In this document: positions 1 through 64,000 of the stretch, piece after piece
Layout of the letters: each line of letters starts with the position of its first letter
How positions within the stretch are numbered: position 1 is the first letter of the stretch
Assembly: GCA_017938485.1 (NCBI GenBank)
Contig: JAGBBM010000127.1
Location: forward strand, 34,257 to 98,256
Source of the DNA: Lachnospiraceae bacterium
GTDB taxonomy: Bacteria > Bacillota > Clostridia > Lachnospirales > Lachnospiraceae
Length of the DNA: 64,000 bases
Direction of reading: 5' to 3'
Made by a program: the position numbers and the translations under genes
Notes under the pieces: model-generated
Databases searched by the model: none
Told to the model about the DNA's origin: nothing
The model's input: the letters and a program-made list of their open reading frames with translations, nothing else

Positions 1-22
1 AGATATAGTAGCATAATTACTC

Positions 23-1207
23 CTATTTTACCATAAACAATTGTCTTATTACACTATTTAAACTGTAACCATAGGACATTCGTTCAATATTTTCAGCGGC
101 ATAAATAAAAACCTCATCAATAATATTGCCCTCGTAACTATACTCAACAACCCCTACTATATCCCCTTCGTATATAGGTGCTTCCAAATCACTATACACA
201 ACAACATTTTTTTCTATATTTTCAATATTACCATTTATAATATAAATGTTCTTTGTACTGTCACACTTATAATCTATGCTCTTTTTGACCCCTAACTTAA
301 CAGGAATATCTATCTTACTTTCTAAAACATTATTATCTGTAAATGTTTCGCACACAGAAAAACCGTAATCCAAAAGCATAGCCGCCTCAGAATTTCTAAT
401 TTCCTTTGTTTCTGCTCCCATAATTACAGCAATAAGCTCAACTCCTTCTCTTTCAGCCGTTGCAGACATACAATATTTTGCTTGGGATGTATAACCTGTT
501 TTTAATCCAGTTGCCCCATTGTATTGTCGTAAAAATTTATTTGTATTGGCAAGATCAAATCTAGATTCCCCTCTACTTGTCTTGTGAATTATATAATCCA
601 TCCAGGTAGTTGCATATTCCTTTATCTCCGGATGGTTCACAATAAGTTCCCTGGACATAATTCCTATGTCTCTTGCACAAGTGTAGTGCTCCTCTGCTTC
701 AAGACCGCAAGCATTTTTAAAAGAGGTATTATTCATTCCTAGTTCCTTTGCTCTTTCATTCATACGTTCAACAAATAAAGCTTCACTACCTGATATATGT
801 TCAGCCATAGCAACAGCTGCATCATTTCCCGAGGCGATTTCAATGCATTTAATCATATCTTTTACAGTTTGTTGCTCTCCCGCTTCAAAAAAGCACTGAG
901 AACCTCCCATGGAGGCCGCATGCTCAGTTACTGTAACAACATCATCAAGACTAAGATTTCCTGTCTCTATTTCTTCAAATATGATAAGTAAAGTCATTAT
1001 TTTTGTTACCGACGCGGGACGAAGTTTCTCATCCGCATTTTTTTCATATATTACTTTTCCACTTTTTGCCTCCATTAAAATAGCTGACTTGGCTGTTATC
1101 CCCAAATCGGGGTACGTTTCTTCTGTTGCCAAAGCAGTTAATACATTTGATAATATAATGTTTAGAGCAAGTATAATTGTCATAAAAAAAGCTATAATTT
1201 TCTTCAA
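23..1207 (-). CDS. Serine-type D-alanyl-D-alanine carboxypeptidase (penicillin-binding protein, DacF/DacB type)
   Basis: Exported low-molecular-weight PBP that trims the terminal D-Ala from peptidoglycan pentapeptide side chains outside the membrane. A hydrophobic N-terminal signal segment (about residues 3-27) precedes the S11 peptidase domain. The three active-site motifs are visible: SVTK at 66-69, SGN at 126-128 and KTG at 236-238. A C-terminal beta-rich PBP5_C-like part follows, ending in a weakly amphipathic tail that may contact the membrane. The start is a TTG preceded by AGGTG. The gene diverges from aroF. A second paralogue lies at 5743-6915, so the two may divide vegetative and sporulation roles; which is which cannot be decided from sequence. 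Confidence 0.93.
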   Translation of the reverse strand: MKKIIAFFMTIILALNIILSNVLTALATEETYPDLGITAKSAILMEAKSGKVIYEKNADEKLRPASVTKIMTLLIIFEEIETGNLSLDDVVTVTEHAASMGGSQCFFEAGEQQTVKDMIKCIEIASGNDAAVAMAEHISGSEALFVERMNERAKELGMNNTSFKNACGLEAEEHYTCARDIGIMSRELIVNHPEIKEYATTWMDYIIHKTSRGESRFDLANTNKFLRQYNGATGLKTGYTSQAKYCMSATAEREGVELIAVIMGAETKEIRNSEAAMLLDYGFSVCETFTDNNVLESKIDIPVKLGVKKSIDYKCDSTKNIYIINGNIENIEKNVVVYSDLEAPIYEGDIVGVVEYSYEGNIIDEVFIYAAENIERMSYGYSLNSVIRQLFMVK

Positions 1208-1278
1208 AAAAGCACCTCAAAATATGTATTAATACATTATACTTATAATAAAAAAATAATATGATATAAATATTTCTA

Positions 1279-1307
1279 TTGACTTTTTCGCTTTACACTG
1301 TTAAACT
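1279..1307 (+). promoter_or_regulatory. Probable sigma-A promoter of aroF with overlapping dyad
   Basis: TTGACT at 1279-1284 is followed 17 nt later by TAAACT (1302-1307), upstream of the aroF ribosome site AAGGAGG. The -10 region lies inside an imperfect dyad, TTTACA...TGTAAA, at about 1292-1312, which could be an operator. The -10 is weak, so this is a moderate call. Confidence 0.5.
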
Positions 1308-1342
1308 GTAAAGCAATTCAGTAAACAAGGAGGCATAATACA

Positions 1343-2371
1343 ATGAGTATTAATCTAGTTAAGAAATTACCTACTGAGGAGGAATTAAAAGCACTTATAC
1401 CTTTAAGCGATGAACTTCGTGCTATTAAGGTGGCTAGGGATGAAGAGATAAAGAAAGTCTTTTCAGGTGAATCTGACAAATTTATTTTTGTAATCGGACC
1501 ATGTTCTGCTGACAGTGAAGAGCCAGTTATGGACTATATACATAGATTAAAAGATGTTCAGGATATGGTTAAGGATAAAATCATTATTATTCCTCGTATA
1601 TATACAGGAAAGCCAAGAACTACAGGTGCAGGATACAAAGGTATGGTACATCAGCCAGACCCAAACAAAAAAACTGATATGGCTGAAGGACTTATAGCTA
1701 TACGTAAGCTTCACCTTCGTGCTATTGCAGAAACTGGCATGGCTGCTGCTGATGAGATGCTCTACGCAGAAAACACTCATTATGTAGATGACCTTATCGC
1801 ATACCATGCGGTAGGTGCAAGAAGTGTTGAGGACCAGATGCATCGTCTTACTGCCAGCGGTATCGATGTACCAGTCGGTATGAAAAATCCAACAAGCGGT
1901 GACTTTACAGTTATGATGAACTCCTGCCTTGCTGGCCAGACAAGCCACATATTTATGTACAAAGGATATCAGGCAGAAACATCCGGCAACCCATATACAC
2001 ACTGTATACTTCGCGGTGGTCTGGACAAATACGGAAAGTCTGTGTCAAACTACCACTATGATGACTTAGTTCGTCTTGTTGAAACCTACAGCCAGTTTGA
2101 TATTAAAAATCCTGCCTGCATAGTGGACGCAAATCACAATAATTCAGGTAAAAAATGGGCTGAACAGCCAAGAATCGTCAAAGAGGTACTTCACTCTTGT
2201 CGTCATAACGATGACATCAAAAAACTCGTTAAGGGAGTTATGGTAGAAAGCTACATTGAAGATGGAAATCAGTCAATAGGCGATGGAATCTACGGAAAAT
2301 CAATTACCGACCCATGTCTTGGTTGGGATAAAACCAAAAAGCTTATCCTTGATGTGGCAGAACTGCTCTAA
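1343..2371 (+). CDS. aroF: 3-deoxy-7-phosphoheptulonate synthase (DAHP synthase, class I)
   Basis: First enzyme of the shikimate pathway: condenses phosphoenolpyruvate and erythrose 4-phosphate to DAHP in the cytoplasm. At 342 aa it matches the class I AroF/G/H family. Hallmarks are IGPCSAD near residue 51, PRIYTGKPRTTG (about 85-96), GARSVEDQMHR (about 158-168) and the metal-binding DANHNNSGK (about 263-271). ATG is preceded by a strong AAGGAGG. asnB follows after 38 nt on the same strand, so the two are probably cotranscribed. Other shikimate genes (aroE-aroK fusion, aroC) occur in this window but are not linked to it. The allosteric type (Phe, Tyr or Trp sensitive) is not readable by eye; the aroF symbol is used generically. 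Confidence 0.95.
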   Translation: MSINLVKKLPTEEELKALIPLSDELRAIKVARDEEIKKVFSGESDKFIFVIGPCSADSEEPVMDYIHRLKDVQDMVKDKIIIIPRIYTGKPRTTGAGYKGMVHQPDPNKKTDMAEGLIAIRKLHLRAIAETGMAAADEMLYAENTHYVDDLIAYHAVGARSVEDQMHRLTASGIDVPVGMKNPTSGDFTVMMNSCLAGQTSHIFMYKGYQAETSGNPYTHCILRGGLDKYGKSVSNYHYDDLVRLVETYSQFDIKNPACIVDANHNNSGKKWAEQPRIVKEVLHSCRHNDDIKKLVKGVMVESYIEDGNQSIGDGIYGKSITDPCLGWDKTKKLILDVAELL

Positions 2372-2409
2372 TTTGCATATAATAACAAAAATATGTTTAT
2401 GAGGATAAT

Positions 2410-4254
2410 ATGTGCGGTATTGCAGGCTTCTACAATCCCAAAGATAATTATTCTGAAAATCCAAAAAAGAATTTTTCAATTCTAAAAAAGATGATTAATT
2501 CTATGAAAATGAGGGGTCCAGATGGTGAGGGCTACTCCATAATAAACTCATGCTGCCTTGCCCATACCAGGTTATCTATAATTGATCTTGATATGGGCAA
2601 GCAGCCTTTTTGTATTAATTATCATGAAAATAGCTATCACATTGTATACAATGGAGAAATCTACAACCACCCTGAATTAAAAAAAGAACTTATATCCTTG
2701 GGATATGATTTTTATACAAATTCAGATACAGAAGTTATAGGTTACGCCTTTATTCATTGGGGGCCAGGCTTTGTTAAACATCTAAATGGTATATTTGCTA
2801 TTGGAATATATGACGAAAAATACAACTTACTATATCTCTTCCGAGATCACTTCGGAATTAAACCACTCTTTTATAAACAACTAGAAAGCACTGTAGTATT
2901 CGCATCTAGAATAGACACTCTTTTTGAATATCCTAATATTAAACCAACTATTAATATGAATAGCCTAAACGAAATATTTACCATAGGACCAGCAAAAACC
3001 TATGGCAATGGTGTATTCGCAAATATAAATGAAGTCTTACCCGGTGAATATATTGTATTTGCACCAGATTATATCCACAGAGAAAAATACTATAAAATCG
3101 AGAGTATTCCTCACAGTGATTCCTACGAGGAAACTATAGAAAAAACCAGCTGGCTTGTGGAGGACAGCGTAAGAATGCAGATGATATCCCACGTGCCAAT
3201 ATGTACATTTTTATCTGGAGGAATTGATTCTTCCCTAGTATCTGCTATATGCGCCAAGTATCTCGATGAAGATACAAAGCTTGCAACCTACTCTTTTGAC
3301 TATGAAGATAACGAAATTCACTTTAAATCAAATAGCTTTCAACCATCCCAGGATAGACCCTATGTGGACATTATGAAAAAGCATATTGGCTCAAATCATA
3401 TCTATCTTACATGCAAATACGAAACCTTGGCAGATTTACTTGAAGAATCCGTGGATTCAAGATGCCTTCCTACTATGGCTGATGTAGACTCTTCTCTTCT
3501 TTTCTTTTGTAGTGAGGTCTCAAAAAATCATAAGGTGGCATTAACTGGGGAATGTGCTGATGAAATATTTGGTGGTTATCCTTGGTTTCACAGGGAAGAT
3601 ATGCTTAATTCAAATACTTTTCCATGGATGAGTGATATAAGCTTTAGAAAATCCCTGCTTAATCCAGAGTTTGCCGCTTCTCTTCAAATGGAAAAATATG
3701 TGGCAAACGCCTACAATAAAACCATATCCGAGGTGGATATTATTCCTGAAGAATCTGAGATTGAAACAAATAGAAGACGTATCTCCTACTTAAACATCAG
3801 ATGGTTTATGCAAACCTTACTAGATAGAATGGATAGAACCTCCATGCACAGTGGTTTGGAGGCCAGAGTTCCTTTTGCGGACAGAAGGATTGTGGATTAT
3901 GTGTATAATGTTCCTTGGCATATGAAATCAGAAAATGGAATACCTAAAAGTTTGCTTAGAAAAGCCTCAACAAAATTTTTGCCAGAGGAAATATTAAACA
4001 GACCTAAGAATCCTTATCCTAAAACTTATCATCCAAAATATGAAGAAATACTTGTAAAAAGGCTAAAAGAGGTAATAAACGATACCTCCTCCCCTATTAG
4101 AAGTTATCTTAATCTACCTGCAGTCAACTTATTTCTTAATCAGCCTAAAGAATATGGCAAACCTTGGTACGGTCAGCTAATGGCAGGACCACAGATGGTT
4201 GCCTATCTACTACAAATCAACTATTGGATGAAAAAGTATTCCTTATCAGTATAA
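2410..4254 (+). CDS. asnB: Asparagine synthase (glutamine-hydrolysing)
   Basis: Makes asparagine from aspartate, glutamine and ATP. The chain starts Met-Cys-Gly, so Cys2 becomes the N-terminal nucleophile of the class II glutaminase domain (about 1-210). The synthetase domain carries the PP-loop SGGIDSS at about 269-275 and a conserved GECADEIFGGYPW segment near 380-392. The 614-residue length is normal for AsnB. The ribosome site is GAGG, 6-8 nt ahead of ATG. It lies 38 nt after aroF on the same strand and is followed by a strong terminator, so aroF-asnB looks like a two-gene transcript. Confidence 0.95.
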   Translation: MCGIAGFYNPKDNYSENPKKNFSILKKMINSMKMRGPDGEGYSIINSCCLAHTRLSIIDLDMGKQPFCINYHENSYHIVYNGEIYNHPELKKELISLGYDFYTNSDTEVIGYAFIHWGPGFVKHLNGIFAIGIYDEKYNLLYLFRDHFGIKPLFYKQLESTVVFASRIDTLFEYPNIKPTINMNSLNEIFTIGPAKTYGNGVFANINEVLPGEYIVFAPDYIHREKYYKIESIPHSDSYEETIEKTSWLVEDSVRMQMISHVPICTFLSGGIDSSLVSAICAKYLDEDTKLATYSFDYEDNEIHFKSNSFQPSQDRPYVDIMKKHIGSNHIYLTCKYETLADLLEESVDSRCLPTMADVDSSLLFFCSEVSKNHKVALTGECADEIFGGYPWFHREDMLNSNTFPWMSDISFRKSLLNPEFAASLQMEKYVANAYNKTISEVDIIPEESEIETNRRRISYLNIRWFMQTLLDRMDRTSMHSGLEARVPFADRRIVDYVYNVPWHMKSENGIPKSLLRKASTKFLPEEILNRPKNPYPKTYHPKYEEILVKRLKEVINDTSSPIRSYLNLPAVNLFLNQPKEYGKPWYGQLMAGPQMVAYLLQINYWMKKYSLSV

Positions 4255-4259
4255 AAATA

Positions 4260-4295
4260 GGTGCTAGTACAGACTTCCTGTATTAGCACCTTTAT
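4260..4295 (+). terminator. Intrinsic terminator after asnB
   Basis: A 13-bp near-perfect stem (GGTGCTAGTACAG at 4260-4272 with CTGTATTAGCACC at 4278-4290), a 5-nt loop and a following TTTATT tract. It lies between convergent asnB and dpaB. A-rich sequence on the other side could allow it to work in both directions. Confidence 0.88.
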
Positions 4296-4298
4296 TAC

Positions 4299-4877
4299 TT
4301 ATACAATCACTGGCTGAATCTGTATTCCTTCCATTGCCATTATGATTGTCTCTCTGATTTTATCCACATCCGCCACCATAGAATTTGGCTTAGATTTATA
4401 GTTATCCTGACCAAATGGAACAAAATATATATTCTTCATAACCATAAGTCTACCTATATTCTGGAAATTAATTCCCAGCGCATCGTTTGTAGATATAGAA
4501 ATTATAAGAGGCCTGTTGTTTCTCATATGTGCCTTGGCTGCCATAAGAACAGGTCCGTCTGTTATTCCGTTAACTAACTTTGCAGCGGTGTTTCCAGTAC
4601 AAGGAGCTATAACCATAACATCAAGCATTCCGGATGGACCAATAGGCTCTGCCTGTTGTATGGAGCTTATGCCCTTTTCTCCGGTTATATCTCTAACTTT
4701 TTCCACAAACTCCTCTGCCTTAGCAAATCTGGTATCAAATGTGTATGCATTGTTTGAAAAAATAGGTATAACTCTAGCACCTTCATCTACAAGAACTTTT
4801 ATTTGAGGAAGAATTTTATCAAAAGTACAAAATGAACCGGTTATAGCAAAACCTATATTGCACCCTGATAACTTCAT
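4299..4877 (-). CDS. dpaB: Dipicolinate synthase subunit B
   Basis: Flavoprotein-like subunit of dipicolinate synthase (SpoVFB), which with DpaA converts dihydroxytetrahydrodipicolinate to dipicolinic acid for the spore core. The 192-residue protein has the flavoprotein fold signature: an N-terminal GFAITGSFCTF strand-loop and PCTGNTAAKLVNGITDGPVLMAAKAH in the middle, close to DpaB of Bacillus. It starts 34 nt after dpaA ends, so the two form one operon. In Bacillus the pair is made in the mother cell under sigma-K; a sigma-K-like element lies upstream of dpaA here. Confidence 0.93.
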   Translation of the reverse strand: MKLSGCNIGFAITGSFCTFDKILPQIKVLVDEGARVIPIFSNNAYTFDTRFAKAEEFVEKVRDITGEKGISSIQQAEPIGPSGMLDVMVIAPCTGNTAAKLVNGITDGPVLMAAKAHMRNNRPLIISISTNDALGINFQNIGRLMVMKNIYFVPFGQDNYKSKPNSMVADVDKIRETIIMAMEGIQIQPVIV

Positions 4878-4911
4878 ACTATATGCCTTTCAAATTTGCT
4901 GGTAAGTAGTG

Positions 4912-5685
4912 TTAAATTGAATTCAAATCATATATGATGGCATCAGCAATAATCTCCCCTGCTTCCTTTGGATATACTTTCCCCGGTATACCAAGAGAAA
5001 GTCTGGCTAATATATTTTTTTCTTTACAATAGGAAAAATCTGTTCCCCCAGGACTTGATGCAATATCTAATATAACATTTGAAGAAGAAGCGGATTGTAA
5101 CATATGACCGTCAAGAACTAGGGCTGGAACTGTATTAAATATAAAATCGAATTCACCAAGGTCAATATATTCGTCCTTCATATTAAGGAATCCGTATCCA
5201 GTGGCCTCAATATCTGACTTTAATTCCTTACGTCTAACCAAAACAGATATGTTATTTGTAAGTGCTTTTAACTGGCTAGCAATTGCTTTTCCGCAGAAAC
5301 CATATCCCACAACTAAACACTTAGTGTTTTGATTGATATTTTTTATACCTTCCGCTTCTTTTATAATTCCTTTAGCCGTTAAATTTGCATTCTTAAAGGT
5401 AACATTATCCCATTTTAGATAATCCTTAACATCTATACCCCTATTTTCACACTCACATATAAATGCCTTTGAAACTGCACCACCATATACACTTTGACCT
5501 GTAACAAGAAAAGGCAATACTTCTCTTACGGCTACATCTCCCACTGGAGGAGGAAGCACTACAATAGACGTTTCAGTGCAGTTTTTTATATCTCTATATA
5601 CATCGTACCCTATGTCATAAAATTTTTGAGCCATATAATCCATGCGTTGGTCTGTTCCAAGAACACATATATTACTATAATTCAA
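4912..5685 (-). CDS. dpaA: Dipicolinate synthase subunit A
   Basis: Putative oxidoreductase subunit of dipicolinate synthase (SpoVFA), mother-cell enzyme of spore dipicolinate production. A Rossmann motif, VVGYGFCGKAIASQL, lies near residues 127-141, and NTVPALVLDGHML and DIASSPGGTDF follow, as in DpaA. The open frame runs to a TTG at 5694, but that codon abuts the AAGGGAG ribosome site (5695-5701) with no spacing. The TTG at 5685 has 9 nt of spacing and is preferred; no ATG is suitably placed. The gene is first in the dpaA-dpaB pair. Presence of dpaAB implies that this organism uses the SpoVF route to dipicolinate. Confidence 0.92.
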   Translation of the reverse strand: MNYSNICVLGTDQRMDYMAQKFYDIGYDVYRDIKNCTETSIVVLPPPVGDVAVREVLPFLVTGQSVYGGAVSKAFICECENRGIDVKDYLKWDNVTFKNANLTAKGIIKEAEGIKNINQNTKCLVVGYGFCGKAIASQLKALTNNISVLVRRKELKSDIEATGYGFLNMKDEYIDLGEFDFIFNTVPALVLDGHMLQSASSSNVILDIASSPGGTDFSYCKEKNILARLSLGIPGKVYPKEAGEIIADAIIYDLNSI

Positions 5686-5710
5686 CTTAAACAACTCCCT
5701 TACGATACTC

Positions 5711-5736
5711 TATTATATGCATAAAATCACAAATGT
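5711..5736 (-). promoter_or_regulatory. Candidate sigma-K promoter of dpaA-dpaB
   Basis: On the minus strand, CATATAATA (5711-5719) matches the sigma-K -10 form CATAnnnTA, and an AC dinucleotide lies 15 nt upstream (5735-5736), close to the AC/-35 rule. The inferred start point would give a very short leader before the AAGGGAG ribosome site. This is a short degenerate motif, but the context, a mother-cell gene pair, supports it. Confidence 0.45.
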
Positions 5737-5742
5737 TTAAAC

Positions 5743-6915
5743 TTACAAAAGGAAGGATTTTAATGTAGTTTTAAAATAGTACCAAAAATCAACCTTATCT
5801 ATATCTTCCGCCGAATATATATTAATGGATGCAAAATGTTCTCCATTTATAATTATATTTAAATTTCCTACCATACTATCTTTTTTTACCGGTGCCGCCA
5901 CACAGTCTGGAAGATTTAATTCAAAGGTCACCACATCACTTTCAGATAGAATCAGTCCTAGTTCTGAGCTAATATATAGGTCAAGATAATCATTTTCTAC
6001 ACCGTCAATAACTGGAATTGAATTTATCGAGTAGGTTTTATCGACTATAACCTCATAATTATAATTATCCATACCATAATTAAACAATTTTTTTGTATCT
6101 GACCACTTGTAGGTTTTGTTATTGGGCCAGCCACATCCAAGCAAAGCCACTATGTAGGTTTTTCCATTCCTCTCCAATGCAGCTACATAACAATATCCTG
6201 CATCAGCCGTAAAACCCGTTTTACCAGCTATAACCCCATCCATCATATCTAAAAATGCATTCTTGTTGCGAATATTATGATTACGTTTGCCCTCATAATC
6301 ACTAAAGCTATGATTTCTTGTCTGAGAAATTCTTATAAAATCCTCCTTTGCAGGTGAATCCATTATGCAATATTTCATAATAAGAGCAAGCTCCACTGCA
6401 GTGGTAGAATGGGTGCCTGTCTCATCAGATGCATCTAATCCATTTGGTGTAATAAAATATGTAGAAGAAAGTCCTATCTCCCTTGCTTTTTTATTCATCA
6501 TATTGGCAAAGCCTTCTATGTCCCCTCCAATATGCTCAGCCACAGCCACAGCTGAATCATTATGACTCTCCATAATCAAGGAATAAAGCAAATCCTCCAA
6601 CAGATACTGCTCACCCGCCTTAATGTTTAGCTGCACATCTGGCATCTTAGCTGCATAATCGCTTACCGTAACCAAATCATCCAGATTACCGTATTCAAGA
6701 GCAAGTATCAAGGTCATAATCTTTGTTGTACTAGCCATTGCCCTAACTTCATAACCATTTTTTTCATACAAAACTCTTCCCGAATCCCCATCTATAAGCG
6801 CAGCTGATATGGAATAAAGTTCTGAATCAGTTATTTGGGCAGCACTTACCACCTTACAAAATCCAGAAAAAAACAATATATAAAAAGCTAGGAAAACACT
6901 TATGATTTTTTTCAT
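5743..6915 (-). CDS. Serine-type D-alanyl-D-alanine carboxypeptidase, second copy
   Basis: Paralogue of the 23-1207 protein, with an N-terminal signal peptide (about 1-26) and S11 peptidase domain. Catalytic motifs are STTK at 62-65, SHN at 117-119 and KTG near 233. It removes terminal D-Ala from stem peptides, which lowers cross-linking. It lies directly upstream of dpaA on the same strand with a gap of about 50-60 nt. This hints at, but does not prove, a sporulation (cortex) role like DacB or DacF of Bacillus. ATG follows GGGAG. The C-terminal tail is hydrophobic or amphipathic, as expected for membrane attachment. Confidence 0.92.
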   Translation of the reverse strand: MKKIISVFLAFYILFFSGFCKVVSAAQITDSELYSISAALIDGDSGRVLYEKNGYEVRAMASTTKIMTLILALEYGNLDDLVTVSDYAAKMPDVQLNIKAGEQYLLEDLLYSLIMESHNDSAVAVAEHIGGDIEGFANMMNKKAREIGLSSTYFITPNGLDASDETGTHSTTAVELALIMKYCIMDSPAKEDFIRISQTRNHSFSDYEGKRNHNIRNKNAFLDMMDGVIAGKTGFTADAGYCYVAALERNGKTYIVALLGCGWPNNKTYKWSDTKKLFNYGMDNYNYEVIVDKTYSINSIPVIDGVENDYLDLYISSELGLILSESDVVTFELNLPDCVAAPVKKDSMVGNLNIIINGEHFASINIYSAEDIDKVDFWYYFKTTLKSFLL

Positions 6916-6980
6916 AAATCACTCCCAAAAAAGATATACAATATAATATATTTTTTATTTGTGAAATATAGACTTGCCAA

Positions 6981-7009
6981 TTGAAATAATCGACTTTTTA
7001 CTGTATAAT
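6981..7009 (+). promoter_or_regulatory. Sigma-A promoter of the HD-GYP gene
   Basis: TTGAAA (6981-6986), 17-nt spacer, perfect TATAAT (7004-7009), 30 nt ahead of the ATG. Confidence 0.75.
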
Positions 7010-7039
7010 ATTTCTATCTAAATTTAAAGGACGAAACAT

Positions 7040-8122
7040 ATGAGCACTAAATTTACATCTGAGTTAAAAGAAGGTATGGTCACCCTTGAGGATACTTATT
7101 CCACCAAGGGTCAGATGATTTTGCCCAAAAATACAATAATTACAAGAAGCATAATTACAAAGCTTATTGCTAATTCTGTTCTTATGGTAGAAGTTGAAGA
7201 CGAACTTGTATCTGTTGAAACAGATATAGATCCTATGTCCAACTTTACCATTGACGAGGAAGCTATTGTCAATACTGTAGAGTACAAGAAGTTCAAACGA
7301 CGTTATGATAAAAATATAGATGTTATGTCAGAACACCTAAACGATATAGTACATAAAAATGCTCCAATTGAAGTGGACACTATGTTGAATAACGCTCTAA
7401 ACATAATTGATGCAACAGATTCACCACTTAGCATTTTTACTATGCTTTCCACATTGAAGAATTACGATGACAGCACATTTAATCACTCTCTCAATGTAGC
7501 TCTTATCTGCAATATCTTCGGAAAATGGTTAGAACTTCCAGAGGAGGAAGTAAAGGTTCTTACCTCCTGCGGATTATTTCACGATATAGGAAAATTGCTT
7601 ATACCTGACCACATTATCAAAAAGCCTGGTAAACTTACTGATGAGGAATTTAAGATTGTAAAAACTCATTCACGCAAGGGTTATGAACTTTTAAAAGCCA
7701 GAAATGCGGACATTCGTATACAGTACGCTGCTCTTATGCATCATGAAAAATGTGATGGTTCAGGATATCCTTTGGGTCTTACGGAAGATAGAATTGATAA
7801 ATTCGCTCAAATTGTCACTATTGCTGATATTTACGAAGCTATGACAGCTAAAAGAGTTTACAGAGAACCGCTTAGTCCATTTACAGTTATTCATAATTTC
7901 GAAGAAAATGGACTCAAAAAATATAACCCTAAGTTCTTACTTACTTTCCTTGAGCGCGTTGTAAACAGCTACATAAACTGCAAAGTAAAGCTTAGTAATG
8001 GTGAGGAAGGGGACATTGTCTACATCAACAAAGTCAGCCTTTCAAAACCCCTCATAAAAACAAAAGATTCTTTCATAGATTTATCCAAAGAATATACCGT
8101 ATCCATTGAGAGTATATTATAA
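7040..8122 (+). CDS. HD-GYP domain phosphodiesterase
   Basis: Probable cyclic di-GMP phosphodiesterase. The 360-residue protein has an N-terminal region of about 130 residues of the kind found in front of many HD-GYP domains (no receiver or PAS motif seen). An HD-GYP domain at about 140-310 follows, with HDIGK near residue 181, HHEKCDGSGYP near 233-243 and DIYEAMTAKRVYR near 264-276, so the metal ligands and the GYP signature are intact. A short C-terminal beta-rich tail ends the chain. It is monocistronic, with its own promoter, and converges on scpB. Its stop codon abuts the giant inverted repeat. A link to motility or biofilm switching is inferred from the family. Confidence 0.92.
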   Translation: MSTKFTSELKEGMVTLEDTYSTKGQMILPKNTIITRSIITKLIANSVLMVEVEDELVSVETDIDPMSNFTIDEEAIVNTVEYKKFKRRYDKNIDVMSEHLNDIVHKNAPIEVDTMLNNALNIIDATDSPLSIFTMLSTLKNYDDSTFNHSLNVALICNIFGKWLELPEEEVKVLTSCGLFHDIGKLLIPDHIIKKPGKLTDEEFKIVKTHSRKGYELLKARNADIRIQYAALMHHEKCDGSGYPLGLTEDRIDKFAQIVTIADIYEAMTAKRVYREPLSPFTVIHNFEENGLKKYNPKFLLTFLERVVNSYINCKVKLSNGEEGDIVYINKVSLSKPLIKTKDSFIDLSKEYTVSIESIL

Positions 8123-8124
8123 AC

Positions 8125-8719
8125 GGGCTTTTCAAAAATCTTTTTTATATTCCCTAATACATAGGGTGGATAATCTGGTATTATAATGTCTGGTTAAGAG
8201 ATTTTGGAAATATCTATTATTTTGTGGGTCAGGTTTTTGATTAGCACCCCACAGTATAAACTCATGTAAGGACTGGAATATATAGCATCCAGAGGTTTTT
8301 ATTTGTCCTTTAAGAAATTTATAGAAATATCAATAAATAATGGGCTCGGGATGAAACACCTTGAGTTGCAACTGTTTGAGTAATGAGAATAAGAAATGGC
8401 GTAGAATTTGATAAGTATTTTTACTTAATCATAATTCTACGCCATTTCTTATCTGATTACGAGTTTTGCAACTCAAGGGTCGTATTAAAACATCCCGAGC
8501 CCTATTTATTAGATATTTCAAAAATTTCTTAACAAGACAAATAAAAATCTCTGGATGCTTATATTCCTAGTCCGTACATTCAGACAAATACTTTAGGGGT
8601 GCATTTACCTGACCCACTGCAATAATGATATTTGCACAAAATCATCTTAAAGGACATTATAATACCAGATTATCCATCCTATGTACTATGGAATATATAT
8701 AAAGATTTGGGGAAAGCCC
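8125..8719. repeat. Giant imperfect inverted repeat (about 595 nt foldback), function unknown
   Basis: The interval between the stop codons of the HD-GYP gene and scpB is almost entirely one foldback. The left arm (8125-8417) and right arm (8422-8719) are largely complementary along their length, with small mismatches and internal loops. Exact paired blocks include 8125-8131 with 8713-8719 (GGGCTTT), 8167-8190 with 8653-8676 (24 bp), 8342-8353 with 8491-8502 (12 bp), 8359-8370 with 8467-8478 (12 bp) and 8391-8408 with 8433-8450 (18 bp). The tip is AAGTA-TTTT-TACTT. No coding frame of substance lies inside. It could be a foldback or MITE-like element, or the template of a very large hairpin RNA; I cannot name a family. 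The base of the right arm is followed by a T-tract and could also end transcription of the HD-GYP gene. Confidence 0.9.
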
Positions 8720-8722
8720 TTT

Positions 8723-9298
8723 TTACACCTCAATCTTAAGCTGTGCTTCTTCCATAGCCTCCTGCTTAAAGTCCTCTATCTTGTCAGGGGATATAATTGG
8801 AAGCTCATCCATAGAAGTTACACCAAAACTTCTAAGGAAATCTTCAGTAGTTCCAAAAAGTATCGGTCTACCTATAGCGTCAAGTCTTCCAACCTCCATA
8901 ATAAGATTATATTCTACTAATTTATTTATGGCATGAACACAGGATACACCTCTTATAGATTCAATCTCCTGTCTTGTAACCGGCTGCTTGTAGGCAACAA
9001 TAGAAAGAGTCTCCATAAGAGAATCTGTAAGATTATGCTTTTTAGGCATATTTACAACCTTGGTAAGAACATCATAATACTCATTCTTTGTACATAACTG
9101 ATAGGCAGATTCTAATTTAACAATTCTGATTCCCCTATCTTCTTTGTCATACTTATCCATCATGTTTTGTATAATCTTATCAAGGGTAGGCTCATCTATT
9201 TCCAACACCTTAGCCAATTCCTTTAAAGGAACAGAATCACCTATTGAAAACAATATAGCCTCCACCGCAGCTTCTGTTTTTAAAATACTATCTTCCAT
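8723..9298 (-). CDS. scpB: Segregation and condensation protein B
   Basis: Kleisin-associated winged-helix protein that with ScpA and SMC forms the bacterial condensin on the chromosome. At 191 aa it is the usual ScpB length. Two tandem winged-helix parts can be read: residues 5-80, and 85-165 with the conserved SLMETLSIVAYKQPVTRQEIESIRGV stretch and a GRPILFGTTEDFLRSFG beta-wing. It starts 18 nt after scpA, with ribosome site AGGAGG. The order scpA-scpB is the standard Firmicutes pair. Its 3' end faces the giant inverted repeat. Confidence 0.95.
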   Translation of the reverse strand: MEDSILKTEAAVEAILFSIGDSVPLKELAKVLEIDEPTLDKIIQNMMDKYDKEDRGIRIVKLESAYQLCTKNEYYDVLTKVVNMPKKHNLTDSLMETLSIVAYKQPVTRQEIESIRGVSCVHAINKLVEYNLIMEVGRLDAIGRPILFGTTEDFLRSFGVTSMDELPIISPDKIEDFKQEAMEEAQLKIEV

Positions 9299-9315
9299 AT
9301 ATCCTCCTATGTACC

Positions 9316-10074
9316 CTAATCAATCTCTAAGGAGTCGATAATTATATCTCCAAATAAGTTTTCTTGCTTGATAACTATATCTCCTACCTTCATAAGCTCT
9401 AATATAGCTAAAAAAGTAACTATAATATTAAGCTTTGAAGCTTGAACCTCAAGAAGAGTTCTAAAGTTAATGCCCTTAAGACCTTTTATGCTAGTCTTTA
9501 TCTCTTCCATCTTATCTTCGATACGAACTTCTTCCTTTTCGATGGTTCCAAATTTACTTCTTATAGGGTCGACTCTGTCAACGGTTCTTCGCATAACCTG
9601 ATTAAATATCTCATTAAGCTTAGCCAAGGTAGTGTCACCTATAACATCAGCAGGGTCAATAACTTCTTTGTATTCCCGCACTTCCTTTGGAATACTTGCC
9701 CCCTTAAAATAAGCTCTTTGGCCATCAAGCTCCATATCCTTAAGCTCATAAGACGCATATTTGTACATCTTATATTCAAGCAATCGTCTTACAAGTTCAG
9801 CTCTTGGATCTTCCTCTTCTTCCTCTTCTTTTTCTTCCTTAGGAAGAAGCATCTTTGCTTTAATGCTTATAAGAGTTGCTGCCATAACCAAAAACTCACT
9901 CATGACATCTAAATCGGACTCTTCCATAGCATTGACATACTCAAGATACTGCTCAGTAATCTCTACTATAGGAATATCAAATATATTAAATTTGTTCTTT
10001 TCAATTAAGTGTAATAAAAGGTCAAGGGGACCTTCGAATTCCTTAATCTTAAATGCCAATTTTTCCTGTGACAT
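9316..10074 (-). CDS. scpA: Segregation and condensation protein A (kleisin)
   Basis: Kleisin subunit that bridges the SMC dimer. The N-terminal segment FKIKEFEGPLDLLLHLIEKNKFNIFDIPI and the C-terminal winged-helix VTFLAILELMKVGDIVIKQENLFGDI are diagnostic. The 252-residue length is standard. An acidic run (EEKEEEEEEDP, about residues 81-91) sits in the middle linker. ATG follows AGGAG at a spacing of 6. It heads the scpA-scpB pair and is separated from spoIVA by a terminator hairpin. Confidence 0.95.
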   Translation of the reverse strand: MSQEKLAFKIKEFEGPLDLLLHLIEKNKFNIFDIPIVEITEQYLEYVNAMEESDLDVMSEFLVMAATLISIKAKMLLPKEEKEEEEEEDPRAELVRRLLEYKMYKYASYELKDMELDGQRAYFKGASIPKEVREYKEVIDPADVIGDTTLAKLNEIFNQVMRRTVDRVDPIRSKFGTIEKEEVRIEDKMEEIKTSIKGLKGINFRTLLEVQASKLNIIVTFLAILELMKVGDIVIKQENLFGDIIIDSLEID

Positions 10075-10085
10075 ATGTATCTCCT

Positions 10086-10121
10086 AAAATTAAAACGTGT
10101 AGTGGTATAATAACACGTTTT
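10086..10121 (-). terminator. Intrinsic terminator after spoIVA
   Basis: Stem AAAACGTGT (10092-10100) paired with ACACGTTTT (10113-10121) and a 12-nt loop, followed on the minus strand by TAATTTT. It overlaps the spoIVA stop codon and lies just ahead of the scpA ribosome site. Confidence 0.7.
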
Positions 10122-11580
10122 AAATTATTATGCAAACCATTCCTCCATTGGAATCGTTAACTATTTTCTCCATTGTATCCTGTAATTTTTGCTGACTTTC
10201 CTGGTTGATTTTATTTATTTTTGATTTTAACCCATCCTCAACTAATTGTCTAATAGTCTTTCCAAATATATTTACACTCCATATATTATCATCCTCCATA
10301 CCATCACTATTTATATAACTAATCAAATCCTTTGCCTGTTCCTCAGAACCTACAATTGGCGCAATCTCTGTAGTTATATTAGCCTTTATTAAATGTATAG
10401 ATGGAGCTTTTGCCTTTATCTTAACGCCATACTTATTGCCGGACTTTATTAATTCTGGTGCATCTAGCTTAATTTCATTTTCCTCAGGTGTAACGGAACC
10501 ATATCCGGTTTTAAGGGACTGCATAAGAGCCATACTAACCTTCTGACACTGTTTCTTTGTATCTGACATGTCTTTGATTTCCTTAATGAAATCATACTCA
10601 TTTCTTATATCTGCTCCTAACATATCTGATATCATATCATAATAATACTTATCAAAAAGCTGGATATTTATATTCACTCCACCATCTGCCATATTTATAT
10701 TATTGATACTTATTTTTTCTATGTAATCATCTGCTTCACAGGATATATTTTTAATATCTTTCATATGATACATACCTGAAAAAATATCCTTAGCCATATG
10801 TATAAGATAAGACTTTATATCACAATCACTATCCATCGCCTCTACCCACTTTGGAATATTAAAGTTTATGGCAGTAATAGGAAAATCAAGGAGCAATTCT
10901 TCAAATATTGCATTTATGTCATATGGTTTTAGTTGGTCGCAATTAAGAGGTATAACAGACACACCATACTTTTCTGTAAGTTCTTCTGCCAACATAACTG
11001 TATCTTCTGAACCAGGACGTCTTGAATTTAAAAGAACAACAAAAGGTTTTCCTATTTCCTTTAGCTCATTTACCGTTTTTTCTTCAGCCTCTATATAGGC
11101 TTCTCTTGATATATCAGTTATTGTTCCATCACAGGTAATCAATATACCTACTGTAGAATGCTCAAATATAACTTTTTTTGTTCCCATTTCCGCAGCTTTT
11201 GTAAATGGGATATCATAATCAAACCAAGGGGTTTTTACCAGTCTTTCTTTTCCATCCTCCTCATGTCCCTCTGCTTCGTCAATCATATATCCTACACAGT
11301 CAATCATCCTAACTTTAAATTCAACTCCATCCTCCAAAATTATATCAACTGTATCCTTTGGAATGAATTTTGGTTCTGTAGTCATAACAGTTCTTCCTGA
11401 TGCAGACTGTGGCAATTCATCTATAGCTCTAACCCTACTATGTTCATCCTTTATGGCGGGAACAACAAGAAGCTCCATAAATCTTTTTATAAATGTAGAC
11501 TTACCAGTTCTAACTGGTCCTACTACGCCCATATATATCTCGCCATTTGTTCTTGTTTCAATATCCTTATAAATGTCCAT
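10120..11580 (-). CDS. spoIVA: Stage IV sporulation protein A, spore coat morphogenetic ATPase
   Basis: Mother-cell protein that polymerises on the forespore surface using ATP and forms the basement layer of the spore coat. The N-terminal P-loop GPVRTGKST lies at 21-29, with a GTPase-like fold over about 1-240, and the conserved C-terminal assembly region ends in Cys-Ile-Ile-Ile. The 486-residue length matches the family (about 490). ATG is preceded by GGGGG at a spacing of 7. That ribosome site lies inside a 61-nt hairpin (11583-11643), so translation may depend on where the transcript starts. It sits at the end of the der-plsY-gpsA region, as in many Firmicutes. Confidence 0.97.
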   Translation of the reverse strand: MDIYKDIETRTNGEIYMGVVGPVRTGKSTFIKRFMELLVVPAIKDEHSRVRAIDELPQSASGRTVMTTEPKFIPKDTVDIILEDGVEFKVRMIDCVGYMIDEAEGHEEDGKERLVKTPWFDYDIPFTKAAEMGTKKVIFEHSTVGILITCDGTITDISREAYIEAEEKTVNELKEIGKPFVVLLNSRRPGSEDTVMLAEELTEKYGVSVIPLNCDQLKPYDINAIFEELLLDFPITAINFNIPKWVEAMDSDCDIKSYLIHMAKDIFSGMYHMKDIKNISCEADDYIEKISINNINMADGGVNINIQLFDKYYYDMISDMLGADIRNEYDFIKEIKDMSDTKKQCQKVSMALMQSLKTGYGSVTPEENEIKLDAPELIKSGNKYGVKIKAKAPSIHLIKANITTEIAPIVGSEEQAKDLISYINSDGMEDDNIWSVNIFGKTIRQLVEDGLKSKINKINQESQQKLQDTMEKIVNDSNGGMVCIII

Positions 11581-11582
11581 AA

Positions 11583-11643
11583 TAATACCCCCATTTAAGT
11601 TTTACACTATTACATATATATGTAAAACTAAACAGGGGTATTA
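11583..11643 (-). promoter_or_regulatory. Hairpin covering the spoIVA ribosome-binding site
   Basis: The outer stem TAATACCCC (11583-11591) pairs with GGGGTATTA (11635-11643). The inner stem AGTTTTACA (11598-11606) pairs with TGTAAAACT (11621-11629), with a 14-nt loop. On the spoIVA message the ribosome site lies in the 3' strand of the stem, so the hairpin should hide it in any transcript reading through from the SGNH gene. No U-tract follows, so it is not a plain terminator. Confidence 0.65.
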
Positions 11644-11650
11644 CCATAAA

Positions 11651-12649
11651 TTATTTTTTTGTGTAAGTATTACATCTGATATACTGAATAATTCGCTTGC
11701 AATAACTTGCGTTACAATGTATGCCATCTCCCGATGCCTCAGAAGGAAGATATCCCTCCTCGTCCATAACAGCAGACGCTACATCAAGATATATAACATC
11801 CTTTCTTTCTTGACACATTGTAAGAAGCTCTTCATTAAACAAGTTTATTCTTTCCTGAGTGAATATACTATCACTTGTGGATTCCTTTTGGGATACTGGT
11901 AATATATTCTGGACATAAATAACTGCATCTGGACTAACACTTCGTATATGGTCAATCAATTCATTGAAATATTCTATAAATAAATCAATATTAACCCATC
12001 CAAGTTCATTTATTCCAAAACTACAATAGTACGTATCATATGGAACAAGGGAAATAGCATCATAACAGGTATAGTTATTACCATATTCCTCAACATATAT
12101 ACTTGAACTACTTGTAAGCTTATCAACAGTGAGTCCCTTATAACAATATCCATTTATATTAGGCAAACCGGCATAAAGCAATAAGCCTTCAGTTCTTGAA
12201 TCACCTACAAAAACCACTTTACTAAAATATCTTATATCAACAATATCCTCTGATTTTGTGTAGTAGCTTTCGTCATACCAATCATTGCCAACTATCTCTT
12301 CCACTGGTGGAAGGGATGTTTCTGGTACTTCAAAAACAAAAGAATCTAATATGTCGCTCTCGTCTGGTTCCTCTTCCTCGACACCTTCTACGGTCTGAGA
12401 TTGGGATATCATAGTGTCATAATCTATTTTGTCTATGTCGCTACTTCCAAGAGATGGTTCAACACCCACTAGCATTTCCTTACCATTAGTAACATTTTTA
12501 TGGTCTTTTAAATTGTAAAAAACTACTAAACTAACTCCTACTATAATAACAGCAAGGATACTAAAAATCATAGACAGCTTTCTTGCCTGTCTTTTTCTTT
12601 CAAGCTTAAGCCTGATTATATCTTCACGAGTAATCCTATTGATACTCAT
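11651..12649 (-). CDS. Membrane-anchored SGNH/GDSL hydrolase
   Basis: Predicted extracellular esterase or acetylhydrolase tethered by one N-terminal membrane segment (about residues 27-46). An acidic linker (about 70-115) follows, then the SGNH domain: block I VGDSRTEG with nucleophile Ser151, block III SFGINELG and block V DGIHC with the His/Asp pair. The substrate is unknown; cell-wall polysaccharide or peptidoglycan O-acetyl groups are plausible. The open frame extends to a GTG at 12658, but that codon overlaps the AAAGG ribosome site. ATG at 12649 has correct spacing and gives 332 aa. It sits 19 nt after gpsA and upstream of spoIVA; a spore-related role is conceivable but unproven. Confidence 0.85.
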   Translation of the reverse strand: MSINRITREDIIRLKLERKRQARKLSMIFSILAVIIVGVSLVVFYNLKDHKNVTNGKEMLVGVEPSLGSSDIDKIDYDTMISQSQTVEGVEEEEPDESDILDSFVFEVPETSLPPVEEIVGNDWYDESYYTKSEDIVDIRYFSKVVFVGDSRTEGLLLYAGLPNINGYCYKGLTVDKLTSSSSIYVEEYGNNYTCYDAISLVPYDTYYCSFGINELGWVNIDLFIEYFNELIDHIRSVSPDAVIYVQNILPVSQKESTSDSIFTQERINLFNEELLTMCQERKDVIYLDVASAVMDEEGYLPSEASGDGIHCNASYCKRIIQYIRCNTYTKK

Positions 12650-12668
12650 TTTTATCACCCTTTATACA

Positions 12669-13676
12669 TTAGTTCCAGGATAAAGACTCCGCTTCCTTAG
12701 TTTTGTCTCTTCCTAATAAGATTTTCATTGCCTCTGTGGCAGTTAAATCTTCGAATAACATCTTATTGACACACTCTACAATAGGCATATCAATACCATA
12801 CTTTTTGCTAAGAGCCATAGCTGCCTTGGCAGAATATACACCCTCAACAACCATTTTTACTTCCTCCATAGCTTCCTTGTAGGTCTTACCCTGACCTATA
12901 AGATAACCCGCATTACGATTACGACTATGCTTTGACGCACAGGTAACTATAAGGTCACCTATACCAGATAAGCCAGCAAAGGTTTCAATCTTGCCACCCA
13001 TAGCTACACCAAGCCTTGTAATCTCAGTTATACCTCTTGTAATAAGAGCTGCCTTGGTATTATCCCCACAGCCGAGACCATCTGCAATACCTGCCGCAAG
13101 GGCAATAACATTTTTAAGTGCTCCTCCAAGCTCAATTCCAATAACATCCGGACTTGTATATACTCTAAAATAATCTGACATAAATGTATCCTGAATAAGG
13201 GAAGCAATCTCTTTATCAGTAGAACCAGCTACTACCGTTGTAGGAATATGCTTTCCTACTTCTTCTGCATGGCTAGGTCCAGAAAGAACAGCCACCCTAG
13301 CTATAGGTACTTCCTCACTTATAATCTCAGTAAGAGTCATAAGAGTATCTTCCTCAATACCCTTAGACACATTAACAATAAGCTGATTTTCTTTAACAAA
13401 CGGTGCTATGGTTTTTGCTGTGCTCCTAATAAATGGAGATGGCACTACCATAACAAGCATCTCTGCATCCAAAACAGCTTCTTCAACCTTAGTTGTGTAC
13501 AAAACATCTTCCTTTAATATCACTCCAGGAAGCTTCATTTTATGTTCTCTATGCTCTCTAAGCATAGCAATTTCAGCCTCATCAATTGACCAGACTGTAA
13601 CTTTATGTCCATTGCCAGAAAGAAGCTCTGTAAGGGCAATTCCCCAGCTTCCAGCACCTAATACACCTATCTTCAT
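12669..13676 (-). CDS. gpsA: NAD(P)H-dependent glycerol-3-phosphate dehydrogenase
   Basis: Reduces dihydroxyacetone phosphate to sn-glycerol 3-phosphate, the backbone for phospholipids. The N-terminal Rossmann motif is GVLGAGSWG (about 3-11). Later motifs are NVSKGIE, AVLSGPSHAEEV, IELGGALKNVIALAAGI and the C-terminal GLSGIGDLIVTC. ATG at 13676 is chosen because GGAGG lies 6 nt before it; the upstream ATG at 13688 would place that ribosome site inside the coding region. 335 aa is typical. It lies 20 nt after plsY, so the two consecutive enzymes of lysophosphatidate synthesis are coupled in one operon. Confidence 0.96.
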   Translation of the reverse strand: MKIGVLGAGSWGIALTELLSGNGHKVTVWSIDEAEIAMLREHREHKMKLPGVILKEDVLYTTKVEEAVLDAEMLVMVVPSPFIRSTAKTIAPFVKENQLIVNVSKGIEEDTLMTLTEIISEEVPIARVAVLSGPSHAEEVGKHIPTTVVAGSTDKEIASLIQDTFMSDYFRVYTSPDVIGIELGGALKNVIALAAGIADGLGCGDNTKAALITRGITEITRLGVAMGGKIETFAGLSGIGDLIVTCASKHSRNRNAGYLIGQGKTYKEAMEEVKMVVEGVYSAKAAMALSKKYGIDMPIVECVNKMLFEDLTATEAMKILLGRDKTKEAESLSWN

Positions 13677-13696
13677 GTCTTCCTCCATTCTAAAGA

Positions 13697-14365
13697 CTAT
13701 GATGTCTTTTTGCTACCTAATTTGTTTTCCTCGTGATGAATAAGACGAACTATATTAGCTCTATGTCTATATATAGCCATAACTGTCATGATAAGTACAA
13801 TTACAATACTCTCAATCATAGCATTGTAAGATATCTCGTTGTCAAAATCGAATGGATATCTTCCATTTAACGCAAAAACAATATACTCAATTGCAAATAT
13901 TGTAACAAGACAAATAGATGCAACCGATACATATTTTGTTATTATACAAAGGCCAAAGAATACCACCGCAGCGGTTAATATCATAATTGGATCAAGAAAT
14001 CCTACAATTACACCACCTGTTGCCGCAATACCTTTTCCACCTCTAAACTTAAGATAACAAGGGAAATTATGTCCTAAAACGGTACCAAAACCAGCGTAAG
14101 CAATGTAAAGATATATATTCTCTGGGTCTAATTGATTAAATACAAGTCTTGCAATAAGTGCAGCAAAAAATGCCTTTAATAAATCTCCAAAAAATACAAT
14201 AATTCCTGCCTTCTTACCAAGAACACGAAGAGCATTCGTAGTTCCTGCGTTACCGCTTCCGTGCTCTCTGATATCTATACCATTCATCCTTCCATATATA
14301 TATGAAGTCTGAAATAATCCAAAAAGGTATCCACCAACTAAGCTGAGTATTCTATATGCTATCAT
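13697..14365 (-). CDS. plsY: Glycerol-3-phosphate acyltransferase (acyl-phosphate dependent)
   Basis: Integral membrane enzyme that transfers the acyl group of acyl-phosphate to glycerol 3-phosphate. PlsY motifs are present: GSGNAGTTNALRVLGKKAG (about 37-55), HNFPCYLKFRGGKGIAATGG (about 97-116) and a basic C-terminus. Five or so membrane segments are readable, and at 222 aa it is slightly longer than many. Its ATG overlaps the der stop codon by 1 nt (TAATG), which suggests translational coupling. gpsA, supplying its substrate, follows directly. Confidence 0.95.
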   Translation of the reverse strand: MIAYRILSLVGGYLFGLFQTSYIYGRMNGIDIREHGSGNAGTTNALRVLGKKAGIIVFFGDLLKAFFAALIARLVFNQLDPENIYLYIAYAGFGTVLGHNFPCYLKFRGGKGIAATGGVIVGFLDPIMILTAAVVFFGLCIITKYVSVASICLVTIFAIEYIVFALNGRYPFDFDNEISYNAMIESIVIVLIMTVMAIYRHRANIVRLIHHEENKLGSKKTS

Positions 14366-15684
14366 TATTCTTTCCTCTCACGTATGATAAATTTAAGTGG
14401 TGTTCCACTAAATCCAAAAGCCTCTCTTATCTTGTTTTCAATATATCTTGTATAAGAGAAATGCATAAGTTCCTTGTCGTTTACAAATATAACAAAGGTA
14501 GGTGGTTTAACCGAAACCTGAGTAATATAATAAAGTCTAAGTCTCTTGCCTTTATCTGATGGGGGCTGATTAAGAGCCACAGCCTCAGCCATAATCTCAT
14601 TCAATACACCTGTTGCAATTCTAAGAGAATGATTCTCTATTACAGCATCAATAGTCTCAAAGAGCTTAGGAAGTCTCTGACCTGTCTTAGCAGATACAAA
14701 GAGAAGTTCTGCATAAGGCATATAGGAAAGCTTTTGTCTAATCTCCTGAGTAAACTTGTATATAGTCTTGTCGTCCTTTTCAATGGCATCCCACTTGTTG
14801 ACAACAATAATCATACCTTTGCCACGTTCGTGAGCTATACCAGCTATCTTTGTATCCTGCTCAGTTATACCTTCTGCAGCATCAATAACAAGAACAGCCA
14901 CATTACAGCGCTCAACAGCTGACACAGTACGAATAATACTGTATCTTTCTATCTCTTCTTTTATCTTGTTCTTACGTCTAAGTCCTGCAGTATCTATAAA
15001 TACATACTCTGTATCATTTCTTGTTATGGTTGTATCTATGGCGTCTCTTGTTGTTCCTGCAATATCAGATACTATAACTCTATCTTCACCTAAAAGCTTA
15101 TTTATGAGAGAGGACTTTCCTACATTTGGCTTACCTATAATTGCAATTCTTGGTCTATCATCCTCTTCTTCCTCTGTAGCTGAATCAGGAAAATACTTAG
15201 CCACCTCATCAAGCATATCTCCAAGTCCAAGCTGTGACGCAGCTGAAATAGGCATAGGGTCACCTAAGCCTAAATTATAAAACTCATATACGTCCGGCAT
15301 AAACTTTTCAAAGCTATCTACCTTATTTACCACAAGAACTATAGGTTTACCGGAGCGTCTAAGCATATCTGCCACCTTGCCATCAGCATCCACAAGTCCC
15401 TGACGGACATCAGTAATAAACATTATAACGTCAGCAGTAGCTACAGCTATCTCAGCCTGCTCTCTCATACTGCGAAGTATAATGTCATTGCTCTCAGGTT
15501 CAATACCACCTGTATCTACAATTGTAAAATTATAATTAAGCCATGTAACGTCTGCGTATATTCTATCTCTTGTAACTCCCGGAGTATCCTGAACTATAGA
15601 TATCTTATCTCCTGCAAGAGTATTAAAGAGAGTTGACTTTCCTACATTTGGTCTGCCTACAATGGCTACAACCGGTCTACTCAT
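14365..15684 (-). CDS. der: Ribosome-associated GTPase Der (EngA)
   Basis: Double GTPase needed for 50S subunit maturation. The first G domain starts with GRPNVGKST (about 10-18) and the second with GKPNVGKSS (about 182-190). DTPGVTRD and [11 protein letters not shown] switch regions, two NKxD motifs and a C-terminal KH-like domain (about 350-440) are present. The open frame can be read from 15702, but GGAGA lies inside that extension and 8 nt before the ATG at 15684, which is therefore the start (440 aa, family length). It lies 1 nt after the DUF512 gene and overlaps plsY by 1 nt. Confidence 0.96.
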
Positions 15685-15685
15685 T

Positions 15686-17017
15686 TTATCTCTCCATTTC
15701 AATTAAACTATCCAAAAAATCCATACCGCTTGATTGTACAATAATCACGGGAACTTGTAAAGCATTTTGGAACTCATTTAAGGTCATATCATCCAAAAAA
15801 ATATCCTCATCAGCCTTTAGACAATTGCATGGTAAAAATACCGCATCCCCCAATTCTTTGTCCTTTATCTGAGCAACAATATCTCCACCTGTAAGCAGTC
15901 CTGTAACAGTAATTTTTTCACCAAAGAAATCATTTCTTATAGGATATACATTAAAGGTTACATTAGGGGCAACTCGCTTTAATTTATCAACTGCTTTTTG
16001 CATATAATCCTTGACTAACATACCACAAACACAGGTTATGGTCTTTTTTTCCATATAGAGCTCATTATTATGTTCTTCTAAATATTCTCCGATGGTTCTA
16101 TCAATCTCGCTGTGCATAAGTCTAACCATGCCCACACCGTTTTCAAGCTGATTGAATCCATCATAAACCTCATCATTTGGAATCTCTATACCTGCATTAA
16201 TATACCACTCATCACTGGCATGTACAAAATGACAACCAAGCTTTTCCATAGCAATATCTTGGTATTTTTTCACTAGGTTAATAAGCTTTACCGCATCTTC
16301 CTTATTAAAGCTTTCAAGCTCACAAAGACCCTCTCTATGCTTTGTGAGGCCAACCGGAACTATGGTTACACTTTTTAGAGCTGGTGCATATTTTATAAGG
16401 TCACCAAGAGTCCTCTCCAACTCTTTACCATCATTCATATTCTTGCAAAGAACAATCTGAGCATTCATAGGAATATCAGCCTCATAGAGCATATCCATAT
16501 ACTTTAAAACTCTTCCCGCAAATCTATTGTTAAGCATCTTACACCTAAGCTCAGGATTAGTAGTGTGAACAGATATATTAATAGGGGCAAGTTTATACTC
16601 AATAATTCTCTTTATATCATCTTCTTTAAGGTTTGTAAGAGATACATAGTTACCCTGCAAGAATGATAGTCTGGTATCATCATCCTTAAAATATATGGTT
16701 TCTCTCATTCCTGGTGGATTCTGGTCAATAAAGCAAAATACACACTTGTTGTGACAATTCCTATACTGATCCATCAAAGATTCTCCAAATATAAGCCCTA
16801 AATCCTCATCCGGATCCTTCTCCACCTCAAGAAGCCACTCCTCGCCATTTTTCTTTTCTATAAGAATATCAAGGTACTCATCCTCCGCCAGATACTGATA
16901 ATCAAATATATCCTGTATCTCCTTATCGTTTATGGAAATAAGCACATCTCCCGCCTCTATTTCCAATTCTTCAGCTATACTTCCCTCTACAATTCCATCT
17001 ATAATATGTCTCTTCAT
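15686..17017 (-). CDS. DUF512 radical-SAM-like iron-sulfur protein with PDZ-like N-terminus
   Basis: Conserved clostridial protein of unknown reaction. A PDZ-like segment (about 1-65, with [22 protein letters not shown]) is followed by a radical SAM cluster motif C88-x3-C92-x2-C95, then a region with [18 protein letters not shown] typical of the family. The C-terminal DUF512 part carries further cysteines ([16 protein letters not shown]). 443 aa is standard. It nearly abuts der (1 nt gap); the association with der is common in Firmicutes, but the function is unknown. It is probably an oxygen-sensitive cytosolic enzyme. Confidence 0.9.
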
Positions 17018-17037
17018 TATAACATTCCTATCTAATA

Positions 17038-17973
17038 TTACTCTTTTATCATTATTACTGCACCAAGATTACCACGCATTCCCTTTGTGGCTCTGTGGGA
17101 GAATAAAATGTTACTGTTGCAGCAAGTACAAAGGTCAGGCAACGCAATATTTTCCTCTTTTACCCCTGCGTTTACAAAGTTATAGTAACAAGCTTTATGC
17201 AGGTTTAGCTGATATTTGCCATTACCCTTATTATATATCATGCTGTCAAACTGTTCCTTGGAATACGCTTCTTCAAATGCCTCTGCCACATCTTCACTAA
17301 CCTCATAACAATCCATACATATAGACGGGCCAATTGCACATAAAATATCTTCAGGCTTTGAGCCATATTCCTTGCTCATATATTCTATCATAACAGTCCC
17401 CATCTTACCTACAGTTCCCTTCCAGCCAGAATGAGCTACTGCTACAACATTCTTTACCGGGTCGTAAAAGTAAAGGGGAACACAATCCGCATAAAAGGTA
17501 ATAAGAGGAATACCCGGTACATCGGTAACCAATCCATCTATACCTTTAATATCACTTTCTCTGGTTATGCCTTTACCTATGTCATTCTTGGTAACCTTAT
17601 GAATTTTAACATCATGAACCTGATCAGAAAAAACCAGCTTATTATGGTCATATCCTAAAGCCTTTGAAAAAAGCTTATGATTTGTCATAACATTTTCTGG
17701 TATATCTCCTCTAGAAAAGCTAAGATTCATAGTAGCTAGGTGTTCCTTGCTCACACCACCTAATCTAGTGGAAAAGCCAGAAATAATACCTGAATAATCT
17801 TTAAATATATTGTATCTGATAACAGGAACCTTACAGCTAGTACCAACATCCTCATAATCAATTCTGGTAGTTCTATTATCAAAATCATATCCATTTATAT
17901 ATTTTAAGTTTGGTTCATATAATTGAAGGAGTTTTGAATCCTCCGCCTTAATATCAAATTTAATTCTTGTCAT
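17038..17973 (-). CDS. Laccase-domain purine nucleoside phosphorylase/deaminase (YlmD/YfiH family)
   Basis: Family once called polyphenol oxidase and now associated with purine nucleoside phosphorolysis and deamination in the cytoplasm. Motifs are FSTRLGGVS (about 47-55), FADCVPLYFYDP, VAVAHSGWKGTVG (about 175-187) and CAIGPSICMDCYEV (about 212-225), which include the zinc ligands. A ligand-rich LPDLCTCCN segment lies near the C-terminus. The 311 residues include a slightly extended N-terminus of about 25 residues compared with the shortest members. The downstream DUF512 gene starts 20 nt later; yraN ends 4 nt before its ATG, so it is in one operon with both. Confidence 0.9.
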   Translation of the reverse strand: MTRIKFDIKAEDSKLLQLYEPNLKYINGYDFDNRTTRIDYEDVGTSCKVPVIRYNIFKDYSGIISGFSTRLGGVSKEHLATMNLSFSRGDIPENVMTNHKLFSKALGYDHNKLVFSDQVHDVKIHKVTKNDIGKGITRESDIKGIDGLVTDVPGIPLITFYADCVPLYFYDPVKNVVAVAHSGWKGTVGKMGTVMIEYMSKEYGSKPEDILCAIGPSICMDCYEVSEDVAEAFEEAYSKEQFDSMIYNKGNGKYQLNLHKACYYNFVNAGVKEENIALPDLCTCCNSNILFSHRATKGMRGNLGAVIMIKE

Positions 17974-17977
17974 AATC

Positions 17978-18337
17978 CTATCCTATATAATCAAATGCAT
18001 TTTTAATATGGGTTATCTCGTTTCCTAATATACCAATTACATCATACCTTATAGGGGTATTGTCAAGGGATATCTTTTTTAAATTCATATAAAAAAGAGA
18101 GGCCTTACTTATCTGCTTTTGTTTCCTTATGTCTACAGCCTCAAGTGGATTACCACTTCTTTCGCTACTTCGGTATTTTACCTCCACAAAAACTATTGTG
18201 GCTCCATCTCTTGCAATTATGTCAATCTCTCCCTGCCTAACTCTAAAATTAGTCTCAATCACAAAGTAGCCTTTATCGCGAAGGAAGCTTGCAGCCAGTT
18301 CTTCCTTGTCTTTACCAGTTGTTCTCTTATTCATCAT
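17978..18337 (-). CDS. YraN/UPF0102 family nuclease-fold protein
   Basis: Small protein of the restriction-endonuclease-like fold, often predicted to act on Holliday junctions or DNA, without a settled function. The family signature is intact: GKDKEELAASFLRDKGYFVIETNFRVRQGEIDIIARDG, then VFVEVKYRSSERSGNPLEAVDIRKQKQISKAS. The PD-(D/E)XK-like residues are E and D of GEIDII and E-V-K. 119 aa is family length. It is 12 nt after ylqH in the rnhB-ylqG-ylqH-yraN run. Confidence 0.92.
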   Translation of the reverse strand: MMNKRTTGKDKEELAASFLRDKGYFVIETNFRVRQGEIDIIARDGATIVFVEVKYRSSERSGNPLEAVDIRKQKQISKASLFYMNLKKISLDNTPIRYDVIGILGNEITHIKNAFDYIG

Positions 18338-18349
18338 AATACCTCTAGA

Positions 18350-18661
18350 CTATTTGTTAAGTTTAGCCTTTATCTTATCCATCTTATCAACGTAAACAAG
18401 AATCTCTGCAACAACTCCGTATAGCTCGGGAGGTATACAGTCTCCTATATCAAGCTTAAGCAGGGTCTCAGTAAGATTGGTGTCCTTATAAAGGGGAACA
18501 TCACTGTCCTTTGCTGCATCAATAATTCTATCAGCTATAACACCCTGACCAGATGCCACTACCTGTGGAGCCTGATTGTTAGGATCATACATAAGGGCAA
18601 CCGCTTTTTTCTTTGGTTTATCTATATTCTGCTTTGGTTTACTATATCCATAATCAGCCAT
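18350..18661 (-). CDS. YlqH-like protein, homologous to the cytoplasmic tail of FlhB/EscU
   Basis: A 103-residue stand-alone version of the C-terminal domain of type III export gate protein FlhB. AVALMYDPNNQAPQVVASGQGVIADRIIDAAKDSDVPLYKDTNLTETLLKLDIGDCIPPELYGVVAEIL matches that domain. The self-cleavage NPTH motif of FlhB is replaced by DPNN, so autocleavage is not expected. It follows ylqG closely. The pair suggests a role around flagellar export or hook-length control, inferred from homology only. Confidence 0.85.
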   Translation of the reverse strand: MADYGYSKPKQNIDKPKKKAVALMYDPNNQAPQVVASGQGVIADRIIDAAKDSDVPLYKDTNLTETLLKLDIGDCIPPELYGVVAEILVYVDKMDKIKAKLNK

Positions 18662-18669
18662 ATTATCAC

Positions 18670-20379
18670 CTACGTTCTCACATCAAAAGAATACCTTTTT
18701 ACGCTTTGCTCCAAATCTGTCCCCAGCATCTCATCAACAACCATATTTCCAGTTGTATTGAGTGTAGGTTCTCTAGTTATAACCTCATTGGAGAGGGAAA
18801 ATCCGTTATCATTTACTGCCTTTTCAAGCATAGTCATATGCTCATCTAAAATTCTAGCACTTACTTCATCCTCAACATAGAACTTGGTGTGAACCATGTT
18901 TCCTCTAAGGCTTACATGTACATCTGTTGGTCCAAGATGGTCCATATCCAAATGCAACAGTGCACTGACATCTTCCTTTTTATCCTGTAATTTCTTTTTA
19001 TTAAGATAAACAAAAAGCTCAGAATTCATCTCATTTGAAGACATCTTAAGAGGTATTTGTGCATAAGAAAACATCTCATTTAAGTTTTGCATAAAATCAA
19101 GTCGTTCCTGCATACTTTTTGATGAGTTACTCAGTTCTTCCCCAGCACTTCCTCCTTTTCCTGAAAAAGCGTCCATTAGGTTGTTAGTTTTTTCATAGAT
19201 TTTGTTATATAAATCATCTATTTCCTTTGGGTCCTTCATATTGTTAGGATCCAAGGTGAATTTATCTTTGACCCCCTTATTGAGCAATTCCTTATATCCC
19301 TCTGAGGTAAAGAAACTCTTTATATCTATCTCCGCTTCAGGATTGCTCTTTAATAGCTCATTAATATTATTTAAGAGCTTAAGGGGTGTGTCAGAATTGT
19401 CTGCCATCTTAGATAAGGTCTCTTCTCCAAAACCAGCCTTCGATAAAGCATTAAACACCTCATTTAACCCTTCTTCACTTACATTTAACTGTGAAGAAAG
19501 ATTGGAAATAGCATCACCAAGCGTAGTAACTTGTGTTCCGTCAACACTGGTATTAACTGTGGGTGATGAAGTTAAAGCCCCATCCACCGGCTGTCCTTTA
19601 ATATTATTTAAAAATGTTTCTGGATTAGCAAAATCAGAAGAATCTGATATAGTACTTAAAAGTGTAGCATTAAAATCTAACATTTCACTAGCTACAGTAG
19701 CACCATCCTTTCCAGCCATACTAATTTCAGAAAACATTTGGCTTGAAAAATTAGTAATGCTACTTGATAAATCATTGAGGTTATTAACCATCTGGTGGTT
19801 ATTATTAAGGAATGCCTCATATTGACCTATGGTTTCAGTATTAATAGGTAATCCCAGCTTATTCATAGATACCAGTGTATCGATAGAAGTATCCGGATAT
19901 TTGAAGGATTGCTGCATAATTCTTTGCATGGAATTCTTATCAACAGGCATATTATTATTCATTAATGTCTCAGCAATCTGATAGTTCTTAACAGTTGGAG
20001 AGAGATTATTTGCATCTAACACCTTAAATATAGCATTATCCTTCACCTGGTCAGCATTATCTACATAGGGCTTTATAACAACACTGTCTCCATTATTCTC
20101 TTTCACCTGAAACGTTATATTATCCCCGATATTAAGACTTATGGCATCACCAAGTCTAGCTAACATAGTACTATTATTATCCAACAAAATACTGACATTA
20201 TCTCTTGTTACATTTAAAATCTGCCCGTGAAAAAGCTGACCTTCTCCCACCTGAGTTATCTGGGCATTGCCAGAAAGAGGCACATTTTGACTTGTCCCTC
20301 CTGCTTCTTTTGTAATAATCGGCTTTATAGAATTGTTTGTTGCATTGCTAATGTTGTAACTAGCATCAGATATCTGCAT
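18670..20379 (-). CDS. YlqG-like protein with FliK-type C-terminal domain
   Basis: A 569-residue, low-complexity protein rich in Asn, Ser, Asp and Leu. An N-terminal beta-rich segment (about 35-110: GEGQLFHGQILNVTRDNVSILLDN) is followed by a long variable middle and a C-terminal region (about 465-555: SALLHLDMDHLGPTDVHVSLRGNMVHTKFYVED) resembling the FliK hook-length-control domain. No membrane segment or signal peptide is seen. It lies between rnhB and ylqH, the same order as in Bacillus. The function is unproven; a secreted or cytosolic partner of the export apparatus is the best guess. Confidence 0.8.
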   Translation of the reverse strand: MQISDASYNISNATNNSIKPIITKEAGGTSQNVPLSGNAQITQVGEGQLFHGQILNVTRDNVSILLDNNSTMLARLGDAISLNIGDNITFQVKENNGDSVVIKPYVDNADQVKDNAIFKVLDANNLSPTVKNYQIAETLMNNNMPVDKNSMQRIMQQSFKYPDTSIDTLVSMNKLGLPINTETIGQYEAFLNNNHQMVNNLNDLSSSITNFSSQMFSEISMAGKDGATVASEMLDFNATLLSTISDSSDFANPETFLNNIKGQPVDGALTSSPTVNTSVDGTQVTTLGDAISNLSSQLNVSEEGLNEVFNALSKAGFGEETLSKMADNSDTPLKLLNNINELLKSNPEAEIDIKSFFTSEGYKELLNKGVKDKFTLDPNNMKDPKEIDDLYNKIYEKTNNLMDAFSGKGGSAGEELSNSSKSMQERLDFMQNLNEMFSYAQIPLKMSSNEMNSELFVYLNKKKLQDKKEDVSALLHLDMDHLGPTDVHVSLRGNMVHTKFYVEDEVSARILDEHMTMLEKAVNDNGFSLSNEVITREPTLNTTGNMVVDEMLGTDLEQSVKRYSFDVRT

Positions 20380-20391
20380 ACAAATACCACC

Positions 20392-21159
20392 TTAAATCAA
20401 ATTAGAAATAAATGTTCTTCTATGTATATCACAAGGTCCAAGTGTCTTTAAGCCTTCGATATGCTTGGCTGAACCATATCCCATATTGCTAGAAAAATCA
20501 TAACCCGGATATATCTCGCCATAACTTTCCATCATTCTATCTCTAGTAACCTTAGCTACTATACTTGCTGCTGCGATAGAAGCAGATAAAGTATCACCCT
20601 TTACTATAGGAACTTGGCGGATATCTACCTCTGGAATTTTAACAGCATCATTTAATAATATATCGGGTTTTACCTTCAAATTCCCAATAGCCATTCTCAT
20701 GGCTTCATAAGTTGCCTGAAGTATATTTATCTCATCTATTCTTTCCTCAGATACTATACCGATTCCATAGGCTACAGCCTTATCTATAATTATATCATAT
20801 AATTCTTCTCTTTTCTTCTTAGAAACCTGTTTTGAATCATTTAAATATAAAATCATTTCATCCTTTGGTAAAATAACTGCACAGGCAACAACAGGACCTG
20901 CCAAAGGTCCACGTCCAACCTCATCTATTCCGCAGATATATTCATATCCCATCTCGGTATACTTCTTTTCAAATGACAACATCTTCTCGCTTCTAATAAC
21001 TTCTTGTCTATATGCATCCAGTTTTTTCTTTGCCTGTTCCACAATAGCGATTACACCAGCTCGTTCATCATGGCTGTAACTATCTATAAAATCAAGAAGT
21101 CCCTTTTCATCTTCCAATGATATAGCCTTTAGTTCTTTTTTTATATCTCCAATACTCAT
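20392..21159 (-). CDS. rnhB: Ribonuclease HII
   Basis: Cleaves RNA in RNA/DNA hybrids and removes misincorporated ribonucleotides. An N-terminal extension (about 1-70) precedes the catalytic core, which begins with YICGIDEVGRGPLAGPVVACAVIL. Asp and Glu of DEVGRG plus the later LNDA and GDTLSASIAAASIVAKVTRD motif complete the metal site. The end FISNLI is truncated relative to some homologues but normal for clostridial proteins of this length (255 aa). It is followed by ylqG at 12 nt and preceded by lepB/rbgA. Confidence 0.95.
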   Translation of the reverse strand: MSIGDIKKELKAISLEDEKGLLDFIDSYSHDERAGVIAIVEQAKKKLDAYRQEVIRSEKMLSFEKKYTEMGYEYICGIDEVGRGPLAGPVVACAVILPKDEMILYLNDSKQVSKKKREELYDIIIDKAVAYGIGIVSEERIDEINILQATYEAMRMAIGNLKVKPDILLNDAVKIPEVDIRQVPIVKGDTLSASIAAASIVAKVTRDRMMESYGEIYPGYDFSSNMGYGSAKHIEGLKTLGPCDIHRRTFISNLI

Positions 21160-21182
21160 ATTTTCCTCCTATGAACATACCA

Positions 21183-21224
21183 AAGAGGCTGTTGCAAAAT
21201 CACAGGATTTCACCACAGCCTCAT
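21183..21224 (-). terminator. Possible terminator between lepB and rnhB
   Basis: Stem GAGGCTGT (21185-21192) paired with ACAGCCTC (21215-21222) with inner complementarity (AAATC/GATTT). Only a short TTTGG follows on the minus strand, so it may attenuate rather than stop transcription into rnhB. Confidence 0.5.
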
Positions 21225-21227
21225 ATA

Positions 21228-21977
21228 TTATTTTACAACTCCAAAACTAGAAAATGGATATATTCTTAAAATTACTTTACCAATTATATCCTCTTTGGAT
21301 ACATTACCAACATCTGCCCACCTACTGTCAGAGCTATTATTACGGTTATCTCCAAGTACAAAGTATTCATCCTCACCTAGAACAACTGGCTGACTAGCTC
21401 TTCCTAAATTGGACGGCAATATAGGCTCCATACCATAATTTTCCTTAAGTAATTGTTCATTTATGTATATGTTACCATTTTGGTCAATACGAACAGTCTC
21501 TCCAGGTAAACCAATAATTCTCTTAACGTATGTTGTATCTTCATCATAGTTAAATATAATCACGTCAAAACGTTCCGGCTCACCAAAAACATAGGATAAT
21601 CTATCAACCCACAAATTATCACCATCAGTAAGAGTAGGCTCCATAGAAGAACCATCTACTCTGGAACGACAGCCAACAAAATTGATTATAAAATAGCAAA
21701 GCAATACAACAAGACCTATATAAACTATAAGGCTTAGCAATTCTTTTACTATGTTAACATCCTCTGGCTTAGTCTCTTTTTTAGAAGATTTCTTTTTTTT
21801 CTTCTTAGATTTTTTCTTGTCTTTTTTTATCTTCTTTTCTTTATCTTTCTTTTCCGATGCATCATCTTTGTCCTCTGCATGAATATCTGCGTCAGAAACC
21901 TCTTTTTCTTCTGCATCCACTGCTGCGGTTCCTTCTACAACCTCAACAATTTCTTCTTTTTTCTTTTTTTTGCTCAT
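21228..21977 (-). CDS. lepB: Signal peptidase I with Lys/Glu-rich N-terminal extension
   Basis: Membrane-bound Ser/Lys protease that removes signal peptides from secreted proteins. After a highly charged cytosolic extension (about residues 1-72, runs of Lys and Glu) comes one membrane segment (about 80-100) and the S26 domain. This has Ser in DGSSMEPTLTDGD, Lys in TYVKRIIGLPGE, and VLGDNRNNSSDSR near the end. The open frame extends to a GTG at 21986, but that GTG is part of the AGGGGTG ribosome site. ATG at 21977 is preferred, giving 249 aa. It follows rbgA; a second lepB flanks rbgA on the other side. Confidence 0.95.
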   Translation of the reverse strand: MSKKKKKEEIVEVVEGTAAVDAEEKEVSDADIHAEDKDDASEKKDKEKKIKKDKKKSKKKKKKSSKKETKPEDVNIVKELLSLIVYIGLVVLLCYFIINFVGCRSRVDGSSMEPTLTDGDNLWVDRLSYVFGEPERFDVIIFNYDEDTTYVKRIIGLPGETVRIDQNGNIYINEQLLKENYGMEPILPSNLGRASQPVVLGEDEYFVLGDNRNNSSDSRWADVGNVSKEDIIGKVILRIYPFSSFGVVK

Positions 21978-21998
21978 CAGAGTCACCCCTATAATATA

Positions 21999-22838
21999 TT
22001 ATGGGCACTCTAGGCTTATTCTACCTAGCTTACCACTTCTAAAATCTTCAAATAATAAGTTAGCTGCCTTAGTCAAATCCGGCTCATTGCCCTTTGCCAA
22101 ACATTTTCGTTCAATAGCAATATCACTTAGTATCTCATAATTGATTTTACTACTATCTATATTATACCTTTCTTCCAAAGCATTACAATAACTATTTTTA
22201 AGAAAATCTATCAAACTTAATGCCAGCTCACTTTTTTCTATTATGTCGTCATTAATAGAACCTATATAAGCAAGTCTAAGTCCCACTTGCTGATCCTCAA
22301 ACTTTGGCCATAGAATTCCTGGTGTGTCAAGAAGTTCAACATTTTTTCCAATTCTAATCCACTGTTTTCCTTTAGTGACACCTGGTTTGTTACCAACCTT
22401 AGCACAAGCTTTTTTAGCATAAGAATTGATAAAGGTTGACTTTCCAACATTTGGAATACCAACCACCATGGCTCGTATAGGCCTATTTATAATTCCTCTT
22501 TTTCTATCACGTTCAATCTTTTCCTTGCAGGCTTCCTGTATCATATCAGTAATAGTCTTCATCCCTGAGTTCTTGCGGGAATCAAGTCCAATGACATAAC
22601 AACCTTTTTCTTTGAAATATTCTTCCCACTTAGCTGTAACTCTTGGGTCAGCTAAGTCATACTTGTTTAGAAGCACTAATCTATATTTGCCCTTAGCCAG
22701 AGTATCTATATCTGGATTCTTACTACTACGGGGCGTTCTAGCATCGAGAAGCTCTACAACTATATCTATTAACTTAATATCTTCCTGCATCATACGTTTA
22801 GCCTTTGTCATATGACCAGGATACCATTGAATATTCAT
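21999..22838 (-). CDS. rbgA: Ribosome biogenesis GTPase A
   Basis: Circularly permuted GTPase (YlqF) required for late 50S assembly. The G4 motif LLNKYDLAD (about 56-64) precedes the P-loop GIPNVGKSTFINSYA (about 127-141), and the G3 motif LLDTPGILWPKF follows. The N-terminus begins with MNIQWYPGHMTKAKRMM, the family hallmark. 279 aa is normal. Its ATG overlaps the stop of the upstream lepB copy by 1 nt (TAATG), so the two are translationally coupled. Confidence 0.96.
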   Translation of the reverse strand: MNIQWYPGHMTKAKRMMQEDIKLIDIVVELLDARTPRSSKNPDIDTLAKGKYRLVLLNKYDLADPRVTAKWEEYFKEKGCYVIGLDSRKNSGMKTITDMIQEACKEKIERDRKRGIINRPIRAMVVGIPNVGKSTFINSYAKKACAKVGNKPGVTKGKQWIRIGKNVELLDTPGILWPKFEDQQVGLRLAYIGSINDDIIEKSELALSLIDFLKNSYCNALEERYNIDSSKINYEILSDIAIERKCLAKGNEPDLTKAANLLFEDFRSGKLGRISLECP

Positions 22839-23455
22839 TATTTAACTTTTCCTCTATCTTCTTTAGGATTTAAAATATAAACTACCTTGCCAAGTATCTC
22901 CGACTTACTTATATTACCAACATTTTTATATCTTGAATCTTCACTGTTATTTACATTATCACCTAGGACAAAATACTCATCCTTTGACAATTTTATACCA
23001 TCTGCTGCAATACCTGAAGTAAGAATTCTTTCGTCATATGGTGTATTCTCAAGTCTAACACCATCTATATAGATAAAACCATCCTTTATCTGTACAGTTT
23101 CTCCCGGAAGACCTATAACTCGTTTTATCTCATAATAGTTCTCGTTTTCAACCTGTGAAAAAGCAATAATATCATATCTTTCCACATCACCAAGGGTATA
23201 GGCTATTTTATTAACTATTACTACCTGACCATCTTGCAAAGTATTGTTCATAGATGGTCCAATAACATGAACTGTCTGAAAAAGAAACGTAATCAAAGAA
23301 TAACCTGCTATAGCCGCAATAAAGATAAGCAAAAACCAATTAAAAACTCCTTTAAAAATTGACTTTTTATTGATTTTTTTCTTTTTCTTATCAACAGTAG
23401 CGGCTTCTTCTTGCGTATTAACTTGTGTGTTATTTTCTTCCTTTGACATAGTCAT
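22838..23455 (-). CDS. lepB: Signal peptidase I, second copy
   Basis: Second S26A signal peptidase, 205 aa, with a shorter charged N-terminus (about 1-33), one membrane segment (about 34-58) and the catalytic Ser in GPSMNNTLQDG. The general-base Lys lies in YYEIKRVIGLPGE, and VLGDNVNNSEDSR lies near the end. Its protease domain resembles the 21228-21977 copy, which suggests a local duplication around rbgA. ATG at 23455 follows AAGGGTGAG; a second ATG two codons later is also possible. It is the first gene after the rplS terminator, so some transcription may arrive by read-through from rplS. Confidence 0.94.
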   Translation of the reverse strand: MTMSKEENNTQVNTQEEAATVDKKKKKINKKSIFKGVFNWFLLIFIAAIAGYSLITFLFQTVHVIGPSMNNTLQDGQVVIVNKIAYTLGDVERYDIIAFSQVENENYYEIKRVIGLPGETVQIKDGFIYIDGVRLENTPYDERILTSGIAADGIKLSKDEYFVLGDNVNNSEDSRYKNVGNISKSEILGKVVYILNPKEDRGKVK

Positions 23456-23471
23456 CTCACCCTTTACATTT

Positions 23472-23503
23472 TAAAAATGACTGGAGTTATTAGCTCCAGT
23501 CAT
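23472..23503 (-). terminator. Intrinsic terminator after rplS
   Basis: Perfect 10-bp stem ATGACTGGAG (23477-23486) paired with CTCCAGTCAT (23494-23503), 7-nt loop, TTTTTAA on the minus-strand 3' side. It separates rplS from lepB-rbgA-lepB-rnhB. Confidence 0.88.
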
Positions 23504-23520
23504 CTTAGTGTCTTCGTTAA

Positions 23521-23871
23521 CTATTTAACAAGCTCTTTAACCTTAGCCTTCTTACCAACTCTATCACGTAAGTAATTAAGCTTAGCTCTTCTAACTTTAC
23601 CTCTTCTGATAACCTCAATCTTTTCAATTGTTGGGCTATGAAGTGGCCAAGTCTTCTCTACACCTACACCGTTAGAAGTCTTTCTAACTGTAAAAGTCTC
23701 TCTACAGCTTCCACCCTGCTTCTTAAGAACAGTACCCTCGAAAGCCTGTACTCTTTCTCTGTTACCCTCTTTAATCTTAGCGTATACCTTAATAGTATCA
23801 CCAACATTAAACTGAGTTACTTCTTTAATCTGAGCAGTCTCAATGCTCTTGATGATTTCATTTGCGTTCAT
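23521..23871 (-). CDS. rplS: 50S ribosomal protein L19
   Basis: L19 lies at the subunit interface of the ribosome. [33 protein letters not shown] and the C-terminal [21 protein letters not shown] are diagnostic. 116 aa is the standard length. The ribosome site is AGGAGG. It has its own promoter and a terminator after it, so it is at least partly monocistronic. In Bacillus trmD precedes rplS; here cheR lies upstream instead. Confidence 0.97.
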
Positions 23872-23963
23872 CTGTGTGACCTCCTAAATATATTAGACGT
23901 TCTTATATCTTAAACGGATTTTTCCACGATACAGAGGACCATCCCGCTTTTCACAACTCACAT

Positions 23964-23992
23964 AGTGTATCATAGTGTGAAAGATAAATCAA
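23964..23992 (-). promoter_or_regulatory. Sigma-A promoter of rplS
   Basis: Minus strand TTGATT (23987-23992), 17-nt spacer, TACACT (23964-23969). The leader to the rplS start is about 90 nt and contains short self-complementary stretches, which might be an L19 leader, but I could not match it to a known structure. Confidence 0.6.
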
Positions 23993-23999
23993 GTATTAT

Positions 24000-24779
24000 T
24001 TATATTTTTTCATAGAAAAATGTTCGCATTGCTTTAAAACCAAGTTCTTTTGCTTTTAATATCTGTTCTGTACTACCAATAAACAAAATTCCCTTATCAT
24101 CTAATGCTCTGTGGAACTTCCTATACACGTCATCCTTCGCCTCGTCAGTAAAATATATTACTACATTACGACAAACGATAAGATGTACGCCACCAAAATA
24201 CTTATCCTCTAATAAGTTATGCTTTTTAAAGGATACACACTTTTGTATCTTTTCATCAATCTTATATCTGGTATTATCAACCTTTGTAAAATGCTTGTTA
24301 AGATATTCCTTCGGTAAATCCACCAAGCTCTTTTCTGGATAAACACCAGCTTTTGCAAATGCAAGAACATCATCATCAATATCTGTAGCAATAATCTGAA
24401 TCTTATCCAAACTAACATATTTTGATAATATCATTGCAATTGTATATGGTTCATCACCAGTTGAACATGCAGCACTCCAGATAGTCAATCTATCACCATA
24501 ATGACTCCTTAAATAAGGAATAATCTCATTTTCAAAGTTCTCCCACTGATTTGGGTTTCGATAAAACTGAGATACATTTATAGTTAAATAACTGACAAAG
24601 GTACGAAGCAAGACGTCATCCTGCTTCATACCCTTAAAAAAACTTTCAAATCCATCAAAGCCCTTACGAGCAACAAGAGATTCTATTCTTCTTTTCATCT
24701 GGCGTTCCTTGTACATATCCAAATTAATGTTTGTTAAACCATAAACATCTTTTTTGAATTCTTCGTACCCGTATGCCAT
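24000..24779 (-). CDS. cheR: CheR-type chemotaxis protein methyltransferase
   Basis: S-adenosylmethionine-dependent enzyme that methylates glutamates of chemoreceptors. An N-terminal helical CheR_N part (about 1-75) is followed by a Rossmann methyltransferase domain with LTIWSAACSTGDEPYTIAMIL (about 97-117), IQIIATDIDDDVLAFAKAGVY and HLIVCRNVVIYF. 259 aa is standard. It starts 3 nt after ispH-rpsA, so it is cotranscribed with it. No other che gene is in the window. Together with ylqG, ylqH and HD-GYP it hints at a motile cell. Confidence 0.93.
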   Translation of the reverse strand: MAYGYEEFKKDVYGLTNINLDMYKERQMKRRIESLVARKGFDGFESFFKGMKQDDVLLRTFVSYLTINVSQFYRNPNQWENFENEIIPYLRSHYGDRLTIWSAACSTGDEPYTIAMILSKYVSLDKIQIIATDIDDDVLAFAKAGVYPEKSLVDLPKEYLNKHFTKVDNTRYKIDEKIQKCVSFKKHNLLEDKYFGGVHLIVCRNVVIYFTDEAKDDVYRKFHRALDDKGILFIGSTEQILKAKELGFKAMRTFFYEKI

Positions 24780-24782
24780 ATA

Positions 24783-26777
24783 TTACTCCTCTGTGCTCTC
24801 CTCAGCTACTTCAGCAACCTCTTCAGGAGCTGCTTCCTCTGCAACCTCTTCCTTCATCATAGCTCTGATACTAAGACTAATCTTCTTCTCATCCTGCTTA
24901 AAGTCAACAACCTTAGCAGTAACTTCCTGACCAATCTTAAATGCATCTTCTGGCTTTTCTGTATGCTCTGTAGAAATCTGAGATACATGTAAAAGTGCAT
25001 CAACACCTGGCTCTAACTCTATAAATGCTCCAAATGCAGTCATTCTAGCAACCTTACCAGTTACCTCATTACCAACTGCATACTTCTCTGCTGCATTTGC
25101 CCATGGATTAGCATCATCAAACTTAAGTGAAAGGGCAATCTTCTCACCGTTGATATCCTTGATAAATGTCTTAACAGTCTCACCAACCTTAAGAATGCTC
25201 TTAGGATCGTCAATTCTGCCCCATGACATCTCTGAGATGTGAAGAAGACCATCAGCACCACCTAAATCAATAAATGCACCAAATGGAGTTACATTCTTAA
25301 CTGTACCTTCTACAACATCGCCAACCTTAATTGAATCAAAAAGCTTCTTAGCTGCTTCTGCCTTCTTAGCTACAACTAATTTCTTTCTGTTACCAATAAT
25401 TCTTCTCTTCTTTGGATTGAACTCTGTAATAACAAACTCAATCTCCTGATCCATAAACTTGTCAAGATTCTTCTCAAAAGTATCTGACACAAGGCTTGCA
25501 GGAATAAATACTTTGCACTCATCAACAATAACACTTAAGCCACCCTCAAGTACCTGAGTAACCTTAGCTGTAAGTACTGTCTCGTTGTTGAAAGCTTCCT
25601 CAAGCTTCTCATAAGACTTCTCAGCAGCAACCTTCTTATATGAAAGAAGAACCTGACCCTCACCGTCATTAGTCTTAATAACCTTAACTGTGATAGGATC
25701 TCCAACGTTAACTACTGTAGTTAAATCTAAGCCTGGAGTGTTTGAATACTCGCTTCTTGTAACAATACCGTCTGCCTTATACTGAATATCAACGTAAATT
25801 ACGTCTGGCTTAACACCAATAACCTTTCCCTCAACAACGCTACCAGGCTTAATAGCATTGCCATTTTCCTCTGATTGATTTAATAATTCTTCAAAACTTA
25901 ATTCTGCCATACTGTCTTGAACCTCCTTAATAATATAGTTTGGGGTAGATGCCCCAGCTGTAATACCTACCCTCTTAGCGGATTCAATGACAGTCAAATC
26001 CAAGTCAACGAGTGTCTGAATATAGTAAGTATTTCTGCATTCTTTTTTGCTTATCTCATACAGCTTTTGTGTATTCGAACTATTCTTACCACCTATCACT
26101 ATCATAGCGTCCACAGAACCCGCCAATTCCTTGACTTCCTTCTGTCTTTCACCTGTAGCGTTACAGATAGTATTATAAACACAAACATTATAATATTTTT
26201 TTCGAAAAAATTCAACTAAATCTTGAAATTTTGTAGCATTAAATGTAGTTTGTGACACAATTACTATATCATCAGATATATTTTCAGATATCTTCTCAGC
26301 TTTTTCTACGGAATCTACGATATATGGTGTGTTTTCACACCATCCCTTAATCCCTTGAACCTCTGGATGTTTCTCATCTCCAATAATGATAATAGTCTTA
26401 CCACTTGAACTTTCTTCACCCACAATTCGATGAATTTTCTTTACAAATGGACAGGTTGCATCTATAACCTCTATCCCTGCATTTTCAAGCTTATCATACA
26501 CATCTTTTCCTATACCATGAGAACGGATAACCACCTTGATTTTATCCTGTGAATTTTTCTTACTTATAATTTCATCAAGCTCTTCTTTGTTAGATATAAT
26601 ATCAACACCTTTTGATGATAAGTCATTTACAACCTCTTCATTATGAATGATAGGACCATAAGTATAAACCTTTATATTTTTATCTTTGGGAGAATCCACC
26701 TGTTCATAAACTGTATCAATTGCTCTCTTTACACCAAAACAAAATCCCGCTGTTTTAGCCAATATAACTTCTCTCAT
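24783..26777 (-). CDS. ispH: Fusion: HMB-PP reductase (IspH) + ribosomal protein S1
   Basis: One 664-residue chain with an IspH domain (about 1-283) and an S1 RNA-binding part (about 300-645). IspH makes IPP and DMAPP in the non-mevalonate pathway; its iron-sulfur cysteines are in TAGFCFGVKRA, DATCPFVKKIH and NTICNATGERQ. Four S1 motifs follow, including GDVVEGTVKNVTPFGAFIDLGGADGLLHISEMSWGR and GNEVTGKVARMTAFGAFIELEPGVDALLHVSQIS. The tail is acidic, rich in Glu/Ala. Such fusions are known across Clostridia, so the joined frame is genuine and not a sequencing error. cmk lies 8 nt upstream, a conserved neighbour of rpsA. Confidence 0.95.
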   Translation of the reverse strand: MREVILAKTAGFCFGVKRAIDTVYEQVDSPKDKNIKVYTYGPIIHNEEVVNDLSSKGVDIISNKEELDEIISKKNSQDKIKVVIRSHGIGKDVYDKLENAGIEVIDATCPFVKKIHRIVGEESSSGKTIIIIGDEKHPEVQGIKGWCENTPYIVDSVEKAEKISENISDDIVIVSQTTFNATKFQDLVEFFRKKYYNVCVYNTICNATGERQKEVKELAGSVDAMIVIGGKNSSNTQKLYEISKKECRNTYYIQTLVDLDLTVIESAKRVGITAGASTPNYIIKEVQDSMAELSFEELLNQSEENGNAIKPGSVVEGKVIGVKPDVIYVDIQYKADGIVTRSEYSNTPGLDLTTVVNVGDPITVKVIKTNDGEGQVLLSYKKVAAEKSYEKLEEAFNNETVLTAKVTQVLEGGLSVIVDECKVFIPASLVSDTFEKNLDKFMDQEIEFVITEFNPKKRRIIGNRKKLVVAKKAEAAKKLFDSIKVGDVVEGTVKNVTPFGAFIDLGGADGLLHISEMSWGRIDDPKSILKVGETVKTFIKDINGEKIALSLKFDDANPWANAAEKYAVGNEVTGKVARMTAFGAFIELEPGVDALLHVSQISTEHTEKPEDAFKIGQEVTAKVVDFKQDEKKISLSIRAMMKEEVAEEAAPEEVAEVAEESTEE

Positions 26778-26785
26778 ATTATTCC

Positions 26786-27439
26786 TTATACCTTTGCTTT
26801 ATCACAAATAAATTCAACCACTTCCTGTATAGTCATATCAGAAGTGTCAAGATATATCGCATCATCTGCCTGTTTAAGAGGTGCTATATCTCTATTCATA
26901 TCTTGATAGTCTCTTTGCTCTATATCTGCCTCAATCTTTGTTATATCAGGATTTTCACCTTTTTCTACAAGCTGCTCATATCTTCTTCTTGCTCTTTCAG
27001 AAACTGAAGCAGTAAGATATATTTTAACCTCAGCATTAGGCAAAACATTGGTTCCAATATCCCTGCCATCCATAATTACATCATTTTCTGTAGCAATATC
27101 TCTTTGAAGCTGTAAAAGTAAGTCTCTTACCGGTTTTTTGGCAGCCACCTTTGATGCCATATTGCCTACTTCTTCTTTTCTTATGGCGACAGACACATTT
27201 TCTCCATTCAGATATACCTGTTGTACTCCGTCCTCATACTTAATCTGAATATTTATTTTGTCACAAGCATCTACAACCGCCTTATCATCTTCGCTGTCTA
27301 TATTATTGTTTATAAAATACAGAGCAATACTCCTATACATAGCTCCCGTATCTACATAAATAAATCCCAGTTTTTCAGCTACAAGCTTTGCTATAGTGCT
27401 TTTTCCTGCTCCTGCAGGACCGTCAATTGCTATATTCAT
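26786..27439 (-). CDS. cmk: Cytidylate kinase
   Basis: Phosphorylates CMP and dCMP using ATP. The P-loop is GPAGAGKSTIAK (about 7-18), then FIYVDTGAMYRSIAL and VIMDGRDIGTNVLPNAEVKIYLTAS, then RARRRYEQL in the lid. The open frame continues to 27487, but AGGAGG lies 6 nt before the ATG at 27439, and the extra residues are unlike Cmk. That start gives 218 aa, the usual length. It lies between the HI0933 flavoprotein gene and ispH-rpsA. Confidence 0.96.
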   Translation of the reverse strand: MNIAIDGPAGAGKSTIAKLVAEKLGFIYVDTGAMYRSIALYFINNNIDSEDDKAVVDACDKINIQIKYEDGVQQVYLNGENVSVAIRKEEVGNMASKVAAKKPVRDLLLQLQRDIATENDVIMDGRDIGTNVLPNAEVKIYLTASVSERARRRYEQLVEKGENPDITKIEADIEQRDYQDMNRDIAPLKQADDAIYLDTSDMTIQEVVEFICDKAKV

Positions 27440-27455
27440 AATTTCCTCCTTATAT

Positions 27456-28706
27456 TTATTCAAGGGCTGCTGCAGTGCTCCATGCAATCTGTAAATTAAA
27501 TCCGCCTGTTAATGCATCCACATCAATAACCTCCCCGACAAACCTTAAACCTTTTATGGTTTTACTTTCCATATTTTTAGGATTTATCTCTTTAACACTA
27601 ACACCACCTTGGGTAATAATTGCTTCAGCAAAATCCCTAAAACCTATTATATGCAATTCTAAATTCTTTAGAGATTCAATAAGCCTCATACGCTCTTCCT
27701 TAGTTATCTCATTAACTTTTTTATATTGATCAATACCTGATATATCAATTATAACCGGTATGAGTTTCTTAGGTAATAAATCCCCCAGAGAATTTCTAAA
27801 TTGCTTATTAATATTTACAGAAAAATCTCTAAGAAGCCTGTCGTTTAATTGTTCCCTAGTAAGACCAGGTTTTAAATCAATATAAAGCCTTAAATCCTCT
27901 GACAAATACTTTCCCAGATGGGACGATGCAGAAAGAATCACCGGACCACTCACACCAAAATGTGTAAACAGCATTTCTCCAAAATCAGAATAAACTTTCT
28001 TATCCTTGTTCTTCACTTTTGCCACATAGGTTACACTAATATTTTTTAGTGAAAGTCCCATAAGCTCCTTACAAAAGTTTTCTCTTACAACCATAGGAAC
28101 GAGGGCTGGTTTTGGCTCACTTACACTAAGCCCCATCTCCTTTGCCCATTTTATTCCATCTCCTGTGGAACCAGTGCGTGGATAAGAAACTCCACCAGTG
28201 GCAACAACTACATCAGCAGTGGCAATATATTCTTCTTTGTTATTTTTATGTCTGATTCGAACGCCTTTCACAACCTTACTTTCTTCATTGATACCAACAT
28301 CAATTCCAAGCACCTCTGTTTCAAGCATGATACTTACATTTAATCGTTTTAGCTTTGTTGTAAGAACACTTATTACGTCTGATGAATGGTCAGAAACTGG
28401 AAATACTCTGTTTCCACGTTCAGTCTTTAGCTTAAGTCCTAACCCCTCAAAAAAATTTATAGCAGCGTAGGAATCAAATCCATAAAATGCACTACACATA
28501 AACTTAGAATTTGTTACTATATTCTTTAACAAATCCTCCGTGGTACATTCATTAGTTAGATTACATCTTCCTTTGCCTGTTATAAATAATTTTTTTCCCA
28601 ACCTGTCATTTTTTTCAATTATAATTGGTTTATATCCTTTTTGTGCCAGCATAATCCCAGCAAACATTCCAGCGGCACCACCGCCTACTATGACTATATT
28701 CTTCAT
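27456..28706 (-). CDS. HI0933/YhiN-family FAD-dependent oxidoreductase
   Basis: Flavoprotein of the aminoacetone-oxidase-like HI0933 family. It has an FAD-binding GGGAAGMFAGI (about 8-18), IEKNDRLGKKLFITGKGRCNLTN (about 34-56), VVVATGGVSYPRTGSTGDG (about 160-178) and a C-terminal GLRFVGEVIDVDALTGGFNLQIAWSTAAAL that closes the FAD site. 416 aa is typical. The cellular substrate is unknown. Its ATG overlaps the trkA stop by 1 nt, so it is part of the trkH-trkA-HI0933-cmk-ispH run. Confidence 0.92.
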   Translation of the reverse strand: MKNIVIVGGGAAGMFAGIMLAQKGYKPIIIEKNDRLGKKLFITGKGRCNLTNECTTEDLLKNIVTNSKFMCSAFYGFDSYAAINFFEGLGLKLKTERGNRVFPVSDHSSDVISVLTTKLKRLNVSIMLETEVLGIDVGINEESKVVKGVRIRHKNNKEEYIATADVVVATGGVSYPRTGSTGDGIKWAKEMGLSVSEPKPALVPMVVRENFCKELMGLSLKNISVTYVAKVKNKDKKVYSDFGEMLFTHFGVSGPVILSASSHLGKYLSEDLRLYIDLKPGLTREQLNDRLLRDFSVNINKQFRNSLGDLLPKKLIPVIIDISGIDQYKKVNEITKEERMRLIESLKNLELHIIGFRDFAEAIITQGGVSVKEINPKNMESKTIKGLRFVGEVIDVDALTGGFNLQIAWSTAAALE

Positions 28707-29350
28707 TACATAAGCCTCTTAATATCTGCCTTATTTATTGTTACAACTAAAGGACAATCTGCTTTAAGTGGCTCATCTGGATCAAGAACTACATTTATAT
28801 CCTCATGTTCTTTTATGGCAATAACATTTATCTTATATTCTTTTCTAAGATTTAATTCTTTTAAAGACTTGCCTATCCACTCTTCCTTTGGCATAAGTTC
28901 AATCAAACTTACTTTGTCAGATAACTCAAAAAATTCCAGAAAATCCGAACTCATTAACTTTCTTGATAACCTAACTCCAGATTCGCGCTCTGGGAATACA
29001 ACCTTATCCGCTCCCACTTTATCTAATATATTTCCCGTAATTTCATCTCTTGCCTTGGCAATAACAAAGGGAACCCCCAAATCTTTAGCAGAAATTACAC
29101 TCATTACACTTGGTTCAAGATAATCTGCCATAGACACAATTACAGCATCCATATTTGAAAGTCCTACATTTATCAATGCATCTGTATCACACACATCAAT
29201 ATTAATAGCACAGGTTACATAGTCCGACATTCTATTTATTTTTTCCTCATCCTTATCTATAACCATAACATCTGCTCCAAGTCTATATAATTCCATAGAT
29301 ATACTTCTTCCAAATCTTCCCATTCCAATTACTGCAAATGATTTTTTCAT
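28706..29350 (-). CDS. Potassium uptake regulatory subunit (TrkA/KtrA)
   Basis: Cytosolic nucleotide-gated ring protein that controls the potassium channel encoded just upstream. The RCK_N domain begins with FAVIGMGRFGRSISMELYRLGADVMVIDKDEE (GxGxxG fold, about 5-36), and RCK_C occupies about 140-214. At 214 aa it is a single RCK unit like KtrA, half the size of enterobacterial TrkA. It follows the membrane subunit gene by 12 nt, with ribosome site AAGGGGG. Confidence 0.93.
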   Translation of the reverse strand: MKKSFAVIGMGRFGRSISMELYRLGADVMVIDKDEEKINRMSDYVTCAINIDVCDTDALINVGLSNMDAVIVSMADYLEPSVMSVISAKDLGVPFVIAKARDEITGNILDKVGADKVVFPERESGVRLSRKLMSSDFLEFFELSDKVSLIELMPKEEWIGKSLKELNLRKEYKINVIAIKEHEDINVVLDPDEPLKADCPLVVTINKADIKRLM

Positions 29351-29362
29351 AAAATATCCCCC

Positions 29363-30760
29363 TTAACCTACTATAATATCAGCTTCTGCATAGTGCATTG
29401 AATTTTTTATAGTGTACTTGTTACTAAAAGCAACAAACATAGAAATAGGACCTATACGTCCAAGATACATAGCTATTATTATAATAACCTGACCTATTCC
29501 ATTTAGGCTTGCTGTAATTCCTCGTGACAGTCCTACTGTTGCTATGGCACTGGCCACTTCAAATGTTGCATCTGTCAATGACACAGTATTGGTAACCATA
29601 AGTAACACGCTAAACACAAAAAATGCACATATACTTATAAAACTCACTGCTAAAGATTTTTTTATTAGACTAAAATTTATGCTTTTATTAAATACAATAG
29701 CTTCATTTCTACCTCTTACCACTGCAACAACCGCAAAGAAAAGTACAGCAAAAGTAACGGTTTTTATTCCACCGGCTGTTCCTACCGGCGAACCTCCGAT
29801 AACCATATACACCATAGCAATAAGGGAAGTGCTCTCATACAACCCACCTTGATTTATGGCTGCAAAACCTGCTGTTCTAAGGGTTACAGACTGAAAAAGA
29901 CTGTTTAATATCTTATCTCCAAGACTCATACTTCCAATAGTCATGCTATTATTATATTCCAAAATAAATACTATAAATGCACCTGAAAAAATAAGACAAA
30001 AAGTTACAGTTATAACAAGCCTGCTATGCAGTGCCAAATTTCTATAAAAATCTTTTATGCTAATATCCTTGCGAATAACTTTTTTCAAAACATCTATAAA
30101 GTCCCACCATACCACAAAACCTATTCCACCATTAAAAATAAGCATCATGGTAGTGATAAGTACAAGTGGTGAACTGTTAAATGACATAAGACTGTCATTT
30201 CCAATAATATCAATTCCTGCATTACAAAACGCAGATACAGAATTAAACAGAGCATACCATATACCCTTTATCCCAAATCTAGGGATAAACTCTATCATAT
30301 AAAGCAAGGCACCCAAAAATTCCATTAAAAATGTTCCCAATATAACTTTTTTTACAAATACGACCATTCCCTGCAAATTATTCAAATTATACGCATCCTG
30401 TATAACCATGCGATCTTTTAATGACACTTTTTTATTGAACATTATGAGCATAGATGATGTAAATGCTACTACACCTAAACCTCCCAATTGGATTAAAATT
30501 AATATTACAATTTTACCAAATAATGACCAATAGGAAAAAGTATCAACAACAACAAGCCCTGTAACACAAACCGAAGTTGTGGATGTAAAAAGAGCTGTCA
30601 AAAAATTGGTGTTTCTATCTACTGTAGCAATTGGTAGGGTGAGTAAAATTGCACCTACTAAAATTGCCACAAAAAATCCTATTATAATCTGTGACGTAGT
30701 TGATATACCTTTTTTCTTTTTTTCAAATTTAATGTCTCGGTTAATCGTAGAATCTTTCAT
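29363..30760 (-). CDS. Potassium transporter membrane subunit (TrkH/KtrB)
   Basis: Membrane channel subunit for sodium- or proton-coupled potassium uptake. The 465 residues have about ten membrane or pore segments. Filter-like sequences FTSTTSVCVTGLVVVDT (about 59-75), SVSAFCNAGIDIIGND, SVTLRTAGFAAI and SAIATVGLSRGI represent the four pore loops. The partner RCK subunit follows. The gene starts just downstream of a perfect 12-bp inverted repeat (30781-30811) that lies between the OadA gene and its ribosome site. Confidence 0.93.
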   Translation of the reverse strand: MKDSTINRDIKFEKKKKGISTTSQIIIGFFVAILVGAILLTLPIATVDRNTNFLTALFTSTTSVCVTGLVVVDTFSYWSLFGKIVILILIQLGGLGVVAFTSSMLIMFNKKVSLKDRMVIQDAYNLNNLQGMVVFVKKVILGTFLMEFLGALLYMIEFIPRFGIKGIWYALFNSVSAFCNAGIDIIGNDSLMSFNSSPLVLITTMMLIFNGGIGFVVWWDFIDVLKKVIRKDISIKDFYRNLALHSRLVITVTFCLIFSGAFIVFILEYNNSMTIGSMSLGDKILNSLFQSVTLRTAGFAAINQGGLYESTSLIAMVYMVIGGSPVGTAGGIKTVTFAVLFFAVVAVVRGRNEAIVFNKSINFSLIKKSLAVSFISICAFFVFSVLLMVTNTVSLTDATFEVASAIATVGLSRGITASLNGIGQVIIIIAMYLGRIGPISMFVAFSNKYTIKNSMHYAEADIIVG

Positions 30761-30780
30761 AATATCTCCATAACATTTTT

Positions 30781-30811
30781 TTAGAGACGGGACAAACTAT
30801 CCCGTCTCTAA
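30781..30811 (-). promoter_or_regulatory. Perfect inverted repeat between oadA and trkH/ktrB
   Basis: TTAGAGACGGGA (30781-30792) and TCCCGTCTCTAA (30800-30811), 12 of 12 bp, with a 7-nt loop. On the minus strand it is followed by an A-run, not T-run, so it does not look like a normal terminator in that direction. It could be an mRNA stabiliser, an operator or a weak terminator. Confidence 0.6.
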
Positions 30812-30854
30812 TATATAGTATTATCTGATATACCCAAAATCATGGGCACACATA

Positions 30855-32264
30855 TTATACTGGATATGTCTTGTTCTCAGCATTTGCAAGAGTTGCATCA
30901 ACGCCAGTTTCCTGTGCATCTCTGTACTTGAAGTAATCAAGTGCAACCTGTGGGAATAATGCATAAGTAAGCACATCCTCATCCTGCTTCTTGTACTGAG
31001 CAATTTCTTTCTCAAGCTTATCTAACTCGTTCTCAATAAGATCTGCCGGTCTGCAAGTAATAGGCTCCTTATCACCAATTACCTTCTTTCTAACCTCTGG
31101 GTCAACAGGAAGTACAGACTGACCATACTCACCACCAACAAGAGCCTTAGATTCCTTAGTACACATCTTATATCTCTCACCAGTTACTACGTTAAGCACT
31201 GCCTGAGTACCAACAATCTGACTAGAAGGAGTAACAAGCGGTGGCTCACCATAGTCCTTACGAACACGTGGAACTTCCTCAAGAACTTCCTGGAACTTAT
31301 CTTCAGCATTCATCTCCTTAAGCTGTGATACAAGGTTTGAAAGCATACCACCTGGTACCTGATAAAGAAGAGTCTTGATATCAACACCCATAACCTTTGG
31401 ATTAAGAAGACCGTTAGCAAGCCACTCTTCTCTCATTGGCTTAAAGTAATCAGCAATCTCAACAAGAAGATTCTCATCGAAGCCTGGATCATACTCTGTA
31501 CCTTCAAATGCCTTTGCCATAACCTCTGTAGCTGGCTGGCTAGTACCAAGAGCAAGTGGTGACATAGCTGTATCGATAATATCACAACCAGCCTCAACTG
31601 CCTTCATATACGTCATAGAAGCTACACCTGAAGTATAGTGTGTATGAAGCTGAATTGGAAGTGATGTACTCTCCTTAAGTGCTGTAACAAGTTCTGTAGC
31701 CTTGTATGGAACAAGAAGACCAGCCATATCCTTGATACAGATAGAGTTAGCACCCATATCCTCAATCTTCTTAGCCATATCCTTCCAGTACTCAAGTGTA
31801 TAAGCCTCTCCCAATGTATAAGAAAGAGCTATCTGAGCGTGACCACCTTCCTTGTTTGAAGCCTTAACAGCTGTCTCAAGGTTTCTGATATCATTAAGAC
31901 AGTCAAAAATACGGATAATATCAATACCATTTGCAATAGACTTCTGAACAAAGTACTCAACCACATCATCTGCGTAGTGACGATATCCTAAGATATTCTG
32001 ACCTCTGAAAAGCATTTGGAGCTTAGTATTCTTGAATCCATCCTTAATCTTTCTAAGTCTCTCCCATGGATCTTCCTTAAGGAAACGAAGTGATGCATCA
32101 AATGTTGCTCCACCCCAGCACTCAACTGAATGATAGCCAACCTTGTCCATCTTCTCAATAATTGGAAGCATCTGCTCAGTTGTCATTCTTGTTGCAATAA
32201 GTGACTGATGAGCATCACGTAATATAGTTTCGGTAATCTTTACCGGTTTCTTTTCTACTGACAT
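30855..32264 (-). CDS. oadA: Oxaloacetate decarboxylase alpha subunit (carboxyltransferase, no biotin domain)
   Basis: Carboxyltransferase that moves CO2 from oxaloacetate to carrier-bound biotin. The TIM-barrel (HMGL-like) starts TETILRDAHQSLIATRMTTE (about 11-30) and includes SICIKDMAGLLVPYKA and QLHTHYTSGVASMTYMKAVEAG. A conserved PYC_OADA part occupies about 290-455. At 469 aa it lacks the C-terminal biotin domain, which is encoded separately at 33455-33832. It is last in the five-gene cluster. Metal ligands (Asp of LRDAH, His of LHTH) are intact. It may instead act as a pyruvate carboxylase subunit B. Confidence 0.93.
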   Translation of the reverse strand: MSVEKKPVKITETILRDAHQSLIATRMTTEQMLPIIEKMDKVGYHSVECWGGATFDASLRFLKEDPWERLRKIKDGFKNTKLQMLFRGQNILGYRHYADDVVEYFVQKSIANGIDIIRIFDCLNDIRNLETAVKASNKEGGHAQIALSYTLGEAYTLEYWKDMAKKIEDMGANSICIKDMAGLLVPYKATELVTALKESTSLPIQLHTHYTSGVASMTYMKAVEAGCDIIDTAMSPLALGTSQPATEVMAKAFEGTEYDPGFDENLLVEIADYFKPMREEWLANGLLNPKVMGVDIKTLLYQVPGGMLSNLVSQLKEMNAEDKFQEVLEEVPRVRKDYGEPPLVTPSSQIVGTQAVLNVVTGERYKMCTKESKALVGGEYGQSVLPVDPEVRKKVIGDKEPITCRPADLIENELDKLEKEIAQYKKQDEDVLTYALFPQVALDYFKYRDAQETGVDATLANAENKTYPV

Positions 32265-32288
32265 TTATTCTACCTCCTGTAATTTATT

Positions 32289-33419
32289 TTATGAAACACC
32301 GAATATAGCAAGGAATGTACCTGCTGCAACCGCTGTACCAATAACACCGGCTACGTTTGGACCCATTGCATTCATAAGAAGGAAGTTTGTAGGATCAGCC
32401 TCTGCACCAACCTTCTGTGAAACTCTAGCTGCCATAGGAACCGCAGAAACACCTGCTGAACCAATAAGTGGGTTAACCTTACCCTTCGTTGCCCAACACA
32501 TTATCTTACCAAAGATAACACCTGTAGCCGTACCAAAAGCAAAGGCAACAAGACCAAGGGCAACAATCTTAAGAGTACTTATCTGAAGGAATGCATCTGC
32601 ACTTGTTGTTGCACCTACAGAAGTACCAAGTAATATAACTACAATATACATAAGAGCATTTGAAGCTGTCTCAGTAAGCTGCTTAACAACTCCACACTCT
32701 CTAAACAAATTACCTAACATAAGCATACCGATAAGCGGTGCTGTAGTAGGAAGTATAAGAACAACCACAAGTGTTACGATAATTGGGAAAAGAATTTTCT
32801 CAAGCTTTGTAACAGGACGAAGCTGTCCCATCTTAATCTTACGTTCCTTCTCAGTAGTAAGAGCCTTCATAATAGGTGGCTGAATAACAGGTACAAGTGC
32901 CATATATGAATATGCAGCAACCGCTATAGGTCCCATCAATGTTCCACCCATACCAAGCTTACCAGCAAGGAATATAGATGTAGGGCCATCAGCACCACCA
33001 ATTATAGATATAGCTGCCGCCTCTTTACCGTTGAAGCCCATAAGGAATGCAAGGAAATAGGCTGAATAAATACCAAACTGTGCCGCCGCACCAAGAATAA
33101 AGCTCTTAGGATTGGCAATAAGTGGACCAAAGTCTGTCATGGCACCAACACCCATAAATATAAGTGATGGTAAGATACTCCACTCATCTAATAAATAAAA
33201 ATAATGTAATAATCCGCCTTCTTCAATAATACCAGGGAACATATTAACCAAAAACATACCAAAGGAAATTGGTACTAAAAGCAATGGTTCAAATCCCTTA
33301 ACAATTGCAAGATACATAAAGAAACAAGCAACACCAATCATGATGTAATGTTTCCATGTAAGAGTTGCAAAACCAGTTTGAAGAGCCAGATTCTGCAATA
33401 CGTCTAAAAATCCGCTCAT
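32289..33419 (-). CDS. oadB: Sodium-translocating decarboxylase beta subunit
   Basis: Membrane subunit that decarboxylates carboxybiotin and pumps sodium out. 376 aa with about nine to eleven membrane segments. Hallmarks are [17 protein letters not shown] (about 91-107), [17 protein letters not shown] (about 139-155) and [46 protein letters not shown] (about 315-360). The Asp of GGADGP and nearby polar residues form the sodium path in homologues. It lies between the biotin carrier and oadA genes in the same operon, and is probably the shared pump for both carboxyltransferases. Confidence 0.96.
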
Positions 33420-33454
33420 TTAGCTGTTACCTCCTATTTTTAGGTACAAATTAA

Positions 33455-33832
33455 TTAGTTTAATGTTGCCAATGTATCGCCAGCCTCAACAGAATCGCCT
33501 GCTGAAACATTGATACTAGCTACTGTACCATCCTCAGGTGCAACAACCTCATTTTCCATCTTCATAGCCTCAAGAACAAGGATTACATCACCCTTCTTTA
33601 CAGCTGCACCAACACTTGACTTAACACTTAAAATCTTACCTGGCATTGGTGATGCAACTGTAATTGAACCTGCTGAGCCAGCCGCTGGAGCTGCAGCAGG
33701 CGCTGGAGCTGGAGCTGCAGGTGCTGCCACCGGAGCTGCTGCAGGTGCCGCAGTCTGAACTGAACCTGCACCTAATTCCTCTACTGCTACGTCATATGCT
33801 GTACCATTAACGGTAATTCTATAATTCTTCAT
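33455..33832 (-). CDS. Biotin carboxyl carrier protein of the decarboxylase
   Basis: Small carrier that shuttles CO2 between carboxyltransferase and OadB. 125 aa: an N-terminal strand region (MKNYRITVNGTAYDVAVEEL), an Ala/Pro-rich flexible linker (about 25-52) and a C-terminal biotinyl domain with VLEAMKMENEVVAPEDG. The Lys of AMKM is the biotin site. It lies between the OadG-like gene and oadB. The GC-rich linker DNA contrasts with the AT-rich surroundings, but this is normal for Ala/Pro linkers. Confidence 0.95.
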   Translation of the reverse strand: MKNYRITVNGTAYDVAVEELGAGSVQTAAPAAAPVAAPAAPAPAPAAAPAAGSAGSITVASPMPGKILSVKSSVGAAVKKGDVILVLEAMKMENEVVAPEDGTVASINVSAGDSVEAGDTLATLN

Positions 33833-33859
33833 ATTCTATGTCCTCCTGAATAAACAATA

Positions 33860-34780
33860 TTATCTTTTAACTCTCTTAATTGAACGTACAACAAGCTTAT
33901 CCTTACTTACTGCACCGCTTCCTGCCTGTCCAGTAGCAGCGTAAATTGCAGCTGTTATAACCGCTACAAGCTCTGCATCATTTGCAAGATTCTCTTCCTT
34001 AGCAACCGCTACAGGAGCCGCTTTTGCAGGTTCTGCCTTTTTAGGTTCAACCTTAACTTCTGGTTTCTTTGCAAAAAGTGCTGGCAAATACTTAAACAAT
34101 GAAATAATAAATGAAATGAATATAAGAACAACAAATACAGTTCCCATACCAATCAAAGTATTCATTCCCGCCTGTTTCATAAGCTCTGCTTTTGAATATA
34201 CTGCTGAAACTACCATTTCCTCTGGTATAAATGGATAGAGTCCACTGTATGCGAGCTGCTCTTCAATCTGATATCCAAGCTGAATATGTGCATCAGCCTC
34301 AGTCATACCATAGTAAGCTGCATAATAAGCAATTGTCTCATTATACTCCATATAGTACTCTGCATTTTCAACATATTTTACTGTTACTTCAACGTCTCTG
34401 TTAGCCGCATTATTGATTATAGTTACTGAAACATAATCTTCACCATTAACAATCTTGGCATCTACCATATCAATGTTAAATGTGCCCATATTTAACGCTA
34501 ATGAACAATCACTATAATCCTCAAAGGCACCTACCTTGTCAGTATCCTGAGCCTGTTTTACGCCCTTGATTGCTGATTTTTCAAAATCATTGCCGTCTGT
34601 AAGATAATAATCAGCGTATACATCTGAAATATTTGCATAAGTTAAAAAGCTTGACATAGTATGAAGAACTATCTCTGTTTCATCATACTCGAAAGGCTTT
34701 TCCATCTCACCATCACAACCGGCTAATGAAAACATAACAGCTAACATGGAAACTAATAATAATAATTTTTTAATTTTCAT
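33860..34780 (-). CDS. OadG-family sodium pump gamma subunit with extra lipoprotein domain
   Basis: 306 aa, much longer than ordinary OadG (about 80-120). It starts with a lipoprotein signal with lipobox LAGC (Cys22). An extracytoplasmic region of about 180 residues of unknown function follows, then one membrane segment (about 205-225) and a C-terminal part (linker rich in Lys/Pro/Ala, then AELVAVITAAIYAATGQ...VVRSIKRVKR) like OadG/MmdD gamma subunits. Ordinary gamma subunits anchor the carboxyltransferase to OadB; the outer domain may be a clostridial addition. It sits between the carboxyltransferase gene and the biotin carrier gene. Confidence 0.82.
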   Translation of the reverse strand: MKIKKLLLLVSMLAVMFSLAGCDGEMEKPFEYDETEIVLHTMSSFLTYANISDVYADYYLTDGNDFEKSAIKGVKQAQDTDKVGAFEDYSDCSLALNMGTFNIDMVDAKIVNGEDYVSVTIINNAANRDVEVTVKYVENAEYYMEYNETIAYYAAYYGMTEADAHIQLGYQIEEQLAYSGLYPFIPEEMVVSAVYSKAELMKQAGMNTLIGMGTVFVVLIFISFIISLFKYLPALFAKKPEVKVEPKKAEPAKAAPVAVAKEENLANDAELVAVITAAIYAATGQAGSGAVSKDKLVVRSIKRVKR

Positions 34781-34797
34781 TTAGTTGTCACCTCTTC

Positions 34798-36222
34798 TTA
34801 AACTGCTCCATGCTTCTTGTATGGTCTTTCTTCCTTCTTAGTGTATAACATGTCTAAAGCAGCTATTATACGTTTTCTTGTTGCGTCTGGCTCGATAATG
34901 TCATCGATATATCCACGCTTTGCAGCAGCCATAGCACTTGACTGAAGCTCTGTATAAGTCTTCTTATACTCAGCAACAGCCGCCACCTTATCATCTGCAG
35001 TAGCGATTTCTTTTTCATACATAATCTTAACAGCCATCTCTGGATTCATAGTTCCAATCTTAGCATTTGGCCAAGCATATACCATATCTGCACCAATCGC
35101 CTTTGAATTCATAACTGTGTAAGCTGTACCAAATGCATCACCCATAACAAGAGTAACCTTAGGTACTGTAGCATTGGCAAATGCATAAGTAAGCTTTGCA
35201 GCCGCATCTGCCATAAGCTTTTCATTGTCAACTGTTGCAACAAATCCCTTTGTATTAACAAGTGTAATAACAGGAATGTTGAATGCGTCACAGAAGTTTA
35301 CAAAATCAGTAGCAAGAGATGCACCATCAGCAGTGAGCATATCTGAGCCTTCCTCTACCTGGTTAGCTACACAACCAACTGTTGCACCGTTAAGTTTAAC
35401 AAAACCAACAACCATATCCTTTGCAAAGTTCTTATTAACCTCAAAGAATACATTGTTATCAGCGATATTCTGTAATACTGCTCTACCATTCTTAGCAAAA
35501 CCATCTAAGTTAGGGATAATTCTGTTTAAATCATCTGTGCAATCAGCAACCTCATCATCTATGTTGTTTGATGGAAGGATATCAATAAGAGTTCTAATCT
35601 CTGTAAGAACTGACATATCATCATCGCACACACCATCAACAAGTGAAGTGTTATTGCTTAAGTAATCAGCACTTGCAGTATCAAGCTTAGTAGCATTGTT
35701 GCCATCTAATGCATTAGGACTGTTAACAAATAACTTTGTTCCCTCAGCTGTCATAAATGTAAAGTCTGTTAATGTTGGAATAAGTGCAGCTCCACCACCA
35801 CATGTTCCAAAAATAGCTGTAATCTGTGGAATTACACCTGAAGCCAAAGTCTGCTTAAGGTAAAGCTCGCCGAATGCATTCATAGCATCCATAGCCTCCT
35901 GAAGTCTAAGTCCTGCACAGTCAATAAGACCAACAACAGGTGCTCCAACCTTCATAGCCATGTCATAAATCTTAGCAATCTTCTTAGCATGCATTTCACC
36001 GATAGCACCACCAAGAACTGTTGCATCCTGACTATAAACATAGACTAATTTTCCATTGATAACACCATATCCGGTAATTACACCATCTTTTGGAGTATCA
36101 TTTTCTGGCATGTTGAAATCAGTTGCTCTTGCAGTAACATAAGCACCAACCTCAACAAAGCTTGCGTCATCAAGCAAAGTATTGATTCTGTCGCTTGCTG
36201 ACAAACTAAGTTTGTTACTCAT
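34798..36222 (-). CDS. Carboxyl transferase domain protein (methylmalonyl-CoA decarboxylase alpha / acyl-CoA carboxylase beta family)
   Basis: Crotonase-like carboxyltransferase of the MmdA/PccB superfamily. The first half (about 1-230) includes GVINGKLVYVYSQDATVLGGAIGEMHAKKIAKIYDMA and GLIDCAGLRLQEAMDAM. The second half has MVVGFVKLNGATVGCVANQ, ITLVNTKGFVATVDNE and MNPEMAVKIMYEKEI, the acyl-CoA side. 474 aa is shorter than most MmdA (about 510), and some glycine-rich loops are divergent. First gene of the sodium pump cluster, under its own promoter. The acyl-CoA substrate (methylmalonyl-, malonyl- or glutaconyl-) cannot be settled by eye. Confidence 0.88.
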   Translation of the reverse strand: MSNKLSLSASDRINTLLDDASFVEVGAYVTARATDFNMPENDTPKDGVITGYGVINGKLVYVYSQDATVLGGAIGEMHAKKIAKIYDMAMKVGAPVVGLIDCAGLRLQEAMDAMNAFGELYLKQTLASGVIPQITAIFGTCGGGAALIPTLTDFTFMTAEGTKLFVNSPNALDGNNATKLDTASADYLSNNTSLVDGVCDDDMSVLTEIRTLIDILPSNNIDDEVADCTDDLNRIIPNLDGFAKNGRAVLQNIADNNVFFEVNKNFAKDMVVGFVKLNGATVGCVANQVEEGSDMLTADGASLATDFVNFCDAFNIPVITLVNTKGFVATVDNEKLMADAAAKLTYAFANATVPKVTLVMGDAFGTAYTVMNSKAIGADMVYAWPNAKIGTMNPEMAVKIMYEKEIATADDKVAAVAEYKKTYTELQSSAMAAAKRGYIDDIIEPDATRKRIIAALDMLYTKKEERPYKKHGAV

Positions 36223-36289
36223 TTTAAGTCCTCCGTTATATTTATTTTAGGTCCTTATCCGAAAATAAGACCAATTTCTTCCGATTATA

Positions 36290-36318
36290 ATAATACCCCT
36301 TTTAATGAAGTAAATCAA
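36290..36318 (-). promoter_or_regulatory. Sigma-A promoter of the decarboxylase cluster
   Basis: Minus strand TTGATT (36313-36318), 17-nt spacer, TATTAT (36290-36295), with an overlapping TATAAT (36284-36289) just downstream. The leader of about 60 nt carries a small hairpin, GGTC..GACC, at about 36250-36273, before AACGGAGGA. Confidence 0.65.
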
Positions 36319-36405
36319 GCTAATCTTCTACATTTTTTCATTATTTATAGCAATTTTTGCAACACAATTTACTGTAGTCAATTAACTTGATTTTTCTATA
36401 AATTT

Positions 36406-36903
36406 TTATTGGTTTATTATCATATCGTATATATCATTAAGCACCTCTTTTGTTGTACTTATTCTTATACAATATCTATCTCCATTAAAATTGTATCTTT
36501 TTACTTCTACTCTACCTTTACAATAAAATCCTGCATAGACTGTTCCCACTGGTTTTTCTATTGTTCCACCATCAGGTCCTGCTATTCCTGTAACCGCTAT
36601 AGCAAAATCTGCCTTTGCTTCCTTTGCAATACCTTCAACCATCTGTCTTGCAACCTCTTCCGATACAGCACCATATGTATCCAATGAATCGTTGTCCACG
36701 CCAAGATATTTCATTTTTGCATCATTTGAATATGTGACAATAGCCTCATTTAGCACATAGGATGCGCCTGGTACATTTACTATTGTAGATGCAATCATTC
36801 CTCCTGTACATGACTCCGCTGTTGTTATGGTTAATTTATCCTCCATAAGCTTATTTACTAATTTCTCTGCTATTTTATTAAGCTCTATCATACCAGTTTC
36901 CAT
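36406..36903 (-). CDS. Nicotinamide-nucleotide amidohydrolase (CinA C-terminal domain, PncC)
   Basis: Deamidates nicotinamide mononucleotide to nicotinate mononucleotide in NAD salvage. Stand-alone CinA C-terminal domain with TTAESCTGGMIASTIVNVPGAS (about 28-49), ALAVT-type segment DFAIAVTGIAGPDGG and VGTVYAGF. The frame is open to 36939, but that ATG lies inside a terminator hairpin; ATG at 36903 follows AAAGGGG and gives 166 aa. Last gene of the fhs-to-pgsA run, after a terminator. Confidence 0.9.
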   Translation of the reverse strand: METGMIELNKIAEKLVNKLMEDKLTITTAESCTGGMIASTIVNVPGASYVLNEAIVTYSNDAKMKYLGVDNDSLDTYGAVSEEVARQMVEGIAKEAKADFAIAVTGIAGPDGGTIEKPVGTVYAGFYCKGRVEVKRYNFNGDRYCIRISTTKEVLNDIYDMIINQ

Positions 36904-36920
36904 ATAATATCCCCTTTCAA

Positions 36921-36956
36921 ATATAAAAATCCCTTTCATATAAAAAGGGATTTTAT
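36921..36956 (-). terminator. Intrinsic terminator after pgsA
   Basis: Stem AAAATCCCTTT (36926-36936) paired with AAAGGGATTTT (36944-36954), 7-nt loop, T-run on the minus strand. Located between pgsA and the pncC gene. Confidence 0.82.
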
Positions 36957-36973
36957 ATCATATATGTTTCATT

Positions 36974-37513
36974 TTATTTTGTATCAGAAAGTACACCCTT
37001 ATTCTTAACAAGGTAATCAATAAGAGAGATAATTGTAAGAGCTAAGGCAGCATAGATAAGTACATCTTCAACTATACCTACAAGCTTTCCTCCAAAGTCG
37101 CACATGATGAATATAATCATAACCATCTGTACTACAGTTTTTACCTTGCCCCACCAACCGGCAGCTATTACAACTCCGTTATCTGATGCAACAAGTCTAA
37201 ATCCACTTATAATAAATTCTCTTGCGATTATTATAATTACAACCCAAGCAGGAATTCTGTCAAGTTCAATAAGAGCTATCATAGCAGAACAAACAAGAAG
37301 CTTATCTGCTAAAGGATCCATAAATTTACCAAAATTGGTTATCAAATTATACTTTCTAGCAATCTTTCCATCTAACATATCTGTAAAGCTTGCAATTACA
37401 AATATTCCAACTGCAATCCACTTTCCATATGGTATAGCATCCACCATAAGGGCTACCAAGAAAAAGGGAATTAATATAACTCTAAGTATCGTAAGTTTGT
37501 TAGGTAAGTTCAT
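36974..37513 (-). CDS. pgsA: CDP-diacylglycerol-glycerol-3-phosphate 3-phosphatidyltransferase
   Basis: Makes phosphatidylglycerol phosphate, the precursor of phosphatidylglycerol, at the membrane. The CDP-alcohol phosphotransferase motif is clear: DMLDGKIARKYNLITNFGKFMDPLADKLL (D-G-x2-A-R-x8-G-x3-D-x3-D, about 45-73). Five or so membrane segments are present, 179 aa. Its start overlaps the 3' end of rimO by 14 nt. The rimO-pgsA order is common in Firmicutes. Confidence 0.96.
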   Translation of the reverse strand: MNLPNKLTILRVILIPFFLVALMVDAIPYGKWIAVGIFVIASFTDMLDGKIARKYNLITNFGKFMDPLADKLLVCSAMIALIELDRIPAWVVIIIIAREFIISGFRLVASDNGVVIAAGWWGKVKTVVQMVMIIFIMCDFGGKLVGIVEDVLIYAALALTIISLIDYLVKNKGVLSDTK

Positions 37514-38840
37514 CTACTATTCCTCCTATTAAGTCATAAGGTCCTGCCTCTTTTATCATAACATCAACTATGGTACCTGAAATAAGCTCATAGTCACATT
37601 CTACAAAAACCATGCCATCCACATTCGGAGCATCTCTAAAGGTACGTCCCACATATACATCATCCTCTGGAGAATATCCTTCTATAATGACTTTTTGGAT
37701 GGTTCCTACCAGCTCTTGATTCTTATCTAAAGAAACCTCCTGCTGAAGCTCCATTATCTCATCACGCCAGTTTGATGCAAGCTCCTCATCCACCTGATTA
37801 TCAAAGCTAGCTGCCGGAGTCCCATCCTCTCTCGAATAGGTAAATACACCCAGTCTGTCAAACTCCATCTCATCAATAAACTCAAGCAGATTATTATGTT
37901 CTTCCTCAGTTTCTCCCGGAAATCCAGAAATAAGAGTAGTTCTTATAGCGATATCAGGGCATTTTGCTCTAAGCTTAGCAATAACTGATTTGATAGACTC
38001 CTTGTCAGTCTTTCTTCCCATTCTCTTTAATATACTATCCTCAGAATGCTGAAGAGGCATATCAATATACTTACAAAGCTTTTCCTCAGTAGCAAAAAGT
38101 TCTATAAGTTCATCATCTATCTCTTCTGGATAACAGTACATAAGTCTTATCCACTCTATACCCTCAATCTTAGCAATCTCGTTAACAAGCTTAGGTAAAG
38201 ACTTCTTGCCATAAAGGTCTATTCCATAACAGGTTGTCTCCTGAGCCACAAGAATAAGCTCTTTTATTCCCTGAGAAGCCATATATGAAGCCTCCGTAAT
38301 AAGCTTTTCCATAGGTACACTTCTGTATCTTCCCCTTATGTGAGGTATAACACAATAGGTACAGAACTTATTGCATCCTTCAGCAATTTTTAGATATCCC
38401 ATAAATGTACCGGAAGTAATAACTCTCTTCGTATCCACAAGGGGGAGTCTTCCCAAATCCTCAAAAACAGCTATTTTATCCTTTCCCTCAAGGTCATTAA
38501 TTACCTCTACTATCTTATCAAAGCTAGCCGTGCCAAGACATGCATCCACCTCAGGAATCTCATCAAATATCTCTTCCTTGAAACGCTCCGCCAAACAGCC
38601 AGTAACAATCAGATACTTTAATCGTCCCTGTTTTAACTGAGCCATCTCAAGTATGGTATTAATACTTTCCTCCATAGCATCATGAATAAAGCTACAGGTA
38701 TTAACAACTACCACATCTGCCTCTTGCTCATCATTAGTTATATTGTAATTGTTGGCTCTAAGTAGCCCAAGCATAGCTTCACTGTCACAAAGATTCTTGT
38801 CACAGCCAAGTGAAACTAATAATATATTCATATTAATCAT
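37500..38840 (-). CDS. rimO: Ribosomal protein S12 methylthiotransferase
   Basis: Radical-SAM enzyme that adds a methylthio group to an aspartate of ribosomal protein S12. UPF0004 N-terminal domain (about 1-120) with LVSLGCDKNLCDSE and VVNTCSFIHDA cysteines, radical SAM domain with GCNKFCTYCVIPHIRGRYRS (C-x3-C-x2-C, about 155-174), and a C-terminal TRAM domain. The 446-residue frame can begin at 38840 or three codons later at 38831; the first gives the better ribosome spacing from GCAGG and overlaps folD by 8 nt. Confidence 0.95.
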   Translation of the reverse strand: MINMNILLVSLGCDKNLCDSEAMLGLLRANNYNITNDEQEADVVVVNTCSFIHDAMEESINTILEMAQLKQGRLKYLIVTGCLAERFKEEIFDEIPEVDACLGTASFDKIVEVINDLEGKDKIAVFEDLGRLPLVDTKRVITSGTFMGYLKIAEGCNKFCTYCVIPHIRGRYRSVPMEKLITEASYMASQGIKELILVAQETTCYGIDLYGKKSLPKLVNEIAKIEGIEWIRLMYCYPEEIDDELIELFATEEKLCKYIDMPLQHSEDSILKRMGRKTDKESIKSVIAKLRAKCPDIAIRTTLISGFPGETEEEHNNLLEFIDEMEFDRLGVFTYSREDGTPAASFDNQVDEELASNWRDEIMELQQEVSLDKNQELVGTIQKVIIEGYSPEDDVYVGRTFRDAPNVDGMVFVECDYELISGTIVDVMIKEAGPYDLIGGIVDELT

Positions 38841-39675
38841 TTAAACCTGCTTCCACACAATTATTCATAAGCATAGCTATAGTCATAGGTCCAACTCCAC
38901 CAGGAACAGGAGTTATTGCACCTGCAACTGGCTCAACTGATGCGTAATCCACGTCACCACAGAGCTTGTTATTCTCATCTCTATGAATACCTACATCTAT
39001 AACTGTAGCACCTTCTTTTACATAAGATGCATCTATCATACGAGGCTTACCGATAGCAACCACAAGTATATCTGCTCTCTTACAAACCTCTTTTAATTCC
39101 TTAGTTCTTGAATGACATATAGTAACTGTGCCATTTTCCCTGAGTAAAAGCATACTCATAGGCTTACCAACTATATTACTTCTTCCGATTACTACACATT
39201 CCTTGCCAGAAATCTCTATGTTGGAACGTTTAAGAAGCTGAATTACACCAGCAGGTGTACAGGACACAAACCCCTTCTGACCTATACTAAGTGCACCAAC
39301 ACTAGCAGGATGGAAACCGTCTACATCCTTTGATGGAGAAATGGCATTGATAATCTTTTCCTCATTGATGTGCTTTGGAACAGGGAGCTGAACAAGTATA
39401 CCATGTACAGAATCATCCTTATTAAGCTTATCTATAATACCAAGAAGCTCCTCCTCGGTTGTCTCCTCTGGAACCTCATAGGCAAGAGACTTAATTCCAA
39501 TGTACTCACAAGCCTTTTTCTTGTTGCCAACATACACTGTTGAAGCAGGGTCATTGCCCACCTGAATAACTGCAAGACATATTTCCTTGCCTTCACTCTT
39601 AAGTGTAGCCACCTTTTCCTTTAATTCATCCTTAATCTGCTTAGAAATTAATTTTCCATCGATTATCTGAGCCAT
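38833..39675 (-). CDS. folD: Methylenetetrahydrofolate dehydrogenase / methenyltetrahydrofolate cyclohydrolase
   Basis: Bifunctional cytosolic enzyme linking 5,10-methylene- and 10-formyl-tetrahydrofolate. Catalytic Lys is in the YVGNKKKACEYIGI region (about 48-61), VQLPVPKHI and DVDGFHP follow, and the NADP site is VVIGRSNIVGKPMSMLLL (about 160-177). PVPGGVGPMTIAML closes the sequence. AAGGAGG lies 6 nt before the ATG at 39675, giving 280 aa; the 39696 start is rejected. It works with Fhs, encoded two genes upstream. Confidence 0.97.
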   Translation of the reverse strand: MAQIIDGKLISKQIKDELKEKVATLKSEGKEICLAVIQVGNDPASTVYVGNKKKACEYIGIKSLAYEVPEETTEEELLGIIDKLNKDDSVHGILVQLPVPKHINEEKIINAISPSKDVDGFHPASVGALSIGQKGFVSCTPAGVIQLLKRSNIEISGKECVVIGRSNIVGKPMSMLLLRENGTVTICHSRTKELKEVCKRADILVVAIGKPRMIDASYVKEGATVIDVGIHRDENNKLCGDVDYASVEPVAGAITPVPGGVGPMTIAMLMNNCVEAGLND

Positions 39676-39699
39676 AATTTCCTCCTTGTCATGCAAAAA

Positions 39700-40539
39700 T
39701 TATTCTTTATAATTTGTATACCATTCAAATCCACCAATGTCATTCATTACCATAAAATCACACATATAATACTCTTCTTTATCTACAGAGAAAATATAGT
39801 ATGTAACTGTAGAATCAACTGTTACCTCGGGGTCGCCCAAAACGGTAACAACATCATTAATATTTACTCCTGTCTCAGTAAATAAATGTTGTTCTTTTCT
39901 TAGATATACAGCTTCGGCGTTAAGATTTTTAATATGTTCAATATAAAATAAATCATTTTCATCCTCCGGTGTCATCCACTTACCCTGTTCATAATGGTAT
40001 GCACCTAAATAGCTACCATCCATATCATAGGCTTCAACATCCAAATCCTTCCAATAATGTCTTGTATCCAAAGTAGTATATAAATCGCTGACTTCTTTGG
40101 TGACAAGTGCCACATTGGTTGTGTCCTTTGACTTGTATGAAACCTTGGCAAAATAATATATGTATGTTCCATCAGATATGGAAATATCCACATTGTACTT
40201 TTGTTCTATGGATGCTATATCAGACTCAATAGCGTCATTTATATAGTTATAGTACTGAATATCAAAATTACTGCCTTTGTTTTCTGCAGAGCCAAAGCTT
40301 GCACCATCTATGATGATATCATTCATATAGCTCGAAACAGAATATTCGAAGCCATATTCTTTGTCTTTAAAATAACAGGTTATCTCTTCGTCACCCTGTT
40401 CTTCCGTCCTAAGAAGAGTGGCCTCACCATACTTTTCCTCGGCATACTTAACCACTTCCTTTTCAGATGCCACAGAACAACCAGTCAAACAAAAGGCAAG
40501 CAATAGATAAGTAAGGACTGTACGTAATTTCTTCCCCAT
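39700..40539 (-). CDS. Putative lipoprotein of unknown function
   Basis: 279 aa with a lipoprotein signal ending in LTGC (Cys21). The mature part is acidic and rich in Tyr, with no catalytic motif I recognise; segments such as EITCYFKDKEYGFEYSVSSYMNDI recur in uncharacterised clostridial lipoproteins. It sits between fhs and folD in the same direction, with ribosome site GGGGGTG and a 24-nt gap after it. A role with the folate enzymes is doubtful, since they are cytosolic. No function is claimed. Confidence 0.8.
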   Translation of the reverse strand: MGKKLRTVLTYLLLAFCLTGCSVASEKEVVKYAEEKYGEATLLRTEEQGDEEITCYFKDKEYGFEYSVSSYMNDIIIDGASFGSAENKGSNFDIQYYNYINDAIESDIASIEQKYNVDISISDGTYIYYFAKVSYKSKDTTNVALVTKEVSDLYTTLDTRHYWKDLDVEAYDMDGSYLGAYHYEQGKWMTPEDENDLFYIEHIKNLNAEAVYLRKEQHLFTETGVNINDVVTVLGDPEVTVDSTVTYYIFSVDKEEYYMCDFMVMNDIGGFEWYTNYKE

Positions 40540-40563
40540 AAAAACACCCCCGTGTATATAAAA

Positions 40564-42234
40564 TTAGAACAATCCGTTAATTACACCTTCATCATCTACA
40601 AAAATTCTCTCTGCAGCAGGAACTTTTGGAAGTCCAGGCATAGTCATAATTGCACCAGTTATAGCAACTACAAAGCCTGCTCCAGCACTTACATATACTT
40701 CTCTAATATTTACAGTAAATCCTTCTGGTCTGCCAAGAAGTGAAGCATCATCTGAAAGAGAATATTGATTCTTAGCCATACATACAGGCATATATCCCAT
40801 ACCCATAGCCTCTATCTTAGCAATAGCATTTGAAGCCTCAGTGCTGTAAGTCACATCCTTTGCACCATAAATCTTTGTGGCAACAGTTTCAATCTTTTCC
40901 TTGATAGTTAAATCATCCTCGTATAATACCTTGAAATTGCTCTCCTTTGTCTCAAGAGTGTTAAGCACTGCCTTAGCAAGCTCTACGCCACCTTCGCCAC
41001 CTTTTTCCCATACATTGGCAAGGGCAAAGTCACAACCTCTCTCCTCACAGAATTTCTTAACAAAGTTAAGTTCTGCATCTGTATCAGCCACAAATCTATT
41101 GAGAGTAACCACAACAGGGACTCCATACATCTGAAGATTCTCAATGTGTTTTTCAAGGTTTACAATACCCTTAGAAAGAGCATCTATGTTCTCATTATTT
41201 AAGTCAGCCTTAGCCACACCACCATTATATTTAAGGGCTCTAACTGTAGCTACAAGAACTACCGCATCTGGCTTGAGTCCCGCCATACGACACTTTATAT
41301 CAAAGAACTTCTCTGCACCAAGGTCTGCACCAAATCCGGCCTCAGTAATTACATAGTCCGCAATCTTAAGTGCAGTCTTTGTTGCTCTTACAGAGTTACA
41401 TCCATGAGCAATATTGGCAAATGGTCCACCGTGAACAAGGGCTGGTGTATGCTCTAATGTCTGAATAAGGTTAGGCTTTATTGCATCCTTTAAAAGAGCT
41501 GTCATAGAACCTACACACTTAAGCTCTCCTGCTGTAACCGGCTCATTGTCATAAGTATACGCCACAATTATCTTGCTAAGTCTATCCTGTAAATCCTTGA
41601 TATCACTGGCAAGACAAAGAATTGCCATAATCTCAGATGCAACTGTAATTACAAATCCATCCTGACGAACCACACCGTCTGCCTTCTTTCCCATACCTAC
41701 AATAATGCTTCTTAAGGCTCTGTCATTCATATCAAGACAACGCTTAAAAACTATTCTCTTAGGGTCAATACGAAGAGCATTTCCCTGATGAATATGATTA
41801 TCCATAACTGCCGCAAGAAGGTTATTGGCAGAGGTTATAGCATGAAAATCACCTGTAAAGTGAAGATTTAAATCCTCCATAGGTACAACCTGTGAATATC
41901 CACCACCGGCAGCTCCACCCTTAACACCGAAACATGGTCCAAGAGATGGCTCACGGAGTGCAATAATTGACTTCTTGCCAAGCTTACCCATAGCCTGACC
42001 AAGACCAACTGTAACAGTAGTCTTACCCTCTCCTGCTGGAGTTGGATTAATAGCTGTTACAAGAATAAGCTTACCATCCTTATTATCCTTAACTGAATCC
42101 ATATATTCGTCAGAAAGCTTCGCCTTGTACTTTCCGTACATCTCAAGGTCATCTTCCGTTATTCCAATAGAAGCAGCCACGTCCTTAACATTATATAACT
42201 TAGACTGCTGTGCAATTTCAATATCTGTTAACAT
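40564..42234 (-). CDS. fhs: Formate-tetrahydrofolate ligase
   Basis: ATP-dependent enzyme that loads formate onto tetrahydrofolate; in acetogenic or formate-using Clostridia it feeds the methyl branch, elsewhere purine synthesis. The P-loop-like [24 protein letters not shown] is at about 64-87. The family blocks [39 protein letters not shown] and [21 protein letters not shown] are present. Start at 42234 follows AGGAGAG; the longer frame to 42264 is rejected. 556 aa is standard. An upstream partner of folD, separated from it by a lipoprotein gene. Confidence 0.97.
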
Positions 42235-42288
42235 ATTCTCTCTCCTCATTTTCTCATAATGCATTATAATACTATATATCTATGTAAT

Positions 42289-44895
42289 TTACAAATTCTC
42301 TTCTACATAGTTTTCAAATTCTTCCATGGACATAAGCACTTTTCTAGGCTTAGTTCCCTCTTCTGGTCCAACAACTCCTGCATCAGACAACTGGTCCATA
42401 ATACGAGCCGCTCTGTTGAAACCAATCTTATATACTCGTTGAAGCATACCGATAGATGCCTTATCCTTGCCAATAATAAACTTACCTGCATCCACAAAGT
42501 ATTCATCTAAATCAGAACCTGAGCCACCAGTGGAAGCTCCACTGCCTAAAGATGTGCTAGCAATCTCCTGTGTAATCTTATCATCGTAGGAAGATTCACC
42601 GTTGTTTGACTTAAGGAAATCTACTACATTGGCAATTTCATCATCCGAAAGGAATGCACCCTGTACACGAACAGGTTTTGGATAACCTGTTGGATAAAAG
42701 AGCATATCACCCTTGCCGAGAAGCTTCTCCGCACCATTCATATCAAGAATTGTACGTGAATCCACACCGGATGAAACTGTCATTGCAATTCTAGATGGTA
42801 CATTGGCCTTAATAAGACCAGTAATAACATCAACCGAAGGTCTCTGAGTTGCAATAACAAGATGTATACCTGCTGCACGGGCAAGCTGTGAAAGTCTAAC
42901 TATAGCATCCTCCACCTCACCGTGAGCAACCATCATAAGGTCTGCAAGCTCATCTACGATAATGATTATCTGTGGAAGCTTCTTTAAGTCCTCATTACCC
43001 TCCTCAGAGCCTGTAACCTCTTTCACCTTTTCATTGTATCCCTGGAGATTACGAACATTATACTGAGCAAAAAGCTGATATCTGTTTGTCATTTCAAGCA
43101 CAGCCCAATTAAGTGCTCCTGCTGCTTTCTTAGGGTCTGTAACAACTGGTATAAGCATATGAGGTATACCATTGTATATACTGAGTTCAACCTGTTTAGG
43201 GTCAACCATAATAAGCTTTACATCATTTGGATTAGCCTTGTACAAAATACTCATAATAAGGGTATTTATACATACTGATTTACCTGAACCTGTAGCACCT
43301 GCAACAAGAAGGTGAGGCATCTTGGCAATGTCTGCTACAATAACCTGTCCTCCTATATCTTTACCTACTGCAAAGGCAATATTAGAAGGGAACTTCTTGA
43401 AACTGTCTGACTCAAGCAAATCTCTAAAGTATACAGAAGAAGCTTCCTTGTTAGGTACTTCTATACCAATAGCAGCCTTTCCAGGAATAGGTGCCTCTAT
43501 ACGGATATCCGCAGCCGCAAGATTAAGCTTAATATCATCAGCAAGATTAACTATCTTACTAACCTTAACACCTTGTTCTGGCTGAAGCTCATATCTTGTA
43601 ACAGATGGTCCACAGCTGTAATCAGTGATTGTAACATTTACACCGAAGTTCTCAAGAGTACTCTTAAGCTTCATAGCTGTTTCTCTTACACTTGCATCGG
43701 AATTTCCACTTGTCTTTGACTTGTTAGTTTTTAGCAAATCAATTGGTGGAAATACATATTCGCCGTTATTAACAGCTACTGGCTGTTTTTTAGGCACAAT
43801 ATCAACAGATGGTTTATCCTCTGTAAAACTAGATTTTTGAGTACCTGCAACACTGGCAGTAGTTGTTACACCAATATCCTTTGTTACCTCTTCTACAGCT
43901 TCTAACATCTCAGCGTGAGATTCCTTAGTTTTCTTGCGTCTTCTCTTCACTGGTGTAAGCTCAGTAACATCTTCGTTCTCACCAAATCCATCATTTTCTG
44001 TGCTTGTTGAATCAAAGCTTGCATCCGCGAAGAAATCCTTACTCTTACTTGGAGTAAATAAATACTCATCCTCTTTTATAGGCTTTAATTCATGAACCTC
44101 TTCCGACTCAACAATATTATTTTTAGATTTTTTGCTTTTCTTCTTGGAATCTTCAGACTCTAAAACCTTAATACTATTAAGCACATTTTTGTTTCGGTTA
44201 TTCTTTCTTCTTTCATCCAAGGATATTACATCATCGTATTCCTCGTCTTCATCCTCATCATCACCATTAAAGGAATCCTTAATCATGTCAATAATAGATA
44301 CATCCATAACAACAATTATTCCTATAATAGTGAGGAGTATAATCACAATAATAGAGCCTGTTGTACCAATGAGTTTATGTAGCAACACAAGGATTCCACC
44401 TAGAATCACACCGCCACCTTTGTTCTCATTAGCTCCATCTTTGTAAAGGGACACAATACTTGCTCCGTCAACTCCAGTGATAAGCTGACAAATAAAAGAA
44501 ATCACTACTAGGAATATGCCCACACATAACACTCTTTTTATAATCTTTCTATGCGCACCATTTGAAATAAGAAATGCTGCGGAGAAAAAGCCATAGATTG
44601 GCACTAGATATGCCACTGTTCCCACCAATCCAAAAATTATATTGGAAACAAAATCACCAACAACTCCGCACCAACCAAAATTACTGCAAAGCAAAAAAAC
44701 AGCTAGCGCAAGATATATAAATATCCATATTTCTCCCGCTCTTGATTCTTCAGGTTCTTCCAATGCCTTTCTTGCAGCAGCCTTTCTTTTGTTTGTATAT
44801 GTATTATCAACTCTATTACCGGACTTACTATTACCAGTCTTTCTACTTGATGTAGAACGACTGGAAGCACTTCCGGTTTTACCTTTACTTGCCAT
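42289..44895 (-). CDS. DNA translocase FtsK/SpoIIIE
   Basis: Membrane-anchored hexameric ATPase that moves DNA through the closing septum during division or sporulation. A basic N-terminus and four to five membrane segments (about 50-205) precede an acidic/basic variable linker (about 205-395). The motor follows, with Walker A VAGATGSGKSVCINT (about 530) and Walker B IIIIVDELADLMM. A C-terminal winged-helix gamma domain has MLQRVYKIGFNRAARIMDQLSDAGVVGPEEG. 868 aa is normal. It follows tepA by 2 nt, the Bacillus order tepA-(ylzJ)-spoIIIE, which suggests the sporulation paralogue. Confidence 0.95.
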   Translation of the reverse strand: MASKGKTGSASSRSTSSRKTGNSKSGNRVDNTYTNKRKAAARKALEEPEESRAGEIWIFIYLALAVFLLCSNFGWCGVVGDFVSNIIFGLVGTVAYLVPIYGFFSAAFLISNGAHRKIIKRVLCVGIFLVVISFICQLITGVDGASIVSLYKDGANENKGGGVILGGILVLLHKLIGTTGSIIVIILLTIIGIIVVMDVSIIDMIKDSFNGDDEDEDEEYDDVISLDERRKNNRNKNVLNSIKVLESEDSKKKSKKSKNNIVESEEVHELKPIKEDEYLFTPSKSKDFFADASFDSTSTENDGFGENEDVTELTPVKRRRKKTKESHAEMLEAVEEVTKDIGVTTTASVAGTQKSSFTEDKPSVDIVPKKQPVAVNNGEYVFPPIDLLKTNKSKTSGNSDASVRETAMKLKSTLENFGVNVTITDYSCGPSVTRYELQPEQGVKVSKIVNLADDIKLNLAAADIRIEAPIPGKAAIGIEVPNKEASSVYFRDLLESDSFKKFPSNIAFAVGKDIGGQVIVADIAKMPHLLVAGATGSGKSVCINTLIMSILYKANPNDVKLIMVDPKQVELSIYNGIPHMLIPVVTDPKKAAGALNWAVLEMTNRYQLFAQYNVRNLQGYNEKVKEVTGSEEGNEDLKKLPQIIIIVDELADLMMVAHGEVEDAIVRLSQLARAAGIHLVIATQRPSVDVITGLIKANVPSRIAMTVSSGVDSRTILDMNGAEKLLGKGDMLFYPTGYPKPVRVQGAFLSDDEIANVVDFLKSNNGESSYDDKITQEIASTSLGSGASTGGSGSDLDEYFVDAGKFIIGKDKASIGMLQRVYKIGFNRAARIMDQLSDAGVVGPEEGTKPRKVLMSMEEFENYVEENL

Positions 44896-44897
44896 CC

Positions 44898-45650
44898 TTA
44901 ACTCTCCTTATCATTTATAAACCCATACTCTGTTATTTTACTATTTTTCCCATTATTTATCAAGTCGTAAAGGCAAGATAATGCACTGTTTATTCCACCA
45001 ACTCTGTCAATTATTCCTTTCTCAACGGCCTGCTTGCCTACAATCATAGAACCAATGTCTTTTGTAAGCTCCGTTGTATTAAACATAATCTTTCTCAGCT
45101 CTTCTTCCCTTATACCACTGTGATTCACTGTAAACTCAATTATTCTATCCTGCATGCGTTCAATATATTCATAATTTTGCTTTACACCGAGGACCATTCC
45201 CGAAACTCTTATAGGGTGAATCACCATTGTGGCTGAAGGAACTATAAAAGTAACATCACCGGACACAGCAAGGGGAACACCTATGGAATGTCCTCCACCA
45301 AGGACAAGACAGACCTTAGGCTTACTTAAGGAGGCAATCATCTCAGCTATGGCAAGACCTGCTTCAACATCTCCACCTACAGTATTAAGAAGAATTAACA
45401 CTCCATCTATATCCTGACTATCCTCAACGGCAGCAAGCTGTGGCAAAATATGTTCATACTTACTTGTCTTTGAATTACTGCCCAAATTTTCATGTCCCTC
45501 AATTTCTCCTATAATGTTGAGCAAATGTATTCTCTGATGAAATTTGTTTCCTGATAAGGTTATCTGACCATAATCCTTAATTAACTCTTTTTGTGTTTTT
45601 TCCTCTGAAATACTATTTGTAACATTATCATTTTCTCTGCTATTTTCCAT
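44898..45650 (-). CDS. tepA: ClpP-like serine protease TepA
   Basis: ClpP-fold peptidase (TepA/YmfB), a probable translocation-enhancing protease with unclear substrate. The catalytic core is about 60-230: ILLNTVGGDVEAGLAIAEMIASLSKPKVCLVLGGGHSIGVPLAVSGD, with Ser in GGHSIG as the nucleophile and His in ATMVIHPIR. 250 aa. It overlaps the ftsK/spoIIIE start region almost exactly (gap 2 nt), so the two genes form one unit conserved in Firmicutes. No signal peptide is visible. Confidence 0.88.
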   Translation of the reverse strand: MENSRENDNVTNSISEEKTQKELIKDYGQITLSGNKFHQRIHLLNIIGEIEGHENLGSNSKTSKYEHILPQLAAVEDSQDIDGVLILLNTVGGDVEAGLAIAEMIASLSKPKVCLVLGGGHSIGVPLAVSGDVTFIVPSATMVIHPIRVSGMVLGVKQNYEYIERMQDRIIEFTVNHSGIREEELRKIMFNTTELTKDIGSMIVGKQAVEKGIIDRVGGINSALSCLYDLINNGKNSKITEYGFINDKES

Positions 45651-45706
45651 ATAAACTCCTCATACTATATTTTTCAATATTATGTGGAATATATATTTTT
45701 TTATTC

Positions 45707-45734
45707 AAAAAAGGCACTTGCTATTGCAAGTGCC
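45707..45734 (-). terminator. Intrinsic terminator after the Ser/Thr kinase gene
   Basis: Perfect palindrome GGCACTTG...CAAGTGCC (45713-45734), 6-nt loop, six T on the minus-strand 3' side. Confidence 0.92.
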
Positions 45735-45758
45735 TGAAATTAGTAAAGAAATAAATTA

Positions 45759-47846
45759 TTAATATGTTATTGACTCTAAAATTCCATAATACAAATCTAA
45801 ATTAGATATATAGGTAATATATTCTACATAAATCCACATAGAATCTTCACAAATAAGGAATGCTCGGCCTTCCCATCCATCACTTGTATCAAGTACCCAC
45901 TCAGTTCCAGTATGACCATTATATGTCATCTCATAAGAATAAATCTGATCACCGTAAGAAACCTTTAATTCATCATCCATCATCTCACATACTTCAGCTT
46001 CATCATAGTTTCCAGGAACCACACCAAAAAGGAACATCGACTCATCATTATAAACATATATCTTTGAGTCTTCATCACCACTTTCATCATCAACAAAACC
46101 TTCCGGTACCGTATAGCTAACATTATGTATTTGGTGACGTTCAAACGGAAGCACTAAGGAATCAACAAATTCATCATATCCTGTCAATTCACCTGAATAT
46201 GATACATACTCCATATATATCAATGTATCACCCTCACAGAACACTAATGATCTTCCAAGATATGTACCTTCTGCTGAATCTGTACACCACTCAATTCCAG
46301 AATATCCATTATAAGTTACTGGATATGAATATATATGGTTACCATATGTTGCAGCAATTTCTTCGTCAAACATACTTATCGCATCTGACGTTGTTAAAGT
46401 GTTGGCATCATCAACAGCTATAACAAATGCAATAGCATCATCATGAACATAACTTATAGTTGTGCTGTCCTCTTTTTCCAAGTAGAATCCTTCAGGAATA
46501 ACAAAGCTAACACCACATATCTCATCTCTTTCCTCGCCGATAACATCTTCAGTATTATCAGGCTCTTCTGTATCTGGATCTTCTGTATCTAGATCCTCTG
46601 TGATTTCTTCAGTAGTCTCTTTTTCAGTTGTTGTAGGTTCTTCTGTAGTTGTATCTTCGGTAGTTATCTTTTCTGTGGTTGTGTCATCATCTTTTTTGTC
46701 TTTACCCTTTAAGCCAAAAATCAATGCTACAACAATGGCAATAACTGCAACAACACCGATAATTATACCTACCACAAGTCCTGTTTTTTTCTTCTGAACA
46801 TAACCTGTATTATTATTCTCATAACCTGTGGTATATGATACAGGGGCAGGCTGTGATATATATTCCCCGCCATATTGGTTACCAAATAATTCCGCAAACA
46901 TCTGACTCACAGTTTGATATCTATCCTCAGCTCTAACTGCTAGTCCTTTTCGTAATACATAATCTAATCTTTGTGATATGCTGATTCCTAAATCAGCAGG
47001 TGATATATATCCATCACTTTCCATACGCTCTATGCTATTTTGAGGCGTCTTTCCCGTAAGCATCTTGTACATTGTAGCACAAATACTATATACATCTGTC
47101 CACGGACCCTGCCTTCCATTAGAATAATATTGTTCAACAGGGGCATATCCATGCTTTAACATAACCGTATATGTCTTATCATCTGTAGAAGCCTGTAATC
47201 TAGCCGCACCAAAATCAATAAGCTTAATACGATTCTTGTTGTCTACCATTATATTATCAGGACTAATATCTCTGTGAAGCATACCAGAATTATGAATCTG
47301 TGCCAAAGATGCAAGCACTGGTTTCATAAGTGCCAACACAACATTCTCTTCCAATCTTCCACCAGAATTTTTAAGGTATTCTTTCAAAGTAATACCATTA
47401 ATATACTCCATTACAATATATCCGGTACCATTTTCATAGAAAAAGTCTTTTACTGATACAATACCCTGCAAGTCATAAAATTTTGAAAGAGTTCTTGCTT
47501 CTTCAACATATTTAGTCAAACCTTTATCGTATACTTCTTTTTTTGACGCAGTAGGGTTGACCTTTGTCATAGAAACAGTTTTGTCACGTACAGCCAAAGC
47601 TTCTGGAAAATACTCCTTAATGGCAATATAGGTCTGGAGATTCATATCCCAACCTATATAAGTAATTCCAAAACCACCAACACCTATAACACGACCAACC
47701 ATATACTTGTTCTGTAATACAGTAAATGGTTCAAGAGAATTGCTAATCTCTTCATACCCCGCAACATCAAAATTGCAGTATGGGCAACAATCCGCATTAC
47801 CAACTTGTTGCATACAATTAGGACATCTTTCGTACTTATTTTGCAT
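45759..47846 (-). CDS. Zinc-ribbon transmembrane Ser/Thr protein kinase with repeated outer domain
   Basis: 695 aa. A zinc ribbon at the N-terminus (C8-x2-C11, C21-x2-C24) leads into a Hanks kinase domain (about 48-322): GVGGFG loop, Lys77 in AIKEY, HRDISPDN (Asp193), DFG (211-213) and GYAPVEQYY activation segment. One membrane span lies at about 356-378. The outer part begins with a Thr/Glu-rich linker (about 388-435) and then two copies of a domain of about 115 residues, each starting near VPEGF and ending with a WI/LIYxEYxxY segment. The same domain forms the neighbouring lipoprotein (48012-48575). Start at 47846 is chosen for AGAGG; the open frame reaches 47879. Probably senses an extracellular signal through the repeats; targets unknown. 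Confidence 0.9.
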   Translation of the reverse strand: MQNKYERCPNCMQQVGNADCCPYCNFDVAGYEEISNSLEPFTVLQNKYMVGRVIGVGGFGITYIGWDMNLQTYIAIKEYFPEALAVRDKTVSMTKVNPTASKKEVYDKGLTKYVEEARTLSKFYDLQGIVSVKDFFYENGTGYIVMEYINGITLKEYLKNSGGRLEENVVLALMKPVLASLAQIHNSGMLHRDISPDNIMVDNKNRIKLIDFGAARLQASTDDKTYTVMLKHGYAPVEQYYSNGRQGPWTDVYSICATMYKMLTGKTPQNSIERMESDGYISPADLGISISQRLDYVLRKGLAVRAEDRYQTVSQMFAELFGNQYGGEYISQPAPVSYTTGYENNNTGYVQKKKTGLVVGIIIGVVAVIAIVVALIFGLKGKDKKDDDTTTEKITTEDTTTEEPTTTEKETTEEITEDLDTEDPDTEEPDNTEDVIGEERDEICGVSFVIPEGFYLEKEDSTTISYVHDDAIAFVIAVDDANTLTTSDAISMFDEEIAATYGNHIYSYPVTYNGYSGIEWCTDSAEGTYLGRSLVFCEGDTLIYMEYVSYSGELTGYDEFVDSLVLPFERHQIHNVSYTVPEGFVDDESGDEDSKIYVYNDESMFLFGVVPGNYDEAEVCEMMDDELKVSYGDQIYSYEMTYNGHTGTEWVLDTSDGWEGRAFLICEDSMWIYVEYITYISNLDLYYGILESITY

Positions 47847-47954
47847 AATCGTTCCTCTACACCTCTCATAAAATGCCACATTTAATCAAATAAACCACAT
47901 ATATTAACAGAATATCATATTATTATCTTTAAATCAAATCTTGTTTACGAAATA

Positions 47955-47986
47955 AAAAAAAGGGAATGACTTATGCATTCCCTTTT
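47955..47986 (-). terminator. Intrinsic terminator after the lipoprotein gene
   Basis: AAAAGGGAATG paired with CATTCCCTTTT (about 47958-47986), 7-nt loop, T-run beyond it on the minus strand. Separates the lipoprotein gene from the kinase gene. Confidence 0.9.
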
Positions 47987-48011
47987 TCTGCAAAAATATT
48001 AACAAATCAAA

Positions 48012-48575
48012 TTAGTATACAATTGACTCAACTAAATCGTCATAGTATCCAAGACCACCTGTATATGAAACATACTCAACATATATGAGTAATGAGCCAT
48101 CGCAAATAACTAATGAACGTCCTTCATATGAATCATCTGTTGCATCAGTAACCCACTCTGTTGCTGAATATCCATTGTATGATACAGGGCTTGAAGTTAC
48201 ATGAGTACCGAATACTTGCTTAATCTGTGCGTCAAAAGCATCCATAGCTGCTGATTCTGTTGCAGAGTTAGCTGTATCTACAGCCATAACAAAGGCTATA
48301 CCCTCCTCCTCGTTGAGGTAAGCTACAGCTGTTGCATCTGAACCTGCAGCATCCTTTGTGAAACCTTCTGGCACAACAAAATATACACCATTGAATTCCT
48401 CTGCATCTTCTGGAATCACAGGCTCTGCTTCTTCTGTAATTTCTTCTGTGATTTCTTCTGTTTTATCCTCTTTTTCCTTCTCAGTTTCCTTCTTGTCACA
48501 TGCAATTAATGATAAACTCATGATTCCCATAATTGCAAATACTGTGATTTTCTTTAATAAACCTTTTTTCAACAT
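48012..48575 (-). CDS. Lipoprotein with the same domain as the kinase outer repeats
   Basis: 187 aa. The signal ends with LIAC (lipobox, Cys26), followed by a Lys/Glu/Thr-rich linker (about 27-55) and one domain (about 60-187): NGVYFVVPEGF, then SPVSYNGYSATEWVTDATDDSYEGRSLVICDGSLLIYVEYVSY. This aligns by eye with both outer repeats of the kinase encoded downstream, including the Y/W and G-R-(S/A)-L positions. Own promoter and terminator. It could compete with or present the ligand to the kinase. No catalytic residues recognised. Confidence 0.82.
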   Translation of the reverse strand: MLKKGLLKKITVFAIMGIMSLSLIACDKKETEKEKEDKTEEITEEITEEAEPVIPEDAEEFNGVYFVVPEGFTKDAAGSDATAVAYLNEEEGIAFVMAVDTANSATESAAMDAFDAQIKQVFGTHVTSSPVSYNGYSATEWVTDATDDSYEGRSLVICDGSLLIYVEYVSYTGGLGYYDDLVESIVY

Positions 48576-48613
48576 ATACGCTTCTCCTTATTACAATAAA
48601 AAATACAAGGGAT

Positions 48614-48641
48614 ATAATACCATAATTTCTAAAAAAATCAA
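48614..48641 (-). promoter_or_regulatory. Sigma-A promoter of the lipoprotein gene
   Basis: Minus strand TTGATT (48636-48641), 16-nt spacer, TATTAT (48614-48619), about 39 nt before the ATG, with AAGGAGA ribosome site. Confidence 0.6.
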
Positions 48642-48696
48642 TATATAACTTATTATTGTTATATCAACTTTTGTTTATGTATATTATCTTTTTACA

Positions 48697-48745
48697 TAAA
48701 AAATGACTTTACCGAGACCCTAAGGTTGCAGTAAAGTCATTCTTA
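48697..48745 (-). terminator. Intrinsic terminator after cellobiose phosphorylase gene
   Basis: Stem AATGACTTTAC (48702-48712) paired with GTAAAGTCATT (48731-48741), followed by T-run on the minus strand. About 110 nt downstream of the stop codon; the sequence between (48746-48851) shows no gene. Confidence 0.8.
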
Positions 48746-48851
48746 TATAAAACACCCCACATATGAACTAGTTAAATCACTTAATTAATTCATTGATTGG
48801 ATTATAGCATTCTATCTAATTATAAAATAGCTACTGTGGGTTACCTTTTTT

Positions 48852-51254
48852 TTACATAGTGAGAATAATCTCATTTGTATCTGCAAGTTCAGCAAATGGA
48901 ATGTAGTTATCTTCCATAGCCTTGCCATTAAGAGTCAGGCTCTTGTAGCCACTCTCTGCTCCATCAGGGTTTTGAACCTTAATATTAAGCTTCTTACCTC
49001 TGAAATCCTTTGAAATCTCAAATTCCTTCCAATCTGATGATACAGATGGTGCAATACGAATACCGTTAAAGTCCGGTCTCATACCGAGGATACCTTCAAC
49101 ACAACCAACCATAACGGTTGAAGCTGTACCAGTAAGCCAATGAACATGGCTTCTACCCTCAAATGGTGACTCAGAGCTCTCTGTAAACTGACCATGGCAA
49201 TATGGCTCAAGCTTACGAATCTCCGCCTTGTCATTCATAGATGCAGGTGAGCTGTTTGTAAAGTACTCAAATGCTCTGTTTCCATGACCCATAAGAGCCT
49301 CAGCAAGAATAATCCATCCCTGTGGCTGTGAGAATATACCACCATTCTCCTTAGTTGATGGGTTAAAGAGCAACATCAAAGCACCATCAAAAGCATGCTC
49401 TACATAAGATGGAGCCATAAGTCTACATCCATAAGGAGTACTAAGTTCTCTGTGAACTGACTCAAGAGCAGCTTCAGCCTGCTCCTTTGAAGCAAGTCCA
49501 CTTATAACAGCCCATGACTGTGGATTAAGCCACATATTAGCCTCTGGGTCATGCTTAGAACCGATAATCTGACCATCTTCCTTGTAGCCTCTGATATATC
49601 TGTCATCCTCCCAGCACTTAGTCTGGATAGTATCTCCTAATTCCTTCTGAATCTTATCAAGATATGCAATGTACTCTGTATCCTCTTTTATCTCTGAGAA
49701 CATACGAAGCACTGTCATTGCATAGTAAAGCTGCATTGCAACGAAGGTTGATTCACCCTTCTTACCAAGTCTTAAGCAGTCATTCCAGTCTGCGTGAAGA
49801 CCAGCAGGCATATTGTTGTTACCAAGACGATTCATAGAGAAGTCTATAGCTCTCTTAAGATGCTCATACACTGTGCCCTCTCCGCCATTAGCAAATACTA
49901 TAACCTCATCGATGAAGTCAACATTGCCAGATTCTGCAATATACTTATAAATAGTTGGGAACAACCATAATGCATCATCAGCTCTATAAGCAGGATGTCC
50001 TGTAGCCTTAACATATGAAGGATCATCTGGAGTATCCTCATGTCCTGCATTGTGGTTAAACTTAACAAGTGGAAGTCCACCACCATTATCTACCTGAGCT
50101 GAAAGCATAAATCTAATCTTATCAAGTGCCATCTCTGGTTCAAGATGAATAATACCCTGAATATCCTGAACAGTATCTCTATAACCATAGCCATTTCTAA
50201 GACCACAGTATGAGAAAGATGCTGCTCTAGACCAGATAAATGTCATAAAGCACTGATAAGCATTCCAAGTATTAATCATAGCATTGAAAGCCTCACTAGG
50301 AGTCTTAACCTGTAAATGTGAAAGCTTACCATGCCAGTTATCCTTTAATTCCTTTAATTCATTAGCAGTCTGAGTAGCCACATCTGCATAAGTAGCCATA
50401 ACTGCCTCAGTCTCAGCATCATCCTTCATGCCAAGAATAAACGCTATCTCTTTGCTCTCACCAGGTACAAGAGTAATCTTAGTTTCAAGTGCACCACAAG
50501 CATTTGAGTTATAGTTAAGGGCATTACCCAAATCACCATTCTCAACACCTACAGGATTAGCATATGAATGATATCTTCCAAGGAAAACTTCCTTATCTCC
50601 ACAATAGCTTGCTACATCTGCACCAGCAAGACCAAAGAATCTTGTAAATGCAGTGTTTCCATCCATAGCGATACCCTTATTAACATTCTCATTGATAACC
50701 TGCTTAATTCTATTACCCATAAAATATGTTCTGGTAATGAAAAGTGTATACTGAAGGTTAACCTGATCCTGCTCGTAGTTGTTATCGTTTGTAAATTCAC
50801 AGTATCCAAATACTGAGAGATTTCTCTCAGCATCTGAATTATTTGTTACTTTTAATTTCCATACTTCATGAGTCTTATCAAGTGGTACGTAGTAAAGTGC
50901 CTCTGAATCAATACCTGAATAAGAAGCCTTTATGTTGGTATATCCTGTACCGTGATGACACTCACTCTTGTACTGGGCTAAATCCTTACCTACAGGTTGC
51001 CATGAAGCTGACCAATAGTCCTTTGAATCATTGTCCTTAAGGTAAATATATCTACCTGGCTGGTCACAGTTATTAAATACATATCTAAGTATTCTTCCGT
51101 TAGCGCCAGATTTAACAAAGCTGTATCCACCTGCGTTGTTAGATATGATGGCACCATACTCCGGTGAGCCTAAATAGTTTGCCCATGGGGCTGGTGTGTC
51201 TGGTCTGTCTATAACATATTCTTTGTTAATCTCATCAAAATAACCAAATCGCAT
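48852..51254 (-). CDS. Cellobiose phosphorylase (GH94)
   Basis: Cytosolic phosphorolysis of cellobiose to glucose 1-phosphate and glucose, saving an ATP. The 800-residue chain begins MRFGYFDEINKEYVIDRPDTPAPWANYLGSPEYGAIISNNAGGYSF, the conserved GH94 N-terminal beta domain. An (alpha/alpha)6 barrel follows with YGYRDTVQDIQG, and MPAGLHADWNDCLRLGKKGES contains the general-acid Asp. No signal peptide. Chitobiose phosphorylase is an alternative but the N-terminal match favours cellobiose. It follows pnp by 30 nt in the same direction, so it is likely to be read from the pnp transcript. Confidence 0.9.
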   Translation of the reverse strand: MRFGYFDEINKEYVIDRPDTPAPWANYLGSPEYGAIISNNAGGYSFVKSGANGRILRYVFNNCDQPGRYIYLKDNDSKDYWSASWQPVGKDLAQYKSECHHGTGYTNIKASYSGIDSEALYYVPLDKTHEVWKLKVTNNSDAERNLSVFGYCEFTNDNNYEQDQVNLQYTLFITRTYFMGNRIKQVINENVNKGIAMDGNTAFTRFFGLAGADVASYCGDKEVFLGRYHSYANPVGVENGDLGNALNYNSNACGALETKITLVPGESKEIAFILGMKDDAETEAVMATYADVATQTANELKELKDNWHGKLSHLQVKTPSEAFNAMINTWNAYQCFMTFIWSRAASFSYCGLRNGYGYRDTVQDIQGIIHLEPEMALDKIRFMLSAQVDNGGGLPLVKFNHNAGHEDTPDDPSYVKATGHPAYRADDALWLFPTIYKYIAESGNVDFIDEVIVFANGGEGTVYEHLKRAIDFSMNRLGNNNMPAGLHADWNDCLRLGKKGESTFVAMQLYYAMTVLRMFSEIKEDTEYIAYLDKIQKELGDTIQTKCWEDDRYIRGYKEDGQIIGSKHDPEANMWLNPQSWAVISGLASKEQAEAALESVHRELSTPYGCRLMAPSYVEHAFDGALMLLFNPSTKENGGIFSQPQGWIILAEALMGHGNRAFEYFTNSSPASMNDKAEIRKLEPYCHGQFTESSESPFEGRSHVHWLTGTASTVMVGCVEGILGMRPDFNGIRIAPSVSSDWKEFEISKDFRGKKLNIKVQNPDGAESGYKSLTLNGKAMEDNYIPFAELADTNEIILTM

Positions 51255-51284
51255 GAAATGCCCTCCTAGTATAAGAAATTTATA

Positions 51285-53369
51285 TTATTCTGCGTCTTTT
51301 AAGCTAAGGCTAACCTTGCCCATTCTATCGATTTCAAGAACCTTAACTCTTACCTCATCGCCAATATTTACTACATCCTCAACCTTTTCAACTCTGTGGT
51401 CTGCAAGCTTTGAAATGTGGATAAGACCATCCTTGTTAGGTGAAAGCTCAACAAATGCACCGAAGTTCATAATACGAACTACCTTACCCTCGTAAGTATT
51501 GCCTACCTCAAGTGGGTCAACAATTGAACGAATAATCTTAAGTGCCTTGTCCATACCTGCCTGCTCAACGCCACAGATAGAAACTCTACCTTCATCATCT
51601 ATATCAATCTTAACGCCAGTCTCCTCGATAATAGCGTTGATTGTCTTACCTCTCTGACCAATAATCTCACCAATCTTCTCTGGATCAACTACAGTCTGGA
51701 TAATCTTTGGTGCAAACTCACCGACCTGAGCTCTTGGCTCTGAAATAGCTGGCTTCATACATGTATCCATGATGAACATTCTAGCCTCACGACATCTTGC
51801 AATAGCACCTTCAACGATAGGTCTAGTAAGACCGTGAATCTTAATATCCATCTGAATAGCTGTGATACCCTCAGTTGTACCAGTTACCTTAAAGTCCATA
51901 TCTCCGAAGAAATCCTCAAGACCCTGGATATCTGTAAGAAGTACATAATCATCATCAGTGTCACCAGTTACAAGACCACATGAAATACCAGCAACCATCT
52001 TCTTTATTGGTACACCAGCTGCCATAAGTGCCATACATGATGAACAAGTTGAAGCCATAGAAGTTGAACCGTTTGACTCAAATGTCTCAGATACGGAACG
52101 AATTGCATATGGGAACTCTTCCTCTGATGGAAGTACTGGAATAAGAGCTCTCTCTGCAAGAGCACCATGTCCAATCTCTCTACGTCCAGGTCCTCTAGAT
52201 GGCTTAGTCTCACCAACTGAGTATGATGGGAAGTTGTAGTGGTGCATATATCTCTTAGTTGTTGCATTCTCATCAAGACCATCTAACTTCTGAGCCTCTG
52301 AAAGAGGTGCTAAAGTTACAACGTTACAAATCTGAGTCTGTCCTCTAGTGAACATAGCTGAACCATGAACTCTTGGGATAATATCTGTCTCAGCAGCAAG
52401 CTTTCTAATCTGAGTAATCTCTCTTCCGTCTGGACGCTTGTGATCTTTAAGAATCATCTTACGAACAGTCTTCTTCTGATACTGATAAACAGCCTCATCA
52501 AGAACTGCTAACCACTCTTCATTATCAGCGAAAGCTTCTTCAAGCTTGTCCTTAATCTGTCTGATATTTTCTTCTCTTACCTGCTTCTCATCTGTGAATA
52601 CGGCAACCTCCATCTGCTCTGGAGTAACAATCTCCTTAATGGCAGCAAAAAGCTCCTCAGGTACTGCACAGCTTGTATACTCGTGCTTTGGCTTACCACA
52701 CTCAGCAACAATCTGGTCTATGAATGCGATAACCTTCTGATTTAACTCATGAGCTGCATAAATTGCCTCAATCATCTTATCCTCAGGTACCTCATTTGCA
52801 CCAGCCTCAATCATGATAACCTTATCTCTTGTAGAAGCTACAGTAAGCTTAAGGTCTGACACGAGATTCTGAGTAGCATTTGGGTTGAAGATAAACTCTC
52901 CATCAACAAGACCAACCTGTGTAGTTGCACATGGGCCGTCAAATGGAATATCTGAAATAGCTGTAGCTATTGCTGAACCAAGCATAGCTGTAAGCTCTGG
53001 TGAACACTCTGGGTCAACTGACATAACCATATTGTTAAGAGTAACGTCATTACGATAGTCCTTAGGGAAAAGTGGTCTCATAGGTCTATCGATAACTCTT
53101 GATGTAAGGATAGCATTTTCACTTGCCTTACCCTCTCTCTTGTTGAATCCTCCTGGAATCTTACCAACTGCGTAAAGCTTCTCCTCATACTCAACTGAAA
53201 GTGGGAAGAAATCAATACCCTCTCTTGGCTTCTCTGAAGCTGTTGCTGTTGATAATACAACTGTGTCTCCATAGTGCATTAAAGCTGCACCGTTTGCCTG
53301 CTTTGCAACTCTGCCAACATCTACACGAAGAGTTCTGCCGGCAAGTTCCATCTCAAACTTCTTGTACAT
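51285..53369 (-). CDS. pnp: Polyribonucleotide nucleotidyltransferase (PNPase)
   Basis: 3'-to-5' phosphorolytic exoribonuclease. Two RNase PH-like domains (about 1-220 and 310-545; HYGDTVVLSTATASEKPREGIDFFPLSVEYEEK, and GHGALAERALIPVLPSEEEFPYAIR) are followed by a KH domain (about 555-615, GKTINAIIEETG) and an S1 domain (about 620-690, GNTYEGKVVRIMNFGAFVELSPNKDGLIHISKL). 694 aa is standard. The leader (53401-53494) folds into a long hairpin. rpsO lies upstream, as in many bacteria, but here the aroE-aroK fusion gene is interposed. Confidence 0.97.
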   Translation of the reverse strand: MYKKFEMELAGRTLRVDVGRVAKQANGAALMHYGDTVVLSTATASEKPREGIDFFPLSVEYEEKLYAVGKIPGGFNKREGKASENAILTSRVIDRPMRPLFPKDYRNDVTLNNMVMSVDPECSPELTAMLGSAIATAISDIPFDGPCATTQVGLVDGEFIFNPNATQNLVSDLKLTVASTRDKVIMIEAGANEVPEDKMIEAIYAAHELNQKVIAFIDQIVAECGKPKHEYTSCAVPEELFAAIKEIVTPEQMEVAVFTDEKQVREENIRQIKDKLEEAFADNEEWLAVLDEAVYQYQKKTVRKMILKDHKRPDGREITQIRKLAAETDIIPRVHGSAMFTRGQTQICNVVTLAPLSEAQKLDGLDENATTKRYMHHYNFPSYSVGETKPSRGPGRREIGHGALAERALIPVLPSEEEFPYAIRSVSETFESNGSTSMASTCSSCMALMAAGVPIKKMVAGISCGLVTGDTDDDYVLLTDIQGLEDFFGDMDFKVTGTTEGITAIQMDIKIHGLTRPIVEGAIARCREARMFIMDTCMKPAISEPRAQVGEFAPKIIQTVVDPEKIGEIIGQRGKTINAIIEETGVKIDIDDEGRVSICGVEQAGMDKALKIIRSIVDPLEVGNTYEGKVVRIMNFGAFVELSPNKDGLIHISKLADHRVEKVEDVVNIGDEVRVKVLEIDRMGKVSLSLKDAE

Positions 53370-53400
53370 AATACAAATTCTCCTTAAAAAAATATTTTTT

Positions 53401-53494
53401 CATTAAGACGCCGAAACAACTGAAAATACCACTTCAAACCTAAAAGAGTTACCTTAAAAATGATATTTTCAGTAGTCTCGGTTGGGTCTTAATG
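53401..53494 (-). promoter_or_regulatory. Long hairpin in the pnp leader
   Basis: CATTAAGAC (53401-53409) pairs with GTCTTAATG (53486-53494), and ACTGAAAATA (53419-53428) with TATTTTCAGT (53464-53473), with partial pairing between and an apical loop of about 35 nt. It ends just before the pnp ribosome site AAGGAGA. Resembles in position the RNase III-sensitive pnp leader of Escherichia coli; no sequence relation is claimed. It is not followed by a T-run in a terminator position. Confidence 0.6.
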
Positions 53495-53582
53495 CAATCT
53501 TAGTTATTATATCATTTCTAAAGTAACTCTTCAAGAAAAATATATGTATTCTCTGTAAAAAAGAAACATTTTTTGTATTAAA

Positions 53583-54974
53583 TTATATATTTGATGTTAT
53601 AGTCGATGCGATGGTCTCAACTTCCCTTCTATCAGTATCTAATATAAAGTCTGATGCTGTTTCATATATAGGATTTCTTATCTCAAGCATTTCACAAACC
53701 TTAGCATATGGATCCTTTACTTGTAAAAGTGGGCGTCCTGTATCATCCTTTACCCTCTCATATATGGAACTTGATGAAGCCTTTAGGTAAAATACCTTAC
53801 CAATTTTTTTAAGAAATCTGGCATTTCCCTCTTTAAGAGGCATACCACCACCGGTGGAAACAACTGTATTACTAAGGTTTAAGGATAACTCTTCTAATAC
53901 CTCAGTCTCTAGTTTTCTAAAATATTCTTCTCCTTTTGTAGCAAATATATCACTGATACTCATACCCTCTTTTTCTTCGATATAAGCATCTGTATCGAGG
54001 AAAGAATATCCATAGTGGCTTTCTATATATCTTCCTACAGTGGTCTTTCCAGAGCCCATAAAGCCAATAAGAACTATATTATCTCCATAAATTGCCTTTC
54101 TTAAAGCAATATAAACCTTTTCAACAAGCTCATCAGATACAGTCAACTCATTCCATAATTCATAAGCCATAACCCCTTGATATAAAAGCATCTTAAGTCC
54201 ATTTATAGCTTTCTTTCCCAAATCTTCCATAAGCTTTAAAAAAGGGGTCTTTGCAGGGTTATAAATCAAATCCACCCCTGCTATGGCCATATTAAAAAAC
54301 TCTTTATCATCTACCAAAGGAAGTCCGTCCTTCTCATGTAATCCAACAGAAGTACACTGAATAAATAAATAGCTATCAACCGGAATATCCTTATAGGAGT
54401 CTGATGAAACAGGTACAATTACATCCTTATCAAAGGCCTTATTCATATCCTCTGCTATTTTCTTAGCATTTTCATAAGTTCTGTTTACTATATATACTTT
54501 ACTTGCACCATAATTTACGCACATATAAGCCACTGCTCTAGCCGCACCACCTGCGCCAAACATAATGACCTTACTTCCTGCAAGGTCAAGGCCCTCACTA
54601 GTTATAGCCTTATAAAGTCCTGGCATATCTGTGTTATATCCCTTATAGCCCTCTTCCATTCTAACCAAAGTATTAACTGCACCTATAGCCTTAGCCGCAG
54701 GGTCAACATCTACCAAGTACTGCATTACCTCCTGCTTATATGGAACGGTTATATTAAGTCCTAGAACTCCGTCACTAAAAGCTGTACTGATAGCCTCGCC
54801 AAGATTATCAGTTATATGAAATGGTATGTATCTTTCACTAATTCCAAGTTCTTTGCTTATGGTATCATGAATAACCGGTGACAAAGTATGTTTGATAGGA
54901 TTACCAAATATCCCTATGTACTTATCTGACTGTATATCCTTATAGCCTTCTATAGCGTACTTCATTATGTTCAT
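53583..54974 (-). CDS. Fusion: shikimate dehydrogenase + shikimate kinase
   Basis: 463-residue bifunctional protein. The N-terminal AroE part (about 1-290) has IGIFGNPIKHTLSPVIHD with the catalytic Lys region, LNITVPYKQ, VNTL and the NADP loop MFGAGGAARAVAYM. The C-terminal AroK part (about 295-463) carries GFMGSGKTTVGRYIE as P-loop, LDTDAYIEEKEGMSISDIFATKGEEYFRKLE and VVSTGGGMPLKEGN. These act at consecutive steps (dehydroshikimate to shikimate to shikimate 3-phosphate). Start at 54974 is chosen since GGAGG lies 6 nt before; the frame is open to 55028. Located between rpsO and pnp. Confidence 0.94.
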   Translation of the reverse strand: MNIMKYAIEGYKDIQSDKYIGIFGNPIKHTLSPVIHDTISKELGISERYIPFHITDNLGEAISTAFSDGVLGLNITVPYKQEVMQYLVDVDPAAKAIGAVNTLVRMEEGYKGYNTDMPGLYKAITSEGLDLAGSKVIMFGAGGAARAVAYMCVNYGASKVYIVNRTYENAKKIAEDMNKAFDKDVIVPVSSDSYKDIPVDSYLFIQCTSVGLHEKDGLPLVDDKEFFNMAIAGVDLIYNPAKTPFLKLMEDLGKKAINGLKMLLYQGVMAYELWNELTVSDELVEKVYIALRKAIYGDNIVLIGFMGSGKTTVGRYIESHYGYSFLDTDAYIEEKEGMSISDIFATKGEEYFRKLETEVLEELSLNLSNTVVSTGGGMPLKEGNARFLKKIGKVFYLKASSSSIYERVKDDTGRPLLQVKDPYAKVCEMLEIRNPIYETASDFILDTDRREVETIASTITSNI

Positions 54975-55057
54975 GTCCATCCTCCACATGTGCAAATCAA
55001 GAAAAATCTCTATTACTAAATATACCACCCACTTGTTTACCCTGCAATACTATAAAA

Positions 55058-55093
55058 GAGAAAAACCGCAAGCCATAAAGACCTGCGGTTTCT
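55058..55093 (-). terminator. Intrinsic terminator after rpsO
   Basis: Stem AAACCGCA (55063-55070) paired with TGCGGTTT (55084-55091), 13-nt loop, TTTTTCTCTTTT on the minus-strand 3' side. Separates rpsO from the aroE-aroK gene. Confidence 0.85.
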
Positions 55094-55105
55094 TGTTTAG
55101 TGTGA

Positions 55106-55372
55106 TTATTTTCTAAGACCAAGCTTCTCGATAAGTGTTCTGTAACGCTCGATGTCCTTGCTCTTTAAGTATGCTAAAAGGTTTCTTCTCTGACCTACCA
55201 TCTTAAGAAGACCTCTTCTTGAGTGGTGATCCTTTGGGTGAGCCTTGAAATGCTCATTAAGATCGTTAATTCTTGCAGTAAGAAGTGCGATCTGTACCTC
55301 TGGTGAACCAGTGTCGCCCTCACAACGAGCATACTTTTCCATAATTTCTTTCTTCATCTCTGTAGTAATCAT
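55106..55372 (-). CDS. rpsO: 30S ribosomal protein S15
   Basis: Binds 16S rRNA early in 30S assembly. The sequence [59 protein letters not shown] is unmistakable. The start at 55372 gives the usual 88 aa and follows AGGAGGAATTGTAGC; the longer frame to 55408 is rejected. It has a consensus promoter and a terminator. Confidence 0.98.
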
Positions 55373-55458
55373 GCTACAATTCCTCCTAAAATATAAATAG
55401 ATGTCCAATTACTGAGTAAAGGTCGGAGTTGTCCTGTTACTAAGTAACGGCTTGAAGT

Positions 55459-55487
55459 ATAATAACATAATACCCTCTTGTTGTAAA
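55459..55487 (-). promoter_or_regulatory. Sigma-A promoter of rpsO
   Basis: Minus strand TTTACA (55482-55487), 17-nt spacer, TATTAT (55459-55464). A leader of about 80 nt follows with a short GTTAC..GTAAC stem near 55435-55450, possibly an S15 autoregulatory leader. Confidence 0.7.
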
Positions 55488-55567
55488 GCTTTATTTTTAA
55501 TACAATGCTTTATATTAGACTTATGTTTGCTATACATTGCTATACATTATCTTTACAAAATTTAAAA

Positions 55568-55596
55568 TTGTAATATCACTTCATTTGGTATATAAT
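55568..55596 (+). promoter_or_regulatory. Sigma-A promoter of aroC
   Basis: TTGTAA (55568-55573), 17-nt spacer, perfect TATAAT (55591-55596), about 50 nt before the aroC ATG. Divergent from the rpsO promoter. Confidence 0.75.
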
Positions 55597-55645
55597 CTTA
55601 TATCGAAACACATAAATTATACTATTATTTCGAAAGGATTTACAT

Positions 55646-56743
55646 ATGGCTGGTTCAACATACGGAAATTTATTTACAATAAGCACCTGGGGCGAATCCC
55701 ACGGTAAGGCTTTAGGCGTTGTAGTGGATGGTTGTCCTGCAGGAATTTCTCTTTGCGAAGAGGATATACAGATATATTTGAATCGAAGGAAACCTGGCCA
55801 AAGTGATTTCTCCACAAAAAGAAATGAAGCTGACGCCGTACAGATTCTTTCTGGCGTCTTTGAGGGAAAGACTACTGGTACTCCAATTTCCATGGTAGTT
55901 TTTAATGAGGACCAACATTCAAAGGATTACGGTGATATAGCAACTTGCTACAGACCTGGACATGCAGACTATTCCTTTGATGCAAAATATGGTTTTAGAG
56001 ACTATAGAGGTGGTGGCCGCTCCTCAGGGCGAGAAACCATCGGTCGTGTTGCTGCTGGTGCTATTGCAGCTAAGGTTCTAGGTACATTAGGCATAGAACT
56101 AACTGCATATACACGTTCTGTAGGCACAAATACAATTAATTATGATAATTTTGATAAATCTGAGATAATGAAAAACTCATTATATATGCCAGATAAGGCA
56201 TGTGCTGAAAAAACAGCAACTTACCTCAAAGATATTATGAAGGATTTGGATTCTATCGGTTCTTCCGTAGAATGTGTTATAACTGGTGTTCCTGCAGGTG
56301 TTGGCGAGCCTGTATTCGACAAGCTCGATGCTCTTCTTGCAAGAGGTCTTATGTCTATAGGTGCTGTAAAGGCTGTTGAAATCGGAGATGGAACATTGGT
56401 TAGCCAGGCTCTTGGTTCTAACAACAATGATAGCTTTATAATAAAAGATGGAAAAGTCGCAAAGGCAACCAACCATTCCGGTGGTATCCTTGGGGGAATG
56501 AGCGATGGCTCTGACATACTAGTTAGAGCATCCTTCAAGCCGACCCCATCTATCTACAAGGAACAGCACACAGTTAACTCCTCTATGGAAGAAACAGATA
56601 TTGCTATTAAAGGTCGTCACGACCCTATTATCGGACCTAGAGCCGTTGTTGTAGTTGAGTCTATGTGTGCCATCACGCTTCTTGATTTACTTATGATTAA
56701 CGCAACTTCAAAGATAGATAACTTACTTAAAATTTACAAGTAA
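55646..56743 (+). CDS. aroC: Chorismate synthase
   Basis: Last shared step of the shikimate pathway: EPSP to chorismate, with reduced FMN. Motifs are STWGESHGKALGVVVDGCPAGI (about 11-32), RPGHADYSFDAKYGFRDYRGGGRSSGRETIGRVAAGAIA (about 105-143) and GRHDPIIGPRAVVVVESM near the end. 365 aa is standard. The ribosome site is AAAGGA. Transcribed alone, divergent from rpsO and convergent with xerD. Confidence 0.97.
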   Translation: MAGSTYGNLFTISTWGESHGKALGVVVDGCPAGISLCEEDIQIYLNRRKPGQSDFSTKRNEADAVQILSGVFEGKTTGTPISMVVFNEDQHSKDYGDIATCYRPGHADYSFDAKYGFRDYRGGGRSSGRETIGRVAAGAIAAKVLGTLGIELTAYTRSVGTNTINYDNFDKSEIMKNSLYMPDKACAEKTATYLKDIMKDLDSIGSSVECVITGVPAGVGEPVFDKLDALLARGLMSIGAVKAVEIGDGTLVSQALGSNNNDSFIIKDGKVAKATNHSGGILGGMSDGSDILVRASFKPTPSIYKEQHTVNSSMEETDIAIKGRHDPIIGPRAVVVVESMCAITLLDLLMINATSKIDNLLKIYK

Positions 56744-56780
56744 TTTGTAAATCTTATGTGCATTACATAACAAAGCAAAA

Positions 56781-56818
56781 AAGACAGTATAGTTCATTAG
56801 CTATACTGTCTTTTATCT
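56781..56818. terminator. Bidirectional terminator between aroC and xerD
   Basis: Perfect 12-bp stem AAGACAGTATAG (56781-56792) with CTATACTGTCTT (56801-56812), 8-nt loop. T-rich on the plus-strand 3' side and A-rich on the other, serving both convergent genes. Confidence 0.9.
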
Positions 56819-57697
56819 TTTCGCACGTGGATGTGCTCTATCATATTCTTCTTTAATTCTGCTCTGTCTACTCTTAAGGTATATCTGAGTTGTAGATATA
56901 TCCGAATGTCCAAGCATCTCCTGAACTGCTTTAAGGTCAGCTCCATTTGTAACAAGATGTGACGCAAAAGAATGTCTAATCATATGTGGCGTAATATCCT
57001 TGTTGATACCTGCCTTTTTAGCATATGCCTTAATAAGCTTCCAAAATCCCTGTCTTGTCATAGGTTGTCCCTTAAGATTAGTGAAAAGATAATTACTACC
57101 TTCGCACATACCTTCTCTGGCATTTTTAATATAATTTTCAAGAGCCACTCTAGCAGCGTTCTCAATTGGAATAACTCTTTCCTTGCCTACATCCCTACAA
57201 TATATGTAGCTCATAGTAAGATTGACGTCTTCTATCTTCAAGGAAACAAGCTCTGATACTCTCATACCTGTGGCATAAAGAAGTTCCAACATAGCCTTAT
57301 CCCTAATTTCCTTAGGGGTAATCTTAGATGGTTGGTCTAATAAAAGATTAACCTCTTCTACAGTCAAAACCTCCGGTGCCTTCTTCTCTATCTTTGGTGG
57401 CTTAAGTTGTTCTGTGCAATCTTCTTTTATGATTCCCTTCTTAAGCATATATAAGAAAAATGACTTAATACTTGCAATATTACGAGAAATGGTAGCTGAT
57501 GACATACCAACTCGCTCCAGAGATATAACATAAGAGCTTAAATCAGTGGAACTAACATCAGTGGGTGCTTTGCATCCAACACTTTCAAAATAGTTACACA
57601 ACTTAAGTAAATCCCTTCTGTATGATGCTATGGTATTGCCACTAGCATGTTTAACATCACTTAGATATTCTATGTAATTATCTACCTGTTGTACCAT
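56813..57697 (-). CDS. xerD: Tyrosine recombinase XerD
   Basis: Site-specific recombinase that resolves chromosome dimers at dif during division. N-terminal core-binding domain (about 1-90), catalytic domain (about 105-294) with ATGMRVSELVSL (Arg), HMIRHSFASHL (His-x2-Arg), GHSDISTTQIYLKS (His and Tyr nucleophile). 294 aa is typical for XerD/RipX. It lies near spoIIM and nudF as in Bacillus, which favours XerD over a mobile-element integrase. No attachment site was seen nearby. Confidence 0.93.
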   Translation of the reverse strand: MVQQVDNYIEYLSDVKHASGNTIASYRRDLLKLCNYFESVGCKAPTDVSSTDLSSYVISLERVGMSSATISRNIASIKSFFLYMLKKGIIKEDCTEQLKPPKIEKKAPEVLTVEEVNLLLDQPSKITPKEIRDKAMLELLYATGMRVSELVSLKIEDVNLTMSYIYCRDVGKERVIPIENAARVALENYIKNAREGMCEGSNYLFTNLKGQPMTRQGFWKLIKAYAKKAGINKDITPHMIRHSFASHLVTNGADLKAVQEMLGHSDISTTQIYLKSRQSRIKEEYDRAHPRAKR

Positions 57698-57841
57698 AAC
57701 ATAAACCTCTTGTAAATCAACAATTTTTTAACCGGATATTACCATTATAATTACTAATTTACATAAAATCAAACATAATTTTTGCATATTTTTACAAGTT
57801 TTTTACGAAAATGTTAAAAAAGTACAAAATAGGGTAATTCA

Positions 57842-58396
57842 CTACATTTTCATAACAATATGTTGATAAAAATTTTCTAAAAAAATTCTAGAAAAAAGTC
57901 CTTCCGAAACCACTCCGGCACAAAATAAAACTACTAAAAATATGATTTTTACAAATTGCATACTATCCTTCGACCAATTTTTGTAATGCTTATATATAAA
58001 GTGAATCAACACCATATAAAAGATATAATGGGGCAACAGAAACAACATCAATTCAATAATTCCTGTTAATCCATTATAAAAAGTCTGAATAGTAGCAAAT
58101 ATTCCAAATATAAATCCAAAAAACATAATTATTAAATTATATATAACATCTGCATTTATCATTTTTATAAGTAAAATTATAAAGATAAGCTGTTTTAGTC
58201 TTGTAAATAATATGTATAGTATGGATGTTGAATACGAGGGCACATTATTTATGTCATAACTTATATCAAATGACAATCTCATATATTCTAAATCTAGCCC
58301 ACACTTTATGAGTACATTTGCAATTACGCTTGCAAATAACACCACAAAAACCATTACAGTTGTCCTATCAAAATTTACTAATCTACTACTTGTCAT
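57842..58396 (-). CDS. spoIIM: Stage II sporulation protein M
   Basis: Polytopic membrane protein of the SpoIIDMP complex that thins septal peptidoglycan so the mother cell can engulf the forespore. 184 aa with five to six membrane segments. The family features are a hydrophobic N-terminal segment after a short cytosolic start, FFGFIFGIFATIQTFYNGLTGIIELMLFLLPHYIFYMVLIHFIY and a C-terminal segment. Sequence similarity is loose by eye, but neighbours nudF and xerD match the Bacillus order. ATG at 58396 is used (GGGGAGG at spacing 6); the frame is open to 58441. Confidence 0.8.
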   Translation of the reverse strand: MTSSRLVNFDRTTVMVFVVLFASVIANVLIKCGLDLEYMRLSFDISYDINNVPSYSTSILYILFTRLKQLIFIILLIKMINADVIYNLIIMFFGFIFGIFATIQTFYNGLTGIIELMLFLLPHYIFYMVLIHFIYKHYKNWSKDSMQFVKIIFLVVLFCAGVVSEGLFSRIFLENFYQHIVMKM

Positions 58397-58422
58397 TATT
58401 CCTCCCCTTAAATTGTGATAAA

Positions 58423-58455
58423 AAAAGTAGAGAGCAAACATTCTACTCTCTACTT
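58423..58455 (-). terminator. Intrinsic terminator after nudF
   Basis: GTAGAGAG (58427-58434) paired with CTCTCTAC (58446-58453), 11-nt loop, TTTTTTT on the minus strand 3' side, just before spoIIM. Confidence 0.88.
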
Positions 58456-58462
58456 CTTATGA

Positions 58463-59023
58463 TTATATCTCTTTAATTATTCCTCTTTGTTTCATATCCT
58501 GATATGCAAGTATGGCAACTATGGATTTACTATCTATAATTTTTCCTTGATAAACCATATCTACCGCATCCTTCATAGACACATGCATCAAATCAATATA
58601 TTCATCCGGATCAAATTTCACCTTGCCTTTTTTCAAATGAGTTCCTATATACACATCTGTTCTCTCGTCAAAAGTTCCGATAGCGGATACAATATTACTA
58701 ACATGATACAGCTTTTCAGGTACAAATCCTGTTTCTTCTTCCGCTTCCCTTATGGCACAGCTTTCTCCCGACTCACCAATAAAAGAATATCCACCAGCAG
58801 GAATTTCAATATTTACAGCATCAATGGCATTACGATACTGTTTAACTAAGTATGTATATTCATTTTCATCTACCAGAAGAATACCTGCTCCTCCACCACT
58901 TTTATGTTTAATATAATCATAACAGACAGTATTACCATCTGGAGTTTCCAGATAATCTTTGTATAAGGCTACTATTTTTGAATCATAACAAAGCTCCATA
59001 TTTTTCCTTTTAAATTCAATCAT
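58463..59023 (-). CDS. nudF: ADP-ribose pyrophosphatase (Nudix)
   Basis: Nudix hydrolase splitting ADP-ribose into AMP and ribose 5-phosphate. The Nudix box is GESGESCAIREAEEETGF-like (about 83-105) with E-x2-E-E core; NAVNIEIPAGG lies before it. The frame is open to a TTG at 59035; the ATG at 59023 gives an N-terminus of family length, and a further ATG at 58999 has better ribosome spacing from AAAGG, so the start is uncertain (186 or 178 aa). It sits before spoIIM, as in Bacillus. Confidence 0.88.
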   Translation of the reverse strand: MIEFKRKNMELCYDSKIVALYKDYLETPDGNTVCYDYIKHKSGGGAGILLVDENEYTYLVKQYRNAIDAVNIEIPAGGYSFIGESGESCAIREAEEETGFVPEKLYHVSNIVSAIGTFDERTDVYIGTHLKKGKVKFDPDEYIDLMHVSMKDAVDMVYQGKIIDSKSIVAILAYQDMKQRGIIKEI

Positions 59024-59149
59024 ATAATTCACCAATCCCTAGCATAAAATAATTTATAATACCGACAAATATCCAAGCCTATCTCTTAAGCATTTTTTAT
59101 ATTATCATCTATAAAAACATAATATAATATATTTATACTTGAAGCAATA

Positions 59150-59183
59150 CAAAAAAGAAAAGGATGTGGATAAATCCACATCC
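59150..59183 (-). terminator. Intrinsic terminator after rny
   Basis: Perfect stem GGATGTGGAT...ATCCACATCC (59162-59183) with 2-nt loop core, then TTTTCTTTTTT on the minus strand. Ends the rny transcript. Confidence 0.92.
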
Positions 59184-59194
59184 TATAAATCCCC

Positions 59195-60739
59195 TTATTT
59201 TGCAAAATCAGTAACTCTGGATTCTCTGATAAGGTTAACTTTAATCTGTCCAGGATATTCAAGCTCACTTTCAATCTGCTTAGAAATATCTCTGGCAAGT
59301 AATACCATATCAGCATCGCTTATCTGCTCTGGAACTACCATTACTCGAATTTCTCTACCAGCCTGAATAGCAAAAGTCTTATCTACTCCCTTAAAGCCAT
59401 TAGCTATATCTTCTAACGCCTGAAGTCTAGTAGTATATGTTTCCAACGTCTCACGTCTTGCACCAGGTCTTGCTGCTGAAATCGTATCAGCTGCCTGTAC
59501 AATACATGCTATTAAACTCTGAGGTTCCACATCACCATGATGTGATTCTACTGCATTAATTACAATAGGTGACTCTTTGTACTTTCTACAAAGGTCTACA
59601 CCGATAGATATATGTGAACCTTGCATCTCATGATCAATAGATTTACCTATATCGTGTAAAAGTCCGGCACGCTTTGCCATACGAACATCTACACCAATCT
59701 CACCTGCTAACAATCCTGAAAGCTGAGCAACCTCCATAGAATGTTTTAAGGCATTCTGTCCATAACTTGTTCTGAACTTCATCTTACCAAGTAAACGAAC
59801 TAACTCTGGATGGATACCGTGAACACCTACCTCAAGAGTAGCTGCCTCACCTTCCTCACGCATCATAGTTTCAACTTCCTTCTGAGCCTTTTCAACCATC
59901 TCTTCTATTCTAGCTGGATGAATTCTACCATCAAGGATAAGTTTCTCTAATGCGATTCTAGCCACCTCACGTCTAACTGGATCGAAGCTTGAAAGAATAA
60001 CTGCTTCAGGAGTATCATCTATAATAAGGTCAACACCTGTCATAGTCTCAAGAGTTCTAATATTACGACCCTCTCTACCAATTATTCTACCCTTCATCTC
60101 ATCGTTAGGCAACTGTACTAATGATATAGTTGTCTCAGAAACGTGGTCAACTGCACACTTCTGAATAGCAGTAACTACGTAATCCTTAGCCTTCTTATCG
60201 GCCTCTTCTTTTGCTCGTGTTTCTAATTCTTTGATCATGACTGCAGTTTCGTGTTTTACTTCGTCTTCAACAGTCTTTAATAAGTATTCTTTTGCTTGTT
60301 CAGAGGTTAAACCTGAAATTCTTTCAAGTTCCTGAGTTCTTTTCGCTTCTAATTCTGAAACCTCGTTCTTAATCTTCTCAAGCTCTGCTTCACGCTTTGA
60401 AAGAGCGGCTTCCTTTTTCTCCATAGCCTCACTCTTGCGATCAAGATTCTCTTCTTTCTGGATAACTCTCTTCTCCATACGCTGAAGTTCACTACGACGA
60501 TCCTTGACTTCTTTGTCTATCTCGTTCTTAGTTTTGAGAGCCTCTTCCTTAGCTTCAAGAAGGGTTTCGCGTTTCTTAGCTTCCGCACTCTTAAGTGCTT
60601 CATCTATAATTTCTCTAGCCTTATCCTCAGCCTTACCAAGCTTTGCTTCAGCAATGTTCTTGCGATACGCAATAGCAACAAACCAAGTGATAACCATAGC
60701 TACGATAGTTATTATAGCAAAGATAACGTATTCTTGCAT
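59195..60739 (-). CDS. rny: Ribonuclease Y
   Basis: Membrane-anchored endoribonuclease that starts mRNA decay in Firmicutes. One N-terminal membrane segment (about 4-24), a long Lys/Glu coiled coil (about 30-200), a KH domain (about 205-270, [26 protein letters not shown]) and an HD domain (about 330-425, [15 protein letters not shown]) with C-terminal [20 protein letters not shown]. 514 aa is standard. Ribosome site AGGAGG is followed by its complement CTCCT, giving a small local hairpin before ATG. Confidence 0.97.
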
Positions 60740-60792
60740 TACTCAGGAGCACCTCCTTATTAAGTTTTCATTGTAAAAACTACAACAGTTAA

Positions 60793-60821
60793 ATATTATA
60801 CTTTTTTCAGAATGGTGTCAA
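60793..60821 (-). promoter_or_regulatory. Sigma-A promoter of rny
   Basis: Minus strand TTGACA (60816-60821), then TATAAT 15 nt later (60795-60800) or TAATAT 17 nt later (60793-60798), about 55 nt before the ATG. Confidence 0.65.
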
Positions 60822-60824
60822 GGA

Positions 60825-60869
60825 AATATTGAATTTTTTTATGCAATTTGTTGCATAATACTCAATATT
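60825..60869 (-). terminator. Hairpin at the end of recX
   Basis: AATATTGA (60825-60832) pairs with TCAATATT (60862-60869), and ATGCAA (60841-60846) with TTGCAT (60851-60856). It overlaps the recX stop codon. A run of A, not T, follows on the minus strand inside the stem, so its efficiency as a terminator is doubtful. Confidence 0.4.
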
Positions 60870-61332
60870 TTTTTGTATTTTTTCTATAAAATGACAAAGC
60901 ATTACTTATACTGTCATATCTAAACCCTTTTCTTGCAAAGTAAGAATACACTCTCCTAAGAGCACGTTCATCACTAAAATCCGTCTCCGCGTATCTAGAC
61001 TCAAGTATGTTGCCTATAACATCTTCTTCTCTTTCTTCGAACTCCAAAAGCTGTTCTCTAATAATTTCATTACTAACACCTTTATTCATAAGTTCCATGG
61101 AAATAAGTTTAGATCCTTTTTTTGTAATATTACTCTTGATATAAGAAAAGGCATAGTTTTCTTCATTGATATAACCATACTCCTTTAACTTTAGTATAGC
61201 TTCTTCAATATCAAGATCACTATAGCCTTTTTCTTTTAGCTTAGTACTGATTTCCTTTTTGGTTCTATCCTTAAAGGTAATATAGTATAAAGCCGTATCA
61301 AAAGCAGAATATCTGACTTTTGAATTATTCAT
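60862..61332 (-). CDS. recX: Regulatory protein RecX
   Basis: Small helical protein that binds RecA filaments and limits their activity. 156 aa of three-helix repeats; signatures YYITFKDRTKKEISTKLKEKGYSDLDIEEAILKLKEYGYINEENYAFSYI and SRYAETDFSDERALRRVYSYFARKGFRYDSI. It lies 11 nt after recA in the same direction, the common recA-recX pair, and probably shares the SOS-like control of recA. Confidence 0.94.
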   Translation of the reverse strand: MNNSKVRYSAFDTALYYITFKDRTKKEISTKLKEKGYSDLDIEEAILKLKEYGYINEENYAFSYIKSNITKKGSKLISMELMNKGVSNEIIREQLLEFEEREEDVIGNILESRYAETDFSDERALRRVYSYFARKGFRYDSISNALSFYRKNTKKY

Positions 61333-61343
61333 ATGTATATTCC

Positions 61344-62363
61344 TTATTCTTCTACATCTGTTGTATCAGCAGTCGCAAAGCACTTAGCTCTGACTTTTTC
61401 TTCTACCTCTGCCATAAATTCAGGGTTATTTAACATATAAAGCTTAGTATTTTCTCTACCCTGACCAATTTTTTCTCCATTGTAAGAATACCAAGCACCA
61501 GACTTGTTAACAATGTCATAAAGAACTGCCAAATCAAGAATATCTCCTTCTCTTGATATACCCTTACCAAACATAATATCAAACTCAGCTTCTTTGAATG
61601 GAGGGGCAACCTTATTCTTAACAACCTTTACTCTAGTTCTGTTACCAACTACTTCTCCTCCAACCTTAAGAGTCTCTATACGTCTAACATCCAATCTAAC
61701 AGATGCATAGAACTTTAACGCACGACCACCAGTTGTAGTCTCAGGATTACCAAACATAATACCAACCTTCTCACGAAGCTGATTAATGAATATAACAACA
61801 CAATTAGACTTGCTGATAATACCTGTAAGCTTTCTAAGTGCCTGAGACATAAGTCTGGCGTGAAGACCAACATGGGAATCTCCCATCTCACCATCTATCT
61901 CAGCCTTAGGTACAAGTGCTGCAACTGAATCCACAATGATAACATCTACTGCGCCTGATCTAACCATAGTCTCTGTAATCTCAAGTGCCTGCTCACCGTT
62001 ATCAGGCTGTGAAATATATAAGTTATCTATATCTACACCAATATTAGCAGCATATACAGGGTCTAAAGCATGCTCTGCATCTATGAAACCAGCTATACCA
62101 CCACGCTTTTGAATCTCAGCTACAACATGTAAGGCAACTGTTGTCTTACCACTTGATTCAGGTCCATATACTTCAATAATTCTTCCTCTTGGCATACCAC
62201 CAAGACCTAAAGCCACATCAAGACTCAATGAGCCTGTTGGAACTACCTCTATATTCATATTAGCAGACTTATCTCCAAGCTTCATAACTGAACCTTTACC
62301 ATACTGCTTCTCTATCTGTGCCAATGCCGCATCAAGGGCTCTTAATTTTTCTTCACTTGCCAT
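61344..62363 (-). CDS. recA: Recombinase RecA
   Basis: DNA strand-exchange ATPase and SOS coprotease. Walker [10 protein letters not shown] (about 65-73), [22 protein letters not shown] (Walker B and L1 region), [35 protein letters not shown] (L2) are intact; 339 aa is standard. The ribosome site is AGGAGG. A consensus sigma-A promoter (TTGACA-17-TATATT) with flanking LexA-like dyads lies upstream. Confidence 0.98.
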
Positions 62364-62380
62364 AATAACCTCCTAAAATA

Positions 62381-62454
62381 AAACATATGTTTGTTTTTTA
62401 ATAATATAAAACATAAAATAATAATTGTCAATAGTTTTATCGAATTTATGTTCG
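62381..62454 (-). promoter_or_regulatory. recA promoter with two LexA-like dyads
   Basis: Minus-strand promoter: TTGACA (62426-62431), 17-nt spacer, TATATT (62403-62408). Upstream is CGAACATAAATTCG (62441-62454), close to the Gram-positive LexA box. Downstream of the -10 is AAACATATGTTT (62381-62392), a perfect 12-bp palindrome. Both positions could let LexA block RNA polymerase. Confidence 0.65.
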
Positions 62455-62566
62455 ATTTTTTATGGATGTTTTTCTATCCACATTTTACTTTATGTATCAA
62501 TACCTTGTAAAGCAATTATTTATTGCATTTTGTATACTTTTTTACACATTTATTATTCTTAAATCA

Positions 62567-62595
62567 TTGCCTTTGATAAATTATAAAGTTATAAT
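62567..62595 (+). promoter_or_regulatory. Sigma-A promoter of tmcAL
   Basis: TTGCCT (62567-62572), 17-nt spacer, perfect TATAAT (62590-62595), about 32 nt before the ATG and its AAGGGAG ribosome site. Confidence 0.72.
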
Positions 62596-62627
62596 ATCCT
62601 TATTATTATCCCAAGGGAGAAAGATAC

Positions 62628-63872
62628 ATGAAAACTTTAGCAATCATAGCTGAATATAATCCATTTCACAATGGTCATCTTCACCATTTGAGAGAATCTC
62701 TTGCTGCCACTAAGGCACATAGAGCCATATCAATTATGAGTGGAAACTTTTTGCAGCGTGGAGAGCCCGCCATAATAGACAAGTACGAAAGAGCTTCCAT
62801 GTGTGTAAAATCCGGTGTAGATTTAGCCTTGGAGCTTCCATTTCCTTATGCAACAGGAAGTGCTATGGATTTTTCTATGGGTGCCGTAAGTATTTTAAAC
62901 AAATTAAACTTTGTTGATTTTCTTTGCTTTGGGGCAGAAACGCCTGACATTAATCTTTTTTACAAAGTATGTGATGTGATTTTATCAGAACCTGATTCCT
63001 ATAAAAACACACTAAAAGATTATCTTTCAAAGGGATTATCCTACCCTGCCGCCAGAGAAAAAGCAATTATCAATCACTTTAGGGATTTGGATATAGCTGA
63101 ATTTATCAGTTCTCCTAACAACATACTCGGTTTAGAATATGTTATGGCCATAATGCGAACTAATTCATCTATAAAGCCTATTGTCATCCCAAGAAAGCAA
63201 GCTGGCTATCACGATAAAAACATCTACGAAAGCATCAGTTCTGCTTCTGCACTACGAGAAGCTGTAAAAAATAGTACCAATCCCTTGGATGCAATTAAAA
63301 AAGATATTCCCCTTGACACCTATTCCATATTGGAATCAGCATATCAAGCAAAATGGCCTATTTATGCTGAATGGCTCACCCCTTTCCTGCAATCAGCCCT
63401 TATGTCAAACTCGAACTTTTCACACATATGCGACATAAGTGAAAAATTATCCAATAAGATACTTAAACTTGCTCCTAACACAAGCTATAGTCTTATGTTA
63501 GAAGCATTGAAATCCAAGGATTTAACTTCCACACGAATATGTAGAAGTATTATACATCTGATTATAGGTTATACCGAGTCCCTTAGAACGGACTTTATAT
63601 CAAAAGATTATGCTTTTTATGCTAATATACTTGGACTAAAAAAAGAAAGCTCTTCTCTACTCAAAGAGATACAGAAAAGCTCTCTTATACCTTTAATCAA
63701 TAAAAAGGCTAATTTTGATAAAATCATTTCAGAACACAACATAGACCATCATCTTGCAAAAAGTATGTGGGAACTTGATACCAAGGCTACAGATTTATAC
63801 AACTGCCTTATTTATAACCAATATGGTTATACCAACAAAAATGATTACACCACAAAGCTTCCCATTATATAA
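62628..63872 (+). CDS. tmcAL: tRNA(Met) cytidine acetate ligase (TmcAL/YlbM family)
   Basis: ATP-dependent enzyme that forms N4-acetylcytidine at the wobble base of elongator tRNA(Met). Nucleotidyltransferase HIGH-type motif NPFHNGHLHHL (about 11-21), MSGNFLQRGEPAIIDKYERASMCVKSGVDLALELPFPYATGSAM (about 38-81) and the downstream GLEYVMAI block match TmcAL (old name DUF795/YlbM). 414 aa is typical. Monocistronic, divergent from recA, and followed by a long hairpin at 63879-63972. Confidence 0.92.
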   Translation: MKTLAIIAEYNPFHNGHLHHLRESLAATKAHRAISIMSGNFLQRGEPAIIDKYERASMCVKSGVDLALELPFPYATGSAMDFSMGAVSILNKLNFVDFLCFGAETPDINLFYKVCDVILSEPDSYKNTLKDYLSKGLSYPAAREKAIINHFRDLDIAEFISSPNNILGLEYVMAIMRTNSSIKPIVIPRKQAGYHDKNIYESISSASALREAVKNSTNPLDAIKKDIPLDTYSILESAYQAKWPIYAEWLTPFLQSALMSNSNFSHICDISEKLSNKILKLAPNTSYSLMLEALKSKDLTSTRICRSIIHLIIGYTESLRTDFISKDYAFYANILGLKKESSSLLKEIQKSSLIPLINKKANFDKIISEHNIDHHLAKSMWELDTKATDLYNCLIYNQYGYTNKNDYTTKLPII

Positions 63873-63878
63873 ACAATC

Positions 63879-63972
63879 ATAAAATCAAAACAGGAACCAT
63901 AATATATATTGATTAAGCTTATTTATTAGCCTATGATTATATTATCTATATGTCTTCTTGTTTTGATTTTAT
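63879..63972. repeat. Long foldback after tmcAL
   Basis: The 18-nt arm at 63879-63896 pairs with 63955-63972 with one mismatch, enclosing about 58 nt of AT-rich sequence with further self-complementarity. T-rich sequence follows at 63967-63976, so it may be an unusual large terminator. The remainder to 64000 shows no gene. Confidence 0.55.
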
Positions 63973-64000
63973 TTGTTACAAACAGTGAATTAGTCATATC

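What the first reader, a model, noticed from the sequence alone, without database searches (positions are those of the whole stretch)
8125..8719. Giant near-complete palindrome filling the gap between two convergent genes
About 595 nt folds back on itself from one stop codon to the other. The arms of roughly 295 nt match along their whole length, with exact blocks up to 24 bp and small internal loops. Nothing coding is inside. This is far bigger than a terminator and lacks a transposase. Options are a non-autonomous foldback (MITE-like) element that landed between convergent genes, or a DNA template for a very large, rod-like RNA that could be processed to double-stranded RNA by RNase III. I know no named family that fits.
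Basis: partly seen in the sequence, partly recalled or inferred. Interest (0 to 1): 0.9.

Follow-up and report, generated by a model that had tools for sequence, protein, structure and literature searches.

The report
Giant modular hairpin elements between genes
The 600-base palindrome is real and belongs to a family of giant hairpins found at many places in this gut bacterium and its relatives, mostly where two genes end head to head; they keep the same small internal loops while the rest of each hairpin changes freely but stays paired, and they fit no family we could find described.

Summary
In detail: the window folds on itself from stop codon to stop codon (8121-8724; 245 pairs; a fold of 8100-8750 gives -318 kcal/mol against -129 for shuffles). 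It is not a one-off. At least 27 sites in this genome carry giant hairpins ("rods") or pieces of them (five cut by contig ends); 53 rods examined measure 214-793 nt. Relatives have them too, including a single-contig genome and other genera. Rods share internal-loop modules (UGUUUGAG facing CGAGUUU, and others), while helices are copy-specific but paired: 680 two-sided against 28 one-sided changes on 50 aligned matches, and 2.5% G-U pairs against 14.5% in RNase P RNA of the same genus. Rods favour convergent gene junctions (34 of 51, against 37 of 362 gene pairs) and usually lack the separate terminator found there. Empty sites exist in relatives; one junction can carry different rods in different species; arms sometimes mirror a neighbour's coding end. 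Most likely these are giant, modular, non-autonomous foldback elements that land on convergent terminators, with helices kept paired by arm-to-arm copying of DNA. No mobiliser was found. An RNA role as a shared 3' end is open. Rfam, phage and plasmid searches found no relative.

The parts
8121..8724 (.). whole giant hairpin (rod)
8125..8133 (+). left half of the G+C-rich base stem (GGGCTTTTC), just after the HD-gene stop codon
   Evidence: sequence; pairing
8711..8724 (+). right half of the base stem plus T-run (GGAAAGCCC TTTTT): terminator-like closing stem of the whole rod
   Evidence: sequence; pairing
8134..8193 (+). outer arm, left; pairs with 8651-8710. The outermost part (to about 8163) has no strong match elsewhere in G000; the inner part matches other rods
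   Evidence: arm alignment; blastn coverage starts at query 44-47
8651..8710 (+). outer arm, right
8194..8221 (+). outer AAUAUC-bulge module, left strand; partner 8621-8650
   Evidence: same module in other rods
8621..8650 (+). outer AAUAUC-bulge module, right strand
8253..8274 (+). outer internal-loop module AGUAUAAACUCAUGUAAGGACU, left strand; resembles the reverse complement of the inner UGUUUGAG module (by eye)
   Evidence: comparison with L021, L022, L028
8569..8592 (+). outer internal-loop module, right strand (AGUCCGUACAUUCAGACAAAUACU)
8324..8331 (+). inner AAUAUC module (GAAATATC), left strand; pairs with 8512-8519, one-base bulge on the right strand
8512..8519 (+). inner AAUAUC module, right strand (GATATTTC)
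8348..8358 (+). GGGAUG + asymmetric loop, left strand
8480..8496 (+). asymmetric loop + CAUCCC, right strand
8370..8380 (+). core internal loop, left strand AACUGUUUGAG; UGUUUGAG invariant in 12 of 12 aligned rods
8460..8466 (+). core internal loop, right strand CGAGUUU, invariant in 12 of 12 aligned rods
8389..8452 (+). apical hairpin; 20-bp exact stem 8389-8408 / 8433-8452, its sequence found nowhere else in the window
7040..8122 (+). left neighbour, HD-domain ORF (360 aa; name by motif, recalled), convergent
   Evidence: pair conserved in the genus
8723..9298 (-). right neighbour, ORF read as ScpB (191 aa; name recalled)

Best explanation
The palindrome is one copy of a dispersed family of giant, modular, non-autonomous foldback elements ('rods') of Lachnospiraceae. 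Shown: rods are long hairpins built of recurring internal-loop modules separated by copy-specific helices that stay Watson-Crick paired; this genome has at least 27 sites; rods favour convergent gene junctions and mostly lack the separate terminator found there otherwise; relatives have empty sites; some junctions carry rods in several species that do not align with each other; arms of some rods mirror the coding 3' end of a neighbour. Inferred: a core lands on, or replaces, the bidirectional terminator between two convergent genes; unknown machinery recognises the looped hairpin; arms are lengthened and repaired by snap-back (template-switch) synthesis during replication, which copies one arm onto the other, so that only the loops, under selection, keep their sequence. 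Once in place the rod serves as the shared 3' end of both transcripts.
For: Copies: at least 27 sites in G000, 10 by blastn, 11 by covariance model, 6 by palindrome census; five are cut by contig ends. Copies seen whole fold on themselves. Single-contig genome G006: 5 palindromes of 161-415 nt in an even 400-kb sample. Ten type C copies in G000 share a core of 373-377 nt (pairwise identity 85-98%, median 88%) while 70 alignment columns on either side have a median of 38%. Loops: on A3, 14 of 29 unpaired but 7 of 86 paired columns are at least 90% conserved. Covariation: 93% of 2050 cells paired, 680 two-sided changes, slid controls 31-45% paired. DNA-level pairing: 28 one-sided changes and 2.5% G-U, against 14.5% G-U and 151 two-sided to 82 one-sided in RNase P. 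Site choice: 34 of 51 convergent against 37 of 362 pairs, p 7e-18. Terminator: none found on either side in 27 of 34 convergent rods; in a G000 sample 0 of 7 rod junctions but 21 of 30 rod-free junctions have one by the same test. Empty sites: HD-ScpB gap of 14-55 nt in seven relatives; G008 lacks the rod that G025 has between two inverted terminator hairpins; a 605-nt G000 junction is 2, 46 and 42 nt in G005, G010 and G031. Mirrored flank: 53 nt of the dnaB coding end pair 87% with the non-coding opposite arm, z 9.9; z is 5 or more in 16 of the 25 rods (of 32 entered) that overlap a coding end by 15 nt or more. Precedent for the arm mechanism: PMC8794818 (abstract and opening text).
Against: No mobiliser: no Y1 transposase in G000, G010, G005 or G031 and no RVT_1 in G000 (87.6% complete); other transposases were not searched. 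No constant ends or target duplication. At two sites the outer arms are absent from the empty relatives, so flank mirroring does not explain all arms. Rods at the same junction in several species may be old vertical sites. On A1 loops are on average no more conserved than helices (0.78 against 0.79; 20 of 52 against 36 of 107 invariant columns). G-U exceeds A-C among isolated mismatches 33 to 17 and 47 to 12 in A3, which hints at selection on one RNA strand. RNase P is far less diverged (89% mean identity against 52%), so the two-sided to one-sided ratio is not like for like. The terminator test allows loops of 3-12 nt only; by eye the arms of five of the 27 rods (L088, L089, L090, L091, L111) hold a terminator-like hairpin with a longer loop, and the test missed the hairpin in the G005 gap. 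One model match (L160) shows no palindrome.
Confidence: 0.57

Rival explanations
1. A structured RNA: the rod is the transcribed shared 3' region of both convergent genes. It acts as a giant bidirectional terminator or RNase III / RNA-binding-protein target, and its conserved loops (tandem G-A, kink-turn-like by recall) are protein or tertiary-contact sites. Outer and inner units carry the loop on opposite strands, so either transcript would show one sense module.
For: Covarying helices, an invariant core loop. Rods mostly stand where a terminator would be and sit at convergent ends. The base stem with T-run at 8711-8724 looks like a terminator. G-U exceeds A-C.
Against: Only 2.5% G-U pairs against 14.5% in RNase P. 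No Rfam relative. Rods at the same junction in two species do not align end to end in six of seven pairs compared. In 3 of 34 convergent rods a terminator on each side lies between gene and core, so transcription into the core may be rare there.
Confidence: 0.3
2. A folded single-stranded DNA recombination site, working like an integron attC: loops of the extruded hairpin are read by a recombinase, helix sequence is free.
For: Conserved unpaired bases with free helix sequence on A3, nearly pure Watson-Crick pairing, dispersal and empty sites.
Against: Rods are 214-793 nt; attC sites are far shorter (recalled). No integrase was looked for and no cassette was noticed beside the rods.
Confidence: 0.1
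3. Purely mutational palindrome: a terminator hairpin that grew by template switching, without mobility or function.
For: Mirrored coding ends, two-sided changes, terminator positions.
Against: The same loop modules occur at unrelated sites, in other species and another genus, and type C cores are 85-98% identical over about 375 nt at ten G000 sites with unlike flanks. Local growth cannot give that.
Confidence: 0.04
4. Assembly artefact (chimeric inverted contig ends).
For: The genome is a 137-contig assembly and five of the 27 rod sites lie at contig ends.
Against: Arms differ by about 22%, not 0%; rods recur in independent assemblies and palindromes in a single-contig genome.
Confidence: 0.01

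Closest known systems
Repetitive extragenic palindromes (REP/BIME) with RAYT / Y1 transposases
   Same: Dispersed, intergenic, palindromic, non-coding, many copies
   Different: REPs are 20-40 bp (start of the abstract of PMC3733652, search listing); rods are 214-793 nt with free stems, and no Y1 transposase is found in G000, G010, G005, G031, G015 or G029
MITEs / foldback elements (recalled)
   Same: Non-coding, multi-copy, long inverted arms, empty sites in relatives
   Different: No conserved terminal repeats in most rods, no constant target duplication, no parent transposase identified; arms differ from copy to copy
Integron attC sites (recalled)
   Same: Conserved unpaired bases on a folded hairpin whose stem sequence is free
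   Different: Much larger, no cassette noticed, modular and nested; integrase not searched
Large structured bacterial RNAs (OLE, ROOL, GOLLD; names from the listing, features recalled)
   Same: Hundreds of nt with conserved structural motifs
   Different: Those are multi-branched RNA genes (recalled); rods are almost unbranched, many per genome, G-U poor, without Rfam match
Template-switch (quasipalindrome) mutation
   Same: Makes and repairs perfect stems in one event, with two-sided changes (PMC8794818, abstract and opening text)
   Different: A mutation process, not an element; does not explain shared loop modules or dispersal
Coding palindromes of Nematomorpha mitochondria (PMC6649704, abstract)
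   Same: Long inverted repeats running through coding sequence
   Different: Perfect repeats inside mitochondrial genes of worms; the abstract reports no loop modules

Membership tests
MITE / foldback transposable element | many dispersed copies | tested here: met
   27 sites in G000
MITE / foldback transposable element | empty site in a relative | tested here: met
MITE / foldback transposable element | conserved terminal inverted repeats | tested here: not met
   outer arms differ from copy to copy in the rods compared; most of the G029, G015, G001 and G036 rods shown do share end sequence
MITE / foldback transposable element | target-site duplication of constant length | tested here: inconclusive
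   17/18-nt imperfect direct repeat at one site (G025 against G008); none evident at the second G000 site; other sites not examined
REP / RAYT system | Y1 (TnpA-REP) transposase in the genome | tested here: not met
   PF01797 in 8 of 37 genus genomes, none in G000, G010, G005, G031, G015 or G029
retro-element (SINE-like) | reverse transcriptase in the genome | tested here: not met
   no PF00078 match in G000, 87.6% complete; other genomes not tested
known structured RNA family | Rfam match at gathering score | tested here: not met
   0 in the window; five rod loci gave four matches, all far below gathering score (three microRNA, one flavivirus element)
structured RNA gene (any) | covarying helices with G-U intermediates | tested here: inconclusive
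   covariation strong but G-U 2.5% against 14.5%
structured RNA gene (any) | transcript | not testable with these tools
   no RNA-seq available
intrinsic terminator | short G+C-rich hairpin followed by T-run | tested here: not met
   size and internal structure exceed it; the base stem plus T-run at 8711-8724 is terminator-like, but no short local terminator was found at either end
integron attC | IntI integrase and cassette array | not tested
   no search made for an integrase

The most novel reading that the evidence does not exclude
Rods are a new class of genetic element: strand-symmetric, modular hairpins in which homologous loop units alternate between the two strands, so that whichever convergent gene is transcribed, its RNA displays at least one sense (kink-turn-like) module. 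The element colonises convergent terminators, takes over their job, acquires new locus-specific arms, including mirrored coding ends of its neighbours, and keeps its helices paired by DNA-level arm copying instead of by slow compensatory mutation.
Probability: 0.3. Interest if true: 0.95.

Novelty: new variant of a known kind. Interest (0 to 1): 0.85.

Why it matters
Long palindromes are thought to be unstable in bacteria (recalled; a match to SbcD, part of the hairpin nuclease, is present in this genome), yet this genome carries at least 27 rod sites. The family offers a natural test of how bacteria tolerate and propagate giant hairpins. It also gives a large data set for the claim that paired changes in stems can arise in one replication event rather than through compensatory mutation, which bears on how covariation is read as evidence for RNA. 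If rods act as shared 3' ends, they are a new way to separate convergent genes.

Tried and rejected
Rejected: assembly artefact (arms about 22% diverged; palindromes in single-contig G006). Lone local duplication. Phage or plasmid origin: no match of the window rod in phages or of one type C rod in plasmids (each rod was tried in one collection only); five viral-contig pattern hits, of which one locus holds a palindrome, 106 nt at another place. Of 21 loci hit by the type C pattern in genome contigs, 5 have the match inside a rod, all from SIG297 and RGIG8516; a sixth, from RGIG8516 at a contig end, shows none; in the other 15 the match lies in no palindrome, though L202 (uncultured Eubacterium) has a 234-nt palindrome elsewhere. 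IS200/REP and reverse-transcriptase routes. Loss of SbcCD as the reason for tolerance: SbcD is over the cut-off in G000, G005 and G031, which have rods, and in 13 of 37 genomes in all; not in G010, G015 or G029, which also have rods. Simple flank mirroring as the source of all arms: outer arms absent from empty relatives at two sites. Strand of a possible RNA by G-U count: only weak.

Led nowhere: first self-BLAST script failed on gap costs (repeated); six of seven pairs of rods at shared junctions did not align end to end, L040/L047 did; seven literature searches returned no description of such a family, and the one passage looked at in PMC10434271 did not bear on it.

Dropped rows: A2 left out L028 and L031 as near-duplicates; one search left out L031; one search used 28 of the 30 RNase P loci (L246 and L248, longer, left out). 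One search entered 53 rods; rods cut by contig ends, the five G006 palindromes, L182, L072 and L140:44-542 were not entered, and L158's span was merged by hand from overlapping hits. A3 contains three second-strand matches of rods already in it. The G000 census stretches were partly chosen because their contigs held known rods, so their rod density is not a genome average.

Full report
OBSERVATION. Window 8121-8724 is an imperfect palindrome that fills the gap between the stop codons of an HD-domain ORF (7040-8122, +) and an ORF read as ScpB (8723-9298, -). The arms match at 78% over their full length and the longest exact block is 24 bp. 8100-8750 as RNA folds at -318 kcal/mol, where 20 shuffles give -129 (sd 4.5); 8121-8723 alone is one rod of 245 pairs.

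A FAMILY, NOT A ONE-OFF. Blastn of the rod against the own genome found ten sites. A covariance model of the inner module (R1, built from ten sequences of A2) added eleven, and a palindrome census of 391 kb of stretches, partly chosen on contigs with known rods, added six: at least 27 sites, five of them cut by contig ends. Copies seen whole fold on themselves. R1 matches 15 of 37 genus genomes at E <= 0.001 and 19 at E <= 1; some of the weakest, such as L082 and L083, look like chance. With stricter filters it matches 4 of 392 genomes of the order at E <= 0.001: G000 and three genomes of two other genera of the family. One of these (L156) is a 588-nt rod with recognisable modules; another match (L160) shows no palindrome. 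In G006, a single-contig genome without an R1 match, an even 400-kb sample holds five palindromes of 161-415 nt with motifs related by eye. A Markov control of 400 kb gave none. Named records with the type C pattern inside rods are ruminant-gut 'Lachnospiraceae bacterium' MAGs SIG297 and RGIG8516.

ANATOMY. Rods are nearly unbranched and modular. In the window copy, from base to apex: a G+C-rich base stem with a T-run; an outer arm; an AAUAUC-bulge module; an internal-loop module; a second AAUAUC module; a GGGAUG + asymmetric loop; the core loop UGUUUGAG / CGAGUUU; and a copy-specific apical hairpin. Such modules recur in other rods around different helices. By eye, homologous units alternate strand: the outer loop module resembles the reverse complement of the inner one, and the type C core shows two such units with the loop-bearing strand swapped. 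Ten type C copies in G000 share a core of 373-377 nt at 85-98% identity (median 88%), while 70 alignment columns on either side have a median identity of 38%. The core loop (UGUUUGA / GAGUU, with tandem G-A) looks kink-turn-like to me; that comparison is recalled and untested, and type C does not fit it strictly.

COVARIATION AND ITS ODD SPECTRUM. On A1 (12 rods) 49 of 73 predicted pairs have two-sided changes. On A3 (50 model matches, three of them second-strand matches of rods already counted; alignment fitted to the model) 93% of 2050 cells are paired, 680 cells have two-sided changes, and structures slid by 1-3 columns reach only 31-45%. One-sided changes are 28 and G-U pairs 47 of 1907 (2.5%). 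In RNase P RNA of 28 genus genomes G-U makes up 14.5% of pairs, with 151 two-sided and 82 one-sided cells. The RNase P set is much less diverged (89% against 52% mean identity), so the ratio is not like for like; I expect the G-U share to depend less on that. On A3 unpaired columns are the conserved ones (14 of 29 at 90% or more, against 7 of 86 paired columns), but on A1 the means do not differ (0.78 unpaired, 0.79 paired) and only particular loops, above all the core loop, are invariant. Isolated mismatches are G-U 33, A-C 17. My reading: pairing is enforced mainly at the DNA level, by copying one arm onto the other, while key loops are held by selection. Template switching is described as able to make and keep RNA stems in PMC8794818 (abstract and opening text seen).

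WHERE RODS SIT. Of 53 rods entered, 51 have both neighbours called: 34 convergent, 15 co-directional, 2 divergent, against 37 convergent among 362 adjacent pairs in the window and G000 stretches (p 7e-18; crude ORF caller; the 37 include rod junctions). Of the 34 convergent rods 27 have no separate intrinsic terminator on either side by a simple test, 4 on one, 3 on both; shuffled ends gave 1 of 340. In the G000 sample 0 of 7 rod junctions but 21 of 30 rod-free convergent junctions have one by the same test. So the rod usually takes the terminator's place. Against this: the test takes loops of 3-12 nt only; five of the 27 rods (L088, L089, L090, L091, L111) have by eye a terminator-like hairpin with a longer loop in their arms, and the test missed the hairpin in the G005 gap.

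GAIN, LOSS, TURNOVER. The HD-ScpB junction is conserved. It is rod-free in G010, G005, G031, G009, G013, G003 and G019 (gaps of 14-55 nt) and in others, and has different, shorter rods in G025, G024 and G004. G008 lacks the rod that its near relative G025 has in the spacer between two inverted terminator hairpins, with a 17/18-nt imperfect direct repeat at the edges. A second G000 junction of 605 nt is 2, 46 and 42 nt in G005, G010 and G031; a further G005 copy of that gene pair was not resolved. Yet several junctions carry rods in two or more species (dnaB end, an ABC permease end, L012/L179, L146/L178, L140/L186, L104/L108, L149/L022/L035; matched by C-terminal peptides). In six of seven such pairs compared the rods did not align end to end; L040/L047 did. 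Either the same spots are hit repeatedly or old rods are overwritten.

ARMS THAT MIRROR GENES. Of 32 rods entered, 25 overlap a coding end by 15 nt or more, and in 16 of these the coding part pairs with its partner at z 5 or more against shuffles; the other nine lie between about 2.5 and 4.9. Hairpin limits were themselves set by pairing, which favours high z. In L028 53 nt of the dnaB coding end pair 87% with the non-coding opposite arm (z 9.9); L007, L030 and L187 are similar. In L021, L023, L146 and L188 the coding ends of both genes pair with each other (z 6.5 to 9.0). Since most of dnaB's last residues are shared with G000, the non-coding side is the likely copy. At two sites the arms are absent from empty relatives, so their source is open.

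WHAT MOVES THEM. Unknown. No Y1 transposase in G000, G010, G005, G031, G015 or G029; no reverse transcriptase domain in G000; no match of the rods tried in phages or plasmids. Other transposases and integrases were not searched. SbcD is present in G000, so absence of the hairpin nuclease does not explain tolerance.

VERDICT. A real and, by the searches made, undescribed family of giant modular foldback elements. It behaves like a non-autonomous mobile element with attC-like logic (free stems, fixed loops) and fails defining tests of MITE, REP/RAYT and known RNA families. The RNA reading is second. Literature: seven searches over an open-access library; subscription journals are largely missing, so absence from print is not proven.

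Noticed in passing
window 53387-53531: Smaller imperfect palindromes (arms of 33 and 23 nt, and a 122-nt span) lie close together here; may be a decayed or short relative.
   Followed up: partly
window 63872-63977 and 45674-45773: Two further palindromes of 100-106 nt, 68-74% self-complementary, without rod modules that I could see.
   Followed up: partly
L147 11475-11939 and 16171-16859 (G000 contig C81): Two rods flank the SbcD match; one lies at the 3' end of the 823-aa ORF next to it (read as SbcC by position only). SbcCD is the nuclease expected to attack such hairpins (recalled).
   Followed up: partly
L018 1506-1537 (G000 contig C80): A 32-nt perfect terminator-like palindrome carries the UAAGGACUGAAAUAUAUA stretch of the rods' outer module; possibly a minimal relative or seed.
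   Followed up: no
HD-ScpB junctions of G025 and G008 (L040, L042): GGAGACAGGGGACGGTTCTCTGTCTCC-like hairpins occur as an inverted pair between the convergent genes; a separate repeated terminator element.
   Followed up: no
L188 345-1130 (G005): Two different convergent genes end in FQMAGLL and WQMPEEL; their last 93 and 87 coding nt inside the rod pair at 72-77%: rods may reshape protein C-termini.
   Followed up: partly
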